Position numbers and translations under genes: made by a program | The notes under the pieces: model-generated | Database searches by the model: none | What the model was told of the DNA's origin: nothing | What the model saw: only the letters and a program-made list of their open reading frames with translations | In this document: piece after piece, positions 1-32,082 of the stretch | Numbering within the stretch: position 1 is the first letter of the stretch | Layout of the letters: each line of letters starts with the position of its first letter | DNA from: Lachnospiraceae bacterium | GTDB taxonomy: Bacteria > Bacillota > Clostridia > Lachnospirales > Lachnospiraceae | Length of the DNA: 32,082 nucleotides | NCBI GenBank assembly: GCA_017624495.1 | Contig: JAGAMY010000026.1 | Span: 1 to 32,082 of the forward strand | Direction: 5' to 3'

Positions 1-66
1 ATAATCAAACAAAGCAAGGAAATAAATTCATCTAATGAAAAATTATAGCACATATCGTTACAAGAC

Positions 67-114
67 AAAAAACGGCTACAAAGCTTGATATTACTAGCTT
101 TGTGACCGTTTTTA
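67..114 (-). terminator. Rho-independent terminator after pcrA (probably bidirectional)
   Basis: An inverted repeat has arms AAAAACGG..ACAAAGCT and AGCTTTGT..CCGTTTTT, interrupted by a 2x2 internal mismatch and closed by a 10-base loop. Read on the minus strand it follows the pcrA stop by about 70 bases and ends in a run of six T. The A-run on the other side makes it symmetric, so it may also end transcripts arriving from the left. Confidence 0.85.
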
Positions 115-182
115 TTCTTTCAAACTGTCAAAGATGGGATTATACCATATCTTTTCCCAATCACCAATAAAAAATTACAATT

Positions 183-2408
183 TTATAATTTTTTCAATTT
201 TGCAAAAGAAGCAAACATCTTTTTAACCCCTGCCGTATCGAATTCTACGGTAACTTCATAATCTCTGCCGCCTTCAACTATCTGCGTGACTGTTCCTTCA
301 CCAAATTTCATGTGACGTACTCTGTCACTGACACCATATTCCAATGGTGTTTTTTGCGCTGTACCGAAATTTTTCGGCGCACTGTAACTGCTTACAGCCA
401 TTGGCTTTGAACGAAACGCTTCCTTTGCCTGACGAAAGGCATTATTTCGCGGCAGTTCTTCAATTTTGGGCTTACGGACAGCTCCAGCCATAAGCTCTTT
501 AGGAATTTCCTGTACAAACCGTGACACCTTATTATACTGGGTTTCTCCCCGCACCATTCGCTGTCTTGCACAGGTAATGGAAAGATTTTCTTTCGCCCTT
601 GTAATTCCTACATATGCCAGACGGCGTTCTTCTTCTAATTCCTCTATCGGATTGTCTGCCATAATGGACATATAGCTTGGGAAAAGTCCATCCTCCATTC
701 CTGCTAAATAGACATTTGGAAATTCCAATCCCTTGGCACTATGCAAGGTCATTAATACCACATAGTTGCTGTTTTCATCAAGGCTGTCAATATCTGCCAC
801 AAGGGCAACTTCTTCTAAAAATCCACTTAATGTAGGATTTTCTTCGCTTTCTTCATAAGCCGCAACCTTACTGATAAATTCATCAATATTTTCAATTCTG
901 GCTGCTGCCTCATCCGTACCTTCTGCTTCTAATTCTGCCACATATCCGGTTGTCTCAATGATTTCCTCCAAAAGCTCTGTCAGGCTGATAAGCCCTAACT
1001 TGCTTCGCATTGACTGGATAAACATGACAAACGGACGAATCTTTGCAGCTGCTTTGCCAATAGACGGTATATCTTCTGCCATCCTTAATGCACTGTAAAA
1101 GCCCATGTCATTGATAATGGCATATTCCTGTACACGATTTAACGTGGTAGCTCCGATTCCCCGTTTTGGTACATTGATAATACGGCGCACAGCTAAGTCA
1201 TCACTGGCATTGTCAATAGTCTTTAAGTAAGCTAATAAATCTTTAATTTCTTTTCTGGCATAGAAGTTTACACCGCCCACAATTTTATAAGGAATATTAG
1301 AAACTACAAACTTCTCTTCAAACAGACGGGACTGCGCATTGGTACGATATAGAATTGCACAATCTTTATAGGTATATCCCTTCTTATAAACCTTTTCTGT
1401 AATATCCTTTGCCACAAAATCCGCTTCGTCAAAACCGGTATCTAACTGATGCAGGGCAATTTTTTCTCCTGCACCATTGGCTGTCCAAAGTTTTTTCTCT
1501 TTTCTGCCCCGGTTATTGGCAATCACATTGTTTGCAGCATCTAAAATATTCTGCGTAGAACGATAATTCTGCTCTAATTTAATGATTTTTGCTTCCGGGA
1601 AATATTTTTCAAAATTTAAAATATTGTATATATTTGCTCCCCGGAATTTGTAAATAGACTGGTCATCATCACCCACCACACAAAGATTTTTATACTTTCC
1701 TGCCAGAAGGTGAATCAACTGAAACTGTGCAGTATTGGTATCTTGATACTCGTCCACCATAATATACTTAAAACGTTCCTGATAGTAGTTTAAAACTTCT
1801 GCATCCGTTTTAAACAATTCCACCGTATAAAAAATCAAATCATCAAAATCTAATGCATTGTTTTTCTTTAAAGCCTTCTGATATTCCCTGTAGACTAAAG
1901 CCTGTTTTTCTTTTACGAAATCACCTGCTGCATTTAATGCAAACTCGGTAGGTCCAATCATTTCATCCTTTGCAGAGGAAATCACACCCAGAAAGGCTTT
2001 TTCCTTATACAGCTTCGTATCAATTTCCAGACGTTTACAGATATCCTTCATTAACGTTTTCTGATCGTCTGCATCATAAATGGTAAAATTGGTATCAAAT
2101 CCCAGTCTGTCTATGTATCTTCTAAGTATCCGTACACAGGTGGAATGGAAAGTCATTACCCATATACTTTCTGAACCATATCCCACCATGTCATCAATAC
2201 GCTCACGCATTTCTCCTGCGGCTTTATTTGTAAAGGTAATCGCCATAATGTTGTAGGGATTCACACCTTTTTCTTCTATTAAATATGCTGTTCTATGGGT
2301 TAACACCCTGGTTTTACCTGAACCTGCTCCGGCGAGAATAAGTACCGGACCTTCCGTTTGAAAAACTGCTTCTTTTTGTGGCTCGTTTAGTGTATCGTAA
2401 ATGCTCAT
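183..2408 (-). CDS. pcrA: ATP-dependent DNA helicase PcrA (UvrD/Rep family)
   Basis: A 741-residue superfamily 1A 3'-5' DNA helicase for repair and replication restart. Motifs appear in order: Walker A AGAGSGKT at residues 26-33, motif II VDEYQDT, motif III GDDDQSIYKFRGA, motif V MTLHSAKGLEFPNV and motif VI RRLAYVGITRAKE. The last 50 residues (DRVRHMKFGEGTV onward) match the C-terminal Tudor-like RNA-polymerase-binding domain of PcrA. Length is normal for PcrA. The ATG is preceded by AAGGAG. A promoter lies between this gene and thiC, and a terminator follows, so it can be a single-gene unit. I see no terminator between thiC and pcrA, so thi read-through is possible. Confidence 0.97.
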   Translation of the reverse strand: MSIYDTLNEPQKEAVFQTEGPVLILAGAGSGKTRVLTHRTAYLIEEKGVNPYNIMAITFTNKAAGEMRERIDDMVGYGSESIWVMTFHSTCVRILRRYIDRLGFDTNFTIYDADDQKTLMKDICKRLEIDTKLYKEKAFLGVISSAKDEMIGPTEFALNAAGDFVKEKQALVYREYQKALKKNNALDFDDLIFYTVELFKTDAEVLNYYQERFKYIMVDEYQDTNTAQFQLIHLLAGKYKNLCVVGDDDQSIYKFRGANIYNILNFEKYFPEAKIIKLEQNYRSTQNILDAANNVIANNRGRKEKKLWTANGAGEKIALHQLDTGFDEADFVAKDITEKVYKKGYTYKDCAILYRTNAQSRLFEEKFVVSNIPYKIVGGVNFYARKEIKDLLAYLKTIDNASDDLAVRRIINVPKRGIGATTLNRVQEYAIINDMGFYSALRMAEDIPSIGKAAAKIRPFVMFIQSMRSKLGLISLTELLEEIIETTGYVAELEAEGTDEAAARIENIDEFISKVAAYEESEENPTLSGFLEEVALVADIDSLDENSNYVVLMTLHSAKGLEFPNVYLAGMEDGLFPSYMSIMADNPIEELEEERRLAYVGITRAKENLSITCARQRMVRGETQYNKVSRFVQEIPKELMAGAVRKPKIEELPRNNAFRQAKEAFRSKPMAVSSYSAPKNFGTAQKTPLEYGVSDRVRHMKFGEGTVTQIVEGGRDYEVTVEFDTAGVKKMFASFAKLKKL

Positions 2409-2455
2409 TGCTGCTCCTTATTTCTCATCATTTCGTTACTATTTTTCGTTCTTCT

Positions 2456-2484
2456 AGTATAACGAATTATGATGTAAAAAACAA
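2456..2484 (-). promoter_or_regulatory. Predicted sigma-70 promoter of pcrA
   Basis: On the minus strand TTGTTT (2479-2484) and TATACT (2456-2461) are separated by exactly 17 bases. The start codon of pcrA lies about 47 bases downstream of the -10. The -35 sits within 10 bases of the ancestral thiC stop codon at 2493. Confidence 0.6.
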
Positions 2485-2492
2485 CGTCCGAT

Positions 2493-2564
2493 TTACTTCT
2501 CACTACAAAACTCTACCTTTTTTCCTTCCAAAATCATATTTGTCGTTCTTACGGCACACATTTT
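2493..2564 (-). other. Displaced 3' end of thiC after a one-base deletion
   Basis: This segment encodes, in the frame shifted by one base, [15 protein letters not shown] and then VEFCSEK and a TAA stop at 2493-2495. It restores the normal third cysteine of the ThiC Fe-S motif (CSMCGKMC rather than CSMCGKC). The break point is the four-A run at 2561-2564, where five A are expected on the minus strand. A sequencing error and a true mutation cannot be told apart here. Confidence 0.85.
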
Positions 2565-3805
2565 CCACACATGGAGCAGGTATGACGGTCAGAAGGTGGT
2601 GTACTTTCAAAATATTCTCTGGCTTTATCACCATCCATGGCAAGCTTAAACATCTCTTCCCAGTCCACTTCATGACGGGCTTTTGCCATCGCATTGTCAA
2701 TTTCCCTTGCATGCGGAACTTTTTTTGCAATATCTGCTGCATGGGCTGCAATTTTACTTGCAATAATGCCCTCTTTTACATCCAAAATATCCGGTAAACG
2801 TAAATGCTCTGCCGGTGTTACATAGCATAGAAAATCTGCTCCGGCTGCTGCCGCAATTGCACCACCTATGGCTGAGGTTATATGGTCATAGCCGGGAGCT
2901 ATATCCGTTACCAATGGTCCTAATACATAAAATGGTGCATTATGACATAAGCGTTTTTGCAATTTCATATTTGCTGCAATCTCATCCATTGCCATATGCC
3001 CTGGTCCTTCTACCATCACCTGCACATCCTTTTCCCATGCACGTTTTGTCAATGCGCCAAGCTCTATAAGCTCTGCAATCTGTCCGGCATCGGTAGCATC
3101 ATCAATACAACCCGGACGCAGTGCATCCCCAAGACTGATGGTAACATCATATGCACGCAAAATTTCCAGTACTTCATCATAATGCTCATAAAACGGATTT
3201 TCATTTCCCGTCATCATCATCCATGCAAAAAGCAAAGAGCCACCCCTAGATACAATATTCATTTTTCTCTTATCCCGCATAAACGCTTCCACCGTGCGGC
3301 GGTTAATTCCTGCATGAATGGTCATAAAATCCACACCTTCTTCTGCATGGGCGCGTACCACCTTTAAGAAATCCTCTGCCGTAATTTCCAATAAATCCTT
3401 ATCCAGATAGCCTATTGCATCATACATGGGTACAGTACCAATCATTGCCGTAGATTTTTCAATTAATTTTGTACGGAATTCATTGGTTTTTCCGTAATTA
3501 CTTAAATCCATAATGGCTTCTGCACCAAATTTTAATGCCAAATCTACCTTTTCCATTTCCATTTCGTAATGATTACAGTCCCCGGAAATCCCAAGGTTGA
3601 CATTAATTTTAGTTCGAAGTCCGCTGCCAATGCCTTCCGGTGAAATATTTTTATGCCGGATATTGCAGGGAATTGCCACTTCTCCCTTTGCAACAAGCTC
3701 CCGCAATTTATCTGCTTTCATATATTCTTTTTTTGCTACAATTTCCATTTCAGGTGTAATAATACCTTTTTTTGCTGCCTCCATTTGTGTTGCATATGTA
3801 TTCAT
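2549..3805 (-). CDS. thiC: Phosphomethylpyrimidine synthase ThiC, 3' frameshifted
   Basis: ThiC is a radical-SAM-like [4Fe-4S] enzyme that turns 5-aminoimidazole ribotide into HMP phosphate for the pyrimidine half of thiamine. The body is intact from [14 protein letters not shown] through [10 protein letters not shown] and is family-typical, including [28 protein letters not shown] and [13 protein letters not shown]. As read, the protein ends at 418 residues with CSMCGKCVP. One extra base in the AAAA run at 2561-2564 would instead give [14 protein letters not shown] followed by MILEGKKVEFCSEK, stopping at 2493, for 437 residues. That is the expected C-terminus, so the gene is probably frameshifted, or the read has a homopolymer error. 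The start is preceded by AGGAGA. It is the last gene of the thi operon, downstream of a MITE. Confidence 0.93.
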
Positions 3806-3848
3806 TTTACTGTCTCCTATCCTCTAAATTTCATCCTGACTATGCAAA

Positions 3849-3856
3849 GCATCCTT
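3849..3856. repeat. Target-site duplication, copy 1 (8 bp)
   Basis: GCATCCTT directly abuts the left terminal inverted repeat of the 132-bp element. It is identical to 3989-3996 directly abutting the right end. Joining the flanks at one copy restores a longer thiD reading frame, which supports a true insertion. Confidence 0.88.
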
Positions 3857-3988
3857 GTAACTGTTCAGTACCTTCACAGTTACATGCCAAAATCTATTTA
3901 AAATCGCTTTCAGCGATGAGATTTTTGCACACTTGAATCATTTTCTTACGGTCAGCGCAGTAAATGCGCAGACCTACTGAATAGTTAC
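3857..3988. mobile_element. MITE, IS66-like ends, inserted between thiD and thiC
   Basis: A 132-bp non-coding element has 14-bp terminal inverted repeats, GTAACTGTTCAGTA (3857-3870) and TACTGAATAGTTAC (3975-3988), with one mismatch. It is flanked by perfect 8-bp direct repeats GCATCCTT. IS66-family transposons characteristically end in GTAA and make 8-bp duplications, so it is best read as a non-autonomous derivative of an IS66-type element; that assignment rests on end sequence only. The interior is full of hairpins: GTAACTGT/ACAGTTAC at the left end, CAAAATCT/AGATTTTTG enclosing ATCGCT-TTC-AGCGAT, and GGTC-A-GCGCA/TGCGC-A-GACC at 3950-3974. It has no open reading frame of note. In the thi transcript it forms a structured spacer before thiC. 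Confidence 0.88.
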
Positions 3989-4788
3989 GCATCCTTCATA
4001 AAATATCCATCACTGCAAAATGCATGATGCATAGGTCCATTTCCTTTTCCTAAATCAAGCATTGCACTAAGCGCACCGGAAACATATTCTTTTGCACGCA
4101 AAACAGCCGTTTCCACAGTAAATCCCTTCGCCAGATTTGCAGCAATTGCACTAGAAAGTGTGCAACCGGTTCCATGGGTATTTTGATTGTCAATACGGAC
4201 ACCTTGAAACCAGCGGTATGTACCCTCTGTATATAAAAGGTCATTGGCATCGTAAATACTATGTCCTCCCTTTAACAAAACTGCTGCACCACATTTTTTA
4301 TAAATGATTTCCGCCGCATACAACATATCTTTTTCATTTTGTATGGTTATTCCTGACAAAATTTCTGCCTCCGGAATATTGGGTGTTATAAGCGATGCTA
4401 CAGGCAATAATCTATTTATCAAGCTATCGGCTGCATCTTCCTGCAAAAGTTTTGAACCGCTTGTGGATACCATAACCGGATCAGCTACGATGTTTTTTGC
4501 CCCATAATATTCAAGTTTTTCTGCAATAACGTCTATCAGCTTCCCAGAGGATACCATACCAATTTTTACTGCATCGGGATAAATATCTGTAAATACTGCA
4601 TCTAACTGCTTTTCCAAAAATTCCGGTGTAACCTCAAAAATTCCTGTAACACCGGTTGTATTTTGCGCTGTCAGCGCCGTTATGGCACTCATGGCATATA
4701 CACCATTTACCGTCATGGTTTTTATATCTGCCTGTATTCCTGCGCCTCCGCTACAATCACTGCCTGCAATTGTTAATGCTGTTTTCAT
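3985..4788 (-). CDS. thiD: Hydroxymethylpyrimidine/phosphomethylpyrimidine kinase ThiD
   Basis: A ribokinase-fold enzyme that phosphorylates HMP and HMP-P to HMP-PP for ThiE. The 267-residue protein begins MKTALTIAGSDCSGGAGIQA and has ADPVMVSTSGSKLL, TPNIPEAE, LLKGGH and the anion-hole/catalytic motif NTHGTGCTLSSAIAA. The ATG at 4788 overlaps the thiE stop as ATGA and fits the family; an upstream start at 4965 would add about 59 non-homologous residues. The C-terminus was altered: the GTAA end of the MITE supplies the stop codon, giving MKDA. Removing the element and one duplication restores MKDALHSQDEI and a TAG stop at 3824-3826, 18 bases before thiC. Loss of seven tail residues probably leaves activity intact. 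Confidence 0.95.
   Translation of the reverse strand: MKTALTIAGSDCSGGAGIQADIKTMTVNGVYAMSAITALTAQNTTGVTGIFEVTPEFLEKQLDAVFTDIYPDAVKIGMVSSGKLIDVIAEKLEYYGAKNIVADPVMVSTSGSKLLQEDAADSLINRLLPVASLITPNIPEAEILSGITIQNEKDMLYAAEIIYKKCGAAVLLKGGHSIYDANDLLYTEGTYRWFQGVRIDNQNTHGTGCTLSSAIAANLAKGFTVETAVLRAKEYVSGALSAMLDLGKGNGPMHHAFCSDGYFMKDA
3989..3996. repeat. Target-site duplication, copy 2 (8 bp)
   Basis: GCATCCTT, identical to 3849-3856, abuts the right terminal repeat of the MITE. On the minus strand it encodes the residues just before the present thiD stop codon. Confidence 0.88.
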
Positions 4789-5426
4789 AGCCCTGTAATA
4801 TCCTTTACTTTTTCTTTTAACATCTTTGTGTTTTTTCGTATATTTTCTGCGGAAAAAATGGCAGAAACCATTGCAACACCAGCCATTCCTCCACCCCGTA
4901 TTTCTATGAGATTTTCTGCACAAATACCACCTATGGCAACTGCCGGAATCGATACGGAAAGACAAATCTCCTTTAACTGCTCTTTGCTGATGCGCAGGGC
5001 ATTTTGCTTTGTACTTGAAGGAAATACTGCACCTACTCCAAGATAGTCTGCTCCAGCCTGCTCGGCGGCTATTGCCTGTTCTATTGTCTTTGCCGTCGCA
5101 CCAATGATAAAATCCTCTCCTGCCAGTTCACGGATTTTTTTTACCGGTGCATCCTTGCTTCCAACATGTACACCATCTGCGCCGATTTCTAATGCAATAT
5201 CCACATCATCATTAATTATCAATGGAATCCGATACTTGTGACACAAATTTTTTATGCATTTTGCTTCTGCTAAAAATTCTTCCTTCGACAGATGCTTTTC
5301 CCGAAGCTGAACCATCGTCACACCTCCAAGAATTGCCTCCTCTACCTGCTCATATAAACTTTGACTGCCTACCCATGTACGGTCAGTTACCGCATAGAGT
5401 AACAGCATCTCCTTACTAAACTTCAT
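4785..5426 (-). CDS. thiE: Thiamine-phosphate synthase ThiE
   Basis: ThiE joins HMP-PP to the thiazole phosphate to make thiamine phosphate, in the cytoplasm. The 213-residue TIM-barrel protein shows LYAVTDRTW at the N-terminus, MVQLREKHLSKEEF, IINDDVDIALEIGADGVHVG (pyrophosphate and Mg binding), GATAKTIEQA and VAIGGICAENL. The chosen start at 5426 (MKFSKEML) has AAAGGAG five bases upstream; a longer start at 5444 lacks such a site. It overlaps thiD by four bases and follows the TenI-like gene by 19 bases, so translation is probably coupled along the operon. Confidence 0.95.
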   Translation of the reverse strand: MKFSKEMLLLYAVTDRTWVGSQSLYEQVEEAILGGVTMVQLREKHLSKEEFLAEAKCIKNLCHKYRIPLIINDDVDIALEIGADGVHVGSKDAPVKKIRELAGEDFIIGATAKTIEQAIAAEQAGADYLGVGAVFPSSTKQNALRISKEQLKEICLSVSIPAVAIGGICAENLIEIRGGGMAGVAMVSAIFSAENIRKNTKMLKEKVKDITGL

Positions 5427-5445
5427 TTTTCTCCTTTCGTGCATT

Positions 5446-6042
5446 TCACACTCTATTTAGCTGTGCAAGATATTGCTTCGGTTCACGACAAGTCATGATA
5501 CTGCTCATCACACAGGCACCTTCTGCTCCGGCATTTCTTATCAAATGGACGTTTTTTTCATCAATTCCGCCAATGGCATACACCGGAATGTCCACACTTT
5601 CACACACCCTCCGCAAAAAATCCACTCCTCTGCCGGACAATCCCTGTTTACAGTCTGTTTCGAAAATATGACCCGCAAGAATATAGGTGCAACCAAGTTT
5701 TTCTGCTTCTTTTGCTTCTTCAACGGAGTGACAGGACGTACCTAATATGGTAAAGTTCTTTTTTTCTGTCTCCTTTAGTGTCCGCAATACAGGAATGGGC
5801 ACATGTATGGCAGTACACTCTAATGCCATGGCAACATCTGTAAAATTGTGCAATATACAGACGATTCCCTGCTGTCTGCACTGCAGCAATACCGCTTCTG
5901 CCAGTTTTTTATATTCCTGTGGCTCTAAATCCTTTTCACGAAGAATTATGCCCTTAGGTTCTGCTTTCGCAATGCGCTCTATACGCTGCAAAAAATCCTC
6001 TTTGCAAAGTTTCCGGTTTGTTACACACAAAATATCAGACAT
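5446..6042 (-). CDS. tenI: TenI-like thiazole tautomerase (ThiE paralogue)
   Basis: About 198 residues with a ThiE-like TIM barrel. It lacks ThiE's pyrophosphate signature but carries the TenI segment GHIFETDCKQGLSGRGVDFL and YAIGGIDEKNV. TenI aromatises the thiazole tautomer released by ThiG to the carboxy-thiazole phosphate used by ThiE, which fits its place between thiH and thiE. The start is uncertain: ATG at 6042 (MSDILCVTNRK) gives the normal beginning, and ATG at 6054 adds MIIC. Neither has a clear ribosome site, and both lie inside the end of thiH, so translation is probably coupled. A second, weak ThiE activity cannot be excluded. Confidence 0.85.
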   Translation of the reverse strand: MSDILCVTNRKLCKEDFLQRIERIAKAEPKGIILREKDLEPQEYKKLAEAVLLQCRQQGIVCILHNFTDVAMALECTAIHVPIPVLRTLKETEKKNFTILGTSCHSVEEAKEAEKLGCTYILAGHIFETDCKQGLSGRGVDFLRRVCESVDIPVYAIGGIDEKNVHLIRNAGAEGACVMSSIMTCREPKQYLAQLNRV

Positions 6043-7288
6043 ACAGATAATCATTCAGAACCGGCTGCAGACCTTCTTCTGCCATATCGTCATACATGCG
6101 ATGCAGACTGCGGTTGTCATCAATTTCAAACTGCTCATCTCCCTGCGCACCTTCTGACTCCTTTCCACTGTACTTACTCTCGTGGTCACCAATTCCCGTG
6201 GATACGCCTGCCGAAACCTTTGTGGCAGCAATTTTTACTATACCATTACGAAATGCGGCACTTTCACGAGAGGAAACCGTAATTCCCACATAAGGAAGAA
6301 AAATACGATATGCACATATAATCTGACAAAGCTGTGTTTCATGCACATCTAAAGGATGAATCCTGTCATTATTTACAATGGGGCGCAGTCTTGGACAGGA
6401 CAGTGACATTTCTGCATGCGGATATTTACGCTGCAAAAAATATACATGCAGGGCACTGGCAAGTGCATCTTTACGAAAATCTGACAATCCAAGTAATGCT
6501 GAAAATGCCACTCCACGCATACCGCCTCTTAATGCCCTTTCCTGTGCATCAAAACGATAAGGCCATACACGTTTATGCCCGCGCAAATGTAGGGTTTCAT
6601 ACTTGTCTGCATCATAGGTTTCCTGAAAAACTGTCACATAATCTGCACCACATGTATGTAAATAGTGATATTCCTCCGTATTTACAGGATAAATTTCCAA
6701 TCCTACCATGCGGAAATATTTTCTCGCTAACTTACAGGCTTCACCGATATATTTCACATCACTCTGTCCACGGCTCTCTCCGGTAAGAATTAGAATTTCT
6801 TCCATCCCACTTTCAGATATAATCTGCATCTCATGTTCAATCTGTTCCAATGAAAGCTTCATACGGCGGATGTCATTGTAGCAATTGAACCCACAATATA
6901 CACAATAATTTTCGCAGTAATTGGCTATGTACAGTGGTGTAAACAAATACACTGTATTCCCAAAATGTCTGCCGGTTTCTACCCGTGCTCTCTGCGCCAT
7001 CTGTTCTAAGTAGGGCTCTGCTGCCGGAGAAAGGAGTGCTTTAAAATCCTCAATCGTGCAGACTTCATGTTCTAATGCACAAAGAACGTCCTTTGCTGTA
7101 TATTTTTCATAATCATAAGACTGCATATGTGACATGACATTTTCGCAGACATCGGATTCTATAATCTCCATTCCCGACATATATTCCATATGATTTTTTC
7201 GATAAGACGGGTCTGTTTCTAATCGATGCTTTATTTCTAGTGCTTCCTTTGAAAGATGCTTCGCATCTACAAAAAAATGATTTTCCAT
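6035..7288 (-). CDS. thiH: 2-iminoacetate synthase ThiH (radical SAM)
   Basis: ThiH cleaves tyrosine with S-adenosylmethionine to give dehydroglycine for thiazole formation by ThiG. The roughly 417-residue protein has the radical-SAM cluster CENYCVYC (C125, C129, C132 from the chosen start), the following GFNCYNDIRR, ILILTGESRGQSDVKYI and a C-terminal BATS-like region with CPRLRPI and VSSRESAAFRNGIV. The start at 7288 (MENHFF) has AAGGGG eight bases upstream; a GTG at 7297 is the alternative. It lies 12 bases after thiG. Using ThiH rather than the oxygen-dependent ThiO fits an anaerobe. Confidence 0.95.
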   Translation of the reverse strand: MENHFFVDAKHLSKEALEIKHRLETDPSYRKNHMEYMSGMEIIESDVCENVMSHMQSYDYEKYTAKDVLCALEHEVCTIEDFKALLSPAAEPYLEQMAQRARVETGRHFGNTVYLFTPLYIANYCENYCVYCGFNCYNDIRRMKLSLEQIEHEMQIISESGMEEILILTGESRGQSDVKYIGEACKLARKYFRMVGLEIYPVNTEEYHYLHTCGADYVTVFQETYDADKYETLHLRGHKRVWPYRFDAQERALRGGMRGVAFSALLGLSDFRKDALASALHVYFLQRKYPHAEMSLSCPRLRPIVNNDRIHPLDVHETQLCQIICAYRIFLPYVGITVSSRESAAFRNGIVKIAATKVSAGVSTGIGDHESKYSGKESEGAQGDEQFEIDDNRSLHRMYDDMAEEGLQPVLNDYLYV

Positions 7289-7300
7289 ATTAAACACCCC

Positions 7301-8071
7301 TTAATCCCGCAAAAATCCTGTCAATGGGTCGGATGCGGATGCTCCTCTTGTCAACACCCTGCCAAGTCCTGCCAGATATGCTTTTCGTCCAGCCTCAATT
7401 CCCTGCCGAAACGCAGATGCCATCATTGGTAAATCCCCGGCTGTGGCAAGGGCTGTATTTGCCATAATTGCTGCTGCGCCCATTTCCATTGCTTCACAGG
7501 CCTGCGACGGTTTGCCAATTCCGGCATCCACAATAATTGGCAAATCTATCTCATCCACTAAAATCTGAATAAAATCCTTTGTAGCAAGCCCTTTATTTGA
7601 ACCAATGGGGGAAGCTAACGGCATGACTGCTGCCGCACCTGCGCTGACTAAATCTCTTGCCACATTCAAATCCGGATACATATAAGGCATTACCACAAAG
7701 CCTTCCCCTGCCAGAATTTCGGTAGCTTTTATTGTTTCCTGATTATCCGGCAGAAGATATTTCATATCCCGCATAATTTCTACTTTTACAAAATTTCCAC
7801 ATCCCATTTCCCTTGCAAGCCGTGCAATCCGAACGGCTTCTTTGGCATCCCTTGCACCGGAGGTATTGGGTAAAAGCGTTACTCCCTTGGGAATATAATC
7901 TAAAATATTTTCCTGCTCTTTTGTATTTGCACGACGAACCGCTAAGGTAATAATTTCTGCTCCCGCGTCCTTTACCGCCGCTTCAATAAGCTTTAATGAG
8001 TATTTTCCGGAGCCAAGAATAAAACGTGAGTTAAATTCATGACCGCCAATAATTAATTTGTCATTATTCAT
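7301..8071 (-). CDS. thiG: Thiazole synthase ThiG
   Basis: ThiG builds the thiazole phosphate ring from deoxyxylulose 5-phosphate, dehydroglycine and sulfur from ThiS thiocarboxylate. The 256-residue TIM barrel has [38 protein letters not shown] and FVKVEI, whose lysine at residue 96 is the expected Schiff-base residue. [12 protein letters not shown] and [19 protein letters not shown] form the phosphate site. The ATG overlaps the end of thiF by eight bases and has GGAGG upstream. The length is normal for ThiG. Confidence 0.97.
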
Positions 8072-8696
8072 GTTGTCCTCCTATAATACACAAAACCATA
8101 TGCGCCTGATGTGCAGCACAGAGCATAACTCGGGTTGAAAACAAGGTGCTCTCCTTAGATACTTCACTGACTTCATCTCCGCACAAATAAAATTTATCCG
8201 TTATTTTTCGAGTTTTTATGCTGTTTGCCGTGCCAAGTCCCGCCATACCTGAAGCTGCAATCAGATATTTTTCCGGCATTTTTTCAAGTACTGTATTTAC
8301 AAGCATGGCTTTTTCCTGTGCTGCATCAAATGCTTCGCAGATAATATCCACACCCTGCAATATATCGCATGCATTTTCTTCTGTAATTCTGCCTGTATAC
8401 TTTTCCACATGGATGTAAGGTGCTATTTCTTTCAAATTGGATAGTAAGGCATCTGTTTTATACATCCCAACCTGACAGGCTTTATACTGCTGCCTGTGCA
8501 AATTGGTAATATCCACTTTATCATCATCCACCAAAAGCAATTTTCCAATCCCTGCTCTTGCAAGGGATACTGCAATATTTGAACCCAAACCGCCTAACCC
8601 ACAGACAGCTACTTTTGCCTGTGAAAATTTTTCCTGCAGCTCTTTTCCATGCCGGATTTCCAATGCTTTTTTCATTTCTTCCCTATTCGGTATCAC
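8064..8696 (-). CDS. thiF: ThiS adenylyltransferase ThiF (short clostridial type)
   Basis: An E1-like enzyme that adenylates the C-terminus of ThiS so that it can accept sulfur. The 210-residue protein has the nucleotide motif GLGGLGSN at residues 33-40, the [17 protein letters not shown] segment and GKY-like ATP contacts (VGMYKTDAL). It is shorter than E. coli ThiF and lacks its C-terminal zinc CxxC pairs, as in the clostridial ThiF subgroup. The start is GTG at 8696 (read [10 protein letters not shown]), placed seven bases after GGAGGT inside the end of thiS. Longer starts would overlap thiS heavily. The gap to the thiS stop is one base. Confidence 0.92.
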
Positions 8697-8697
8697 A

Positions 8698-8892
8698 TCA
8701 GCCACCTCCAACAAAACTGACAACTTCCACAATGTCTCCATCTGCAAACACTGTTTTTTCATAAGCTGCTTTCGGTACGATATCTCCATTTTTTTCCACT
8801 GCAATGCGCCCTGTATCATAACCCGCATCCAGCAAATACTCAAAAAGAGTTCTTCCGGCAATGTCGAGATTTTCTCCATTTATTTTTACCAT
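8698..8892 (-). CDS. thiS: Sulfur carrier protein ThiS
   Basis: A 64-residue ubiquitin-like sulfur carrier: MVKINGENLDIAGRT at the start, FADGDIVEVVSFVGGG at the end. The C-terminal Gly-Gly is the site of adenylation by ThiF and thiocarboxylation. The start at 8892 lies six bases after AGGAGG; an ATG at 8898 sits directly on that site and is rejected. It is the first gene of the operon, just after two terminators and the TPP riboswitch. Confidence 0.94.
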   Translation of the reverse strand: MVKINGENLDIAGRTLFEYLLDAGYDTGRIAVEKNGDIVPKAAYEKTVFADGDIVEVVSFVGGG

Positions 8893-8908
8893 GTTCATCC
8901 TCCTTTCC

Positions 8909-8941
8909 AAAAAAAATAGAAACCGCTGATTTGGCGATTTC
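8909..8941 (-). terminator. Second leader terminator, between riboswitch and thiS
   Basis: On the minus strand GAAATCGC-CAAATCA-GCGGTTTC forms an eight-pair stem (one G-U) with a seven-base loop. It is followed directly by TATTTTTTTT and then the thiS ribosome site. It lies 25 bases downstream of the first terminator's T-tract, so the leader has two successive stop points. Confidence 0.75.
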
Positions 8942-8965
8942 CATTGCTGCTGTGTATTTTCTGAA

Positions 8966-8998
8966 ATAAAAAAGGAAACTATCATATGATAATTTCCC
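8966..8998 (-). terminator. Intrinsic terminator of the TPP riboswitch
   Basis: The minus-strand stem GGAAATTATCA/TGATAGTTTCC is nearly perfect, with the central ATCATATGAT palindrome forming the tip, and is followed by seven T. It begins about 20 bases after the aptamer and is the likely expression platform: TPP binding would favour it and shut the operon down. I did not resolve the competing antiterminator. Confidence 0.85.
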
Positions 8999-9017
8999 GT
9001 AAAAATACGCATTTATT

Positions 9018-9105
9018 CAGGCATCCCTACGTTGGCATTATCCAAATCAGGTTATCGGTCTAAGGTTATACCTTACTCTCAGCCTGTAACACAAGCTCCC
9101 GTCTG
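9018..9105 (-). promoter_or_regulatory. TPP riboswitch (THI element)
   Basis: The minus strand carries the conserved blocks ACAGGCTGAGAG, then ACCTGATTTGGATAATGCC and AACGTAGGGA in correct order and spacing, with the variable P3 arm AAGGTATAACCTT between them. CAGAC (9101-9105) can pair with GCCTG (9018-9022) as P1. The leader begins close to the predicted transcription start, and the thi operon follows. Confidence 0.96.
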
Positions 9106-9125
9106 TTTCTATTCAATTTTCATGT

Positions 9126-9154
9126 ATTATAGCGCAACAAAACATAAATTGCAA
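9126..9154 (-). promoter_or_regulatory. Predicted sigma-70 promoter of the thi operon
   Basis: TTGCAA (9149-9154) and a perfect TATAAT (9126-9131) are 17 bases apart on the minus strand. Transcription should start about 13 bases before the riboswitch aptamer. The -35 lies only four bases from the stop codon of the LacI-type gene, so there is no room for a terminator between them. Confidence 0.82.
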
Positions 9155-9157
9155 GTA

Positions 9158-10150
9158 CTATTGGGTAGATTCCCGTAAAATCACCTGATAACCAAGCGTA
9201 GTCGTCTTATGTGTTTCTTTATCTTCAATCTTATCCATCAGGTTGCGGCAGGCTACCATTCCAAGCTCTTTTTCATCGAAGGATAAAGAGGTAATGGAGG
9301 GCACATTATTCTCCAATAAAGAACTATTATAAAAAGATGCAATTTTAATATCCCCCGGTACTTTTACATGCTCGGCACGAAGTTTTTTCAAGACATTTCC
9401 ACAAAGCGCATCATCCATGGAAATAATGCAGTCTGCACCCTTTTGCAAAATATCTTCTACACGCTGTTCCAATAGTACCTGATTATTTGCACCAAGATAA
9501 ATCAAATCTTCTATCACAGGTATTCCGGCATCTTCAAAGGCTTCTATATAGCCACGCAGACGATTCTGTGTAACCACATGATTTTCGTCACCGCCAATAA
9601 GAGCTATGCGTGTCATTTTCTTCATCAAAAGAATGGAGGTAAGCTCTTTACATGCATTCTTATGATCCTGGTCAACCTGAATTGCCTGCTCCACATTTGT
9701 ACTACCAATGGTTACAAATGGCAGTCCACGCTTCGCAAGTACCTTTGCCTGCTTATCATCCACAAATGTACGCATCAGAATCACACCATCTACTTTTCGA
9801 TTGGTAACAATACGCTCTAAATGGGAGGTATCCTCCGGCTTGCTAATGGTAAGAAGTATATCATAATCCATAGTTGCTGCAATTTCCTGTATACCAAACA
9901 GACAACTCTGGAAAAATGGCAGGTCGGTAATATCATATTCTGCCGGTATCATTACGCCGATATTATATGTTTTAGACTGCGCAAGACTTTTTGCAATCAC
10001 ATTTGGGGTATAGTTATGCTTTTCGATGTACGCAAGTACTTTTTCTCTGGTTTCTGCACCAATTCTGCCTTTTCCTGATATAGCACGGGAAACGGTTGTT
10101 TTGGAAACACCTAAAGCCTCTGCTACATCTGATATTGTTATATTTTTCAC
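9158..10150 (-). CDS. LacI/GalR family transcriptional regulator
   Basis: A 330-residue repressor: an N-terminal helix-turn-helix ITISDVAEALGVSKTTVSRA at residues 4-23, a hinge helix with YTPNVIAKSLAQ, and a periplasmic-binding-like domain (NIGVMIPAEYDITDLPF to the end). DGVILMRTFVDDKQ, ALIGGDENHVVTQNRLRGY and CIISMDDALC are typical effector-domain segments. The start is GTG at 10150, six bases after GGAG. The target genes are unclear because no sugar operon is adjacent. The palindrome TTTGCGCAAA at 10210-10219, with the central CG typical of this family, may be an autoregulatory operator. Confidence 0.9.
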   Translation of the reverse strand: MKNITISDVAEALGVSKTTVSRAISGKGRIGAETREKVLAYIEKHNYTPNVIAKSLAQSKTYNIGVMIPAEYDITDLPFFQSCLFGIQEIAATMDYDILLTISKPEDTSHLERIVTNRKVDGVILMRTFVDDKQAKVLAKRGLPFVTIGSTNVEQAIQVDQDHKNACKELTSILLMKKMTRIALIGGDENHVVTQNRLRGYIEAFEDAGIPVIEDLIYLGANNQVLLEQRVEDILQKGADCIISMDDALCGNVLKKLRAEHVKVPGDIKIASFYNSSLLENNVPSITSLSFDEKELGMVACRNLMDKIEDKETHKTTTLGYQVILRESTQ

Positions 10151-10209
10151 TTTTTTCTCCTATATGACAAAATTCTAATTTTCTTGTACTGTAAATTTAT
10201 TCTCTGCAA

Positions 10210-10219
10210 TTTGCGCAAA
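10210..10219. promoter_or_regulatory. Candidate LacI-family operator
   Basis: A perfect palindrome TTTGCGCAAA centred on CG lies 60 bases upstream of the LacI-type start codon. A second TTGCGCAA occurs at 10346-10353 inside the next terminator. Central CG palindromes are typical of LacI-family sites, but this short one could be chance. Confidence 0.35.
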
Positions 10220-10326
10220 CCTTCACTTTATAGTGCTGTTTTATAGGAAGCGGCGCAATCGGTTGTTCATATAACTAATTTAACAGTCTTTCTTGCAATC
10301 GTCAATAGTTTTTTGTGTTTCTGCAC

Positions 10327-10364
10327 AAAAAAGGCTGCTGCACGTTTGCGCAACAACCTTTTAT
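10327..10364 (-). terminator. Terminator after the C-type lectin gene
   Basis: On the minus strand AAGGTTGTTGC and GCAGCAGCCTT pair with G-U wobbles around a short loop and run into TTTTTTG. It starts about a dozen bases after the gene's stop codon. It separates the lectin gene from the LacI-type regulator. Confidence 0.82.
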
Positions 10365-10375
10365 ACACTATCCTT

Positions 10376-11506
10376 TTATTTTACTTTTACATTTACCTTT
10401 ACTTTTTTACTGCCACATTTAATGGTAATTACGGCTTTTCCTTTTTTCTTTCCGGTAACGACACCTTTTTTGTTCACAGATGCAATTTTCTTTTTATTGC
10501 TCTTAAAGGTAACTTTCTTTTTCACCGGATAACTCTGATACAAAAGCTTTGCTGTCTTTCCGGCTTTTACATTGATAGTGGACTTTACTGTAGTAAGAAT
10601 AATCGGATTCGCATCATCCCATTCACAGACAAATCCTAATTTTCCTTCGCCTTCTGCTTCATTGGTATAGTCATTCCATGTACTGCCATTGTAGTAGCCG
10701 AAATAATCTTCCGTGCCATCAAAATCATTATTTACATCACTGCCAAAATTATTATAGTCTGTACGTTCTTTTGTTACCCATACGCATTTACCCTCTTTTT
10801 TGGCATCATTTAAACCAATCCATGTATTTTTTTCATTACATAAGCCATATACAAATTTGTCTTCTTTTTTGCTGGTCGGTGTCACTAAATAACCACCTAA
10901 ATTTTTGCATTTTTCATCTGCTTCCGTCCAGCTTGAGTATAGCCCATAATATTTGTATTTATGTCCATTATAGGCACTTGTTCCTAAAATATTTTTACCC
11001 ATTTCTGCCTTGTTACCGGACACATAGGCGTTATATGCAGCTTCTGAATCCCATTCCATGACATATGCATTTCCACCGGCACCCAAACTCTTAATATCCA
11101 GACAATCATCCCATGTGCCTTCCCATAAGGAAAGGAAGATTTCCTCATCACCATTTGATGGCTCGTCTTCATGCCAGTTCGCATAGCTAAACGGTTCACC
11201 TGTTATCCAGTTCCATGCTCCATTTACCTTTTTCGCCCCCAGCCAGATATCTGTTTCACCAGATAAATTTGTCTTTACAAAGGCTTCTTCTTCTGCACTG
11301 GTTAATGTCACTAAATGCGCACCGCTTATATCACACATGTATTCTGCCGTATAGGCATCCACAACTTCGTTGACAAACTTATAATAATGTCCATTATAGG
11401 TCTGTACATCATTTGCTTTTACCTCTACAGCAGGTACTCCTGCTAAAAGACTGACAGCCATTGCCTGTGTAAGTCCAAGTGCTAAAAGTTTTTTCATTTG
11501 CATCAT
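10376..11506 (-). CDS. Secreted protein with two C-type lectin domains and a BIG2-like domain
   Basis: A 376-residue exported protein. Residues 1-31 are a signal peptide (MKKLLALGLTQAMAVSLLAG, then a likely cut after VKA). Two C-type-lectin-like domains follow. Residues about 38-153 contain EPSN (115-118) in the calcium/sugar loop position and TWDDC; residues about 178-296 contain TWIGLND and TWNDY. Each starts with YNGH.YK, so they look like an internal duplication. Residues about 301-376 are a lysine-rich bacterial Ig-like (BIG2) domain with ASVNKKGVVTGKKKGKAVI. No sortase motif or C-terminal membrane segment is visible, so it may be released or held by charge. Function is unknown; carbohydrate or host-surface binding is an inference. 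Confidence 0.85.
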   Translation of the reverse strand: MMQMKKLLALGLTQAMAVSLLAGVPAVEVKANDVQTYNGHYYKFVNEVVDAYTAEYMCDISGAHLVTLTSAEEEAFVKTNLSGETDIWLGAKKVNGAWNWITGEPFSYANWHEDEPSNGDEEIFLSLWEGTWDDCLDIKSLGAGGNAYVMEWDSEAAYNAYVSGNKAEMGKNILGTSAYNGHKYKYYGLYSSWTEADEKCKNLGGYLVTPTSKKEDKFVYGLCNEKNTWIGLNDAKKEGKCVWVTKERTDYNNFGSDVNNDFDGTEDYFGYYNGSTWNDYTNEAEGEGKLGFVCEWDDANPIILTTVKSTINVKAGKTAKLLYQSYPVKKKVTFKSNKKKIASVNKKGVVTGKKKGKAVITIKCGSKKVKVNVKVK

Positions 11507-11550
11507 AATACTTATCCCCCTTTGTGTAAATTCCGTTTTCTCATAGGTTT

Positions 11551-11579
11551 ATTTTATCCGAATTTTGTGATAATTTCAA
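11551..11579 (-). promoter_or_regulatory. Predicted promoter of the C-type lectin gene
   Basis: TTGAAA (11574-11579) and TAAAAT (11551-11556) on the minus strand are 17 bases apart, about 45 bases before the start codon. The gene therefore has its own promoter downstream of the YbaK-like gene. Confidence 0.68.
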
Positions 11580-11597
11580 CGATTTTTTTTTAATGTT

Positions 11598-12137
11598 TTA
11601 CAATTTCACCAACACCATTTCATGCCCCACCGCCGGTAAAAATTTTTCAAACACATCCTTACATCTTAACCGCAAACTGCTGGTATTGATACAAGGATGA
11701 CAGCCAAAATATTCATCCTTTAATAAATCCTCATCCACCAAAAGCTGCACCTTATTTTCCTTATCATTCATAAGCCCTAATACACTCACAGACCCCGGTG
11801 TAATGTCTAAATACTTTTCCATTTCTTCTGCTCCGGCAAAGGAAAGTCTTGCACTGCCAATCTGGGAGGTAATATCCTTTGTTTTAAACTTTTTGTCCCC
11901 TAAAATCATCAGCAGATAAAACTGTGTTTTCTGTCTGTTACATAAAAATAAATTTTTGCATATGGCTGCATTTAACACCTTATCAATTTCCTCACAGGCT
12001 TCCATGGTATTTGCTTCTTCATGGTCGATTCTTTCATATTCAATCCCTAGTTTGTCTAATAAATCATATACTCTGACTTCTTTTTCTAATCGATTATCTA
12101 TGTTCTGTGGTCTGCCCTTAACCAACTCTAAATGCAT
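11598..12137 (-). CDS. YbaK/PrdX-family aminoacyl-tRNA editing domain protein
   Basis: A stand-alone 179-residue protein of the prolyl-tRNA synthetase-associated (YbaK/ProX/PrdX) fold, which deacylates mischarged tRNA, typically Ala- or Cys-tRNA(Pro). It shows YERIDHEEANTMEAC, AICKNLFLCNRQKTQFYLLMILGDKKF (the K of KNLFL is the usual key lysine), GSARLSFAGAEEMEKYL, TPGSVSVLGLMND and FGCHPCINTSSLRL. The ATG has CAGGAG upstream. It follows cobO by 31 bases and is probably co-transcribed with it. Substrate specificity cannot be read from sequence. Confidence 0.87.
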   Translation of the reverse strand: MHLELVKGRPQNIDNRLEKEVRVYDLLDKLGIEYERIDHEEANTMEACEEIDKVLNAAICKNLFLCNRQKTQFYLLMILGDKKFKTKDITSQIGSARLSFAGAEEMEKYLDITPGSVSVLGLMNDKENKVQLLVDEDLLKDEYFGCHPCINTSSLRLRCKDVFEKFLPAVGHEMVLVKL

Positions 12138-12168
12138 AATTTTTTTCTCCTGTTTTCCTTAAATTTCA

Positions 12169-12684
12169 CTAAAATTCTATGCCTTTTCTGGCGGATACGC
12201 CTTTATCAAAGGGATGCTTTATCTTTTTCATTTCTGTAATATACTCTGCTTTTTCTGCAAGAGTCTCTGATGGTTTACGTCCTGTTAATATAATTTCTAC
12301 TGTTTTTCCATATTTGTCCAGAAATTTCAGCACTTTTTCCACATCTATCATATTTGTGCAGCAGGCATCACATATCTCGTCTAATACAATCATGTCATAA
12401 TTTTTTTCTGCCATAGCCTGTTCGATTTTATCCCAGTAAGTTCTGTAATATGCCATAGCTTCTTTTCTGGTTTCTTCATCCATTGTAAAAGTAAAGCCAA
12501 ACTCTCTCTCCGGAAGTAAGCACTCTACACCCGAAAGCGTTTTTAACAGACTACATTCACCAGATGTACCATCCTTTAAAAACTGACAAAACAGCACTTT
12601 CTTTCCAGCTCCCACACAGCGTATGGCACTTCCTACAGCACCTGTGGTCTTTCCTTTTCCATTTCCTGTATAAATCTGAATCAT
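12169..12684 (-). CDS. cobO: Corrinoid adenosyltransferase CobO/BtuR-type
   Basis: A 171-residue ATP:cob(I)alamin adenosyltransferase that makes adenosylcobalamin. It begins MIQIYTGNGKGKTTGAVGSA with the P-loop at residues 7-14, then KVLFCQFLKDGTSGE, YDMIVLDEICDAC (Walker B) and VEIILTGRKPSETLAEKAEYITEMKKIKHPFDKGVSARKGIEF, the typical C-terminus. Its start codon and ribosome site AGGAAG fall in the left copy of a 22-bp repeat that also forms the end of the DHH gene. The two genes therefore originally overlapped by ATGA, before the ATPase gene was inserted. Confidence 0.94.
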   Translation of the reverse strand: MIQIYTGNGKGKTTGAVGSAIRCVGAGKKVLFCQFLKDGTSGECSLLKTLSGVECLLPEREFGFTFTMDEETRKEAMAYYRTYWDKIEQAMAEKNYDMIVLDEICDACCTNMIDVEKVLKFLDKYGKTVEIILTGRKPSETLAEKAEYITEMKKIKHPFDKGVSARKGIEF

Positions 12685-12700
12685 GCGTATTTCACTTCCT
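12679..12700. repeat. 22-bp direct repeat, copy 1
   Basis: This 22-bp sequence (begins AATCATGCG, ends CACTTCCT) is identical to 14186-14207. It carries the ribosome site and first codons of cobO. The ATPase stop codon ends one base outside it. Confidence 0.92.
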
Positions 12701-12701
12701 T

Positions 12702-14054
12702 TTACATCAAAATACTGAAATCCGGTTTATAAATCATTTCTCCTAATTCCTCTTTTTGCACAAAAGAAATCATATAAATCGGATAATATCGTATATTTCC
12801 TTTTTCTTTAATATTTGCATTACAAAAAACATAAGACTTTTCAATACCATATCGCGGATTCGTCATACAATTATTTAATGCTGCATGTCTTTCATAAGCT
12901 TTTCCTGACTTAATTTCTATTGGCAGAACTTTTCCCTGATATTCTATAAGAAAATCTAATTCTCCCAATCGGTTATTATTGTAATAAAACAAATCAAATC
13001 CATGACATTTCAATTCCTGTGCCACAACATTTTCATATATCGCATCATAATTCATGTTTAATTCATTCATAAGAATTTTCATTTGAAAACCATCTGCATA
13101 CATTGCCGCCAATAATCCCACATCCGATAAAAAAAGTTTAAATAAATTGGTAGACTTAGATAACAGCAACGGTACAGCAGGTTCTGATGCACAATAAACC
13201 GGAAGCGCTACCCCCGCATCCTTCAGCCAGATAAAACTGTGTTCATATCTGGAAAACTTAAAATTTTCATTAAGACTTTTCATGATAAAGCGCTTGTTCT
13301 TATTATTTAATTCACTCGGAATCAAGTTAAAAATATCTTCTAAATATAATTTATTTCCCGGATCATATTTTGCAATATCTTTCTTATATTGTGCTATAAT
13401 CTGTTTTTGTAATTCTATGACCTGCTGCAGATTGTTTGTATCTATATATCTTTGTACAACCTCCGGCATCCCACCTACAATCAGATATAACCGAAACAAT
13501 TCCATCATCTTATCATGAATCAATGCATCCACAGGTTTCACATTTTGATAGCACTCTTTTAACATTTCCATAATCTGCGCTCCAACCTGATTTGCCATGC
13601 AAAACTCTTCGAAATCCATAGGATACATTTCCATAATCTGCATATAACCGACCGGAACAGAACGAATATCTTTCAGTTCAACCCCTAACAAAGAACCACT
13701 TAGCACATAGCGAAAACTACCTTCTTCCACAAGAAATTTAACAGCCGTAACCATTTCCTTACATTCCTGTACTTCATCCAAAAATACTACTGTTTCATCC
13801 TTAATCAGCGGCTTGTCTGCAATTGCCGATAATCTAAGCAAGATATCTTTAGAATCCTTAAAATCAGAGAATATCTTTCTTGCCTCTTCATTTTCAACAA
13901 AATTTATCTCTATAACAGAAGAAAATTCTTCTCTTAAACATTCTCTTACAATATATGTCTTTCCTATTTGTCGCGCACCGGTGATAAGTAATGCCTTTTT
14001 TTTCAAATCTCCTCGTAAAAAACGCTGTATACTTTTTTTTATTTTCCGTTTCAT
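12702..14054 (-). CDS. AAA ATPase with DUF4143 (PD-(D/E)XK-like) C-terminus
   Basis: A 450-residue protein of the widespread AAA_14/DUF4143 family, whose cellular role is not established. Residues about 20-150 form the ATPase: Walker A GARQIGKT (26-33), Walker B VVFLDE (89-94) followed by VQECKEM, and a sensor-like YVLSGSLLGVEL. Residues about 180-240 are helical. The C-terminal domain contains GELDFLIEYQGKVLPIEIKSG, in which D367, E380 and K382 match a PD-(D/E)XK nuclease-like arrangement. The gene looks more AT-rich than its neighbours and lies exactly between two 22-bp direct repeats, splitting DHH and cobO, so it appears to be an acquired insertion. TATAAT at 14078-14083 is a likely -10, without a good -35. 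Confidence 0.9.
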   Translation of the reverse strand: MKRKIKKSIQRFLRGDLKKKALLITGARQIGKTYIVRECLREEFSSVIEINFVENEEARKIFSDFKDSKDILLRLSAIADKPLIKDETVVFLDEVQECKEMVTAVKFLVEEGSFRYVLSGSLLGVELKDIRSVPVGYMQIMEMYPMDFEEFCMANQVGAQIMEMLKECYQNVKPVDALIHDKMMELFRLYLIVGGMPEVVQRYIDTNNLQQVIELQKQIIAQYKKDIAKYDPGNKLYLEDIFNLIPSELNNKNKRFIMKSLNENFKFSRYEHSFIWLKDAGVALPVYCASEPAVPLLLSKSTNLFKLFLSDVGLLAAMYADGFQMKILMNELNMNYDAIYENVVAQELKCHGFDLFYYNNNRLGELDFLIEYQGKVLPIEIKSGKAYERHAALNNCMTNPRYGIEKSYVFCNANIKEKGNIRYYPIYMISFVQKEELGEMIYKPDFSILM

Positions 14055-14077
14055 ACTATACCTTCTTGCACTTTTTT

Positions 14078-14083
14078 ATTATA
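14078..14083 (-). promoter_or_regulatory. Predicted -10 box of the ATPase gene
   Basis: A perfect TATAAT on the minus strand lies 24 bases before the ATPase start codon. No TTGACA-like box lies 16-18 bases upstream. TTGTAT of the nearest 15-bp repeat is 22 bases away, so activation or control through the repeats is possible. Confidence 0.5.
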
Positions 14084-14097
14084 ATATGCCATATTTC

Positions 14098-14177
14098 GTC
14101 CGTTTATACAAGGCTTTTCATATATTTTTGTCCGTTTATACAAGGTTTTTCCAAGTCGTTTCGTCCGTTTATACAAG
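14098..14177. repeat. Three 15-bp direct repeats (iteron-like)
   Basis: GTCCGTTTATACAAG occurs identically at 14098-14112, 14130-14144 and 14163-14177, in one orientation, at starts 32 and 33 bases apart (about three helical turns). Flanks share TTTCG or TTTTT before and GG with T-rich sequence after. The repeats lie between the right 22-bp repeat and the ATPase promoter, so they belong to the inserted unit. Confidence 0.92.
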
Positions 14178-14185
14178 AAATTTTA

Positions 14186-14207
14186 AATCATGCGTATTTC
14201 ACTTCCT
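14186..14207. repeat. 22-bp direct repeat, copy 2
   Basis: Identical over 22 bases to 12679-12700. It encodes the last residues and stop codon of the DHH gene and retains a vestigial cobO start (ATG ATT followed by a stop). Confidence 0.92.
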
Positions 14208-15177
14208 CTAATATATTTTCTTGTACAACGGTTAAAATATCTTCTATATTTTTTGTATCTGCCAACGGAATGAATCCTCCTGCCATAGCCGCATGGCCGC
14301 CGCCATTTCCAATATCCTTTAACGCCCGGCTGATAATACGCCCGGCATCATGACCGCCTTCACTGCGCACAGAAAGCTTTATACCATTTTTCTGAATCGC
14401 ATATACCACAGAAAATTTCACTTCCACCACGGCTAACATAAAATCCGAAACACTGGCAATTAAAGCCTCCGGGCAGTTTTCTCCCACACAGGCAAAGCTT
14501 ATACTGTCAAATACACGAATACTTTCAATAGCTTTCGAATACGCAGCTAAATCTTCAAAATAAATCTCTGCATTTTCTAATTTTCTAATAATGCTGCCAT
14601 CACATTTTTCCCACATGCGGTAAAGCATCTCTAAATCCAGCTTAGACACCCCTCTGGAAAGCTTGTCCGTATCACTGCGAATGGCATAGGTTAAAGCTGT
14701 GGCTATTCTTTCATCCATGAAAATCTGATTTTCAAAAAAATAACTTGCGATAATTGTGGCACAGGCACCAACCTCCGGACGGATATCTGTATAACGGTAT
14801 TCCATCTGATTTTCTTTTCTGCTGCTTAATGCCGATACCGGATGATGGTCTATACAGATAATTTCCATTCCTGTCATATCGATAATATTAGAATTTCCCT
14901 TCTGTGCATCTACTAAGATAATTTCATCATCCTCACACAACTGCTCTTCTATATCCTCTAAATTTACCAGTTCAATCCCTAACAGCTCTATGAGCTTAAG
15001 GGTATTATATCTGTCAATTTTCCCTTTATAACAGATGGTCGCATCTATCCCCTTGTGTGCCAGTAAATTCTGCAGGCCAAAGGCACAGGCGATTGCATCC
15101 GGGTCCGGAAAATTATGTGTCTGTATATATACATGCTCTTTTTGGATAAACTGTATCATTTTCTCTAATCTTGTCAT
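14188..15177 (-). CDS. DHH/DHHA1 phosphoesterase, NrnA-like
   Basis: A 329-residue protein of the DHH family (nano-RNase, pAp phosphatase or cyclic-dinucleotide-linear-product hydrolase type). The DHH domain has THNFPDPDAIACA (H21, D25, D27), LVDAQKGNSN (D90) and the signature IDHHPV (D110, H111, H112), which bind two metal ions. The DHHA1 domain ends with NGGGHAAMAGGF (G292-H295 region). It begins MTRLEKMIQF after GGGG. Its stop codon originally overlapped the cobO start. The exact substrate cannot be decided; NrnA-type oligoribonuclease is the most likely reading. Confidence 0.87.
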   Translation of the reverse strand: MTRLEKMIQFIQKEHVYIQTHNFPDPDAIACAFGLQNLLAHKGIDATICYKGKIDRYNTLKLIELLGIELVNLEDIEEQLCEDDEIILVDAQKGNSNIIDMTGMEIICIDHHPVSALSSRKENQMEYRYTDIRPEVGACATIIASYFFENQIFMDERIATALTYAIRSDTDKLSRGVSKLDLEMLYRMWEKCDGSIIRKLENAEIYFEDLAAYSKAIESIRVFDSISFACVGENCPEALIASVSDFMLAVVEVKFSVVYAIQKNGIKLSVRSEGGHDAGRIISRALKDIGNGGGHAAMAGGFIPLADTKNIEDILTVVQENILEEVKYA

Positions 15178-15203
15178 TCATTAACACCCCATCATTATGT
15201 TGC

Positions 15204-15242
15204 AAAAAACGACCATGCCTTTGCAGACACGGTCGCTTTTTT
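15204..15242 (-). terminator. Terminator after the ABC exporter operon
   Basis: CGACCATG and CACGGTCG pair around a 10-base loop, flanked by A6 on one side and T6-7 on the other, so the hairpin can work on both strands. It lies between the second ABC gene and the DHH gene, both on the minus strand. Confidence 0.87.
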
Positions 15243-15285
15243 GGCTCAATACAACTTTACTACTTTTTGCATCTTTTCGCAACAG

Positions 15286-17196
15286 CTACGCTGTAATACT
15301 GTTTCCTGTATAGAGCTGATAATATTTTCCTTTTTCTTCAATCAATTCGTCATGATTTCCTTTTTCAATAATCCGTCCATTTTCTAAGACTACAATACAA
15401 TCACTGTTTTTTACAGTGGAAAGTCTGTGGGCAATAACAAATGTGGTTCTTCCGCCCATAAGTTTATCCATACCATCCTGAACAATCTTTTCCGTACGGG
15501 TATCAATAGAACTGGTCGCTTCATCCAAAATCAATACCGGTGGGTCTGCAACCGCTGCCCTTGCGATGGCAAGAAGCTGTCTTTGTCCCTGACTTAAATT
15601 CGCACCATCTCCACGCAGCACTGTCTGGTAGCCTTCCGGCAGACGACGAATAAATCCATCTGCATTGGCAAGCTTTGCTGCTGCAATAACCTCTTCATCC
15701 GTAGCATCTAAACGTCCATAACGAATATTTTCCATAACCGTATTGGTAAACAAATGGGTATCCTGCAATACAATACCAAGAGAACGACGTAAATCATCCT
15801 TTTTAATTTTATTTACATTGATACCATCATAGCGGATTTTTCCATCCTGAATATCGTAAAAACGGTTAATCAGATTGGTAATGGTGGTTTTCCCTGCTCC
15901 GGTAGAACCAACAAAAGCAATTTTTTGTCCCGGCTTTGCATAAAGTTTGATGTTATGCAGCACCATTTTTTCATCCGTATAACCAAAATCCACATCATCA
16001 AAGACCACATCCCCCTGTAAACGGATGTAATCTGTTGTTCCCTCTTCTTTGTGATAATGCTTCCATGCCCAGATATGGGTACGTTCATTGGTTTCTTCTA
16101 ATTTTCCATTAACTTCCTTTGCATTTACAAGGGTTACATATCCATCATCTACTTCCGGCTTTTCATCCAACAGGGCAAATACACGCTGTGCACCTGCTAA
16201 TGCCATAACAATACCATTTAACTGCTGGCTTACCTGACTGATTGGCATATTAAAGTTCCGGTTAAAGGTTAAGAAACTTGCAAGACCACCAACCGTTAGT
16301 CCACCAATTTGATTTAGTGCAAGAATACCACCTACAACGGCACAGATAATATAATTCAAATGCCCTAGCTGTCCATTTAATGGTCCTAAATAATTGGCAA
16401 ATTTATTTGCCTTGTAAGCACTTTCAAAAAGCGTGGCATTTAATTTTCCAAACTGCTCTTTACTTTCCGCTTCATGGCAGAATACTTTTACAACCTTCTG
16501 TCCTTCCATCATTTCTTCAATAAAACCATTCAGAGCACCAATATTTTTCTGCTGGTCAACAAAGTAGCTACCGCTGGCACCTGCAATTTTACCGGTAAGT
16601 ACCAATGCAAAGGCTACCATCACAAGTGTTACCACCGTAAGTGGAATACTTAGCGTAATCATACTGATTAACACACTGACAATGGTAATCATACTGGATA
16701 AAATCTGCGGAATACTCTGACTTATCATCTGTCGTAATGCATCAATATCATTGGTATAGTTCGACATGATATCTCCATGCACATGAGTATCAAAGTACTT
16801 AATCGGTAATCTTTCCATATGTGCAAACATATCGTCACGCAGTCTGCGTAAAGTTCCCTGCGTGATATAAATACCTATCTTCGAATAGATAAATGTGGCT
16901 GCCACACCAATGGCATAAAATCCACCTGTACGAAGAATCGCCTGAAGCAATCCTGAAAAGTCTGGCTCATCTGCCAATAACAATGGTGTAATATAATCAT
17001 CAATCAACGTCTTTAAAAACAGCGTTCCCTGTACACTTGCCAATACACTGACAAATATACAAATAATTATCACCATACAGGCAAACATATAATGCTTAAA
17101 TACATAGGAAAGTAAACGTTTAAATACTTTTCCCGGATTTTCTATTTTCTTTTTACCCATTGGAGGTATTCTTTTATTTCCCATTGGTCCTGCCAT
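15286..17196 (-). CDS. ABC exporter subunit B (catalytically canonical half-transporter)
   Basis: A 636-residue half-transporter: an N-terminal six-helix ABC membrane domain (about residues 35-345) and a nucleotide-binding domain. Walker A GSTGAGKT is at 430-437, the signature LSQGQ at 534-538, Walker B with catalytic glutamate E559 (LILDEA) and switch histidine H590 (VIAHRLS). An insertion of about 35 residues (NERTHIWAWKHYHKEEG region) separates the domains. The start overlaps the stop of the preceding ABC gene (TAATG), so the pair is coupled. This is the TM287/288- or LmrCD-like heterodimer type, commonly multidrug or lipid exporters; the substrate is unknown. A MarR gene upstream suggests inducible control. 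Confidence 0.93.
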   Translation of the reverse strand: MAGPMGNKRIPPMGKKKIENPGKVFKRLLSYVFKHYMFACMVIIICIFVSVLASVQGTLFLKTLIDDYITPLLLADEPDFSGLLQAILRTGGFYAIGVAATFIYSKIGIYITQGTLRRLRDDMFAHMERLPIKYFDTHVHGDIMSNYTNDIDALRQMISQSIPQILSSMITIVSVLISMITLSIPLTVVTLVMVAFALVLTGKIAGASGSYFVDQQKNIGALNGFIEEMMEGQKVVKVFCHEAESKEQFGKLNATLFESAYKANKFANYLGPLNGQLGHLNYIICAVVGGILALNQIGGLTVGGLASFLTFNRNFNMPISQVSQQLNGIVMALAGAQRVFALLDEKPEVDDGYVTLVNAKEVNGKLEETNERTHIWAWKHYHKEEGTTDYIRLQGDVVFDDVDFGYTDEKMVLHNIKLYAKPGQKIAFVGSTGAGKTTITNLINRFYDIQDGKIRYDGINVNKIKKDDLRRSLGIVLQDTHLFTNTVMENIRYGRLDATDEEVIAAAKLANADGFIRRLPEGYQTVLRGDGANLSQGQRQLLAIARAAVADPPVLILDEATSSIDTRTEKIVQDGMDKLMGGRTTFVIAHRLSTVKNSDCIVVLENGRIIEKGNHDELIEEKGKYYQLYTGNSITA

Positions 17197-18947
17197 TATG
17201 CTTCACCTTCCTTCTCATCAAAATCTCCACTGCCACTCATCTGTGACTCATATACATCCTTGTAAATTTCATTAGAAGATAATAATTCTTCATGGGTACC
17301 AAAACCATCTACCTTACCATTATCCATAACAATAATACGGTCAGCACTCTGGATACTGGATATACGCTGGGCAATAATAAGTTTTGTTGTATCCGGAATT
17401 TCCTCTGCAAATGCCTTACGGATTTTTGCATCGGTAGCGGTATCTACAGCACTTGTACTATCATCTAAAATCAAAATCTTTGGTTTTTTCAATAAAGCCC
17501 TTGCAATACACAGACGCTGCTTTTGCCCACCGGAAACATTTGCACCGCCCTGTTCAATATGCGTGTTGTATTTTTCCGGCATTTTCTGAATAAATTCGTC
17601 TGCACAGGCTAATTCACAAGCACGTTTACATTCTTCTTCTGTGGCATTTTTATCGCCCCAGCGTAAGTTTTCCAAAATGGAACCACTGAATAATACATTT
17701 TTCTGTAAAACCACAGATACTTCATTTCGAAGCGTTTCTAAATCATACGTCCGTACATCTTTACCGCCGACCTTTACACAACCTTCCGTCACATCATACA
17801 GACGACTGATTAAATTCACAAGACTCGTCTTAGAACTTCCGGTTCCACCTATAATACCAATGGTTTCTCCGGCATGAATATCTAAATTGATGTTGCTTAA
17901 AACCGGCTCACCCTCGCTCTTCTTATAGCTAAAGGATACGTTTTCAAAGGAAATACTTCCATCCGGTACAACCATATCCGGATTTTTAGGATTTTCCAAA
18001 TCAGCCTTTTCTTCTAATACCTCTGCAATTCGCTCTCCACTCGCCATACTAAGTGTAATCATAACAAATACCATGGAAAGCATCATCAGGCTCATCAAAA
18101 TGTTCATACAGTAAGTCAACAAGCTCATCAATTCACCAGTGGTCAGACTGCTGCCCACAATCATTTTTGCCCCAATCCAGCTGATACCTAAAATACAGGC
18201 ATATACGGTAAACTGCATCACCGGAGCATTCCATACCACAACGGATTCTGCTTTTAAAAACATTTTGTAGACATTTCCACTGGCTGCATGGAAACGTTCG
18301 GTTTCAAATTTTTCACGGACAAAGGCTTTTACCACACGGATACCTGTGATATTTTCCTGTACACTGGCATTTAATTCATCATATTTTTCAAATACCTGTT
18401 TAAAATACTTCATGGCTTTTTTGATAATTAAAAACAGGATAGCACCTAAGAATATCACTGCCACAAGATATACCGTCGCAATTTTTGCATTGATACGATA
18501 CGCCATCACCATGGCAAAGATGAGTGTTGCCGGTGAACGCATACACATACGCAGAATCATCTGGTAAGCATTCTGGATATTTGTCACATCTGTCGTAAGT
18601 CTTGTCACAAGTCCTGCCGTACTGAATTTATCTATGTTAGAAAATGAGAATGTCTGAATATTCTCATACATGGCTTCTCTTAAATTTCTTGCAAATCCGG
18701 TGGAAGCTCTTGCTCCATATTTTGCTCCCATAAGTCCGGCATATAAACCGATAATTACCGCCACAAGCATCATTGCACCCACTTTATAAATATGGGTAAT
18801 GTTGCCGGCTTCCACACCATAATCCACGATGGATGCCATAAATACAGGAATCAGCATCTCCATAATAACCTCTAAAATCATAAATATCGGTGTACGGATA
18901 GAATCGGCTTTAAACTCTTTAATTTGTGCCATAAGTGTTTTTAGCAT
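17196..18947 (-). CDS. ABC exporter subunit A (degenerate ATP site)
   Basis: A 583-residue half-transporter with six predicted membrane helices and an NBD: Walker A GGTGSSKT at 367-374, signature VSGGQ at 471-475, and Walker B LILDD, in which the catalytic glutamate is aspartate (D496). The switch histidine is glutamine (Q527, LIIAQRIS). These changes mark the degenerate half of a heterodimer. The partner's altered signature LSQGQ would face this Walker site, and this subunit's normal VSGGQ would face the partner's intact one. It is 14 bases after the MarR gene and one base overlaps the next gene. Confidence 0.93.
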   Translation of the reverse strand: MLKTLMAQIKEFKADSIRTPIFMILEVIMEMLIPVFMASIVDYGVEAGNITHIYKVGAMMLVAVIIGLYAGLMGAKYGARASTGFARNLREAMYENIQTFSFSNIDKFSTAGLVTRLTTDVTNIQNAYQMILRMCMRSPATLIFAMVMAYRINAKIATVYLVAVIFLGAILFLIIKKAMKYFKQVFEKYDELNASVQENITGIRVVKAFVREKFETERFHAASGNVYKMFLKAESVVVWNAPVMQFTVYACILGISWIGAKMIVGSSLTTGELMSLLTYCMNILMSLMMLSMVFVMITLSMASGERIAEVLEEKADLENPKNPDMVVPDGSISFENVSFSYKKSEGEPVLSNINLDIHAGETIGIIGGTGSSKTSLVNLISRLYDVTEGCVKVGGKDVRTYDLETLRNEVSVVLQKNVLFSGSILENLRWGDKNATEEECKRACELACADEFIQKMPEKYNTHIEQGGANVSGGQKQRLCIARALLKKPKILILDDSTSAVDTATDAKIRKAFAEEIPDTTKLIIAQRISSIQSADRIIVMDNGKVDGFGTHEELLSSNEIYKDVYESQMSGSGDFDEKEGEA

Positions 18948-18961
18948 TGTTAAATCAACTC

Positions 18962-19399
18962 CTATTCCAAATTCTTTTTTATCTTATCCAACAGATACAA
19001 TAATTGTTCCCGTTCTTCATCAGAAAAATCTTTTTCAATTTCTGCATGAAACAAATCAATTTCATGGCGTACTCTCTGCTGCAGCTTCTCTGCTTTTTCT
19101 GTTAATTCAATCTTTTTTAGTCTGGCATCATATGCTACAGATATACGTCGGATATATCCTTTTTGTTCTAATCCCTGCAGCATCACAGTTGCCGTAGAAC
19201 GGCGAATATTAAATTCTTTTTCAATGTCTTTTTGAAATACATCTTTTTTTGCTGTATTATCCATGATAAATCCCATCATGGCATTTTGTACGCCTGTCAG
19301 TCCCTCAAATTCCGGTTCTGAAAATCTGTCGTCCAAATTTCTGCGTATCATATTGGATATGCATTTTATCTTAAATCCTATTACCCGGTTTTTATCCAA
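18962..19399 (-). CDS. MarR-family regulator of the ABC exporter
   Basis: A 145-residue winged-helix repressor. The N-terminal helices (FKIKCISNMIRRNLDDRF) form the dimer; the recognition region is DIEKEFNIRRSTATVMLQGLEQKGYIRRISVAYDARLKKIELTEKAEKL, which includes the wing with the typical D-x-R. It is the first gene of an operon with the two ABC subunits. Two TTGTTAG-N4-CTAAC palindromes lie just upstream and are probably its operators, so it should repress its own operon until a ligand binds. Confidence 0.92.
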   Translation of the reverse strand: MDKNRVIGFKIKCISNMIRRNLDDRFSEPEFEGLTGVQNAMMGFIMDNTAKKDVFQKDIEKEFNIRRSTATVMLQGLEQKGYIRRISVAYDARLKKIELTEKAEKLQQRVRHEIDLFHAEIEKDFSDEEREQLLYLLDKIKKNLE

Positions 19400-19426
19400 T
19401 TCCTCACCTCCATACGCCAGTATATA

Positions 19427-19442
19427 TTGTTAGATTTCTAAC
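19427..19442. promoter_or_regulatory. MarR operator candidate, site A
   Basis: TTGTTAGATTTCTAAC contains the perfect palindrome GTTAG-ATTT-CTAAC. It lies about 30 bases upstream of the MarR start codon, with its centre 20 bases from that of site B. Confidence 0.75.
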
Positions 19443-19446
19443 TTAT

Positions 19447-19464
19447 TTGTTAGGTAACTAACAA
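19447..19464. promoter_or_regulatory. MarR operator candidate, site B
   Basis: TTGTTAGGTAACTAACAA is a perfect palindrome through all 18 bases. It shares TTGTTAG-N4-CTAAC with site A, on the same helical face (20 bases between centres). TTGTTA here could also serve as a -35 box, 17 bases from a weak TTAGAA. Confidence 0.8.
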
Positions 19465-19502
19465 TAACACAAATTTTTTTCCAACGCAATAGGCAAATAT
19501 AC

Positions 19503-19546
19503 AAAAAACAAGACAGAAATATCTTTTTTTTCGATACATCTGTCTT
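19503..19546 (-). terminator. Terminator after nadE
   Basis: AAGACAGA and TCTGTCTT pair at 19510-19546, extended by inner TATC/GATA around an A-rich loop, and run into TTTTTTG on the minus strand. It follows the nadE stop closely. Confidence 0.8.
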
Positions 19547-19559
19547 ATTTCACATGATT

Positions 19560-21476
19560 TTATTTTTTTAATCCTTTTACTTCATCCATCCAAATCCGTA
19601 CACAGGCATCCGATGGCATTCGTAAATCTCCTCTTGGTGATACGGCAACCGTTCCCACCTTCGGTCCATCCGGCAGACAGGAGCGTTTAAACTGCTGAGT
19701 AAAGAATCTCCGGTAAAAATTTTCAAGCCATTTATGCAGAACATCTTCTTCATATACACCTGCAAAAGCCTTTAACGCCAGACGATACACCTTCTTCGGT
19801 GAATATCCAAAACGAAGCATATTGTATAAGAAAAAGTCATGCAGTTCATAAGGACCTACAATATCTTCTGTTTTCTGGGCAATTTTACCATCTTCCGGTG
19901 GTAATAATTCAGGACTTACCGGTGTATCTAATACATCGAGTAAAACCTCTCGTAACTTCGCATCTCCACAGGTATCTGCATAATAACGTACTAAATGGCG
20001 TACTAACGTCTTTGGTACAGAAGAATTTACTCCATACATGGACATATGGTCTCCATTGTAGGTCGCACAGCCTAAGGCTAATTCTGACATATCTCCCGTT
20101 CCAATCACCATACCATTTTCTTTATTGGCAATATCCATAAGAATCTGAGTACGCTCTCTTGCCTGCGCATTTTCATAAGTCACATCATGTATGGATGCAT
20201 CATGCCCAATATCCGTAAAATGCACATTTACTGCATCTTTAATAGAAACCTCCATAAAGCTTACACCAAGGCTTTCTATCATGCTTACTGCATTGGTATA
20301 GGTTCTGTCTGTAGTTCCAAATCCCGGCATGGTAACTGCTTTGATACCTTTTCTGTCTAAACCTAAACTATCAAAAGCACGAACTGTCACAAGCAACGCC
20401 AATGTGGAATCCAATCCACCGGAAATACCCACTACGGCACATTTACAATTTGTATGTTTCAAACGCTGATAAAGTCCCATTGCCTGAATGGTTAAAATTT
20501 CTTCACAACGTTTATCTCTTTCTTCTTTTTTGCCCGGAACAAATGGTGACGGGTCGATAAAGCGTGTCAATTCTGTTTCTTCCATTTTCAGAGAAAACTC
20601 CACCTCATCATAAGCCTCTATATTCTGTGGTTCAAAGGTCGTGTTGCGTCTGCGTTCTTCTGCCAGTTTACGCACATCGATTTCCGTATAAATTGTCTCA
20701 TTTGCAAAAAGCTTCGATTCAGCTAACATGCTGCCATTTTCTGCGATAATATTGTGACCGGAATATACCACATCCTGTGTGGATTCACCATTTCCGGCAT
20801 TGGCATACACATAACCACAAAGCAGTCTTGCAGATTGTCCACGGATTAAGTCATTTCGGTATACAGCTTTTCCTGTGGTTTCATCACTTGCGGATGGATT
20901 TACAATTAAAGTCGCACCGGCTAAAGCATGCTGTGTGCTTGGTGGATTTGCTGCCCACAAATCCTCACATATTTCTGCACCAATAATTAACTCCGGTATT
21001 TCGGAGCAGACAAATAGAAGCCTGCTGCCAAGCGGAACAGAATCCTCTTCCATTTCAATATACACAGTCTCTTCCATTCCTCTTGCAAAATGCCTTGCCT
21101 CATAAAACTCATTATAATTTGGCAGATACGTTTTTGGCACAAATCCTAAAATCTCTCCATTCGATACTGCTGCTGCCACATTATAAAGCTTCCCTCTAAA
21201 CGCAAGCGGCATTCCCACAAAAACAATGGCATCCACATCTTCTGTAAATTTTGCAATCTTTTTTATCCCCTTTATGGCACCGGATAACAAAATGTCCTGT
21301 AAAAACAAATCTCCACAAGAATAACCGGTAATACACAGTTCCGGGAAAACAATTACTTTTGCACCGTTTTTACTACATTCTTCGATTTTCTCACAGATTT
21401 TTTTTGTATTGTATTTTGTATCTGCCACCTTTACATCCGGTGTTACAGCAGCTACCTTAATATATCCATCTTTCAC
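19560..21476 (-). CDS. nadE: Glutamine-dependent NAD+ synthetase NadE
   Basis: A 638-residue two-domain enzyme that amidates deamido-NAD with ammonia from glutamine. Residues about 1-300 are a nitrilase-type glutaminase: VIVFPELCITGYSC contains the catalytic glutamate, FVPKTYLPNYNEFYE the lysine and GAEICEDLWAANPPS the nucleophilic cysteine. Residues about 330-638 form the synthetase with the PP-loop GISGGLDSTLALL, VIGTGDMSELALG and FKRSCLPDGPKVGTVAVSPRGD. The start is GTG at 21476, overlapping the hslO stop as GTGA, so the genes are coupled. Confidence 0.97.
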   Translation of the reverse strand: MKDGYIKVAAVTPDVKVADTKYNTKKICEKIEECSKNGAKVIVFPELCITGYSCGDLFLQDILLSGAIKGIKKIAKFTEDVDAIVFVGMPLAFRGKLYNVAAAVSNGEILGFVPKTYLPNYNEFYEARHFARGMEETVYIEMEEDSVPLGSRLLFVCSEIPELIIGAEICEDLWAANPPSTQHALAGATLIVNPSASDETTGKAVYRNDLIRGQSARLLCGYVYANAGNGESTQDVVYSGHNIIAENGSMLAESKLFANETIYTEIDVRKLAEERRRNTTFEPQNIEAYDEVEFSLKMEETELTRFIDPSPFVPGKKEERDKRCEEILTIQAMGLYQRLKHTNCKCAVVGISGGLDSTLALLVTVRAFDSLGLDRKGIKAVTMPGFGTTDRTYTNAVSMIESLGVSFMEVSIKDAVNVHFTDIGHDASIHDVTYENAQARERTQILMDIANKENGMVIGTGDMSELALGCATYNGDHMSMYGVNSSVPKTLVRHLVRYYADTCGDAKLREVLLDVLDTPVSPELLPPEDGKIAQKTEDIVGPYELHDFFLYNMLRFGYSPKKVYRLALKAFAGVYEEDVLHKWLENFYRRFFTQQFKRSCLPDGPKVGTVAVSPRGDLRMPSDACVRIWMDEVKGLKK

Positions 21477-22342
21477 TTTCTAATCTCCTTTAATTCCTCT
21501 GTGTCAAAATTGTATGCTGTATTACAGAAATGGCATTTTACTTCAATCCCTTCGCCATCCGCAATCATTTCATCTAAGTCCTTTTTGCTTATGGTGGCTA
21601 AGGATTTTGCAATACGTTCTTTTGAACAGTCACAACGAAATTCTACCGGTATGGTATCTGTCACTTCAAAATCAATATCACCTAATACTTCCTTTAACAG
21701 CATTTCCGGTGAATCACCCTTTTCTAAAAGTGCTGTTACTGAGGTCATATTTGCAATCTGTTTTTCCAATTTATCGATGGTTTCCTCATCCGTAAAAGGC
21801 ATAAGCTGAATGATAAATCCACCTGCCTGTTTTACCGTATTATCCTTGTTCATCAATACGCCAAGTCCCACCGATGACGGTATCTGTTCAGAGGTTGCAA
21901 AGTAGTAGGTCAAATCGTCTGCAATTTCTCCTGTCTGCAACGCAATCTGCCCGATATACGGATCTTTCATGCCTAAATCCTTGATAACACTCATCACACC
22001 AAGACCAAGTGCTCCGCCTACATTTAATTTACCCTGTGCATTTGGAGGCAGCACCACATCCGCCACCTCCGGGTAGCCTTTTACATGTCCTTTTGCATCT
22101 GCTGTTACTGTCAATGCCTTTGCAGGACCGCTTCCCTGTATCTGAATGGTTAAAAGGTCTTTTTCTCCCTTCATCATCGTTCCCATCATCACCGCACCGG
22201 ATAACAGTCTGCCTAAAGCTGCTGTCATAATCGGGCTTGTATTATGATGTACCCTTGCTTTTTCCACCAAATCCCTTGATGTAATGGCAAATGCACGAAT
22301 CTGTCCATTCGCCGCCGTTGCTCTTGCTATATAATCTGACAT
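21473..22342 (-). CDS. hslO: Redox-regulated chaperonin Hsp33
   Basis: A 289-residue redox-activated holdase chaperone. It begins MSDYIARATAANGQIRAFAITS and has the family segments TMMKGEKDLLTIQIQGSGP, KGHVKGYP and GEIADDLTYYFATSEQIPSSVGLGVL. The zinc site is complete: CDC in EFRCDCSKERI and CHFC in VKCHFCNTAYNF near the C-terminus, giving the four switch cysteines. The start lies four bases after the methyltransferase stop, with AAGGAGG inside that gene. It overlaps nadE by four bases. Confidence 0.96.
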   Translation of the reverse strand: MSDYIARATAANGQIRAFAITSRDLVEKARVHHNTSPIMTAALGRLLSGAVMMGTMMKGEKDLLTIQIQGSGPAKALTVTADAKGHVKGYPEVADVVLPPNAQGKLNVGGALGLGVMSVIKDLGMKDPYIGQIALQTGEIADDLTYYFATSEQIPSSVGLGVLMNKDNTVKQAGGFIIQLMPFTDEETIDKLEKQIANMTSVTALLEKGDSPEMLLKEVLGDIDFEVTDTIPVEFRCDCSKERIAKSLATISKKDLDEMIADGEGIEVKCHFCNTAYNFDTEELKEIRK

Positions 22343-22346
22343 AATC

Positions 22347-23108
22347 TTATGCCTCCTTTATCTTTTTACATTCTTTTGCAACAAAATATACCCTTTCACT
22401 TTCTTCTACCGGAGCTTCAAATGAGCCTTCGCCAAAACATGCCACAAATTCAAGTCCTGCTTCTTCCAGCAAACTCTTTATCACTTCTAATGCATAACCT
22501 CTCTGGTAGTGGGTTTCCTCATATTTTACATATCTGCCGTCTTCCTCTTTAATAAATAACGTCAAATCATACTCGTTTATCTGTTCCTCTTCATCATAAT
22601 AATTGTCCCAGATAAAACTGCCCTCTTCCCGATTTTCACAAATTGTCGTTTCACCTAAAATCTCTTTATATTTATATATGGTGTTCAAATCAAATATAAA
22701 AATACCACCCGGGTCAAGATAATTATTCACCAGCTTAAATACTGCAAGCAAATCCTCTTCCTCTGTTATATAATTCATGGAATCGCAAATGCTTACCACC
22801 GCCTTTACCGTTCCGTAAAGTTCAAATTCCCGCATGTCCTGATTGAGATATAAAATACTAGAATCCTCTTCCTCCTGCTCCCTTGCGATACCAAGCATTT
22901 CCTCTGAAATATCCACACCAATCATATCATAACCTGCTTTAGATAGCAGCCTTGTCATTTTTCCTGTTCCGCAGCCTAAATCCAAAACCAGACCATCCCG
23001 TATATCCTGTTGATGCAATATTTTTAGTACATATGTACACCATTCCTCGTAGGGTACATTGTCCATAAATAAATCGTACACTTCTGCAAATCCGCTGTAT
23101 GTTTCCAT
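22347..23108 (-). CDS. Class I SAM-dependent methyltransferase
   Basis: A 253-residue Rossmann-fold methyltransferase. Motif I is VLDLGCGTGKMTRLL, followed by MIGVDISEEMLGIARE (acidic residue binding the ribose), LYLNQDMREFELYGTVKAVVSICDSMNYI (motifs II-III) and FIFDLNTIYKYKE. It begins METYSGFAEVYDLFMDNVPYEEW, a common opening of this uncharacterised clostridial group. The ATG follows AGGAG. It heads an operon with hslO and nadE. The substrate is unknown. Confidence 0.88.
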   Translation of the reverse strand: METYSGFAEVYDLFMDNVPYEEWCTYVLKILHQQDIRDGLVLDLGCGTGKMTRLLSKAGYDMIGVDISEEMLGIAREQEEEDSSILYLNQDMREFELYGTVKAVVSICDSMNYITEEEDLLAVFKLVNNYLDPGGIFIFDLNTIYKYKEILGETTICENREEGSFIWDNYYDEEEQINEYDLTLFIKEEDGRYVKYEETHYQRGYALEVIKSLLEEAGLEFVACFGEGSFEAPVEESERVYFVAKECKKIKEA

Positions 23109-23149
23109 TTTATTTCTCCTATCCCTGCAAACTAAAAAGGGTCAGTAAC

Positions 23150-23178
23150 ATACTATCAATTTTCTTTCTGAAAAGCAA
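23150..23178 (-). promoter_or_regulatory. Predicted promoter of the methyltransferase-hslO-nadE operon
   Basis: TTGCTT (23173-23178) and TAGTAT (23150-23155) are 17 bases apart on the minus strand, about 40 bases before the start codon. It is divergent from the nagB promoter. Confidence 0.6.
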
Positions 23179-23203
23179 GTTGTAAGTCAATATCGACATC
23201 GTC

Positions 23204-23232
23204 TTGCAAATAAAAAATATCCCTGTTATTAT
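23204..23232 (+). promoter_or_regulatory. Predicted promoter of nagBA
   Basis: TTGCAA (23204-23209) and TATTAT (23227-23232) are 17 bases apart, about 55 bases before the nagB ATG. An imperfect palindrome GTTA-N7-TAAC lies just downstream and could bind a repressor; this is weak. Confidence 0.7.
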
Positions 23233-23287
23233 AGTTATAGAATGTAACTACAATATACTATTTTACATGTATTAAGGGAGGATTTTC

Positions 23288-24040
23288 ATGCATATTATTC
23301 AAACAAAAGATTACAACGACATGAGCCGTAAGGCTGCAAACATTATTTCTGCACAGGTTATTATGAAACCGGACTGTGTACTTGGGCTGGCAACAGGTTC
23401 TACACCTTTGCAGACATATGCCTGCCTGATTGATGCATACAAAAATGGTGACCTGGATTTTTCCAAAGTCTCTTCCATCAATTTAGACGAATATCGGGGA
23501 CTTTCTCATGAAAACGACCAGAGTTATCATTATTTCATGAAAACAAACTTTTTTGACCATATCAATATTCACCCAGAAAATACCCATGTACCGGACGGTA
23601 TGGAACCGGATGCGCAAAAAGCCTGTGATGACCACAATGCCATTATCCGTGAACTTGGCGGCATTGATTTACAGCTTTTAGGTTTAGGTTTAAATGGACA
23701 TATCGGATTTAATGAACCGGATGAATACTTCGCAAAAGAAACCCATTGTGTAGATTTGACAGAAAGCACCATTCAGGCAAATTCAAGATTTTTTGCCTCC
23801 ATCGAAGAAGTTCCTACACAGGCATATACCATGGGTATACAAAACATTATGATGGCAAAAAAAGTCTTAATTATTGTGAATGGTGAAGCTAAAGCTGATA
23901 TTGTAGCAAAAGTCATCCTAGGTCCGGTAACTCCACAGGTTCCTGCATCCATTTTACAGATGCATCCGGATGTTACTCTTGTAGCGGATGAAGCGGCATT
24001 ATCTGTGTATAACCGATTACGCAAGGAAACGAATAAATAA
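23288..24040 (+). CDS. nagB: Glucosamine-6-phosphate deaminase NagB
   Basis: A 250-residue enzyme converting glucosamine 6-phosphate to fructose 6-phosphate and ammonia. Motifs: LGLATGSTPLQTYACL (phosphate loop), NLDEYRGL with catalytic aspartate and tyrosine, LLGLGLNGHIGFNEPDE with the proton-transfer histidine, and MGIQNIMMAKKVLIIVNGEAKA. AAGGGAGG precedes the ATG. It is followed 28 bases later by nagA, the enzyme that supplies its substrate. Confidence 0.97.
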   Translation: MHIIQTKDYNDMSRKAANIISAQVIMKPDCVLGLATGSTPLQTYACLIDAYKNGDLDFSKVSSINLDEYRGLSHENDQSYHYFMKTNFFDHINIHPENTHVPDGMEPDAQKACDDHNAIIRELGGIDLQLLGLGLNGHIGFNEPDEYFAKETHCVDLTESTIQANSRFFASIEEVPTQAYTMGIQNIMMAKKVLIIVNGEAKADIVAKVILGPVTPQVPASILQMHPDVTLVADEAALSVYNRLRKETNK

Positions 24041-24068
24041 TTACCATGTCACATTGGAGGATAACAGG

Positions 24069-25202
24069 ATGATTATAAAAAATGCTTCCGTATATACCCC
24101 AAATTTTATTTTTGAAAATAAAGATGTCTATATTGACGGAGAATTTATTGCAGAAACAGCCTGTGAAAAGGAAAGCATTGACGGCAGTGGCTGTTATCTG
24201 ATTCCCGGGCTTATCGATATACACTTTCACGGTTGTGCCGGATATGATTTTTGTGATGCCACAAGTGAAGCCTTAACCCACATTGGTGCATATGAAATAC
24301 GCAATGGTATCACATCCATCTGCCCTGCCTCCATGACACTTTCCGAAAGCCGATTAATGGAAATCTGTCAAAATGCTGTTTCCTATCGAAATAACTGGAT
24401 ACCCGGAAAAACGGCAAGTCTTTGTGGCATAAATTTAGAAGGTCCTTTTATTTCTGCGAAAAAAAAGGGCGCACAAAATCCCGTCTATATCCAGACACCG
24501 GATATAGACATGTTTGAGCGGTTATTAGCTACTGCTGATGGTTTGATAAAACTGACAACCATTGCCCCGGAAACCGAAAACGCTCTTGCGTTTATCCGGC
24601 ATTTCGCCAATAAGGTACGCATATCTGTCGGTCATACGGATTGTGATTATGGTGTGGCACATGAAGCCTTTATGGCAGGTGCTCTCCATATGACCCATTT
24701 ATATAATGCCATGCCGGCACTTTCCCACCGTAATCCGGGACCAATTGCCGCCGGGATGGATAGTGCCGATGTTACCGCAGAAATTATTTGTGATGGTATT
24801 CATATTGACCCGGCAGCCGTGCGGGCAGCATTTGCACTTTTTGGCGCAGAACGGATAATCTTTATCAGCGACAGCATGATGGCAACAGGTATGCCAGATG
24901 GCGACTATGCTTTAGGCGGACTGGATGTCCTTGTAAAAGGCAATCTTGCCACCTTAAAGGATGGTACACTTGCCGGTTCAGCCACGAACTTGATGAAGTG
25001 TCTTCAAACTGCTGTCTGGCAAATGCAGATTCCGTTAGAAACTGCTATTCGGTGTGCTACTGCAAATCCTGCTAAAGCAATTGGTGTATATGACCGGATT
25101 GGCAGCATAGAAACTGGAAAATATGCAGACTTGGTATTGTTAGATAAAAAAACATTAGAGCCGGTAAAGATTTTTTCGCATGGTATAGAAATTTTACAAT
25201 AG
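24069..25202 (+). CDS. nagA: N-acetylglucosamine-6-phosphate deacetylase NagA
   Basis: A 377-residue amidohydrolase that removes acetate from N-acetylglucosamine 6-phosphate to feed NagB. It shows LIPGLIDIHFHGCAGYDFCDA, NLEGPFISAKKKGAQNP (metal glutamate), VGHTDCDYGVAHEAF, HLYNAMPALSHRNPGP and FISDSMMATGMPDGDY (catalytic aspartate). The start at 24069 (MIIKNASVYTP) lies nine bases after TTGGAGG; in-frame starts further upstream fall inside nagB. The operon uses cell-wall or host-glycan amino sugars. No nag regulator or transporter is in the window. Confidence 0.96.
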   Translation: MIIKNASVYTPNFIFENKDVYIDGEFIAETACEKESIDGSGCYLIPGLIDIHFHGCAGYDFCDATSEALTHIGAYEIRNGITSICPASMTLSESRLMEICQNAVSYRNNWIPGKTASLCGINLEGPFISAKKKGAQNPVYIQTPDIDMFERLLATADGLIKLTTIAPETENALAFIRHFANKVRISVGHTDCDYGVAHEAFMAGALHMTHLYNAMPALSHRNPGPIAAGMDSADVTAEIICDGIHIDPAAVRAAFALFGAERIIFISDSMMATGMPDGDYALGGLDVLVKGNLATLKDGTLAGSATNLMKCLQTAVWQMQIPLETAIRCATANPAKAIGVYDRIGSIETGKYADLVLLDKKTLEPVKIFSHGIEILQ

Positions 25203-25208
25203 ATGTGG

Positions 25209-25276
25209 AAAAGGATATCCATGATAGAATCAATGTTTTTAGGACATTTAACTTTCTATCATGGATATCCTTTTTT
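25209..25276 (+). terminator. Long perfect-hairpin terminator between nagA and rsmH
   Basis: A 21-base arm AAAAGGATATCCATGATAGAA-type pairs perfectly with its complement at 25254-25274, and is followed by further T. The 24-base loop contains a small inner stem AATGT/ACATT. It lies between convergent nagA and rsmH and probably ends both transcripts. Confidence 0.9.
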
Positions 25277-25295
25277 ATGGTTGCCAAATGGAAAT

Positions 25296-26336
25296 TTATG
25301 CCCGAACTGCCCAACGCATTTTCGTTGAACGGGCTCTGCCATTTTTGGCACACTCTTCTGCGGATGGACGGATGACTTCATTGGAAATCTCACTAAAAAT
25401 ACCCTCTTTTTGCAGACGCTTAAAGGTCTTTTTCACCAAACGGTCTTCACCGGAATGGAAGGTTAATATCGCCACTCTTCCCCCCGATACAAGGGCATCC
25501 GGCAGACTTTCCAAAAATGCTTCTAATACTTCAAACTCACTATTTACATCAATACGAAGTGCCTGAAATGTCCGCTGACAGGATTTTTTTACTGCCTCTT
25601 TACGTTCTTTTTCAGGAACTTTTCGCAGAGCTTTTTCTATCACATCCCGAAGCTGTGTTGTTGTCTTTATTTCATTTCCTTTTCGAAACTCCATAAATAC
25701 TTCCCTTGCAATTTCCTCTGCAAAGGGTTCATCCGAATTTTCAATCAGCATACCCACAAGCTCGTCCTGTGTCAGCTCCTTTAAACGTTCTGCTGCGGAT
25801 ACCCCCTGCTGTGGATTCAACCGCAAATCTAAAGGTCCTTCAAACTTATAGGTAAATCCTCTCTCCGGGTTATCAATCTGCATGGAGGATACCCCTAAAT
25901 CTGCCATCATAAAATCAAATGGACCATGCTCTTTTGCTACTTCACTTAAATTGGCGAAATTCTTTTGCATCACTGTTAGAATTTCTTCACCAAATCCCTG
26001 TTCTTCCAAACGCTTTTTTGTCTTAACAATTTCAATGGGGTCTACATCCAATGCATATAAATGCCCTTCGCCCTTTAGACATTTAAGCATTTCTTTACTG
26101 TGTCCACCATAGCCTAAAGTGGCATCTAAACCCTTTTGTCCCGGCTGAATCTGCAGAAAATCTAAAATCTCCTGTACGCAGATGGATATATGCATACCTG
26201 CCGGTGTACTTCCTTTACGAATAACCTTTTCTATCGTATCAGCATATTTTTCCGGCTGATGCTCTTTGTATTTTTCACTATAGTTTCTTGGATGTGTCCC
26301 TTTATAGCGTACCCGCCTTTTATGTTGCTGTTCCAT
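25296..26336 (-). CDS. rsmH: 16S rRNA (cytosine-N4) methyltransferase RsmH-like, N-extended
   Basis: A 346-residue RsmH/MraW-family SAM methyltransferase, which N4-methylates C1402 of 16S rRNA. The catalytic domain has LDATLGYGGHSKEML, LYALDVDPIEIVKTKKRL, FDFMMADLGVSSMQIDNPERGFTYK, and the C-terminal LTFHSGEDRLVKKTFK. Typical RsmH starts near its HISI segment (residue 49); here about 45 basic residues (RRVRYKGTHPRNYSEKYK) precede it. It is outside any mraZ-mraW-fts cluster, so it may be a second copy. The ATG lies inside the end of the EcsC gene (17-base overlap) after AAAGGA. The role of the extension is unknown. Confidence 0.9.
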   Translation of the reverse strand: MEQQHKRRVRYKGTHPRNYSEKYKEHQPEKYADTIEKVIRKGSTPAGMHISICVQEILDFLQIQPGQKGLDATLGYGGHSKEMLKCLKGEGHLYALDVDPIEIVKTKKRLEEQGFGEEILTVMQKNFANLSEVAKEHGPFDFMMADLGVSSMQIDNPERGFTYKFEGPLDLRLNPQQGVSAAERLKELTQDELVGMLIENSDEPFAEEIAREVFMEFRKGNEIKTTTQLRDVIEKALRKVPEKERKEAVKKSCQRTFQALRIDVNSEFEVLEAFLESLPDALVSGGRVAILTFHSGEDRLVKKTFKRLQKEGIFSEISNEVIRPSAEECAKNGRARSTKMRWAVRA

Positions 26337-27123
26337 AAGATGTTCCTTTCACATGCTTTGCATAAAGAAAACGCCGCTTATATTTCAATGCTGCATAGTC
26401 TGTAATTTTTTTCTGATACACCACATCTGAAATTCCACCTGCAATTCCCGCAACCGGGATACCCTGTATAAATTTCAGATACAGCATTTCATCCGCTAAC
26501 GCCTTTGCTGTACGTTCTTTCTGCTCTTCTAACGTAATTTCTCTATCTGCAACTTTAGAAATCTGCTGATTTATCAGCAAATCAGCCTTTAGTAAATCTT
26601 TTTCACGAAGTAATGCGGTTTCCATTAATTGCAGAATAAAAATACGCTCTTCCATTGTATCATATGCATACCCATAGGATAAAGCAATTTCATAGATACT
26701 TTTTAATAAAACACCTAAAAACAGCGGAATATCCGGCAGTCCCATACCAAGCACTCCCATACCAACTCCTTCTGCCGCAGATATAGCCTGATTGACCATA
26801 CGGCTCTTTGCGGCATGCTTACCAAATGCCCGCAGGGAACTGCCATTATTTTTGACCCCATCCACAAACTCTAAGATTTTGTAATCCTGCTCCATCTTTT
26901 CCCGGTTATAGGTCTTTTCAATGACCGGTGTACCTTTTTCAAAAATCAAATCAAAGGCTTTTAAAAATGTCTTATCTAATGTAGATTGAAATTTCTCCGG
27001 CACATATTTTTCTATTTTTTCCTGCCAGTTCCCACTTAAAGCACGAAAATTGCGGTTTAAAAAGCTTTTTTCCGCTTTCAGTAATTTATGCCATTCTCTG
27101 TCTAAATGTTTTTGATTTACCAT
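26320..27123 (-). CDS. EcsC family protein
   Basis: A 267-residue protein matching the EcsC family by IGLG-like core segments: ISAAEGVGMGVLGMGLPDIPLFLGVLLKSIYEIALSYGYAYDTMEERIFILQLM, a hydrophobic stretch likely to associate with the membrane, and GIPVAGIAGGISDVVYQKKITDYAALKYKRRFL near the end. B. subtilis EcsC is linked to the EcsAB transporter, but no such genes are here. The start has GGGGGAG upstream and lies 23 bases after the cation exchanger; the stop overlaps rsmH. Function is unknown. Confidence 0.82.
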   Translation of the reverse strand: MVNQKHLDREWHKLLKAEKSFLNRNFRALSGNWQEKIEKYVPEKFQSTLDKTFLKAFDLIFEKGTPVIEKTYNREKMEQDYKILEFVDGVKNNGSSLRAFGKHAAKSRMVNQAISAAEGVGMGVLGMGLPDIPLFLGVLLKSIYEIALSYGYAYDTMEERIFILQLMETALLREKDLLKADLLINQQISKVADREITLEEQKERTAKALADEMLYLKFIQGIPVAGIAGGISDVVYQKKITDYAALKYKRRFLYAKHVKGTSYGTAT

Positions 27124-27146
27124 ATATCTCCCCCATATTTATTTTT

Positions 27147-28076
27147 TTATCCAACCAGCATATATACTAAGTACACTGCATAGCATCCTAACATAAGAAT
27201 ACCGCTTCCTCTTGTCAGCTTTTCTTTCTTAAATACACATAAGAATAATAACACTGAAGCTGCAACTGTAATAACAGAATCAAAAATAAATGCTGCAGAA
27301 TACGTTATATCATGTATCAGACTGGCTGTTCCAAGTACAAACAATATGTTAAAAATATTACTTCCTACAATATTTCCAATGGCAATATCTGCCTGATTCT
27401 TTCTGGCTGCCGTTACAGATGTAATCAACTCCGGAAGGGATGTTCCCAATGCCACAATGGTAAGACCAATCACACGGTCGCTAACACCTAATGCCTCTGC
27501 AATGGCAGTTGCACCGTCAACAGTGATATTACTTCCTGCAATAATAGCTGCCATACCACCAATGATATACACAATAATTTTTATAGCGGAAAGATCTTTA
27601 ATCTCTCCATCTTCTTCTGTTTCCATATGTTTTGACTGATAAAATAAATATGCCAGATATACAATAAATAAAATCCAAAGCACCACGCCAATCATTTTAT
27701 TAATATTTCCTGTAATTCCACCAATAACAGCTAATACCACCGTAATAAAAATCATAAACGGAAGTTCATATTTAATTGTAGTTTTTCCTACCTTTAACTG
27801 TGATATACAGGCGGTTACACCTAATATAACTAATATATTTAAAATATTACTGCCATAAATATTTCCAATGGCAATTCCTGTACTTCCTTTAAATGCTGCA
27901 CTGATACTCACTGCTGCTTCAGGCGCACTTGTACCCATAGCTACAATCGTAAGACCGATAATCAACGATGGAATTCCTAATTTACTGGCAAGAGATGAAG
28001 AACCGTCTACAAAGAAATCTGCTCCCTTAATCAACAATACAAATCCTACAATAACCAATAAAATGTTCAGTATCAT
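27147..28076 (-). CDS. CaCA-family cation exchanger (YrbG-like), Mn riboswitch-controlled
   Basis: A 309-residue inner-membrane exchanger with about ten helices in two inverted repeats. Each repeat has an alpha motif: VAMGTSAPEAAVSISAA in the first, VALGTSLPELITSVTAA in the second. Each is followed by a matching block, NIYGSNILNILVILG and NIVGSNIFNILFVLG. The acidic residues of the GTSxPE motifs bind the cation. The start at 28076 (MILNILLVIVG) has AAAGGAG eight bases upstream; a start at 28109 would add a poorly conserved KKKRRK tail. Family members move Ca2+ against Na+ or H+. The upstream yybP-ykoY riboswitch points to Mn2+ efflux here, by inference. Confidence 0.9.
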   Translation of the reverse strand: MILNILLVIVGFVLLIKGADFFVDGSSSLASKLGIPSLIIGLTIVAMGTSAPEAAVSISAAFKGSTGIAIGNIYGSNILNILVILGVTACISQLKVGKTTIKYELPFMIFITVVLAVIGGITGNINKMIGVVLWILFIVYLAYLFYQSKHMETEEDGEIKDLSAIKIIVYIIGGMAAIIAGSNITVDGATAIAEALGVSDRVIGLTIVALGTSLPELITSVTAARKNQADIAIGNIVGSNIFNILFVLGTASLIHDITYSAAFIFDSVITVAASVLLFLCVFKKEKLTRGSGILMLGCYAVYLVYMLVG

Positions 28077-28139
28077 GTTTTTTCTCCTTTTCTTTTTGTA
28101 AATGTTCACGCATAAATCTGCGTATTTTTGCGGGAAATC

Positions 28140-28176
28140 AAAAAGACTCTATTGGCATTTACACCAATAAAGTCTT
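28140..28176 (-). terminator. Riboswitch terminator before the exchanger
   Basis: On the minus strand AAGACTTTATTGG pairs with CCAATAGAGTCTT with one mismatch around an eight-base loop, followed by TTTTTGATTT. Its 5' arm overlaps the 3' strand of the riboswitch P1 helix (CTTTATTG), so aptamer formation and termination are mutually exclusive. This is an ON-switch layout. Confidence 0.75.
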
Positions 28177-28256
28177 GCTATTTAATCACAATACGGGTAC
28201 TTCGACCGGTTATGTCGCATTGTGCACACATTTCTGTGTCAGCTACTCCCTTTTTG
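28165..28256 (-). promoter_or_regulatory. yybP-ykoY riboswitch (Mn2+-sensing)
   Basis: The minus strand begins with CAAAAAGGGAGTAGC and ends with AATAGCAAGACTTTATTG, matching the two conserved metal-binding blocks of the yybP-ykoY class (GGGGAGUAGC and AGCAAGAC). P1 forms between CAAAAAG and CTTTATTG with one bulge. ACACA-GAAA-TGTGT is a hairpin, and CACAAT/ATTGTG closes the long arm. It starts at the predicted transcription start and precedes a cation exchanger, a known neighbour of this class. I identified it by eye. Confidence 0.8.
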
Positions 28257-28259
28257 ACA

Positions 28260-28288
28260 AGTATAGCCTTATCGACAAAATATGTCAA
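28260..28288 (-). promoter_or_regulatory. Near-consensus promoter of the riboswitch operon
   Basis: A perfect TTGACA (28283-28288) and TATACT (28260-28265) are exactly 17 bases apart on the minus strand. The transcript should begin about base 28253-28255, at the first bases of the riboswitch. Confidence 0.88.
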
Positions 28289-28306
28289 ATACTTTTATGC
28301 TAAAAT

Positions 28307-28777
28307 TCAGTTAAGAATCCATATTCCAAAGTTCAGATACCCTGCAAATGTTACCCATAGCAGATAAGGAATCATTAAATATGCTGCTGTTTTAGAAATA
28401 GGATAAAAAAGCCGTATCATAACCAATATCAACACCCAAAGCAGCACCAGCCATGCAAAGGAAAACAAATACCATCCAAAATTGAAGAAAAATATGGACC
28501 ATAAAAAATTTACAGCCAACTGATAACCATAGATTTTTAATGCATCTGATTTCTCCTGTTCATCTGCATCCGATGTCAAAATCAGATAAGATGCCACACC
28601 CATAAGAATATAAAAAACAGTCCAAACCACCGGAAACAGCCAGCCAGGCGGTGATAATGGAGGTTTATTCATTTGCGAAAATGCCTGCATACCTCCTCCT
28701 GACAATAATGCCGACAATGTACCTGTCAGTACCGGAATAGCTATGCATTTAAGCAGCGTACCTTTTTTTATTTCCAT
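28307..28777 (-). CDS. tspO: TspO/MBR family membrane protein
   Basis: A 156-residue tryptophan-rich membrane protein with five predicted helices. Family marks include MNKPPLSPPGWLFPVVWTVFYILMGVASY, YQLAVNFLWSIFFF and LLWVLILVMIRLFYPISKTAAYLMIPYLLWVTFAGYLN. Bacterial TspO binds porphyrins and has been linked to tetrapyrrole handling and stress. The start at 28777 (MEIKKGTLLK) lies seven bases after AAGGGG; the longer start at 28807 adds ten residues without such support. The next promoter starts within about 20 bases of its stop. Confidence 0.92.
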   Translation of the reverse strand: MEIKKGTLLKCIAIPVLTGTLSALLSGGGMQAFSQMNKPPLSPPGWLFPVVWTVFYILMGVASYLILTSDADEQEKSDALKIYGYQLAVNFLWSIFFFNFGWYLFSFAWLVLLWVLILVMIRLFYPISKTAAYLMIPYLLWVTFAGYLNFGIWILN

Positions 28778-28934
28778 ACAAAACCCCTTATCATATCTTT
28801 TATGCATTATATTCTACATTTTTTCTAATTATGCAAATTTAATAATGATGCAAAGTCCATTCACAAAATTGTCTTATCTCGTATATTCCTTTTTAAAACC
28901 GGCATACTAAAGAAAAAAAACGGAGGTTTTCCCT

Positions 28935-29369
28935 ATGATTAACAAAGATACCATTTGTCTGCTCAAAGAATGTGATTCCGGTACAAAAATGGGTGTAGCT
29001 TCTATTGATGATGTCTTAGAAGGCACAAGCAATCCGACCTTAAAACAATTATTGATTGAAAGTAAAGACCATCATACAAAGCTTGGAAATGAAATCCATG
29101 AGATTTTAAACGAATACCAAAGCGAAGAAAAAGACCCAAATCCAATGGCAAAAAGCATGTCCTGGTTAAAAACCAATCTTAAACTGGGTATGGAAGGCGG
29201 CGATGCTACTGTGGCTGATTTGATTACAGATGGCTGTAATATGGGCATAAAATCCCTGTATAAATATTTAAATCAATATTCCGAAGCAAACGAAATATCC
29301 AGAAATATCTGTAAACGACTGATTGCTATCGAAAATAAGTTGTGTGAGGATTTACGGGAGTATTTGTAA
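28935..29369 (+). CDS. Small helical protein, ferritin-like four-helix fold candidate
   Basis: A 144-residue soluble, helix-rich protein of a type common in Clostridia: MINKDTICLLKECDSGTKMGVASIDDVL, ESKDHHTKLGNEIHEILNEY, PNPMAKSMSWLKTNLKLGM and ADLITDGCNMGIKSLYKYLNQY. The spacing of acidic and histidine residues in four helices suggests a ferritin-like (DUF2383-type) bundle, but I cannot confirm metal binding. GGAGG precedes the ATG. It is divergent from tspO. A hairpin follows its stop. Function is unknown. Confidence 0.78.
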   Translation: MINKDTICLLKECDSGTKMGVASIDDVLEGTSNPTLKQLLIESKDHHTKLGNEIHEILNEYQSEEKDPNPMAKSMSWLKTNLKLGMEGGDATVADLITDGCNMGIKSLYKYLNQYSEANEISRNICKRLIAIENKLCEDLREYL

Positions 29370-29375
29370 CTCTTA

Positions 29376-29416
29376 CGAAAAGGACGGACAAGCTGTAACC
29401 TTTTGTCCGCCCTTTC
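29376..29416. terminator. Convergent hairpin between the ferritin-like gene and the anti-sigma gene
   Basis: AAAGG-A-CGGACAA and TTGTCCG-C-CCTTT pair with one mismatch and an 11-base loop. T-tracts are short on both strands (CCTTTTC and CCCTTTCC), so it is a weaker, possibly bidirectional terminator. Confidence 0.6.
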
Positions 29417-29430
29417 CCAACTTATTCCAT

Positions 29431-30594
29431 TCAATTTGGCATATATACTACAAATGTTATTGTTCCATCTTCATTCAAAGTAAATGTCAAAATTTCCAAA
29501 TCATTAATCCCTCCGTCTGAATAGCTATAAGAAAATACTTCTGACATCCCTCTTTTTCCATTTGGGAAAATATTGCTTACTTCATCTGTACCAGAACCGC
29601 CGCTACCATCTGCAAGCTGATAAGAATAAGAAAAATATCCATTGACATCCGGTGTAAGTACTTGTCTTGTACTTTCGATTGGATGTGCTTTTTCATCAAT
29701 ATTTTCCGGTGATAAATTCTGCATCCATGCAGATACTATTTCTTTTAACTCCTGCTGTTCGTTATCTATTTCTACCGTATCATTTTTCGACTCATCTATT
29801 GACGAAATATACTCTGCAGCCGCCTTAGCATCTGCCTTATTTCTATCTAACGGAAGCTCAAATAATGCATTTACACCTTCATACATATCATTCTTTACAA
29901 TTTCACCTGTCTTTTCATCAAAAACATATGCCTGCGCATTATAAAAACTCCCATCCGAAATACCAAGGTATACACCTTTATCTGCAAACACTTCCACGTT
30001 ATCACACTCACTTAAACGATACAGTATACCATCTTCCACAAAATCCTGATATCCTCCCGATAATGTAAACGCATTATATTTCGCCGGATTATATCCTTTA
30101 ATATACGGAGAAACTAAAAATTCCTGCTCTGCATAAGCATCTTCTGATGTGTCCGGCATAGGCTTACCATCCACACGCTCTATGGCAGTTACGGAATATG
30201 TTCTATCCCCTGAAATCTTTCCATTATATTCCGGCAGATAATCCGATATGGTATCTCCGGAAACAATGCCTAATAGTGTTATATTATATTCACCACAACT
30301 TTGTATTTCATTTACCATAATGGCATCTTTACCGGAAAATGCCTGCTTCAGCTTTGTATCTGTTACTGTTTCTGCCACCTGCTTTGGGGACATATAATGC
30401 CATGCCGCATATGCACTTCCTGAACCAAGACCTAACACAATGACTGTTGTCAATACTACTGCCGGTATTCTTCTTTGTTTTCTCATCTGTTTCTGCTCCT
30501 TTACCTGTTGTAAAATTTTCTGATTTAACCAGAAATCTGGCTCTTCCATTGGTGTAAGGGCATTTTTTAAAATTATATCTATTTCTTTCTTCAT
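29431..30594 (-). CDS. Membrane anti-sigma-like protein with large extracytoplasmic domain
   Basis: A 387-residue single-pass protein. Residues 1-40 (MKKEIDIILKNALTPMEEPDFWLNQKILQQ) are cytoplasmic and the likely sigma-binding part. A membrane helix follows at about residues 43-65 (IPAVVLTTVIVLGLGSGSAYAA), then about 320 residues outside with no catalytic motif. Its place 14 bases after the ECF sigma gene, with AAAGGA upstream, makes it the probable cognate anti-sigma factor. The outer domain resembles DUF-type ectodomains of other clostridial anti-sigmas and probably senses an envelope signal. There is no canonical zinc-binding anti-sigma motif, so the assignment rests on context and topology. 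Confidence 0.75.
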   Translation of the reverse strand: MKKEIDIILKNALTPMEEPDFWLNQKILQQVKEQKQMRKQRRIPAVVLTTVIVLGLGSGSAYAAWHYMSPKQVAETVTDTKLKQAFSGKDAIMVNEIQSCGEYNITLLGIVSGDTISDYLPEYNGKISGDRTYSVTAIERVDGKPMPDTSEDAYAEQEFLVSPYIKGYNPAKYNAFTLSGGYQDFVEDGILYRLSECDNVEVFADKGVYLGISDGSFYNAQAYVFDEKTGEIVKNDMYEGVNALFELPLDRNKADAKAAAEYISSIDESKNDTVEIDNEQQELKEIVSAWMQNLSPENIDEKAHPIESTRQVLTPDVNGYFSYSYQLADGSGGSGTDEVSNIFPNGKRGMSEVFSYSYSDGGINDLEILTFTLNEDGTITFVVYMPN

Positions 30595-30608
30595 AACCAC
30601 ATTCCTTT

Positions 30609-31145
30609 CTAAAGCCATGTATCTATTCCATTTTGCTGCAGACTTTTTTCCAACAACTTCCTTGCCTTATACAGTCTGCTTTTGACGGTTCCCTTAGGAA
30701 TTTTCATAACATCCGCAATTTGTACCACAGACATTTCTTCCATGTAAAATAATAATACTGTAAGCCGAAGTTTTTCCGGCAAGGCATTTACAAGCTGTAA
30801 AACAATCTCCCTCTGCTCATTATCAATCACCTGCGCCTCCGGTAATTGCTTTTTGTACAATACTTCTACTTCACCCTCTTCTTCCAACAAAAGCTTCTCT
30901 TCGGCAATTCGTCTGCGCCATGCATATTTTCTTTTCTTATTTTTCCATAAACGAATAGCAATGGATAACAGATAGCTTTTAGGATTTTGTTCTAACTTCA
31001 TATTTTTATCTAATTCAAAAGCTTTTAAAAATGTATCCTGATATAAATCCTCTGCTTCCTCTGTATTATGTGTCAATTGTCTGCAAAAGGAATATATAGC
31101 CTTTTGGTTTTCTAAAATAAATTGCTCTAATTCTAAATTTGTCAT
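30609..31145 (-). CDS. ECF-type RNA polymerase sigma factor
   Basis: A 178-residue sigma-70 family ECF factor. Region 2 spans about residues 10-75, with AIYSFCRQLTHNTEEAEDLYQDTFLKAF and PKSYLLSIAIRLWKNKKRKY. Region 4 spans about 115-170, with ALPEKLRLTVLLFYMEEMSVVQIADVMKIPKGTVKSRLYKARKLLEK as helix-turn-helix. The start at 31145 (MTNLELEQFI) follows GTGGAG; a GTG at 31157 is possible. It is co-transcribed with the downstream membrane protein. A near-palindrome TTTAGACGTCTTAAA lies just upstream. Confidence 0.94.
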   Translation of the reverse strand: MTNLELEQFILENQKAIYSFCRQLTHNTEEAEDLYQDTFLKAFELDKNMKLEQNPKSYLLSIAIRLWKNKKRKYAWRRRIAEEKLLLEEEGEVEVLYKKQLPEAQVIDNEQREIVLQLVNALPEKLRLTVLLFYMEEMSVVQIADVMKIPKGTVKSRLYKARKLLEKSLQQNGIDTWL

Positions 31146-31243
31146 TTGCTTCTCCACTTTTTAGACGTCTTAAAGGGATGTTTTCTGCCCTTCACTTATA
31201 CATTGTAATAAACTTGTAAATGGTTCGCAAAAAATTATTTTTA

Positions 31244-31272
31244 TTGCGGTTCTTACAGGGGTATAGTAAAAT
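31244..31272 (+). promoter_or_regulatory. Predicted promoter of the flavin reductase-like gene
   Basis: TTGCGG (31244-31249) and TAAAAT (31267-31272) are 17 bases apart, about 38 bases before the ATG. ACTAGTATACT follows the -10. Confidence 0.6.
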
Positions 31273-31310
31273 ACTAGTATACTTTAAATTGAATCAGGGG
31301 GGTAACAGCT

Positions 31311-31820
31311 ATGCATACTTTTCAACCATATCCTATTGAGTTACTTGAACTTAATCCATTTACAAGAATCGGCTCTGACTGGGCTGTTTTAACTGCCGGT
31401 AGCGAAGAGAAAGTGAATGCCATGACCGTAAGCTGGGGTGGCTTAGGTGTTCTCTGGGGCAAAAATGTCGGATTTATTTTTGTAAGAGACTCCCGTTATA
31501 CCAAGGAGTTTATTGATAATGGTGAAACTTTTTCCCTTACATTTTTTCCGAAAGAATTTAAGAAAACACCTTTGAAATACTTAGGCGGTGTATCCGGTCG
31601 TAATGAAGATAAGATTAAAGCGGCACATCTTGGCATTGATTATGCAGATGGTATTCCATATATTGATGATGGGAATTTTGTGATTACTTTTAAAAAGATG
31701 TCGGCAACACAGATTAAGCCGGAGGATTTTGTTGATGCTTCCATAAAAGATGCGTGGTACAAGGATGGTGATTTCCATACGATGTATGTTGGGGAGATTT
31801 TGCAGGTATTGGCAAGATAG
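31311..31820 (+). CDS. Flavin reductase-like FMN-binding protein
   Basis: A 169-residue protein of the flavin reductase-like (FMN-binding split-barrel) family. It has FTRIGSDWAVLTAGSEEKVNAMTVSWGGLGVLWGKNVGFIFVRDSRYTKEFI, the usual N-terminal FMN-contacting half, then FSLTFFPKEFKKTPLKYLGGVSGRNEDKI. GGGGGG-type ribosome site lies nine bases before the ATG. Family members reduce or carry FMN, or are flavoredoxin-like electron carriers; the specific partner is unknown. It is divergent from the ECF sigma gene. Confidence 0.9.
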   Translation: MHTFQPYPIELLELNPFTRIGSDWAVLTAGSEEKVNAMTVSWGGLGVLWGKNVGFIFVRDSRYTKEFIDNGETFSLTFFPKEFKKTPLKYLGGVSGRNEDKIKAAHLGIDYADGIPYIDDGNFVITFKKMSATQIKPEDFVDASIKDAWYKDGDFHTMYVGEILQVLAR

Positions 31821-32082
31821 AAAATTACGGTTTGGCGATGCAGTTTATCCCGAAATGCCGGAGCGTAACGTGCCAAAGTATACGGAAGAAAGCTCCGGTG
31901 GCGGTTTCTGAAGTTGACGGCAGACGTACACTGTGTGGCTGTTTTCGTCCGGTATTTGTAGACTGTGAAGTCAGTAAAACAGACGTAGGGAGTAGTTCGG
32001 TGGAAGTCCGTGAAAAGAGGGTTTCTATACATTTTCATTTAGATAGTGACAACGTCCGTTACCGAATCTGACACGGCGTCCA
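31821..32082. other. GC-richer stretch without a recognisable gene
   Basis: By my count the last 220 bases are about 48 percent GC, against a clearly lower level in flanking genes. A 79-codon frame at 31832-32071 has no family resemblance. Several short inverted repeats are visible, such as CCGGAGC/GCTCCGG around 31859-31900 and GACT-GTGA-AGTC. It could be the edge of a mobile element or a structured RNA, cut by the end of the window; I cannot identify it. Confidence 0.4.

Follow-up and report, generated by a model that had tools for sequence, protein, structure and literature searches.

A gene of the PDC-S01 family, in which an AAA_14 ATPase is fused to a DUF4143 domain, has been inserted between two intact genes of a Lachnospiraceae bacterium, with duplication of a 22-bp target sequence and with an array of three short direct repeats upstream of it; the array is conserved in the family, as are the catalytic residues of the protein. 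Gene and array probably constitute a passive single-gene cassette, comprising a PDC-S01 ATPase-nuclease of STAND-like type and an array that it would bind for self-control.

An insertion between DHH and cobO

The window analysed here, 32,082 bp in length, is a whole contig from an assembly that is 54.67% complete. Features of the locus are as follows.

12169..12684, minus strand: cobO (CobA_CobO_BtuR), downstream neighbour, intact
12679..12700, no strand: 22-bp target copy on the cobO side, holding the cobO ribosome site and start codon (cobO begins at 12684)
12702..14054, minus strand: inserted AAA_14 ATPase with DUF4143 and PD-(D/E)XK-type C-terminus (PADLOC PDC-S01), recognised by Pfam, PADLOC, invariant residues and structure model
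14098..14112, minus strand: array unit 3, nearest the gene, exact 15-mer
14130..14144, minus strand: array unit 2, exact 15-mer, 32 bp to the next
14163..14177, minus strand: array unit 1, farthest from the gene, exact 15-mer, 33 bp to the next
14186..14207, no strand: 22-bp target copy on the DHH side, an exact repeat holding the last DHH codons and stop, present as a single copy at the same place in genome G009
14188..15177, minus strand: DHH/DHHA1 gene, upstream neighbour, intact

The preliminary description of this DNA had proposed that a 1,507-bp single-gene segment lies between perfect 22-bp direct repeats, one holding the cobO ribosome site and start and the other the end of DHH. Both copies of AATCATGCGTATTTCACTTCCT were found, with those contents, exact at 12679-12700 and 14186-14207 (offset 1,507 bp). 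There was no third copy in the window at ≤3 mismatches (0.00 expected from 100 shuffles), and the motif does not behave there as a conserved dispersed repeat. The TAA stop of the inserted gene lies one base from the repeat, as described. Collapsing the repeats joins DHH and cobO by an ATGA overlap, and this predicted arrangement exists in G009, a genome of the same genus, where the DHH-cobO junction is an empty site with one 22-bp copy and the ATGA overlap (133/190 alignment columns identical). The segment is therefore an insertion that spared both neighbouring genes.

G009 is the one relative in which the DHH neighbour was inspected at the window site; a cobO match was found in 60/98 genomes, of which only that of G009 is close (77%; next 49%). 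The two window copies of the repeat agree with each other throughout, including at the positions where they depart from G009, which fits local duplication. Between the repeats lies one gene, whose domains account for all Pfam matches there, and a transposase acting from elsewhere may have been involved; no Rfam match was found in 12000-14800.

The inserted gene and its protein

The inserted gene encodes 450 amino acids, matching Pfam AAA_14 (98.2 bits) and DUF4143 (98.6 bits) and, over residues 1-447, the PADLOC PDC-S01 profile PDLC04792 (E = 1.8e-197). It belongs to PDC-S01, a PADLOC phage defence candidate, and shares with that family a single-gene make-up combining an ATPase with a PD-(D/E)XK-type domain. 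The Walker A/B motifs and residues E341, E365, D367, E380 and K382 were invariant in 44/44 aligned sequences, and the PD-(D/E)XK pattern E...D...ExK is present as E341, D367, E380 and K382, in keeping with the earlier suggestion of such a C-terminus built on the last three of these residues.

A structure model of the full protein (pLDDT 85.5, pTM 0.87) placed the N-terminal part (residues 1-320) closest to 2qen and 2fna, then to CED-4 and plant NLRs, with origin-recognition ATPases also matching at a lower score. The first two are the archaeal STAND-type ATPases PAB2304 and SSO1545, which share 15% and 14% identity with the protein and differ in that its nuclease-like C-terminus lies outside the match. 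For the isolated C-terminal domain (residues 290-450, pLDDT 72.8), the best Foldseek rows included MGME1, Hjc, McrC, Can2 and DdmD at E values of 0.005-0.2, none reaching E ≤ 0.001. No relative was found among sequences of solved structures at E ≤ 0.01, nor any match in PHROGs. The segment contains no methyltransferase, and its cargo is not a restriction-modification unit. A promoter had also been claimed within the segment, but a sigma-70 scan found no minus-strand site between 14055 and 14185. Most likely the protein is a STAND-like, ATP-controlled nuclease belonging to a defence or selfish module, of which a defensive role would be one reading.

Probable acquisition and spread of the gene

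Within the genus, a family member of any kind (E ≤ 1e-20) was present in only 4/15 genomes, including G000, the genome of the window itself, and the other members were ≤35% identical to the window gene. In the host family, by comparison, 155/299 genomes carried a member, the nearest seven listed being 58-66% identical, and homologues of 57-66% identity occur in other genera. On this sequence evidence the window gene was most likely acquired. Conceivably the segment is ancestral and was excised cleanly from G009 through recombination of one repeat with the other: direct repeats permit such precise loss, and G009 is the one close relative that could be compared. This is highly improbable, however, given the distribution just described, in which members elsewhere in the genus are so distant and homologues in other genera so much closer; moreover, an original insertion would still be needed to make the repeats.

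Relatives at 45-63% identity, among the 80 best of 420 confirmed stretches, lay on contigs of Clostridia, Bacteroidales, Treponema, Akkermansia, Fibrobacter and Bifidobacterium. Two more DUF4143 matches, close together on opposite strands, occur in the window's own genome (G000:C37:18133-19805). Complete E. coli genomes gave no DNA-level match to a Pasteurellaceae homologue, and so E. coli provided no strain-level empty sites. According to the available text of published surveys, PDC-S01 ranks fourth among prokaryotic defence systems, with 9,986 archaeal and 29,494 bacterial instances (PMC12988326), and rumen genomes hold 10,358 (PMC13356809); validation is pending for most such defence candidates (PMC12988326).

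Flanking repeats across PDC-S01 relatives

Relatives were represented by 243 distinct complete genes, with enough flank in 241 for repeats, 240 for arrays and 236 for distances and unit counts. DNA upstream of the start codon was compared with DNA downstream of the stop codon by ungapped local alignment (match +1, mismatch -2; threshold 15). A score ≥15 was found at 36/241 loci, against 0.67 expected from permuted pairs, 4/461 same-geometry placements in the flanks (Fisher 7e-14) and 1/85 gene-centred windows (Fisher 2e-4); this count supersedes earlier ones. At ≥18 the contrast was 29/241 loci versus 1/461 placements and 0/85 gene-centred windows. Orthologous loci L147 and L148 of sister species (98.6%) were counted once. 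It had been expected that other insertions of this subfamily would be flanked by duplications of 20-25 bp: direct repeats of site-specific sequence are indeed present, but their aligned length over the 36 loci ranged from 15 to 84 bp.

Most of the 29 repeats scoring ≥18 were present, among the fetched loci, only as the pair; extra copies came from overlapping fetches or orthologous loci, except for one other locus (L130) and internal copies (L085, L286). The repeats of L078, L140, L085 and L130 resemble dispersed intergenic repeats or terminators, so some of the 36 may not be target copies. Near-identical copies in G362 were discarded, the two contigs being the same region (100% over 6,310 bp) and hence an assembly duplicate. 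At L114, a 71-bp flanking repeat includes two array units, such that part of the array is duplicated to the right of the gene, and at L126 the right repeat is followed by another set of array-like units, which may mark an additional or decayed element.

Repeats often spanned a gene 3′ end or a hairpin. Upstream open reading frames were co-directional at 67/96 loci, as if insertion targeted gene ends in a single orientation; but of the 36 repeat loci, 15 had a plus-strand gene ending close to the left copy and 16 a minus-strand gene ending close to the right one, and such a rule was rejected. Hairpins were likewise rejected as a general target: 11/36 repeats fold clearly better than nearby windows, with a mean z of -0.64.

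An empty site was also sought in Bifidobacterium. At L147 (Bifidobacterium biavatii) the terminal part of the upstream gene, stop codon included, is present as a 51-bp copy with 47 positions identical; by eye, this gene looks like a thioredoxin reductase gene. It was matched in 81/112 genomes; 30 loci were retrieved, of which 11 entered the comparison. In 7/11 (L207-L212 and L214) the flanks adjoin so closely that the ATPase gene would not fit between them; the element is present in L205, while L206, L217 and L218 show no matching right flank. The two Bifidobacterium copies could represent a duplication whose members later diverged.

A conserved three-site upstream array

The three 15-bp repeats that had been pointed out in the segment are exact copies of CTTGTATAAACGGAC (starts 14098, 14130 and 14163; 0.05 expected), and they turn out to represent a conserved feature of the family. 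The assembly contains three copies of their 12-mer core, GTATAAACGGAC, all of them in the window array (reversed control pattern, 1 + 3). Defining an array as a 16-mer that recurs 32 or 33 bp downstream with ≥13/16 identities, within 200 bp before the start codon, arrays were detected at 189/240 family loci versus 3/454 control windows from the same flanks; a first, looser count of 120/141 (ad hoc score, without control) is superseded by this figure. The pattern was present at 5/259 open reading frames around HipA and AbiE loci. Three units were counted in 115/194 arrays, with spacings of 33 (275 cases), 32 (130), 34 (19) and 31 bp (1), and the last unit starts a median of 50 bp before the start codon. 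The position of a promoter after the last unit was not sharply fixed, TAnnnT occurring 12-16 times per offset at several offsets versus a mean of 5.

Motif similarity between arrays rose with protein identity (Spearman 0.40, reached by 0/500 Mantel permutations), indicating that array and protein are inherited jointly. When a different unit was used to fix the register, columns within a unit were 0.51-0.75 identical between elements whose proteins share 55-75% identity, as against 0.29-0.43 for columns outside it, a sign that selection acts on the unit itself. The array motifs of L001 and L002, paralogues in the window's genome, differ from each other. At L034 the usual array is preceded by a further series of repeats built on another unit (GAATTAACGAT type). 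Free-standing arrays were considered and rejected: TTGGAAAAACGGACA was found in 9/299 host-family genomes, three of the matches (G105, G110 and G210) lying just upstream of known PDC-S01 genes, and the six other, single matches do not exceed the 14 matches of the reversed pattern.

On the simplest reading, the encoded protein would bind the array as a control site. The three sites, 32-33 bp or approximately three turns of DNA apart, would be occupied by a DNA-binding protein, probably the ATPase, which would thereby control the gene.

The extent and ends of the mobile unit

Six pairs among 141 distinct loci were 82-95% identical, base by base, over 1.45-1.58 kb, and between members of these pairs no flank match was found at ≥80% over ≥200 bp. 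The shared block runs from the first array unit, or close to it, to the vicinity of the stop codon (in L080/L082 it reaches somewhat further), and since it thus spans array to stop, array and gene must travel together. The distance from the left repeat to the first array unit was not fixed, ranging from -50 to 201 bp (n = 27), nor was that from the stop codon to the right repeat (0 to 247 bp, n = 29). DDE or IS-type elements are characterised by a short target duplication of fixed length and by defined ends; here both repeat lengths and end positions vary, making a transposase that reads fixed ends unlikely.

HipA and AbiE modules

Repeats were not confined to PDC-S01. Although these comparison sets are small, comprising 50 of 60 fetched HipA loci (L354, eight partial or weak matches and one locus unrecognised by motif were omitted) and 27 of 30 fetched AbiE loci (L436, L442 and L443 were left out), repeats scoring ≥15 were found at 7/50 HipA loci (0.09 expected; 25-98 bp; one of them the L115 insertion) and 6/27 AbiE loci (0.05 expected; 27-99 bp), figures that express enrichment over their own controls and are not strictly comparable as rates with those of PDC-S01, given the longer upstream windows (890 and 1,140 bp versus 455 bp). 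Repeat-flanked HipA loci were L384, L405, L364, L390, L373, L408 and L403, the repeat at L405 covering the end of a gene that, by eye, is presumably gyrB; the AbiE loci were L439, L428, L438, L421, L418 and L432.

At L115, a HipA-type pair (Couple_hipA and HipA_C) lies between two copies of a 38-bp sequence which, in the orthologous L117, sits inside a 73-bp repeat around a second PDC-S01 gene. In these two rumen Bacteroidia (L115:4464-6156 and L117:4419-6005) the repeat separates the HipA pair and the PDC-S01 gene, as if insertions had occurred successively at the same spot.

Discussion

The preliminary description had left open whether the ATPase mobilises itself or is moved passively by another enzyme. 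The data lean towards the latter, HipA and AbiE modules having the same kind of repeats and the ends not being fixed; the cassette would have been inserted passively, with a long target duplication, by a route common to small selfish modules, and the ATPase would not drive its own insertion. A self-mobile element would instead read the array as its end, make variably spaced staggered nicks and insert its own gene. Such an element would account for the position of the array, which in several of the near-identical pairs marks the left boundary of the shared block, and the invariance of the Walker and nuclease residues together with the wide spread of the family, from Clostridia to Bifidobacterium contigs, is equally to be expected of a self-mover, which weakens the passive reading. 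We nevertheless consider self-mobilisation quite unlikely. HipA and AbiE modules are flanked by like repeats, among them a HipA pair at the very 38-bp sequence that in the orthologous locus borders a PDC-S01 gene, the distances from repeat to array and from repeat to stop vary, and the best folds are STAND and origin-type ATPases, although a fold shows no function.

The repeats might instead stem from homologous or homology-assisted integration, in which a circle or fragment carrying the end of a neighbouring gene recombines in a relative (Campbell-like or one-sided) and no duplication takes place at insertion. L137, where 73 identical bases are followed by a gene end that by eye differs through silent changes only, would be explained in this way, as would the frequency with which repeats cover a gene 3′ end or hairpin. 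This is unlikely: the agreement of the two window copies in their differences from G009 is that of local duplication, the Bifidobacterium copies are compatible with duplication and later divergence, and recombination of this kind accounts for spread at the same site among relatives, not for first arrival at a new one.

Passive insertion with a long target duplication has precedent in restriction-modification genes of Helicobacter pylori (Nobusato et al. 2000, via PMC1643837, PMC3031569 and PMC3874152), and duplications ‘in the order of 100 bp’ are mentioned in the accessible text of PMC3874152. As far as these accounts go, the cases are alike in having a small selfish or defence unit, a long and variable copy and an allele that lacks the insert, apparently with no link to a known mobile element; they differ in that the cargo here is a PDC-S01 ATPase-nuclease, the copies are 15-84 bp long and a three-site array travels along. 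Most likely, then, we are dealing with a known, poorly understood passive route carrying a new cargo. The parts of PMC12988326 and PMC13356809 available to us treat the prevalence of PDC-S01 and its transfer between domains, whereas target duplications and array come from the present analysis, and the open-access text searched names neither for the PDC-S01/DUF4143 family.

The conserved three-site array is a new and testable feature. Small, mobile modules that control themselves are familiar from autoregulated toxin-antitoxin and C-protein restriction-modification systems, which, as described in PMC3874152, are controlled through operators that overlap the promoter and are bound by a protein of the module itself. 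Those operators, however, are inverted repeats within the promoter, whereas the PDC-S01 sites are three direct repeats 32-33 bp apart, at which the protein would bind. The array offers a direct and cheap handle, being a defined DNA target with a motif that varies along with the protein.

Should PDC-S01 prove to be an autonomous element, with the 3 x 33-bp array as its end and PD-(D/E)XK nicks giving rise to the 15-84 bp copies, which we regard as a long shot, then a very common annotated ‘defence system’ would represent a new type of single-gene transposon, and that activity, or one like it, would also have carried the HipA and AbiE insertions as passengers. On the passive reading that we prefer, the repeats hint at a single route by which PDC-S01, HipA and AbiE modules come to be inserted in genomes. 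The 25-year-old puzzle of long target duplications may thus extend well beyond restriction-modification genes, with many more examples to study.
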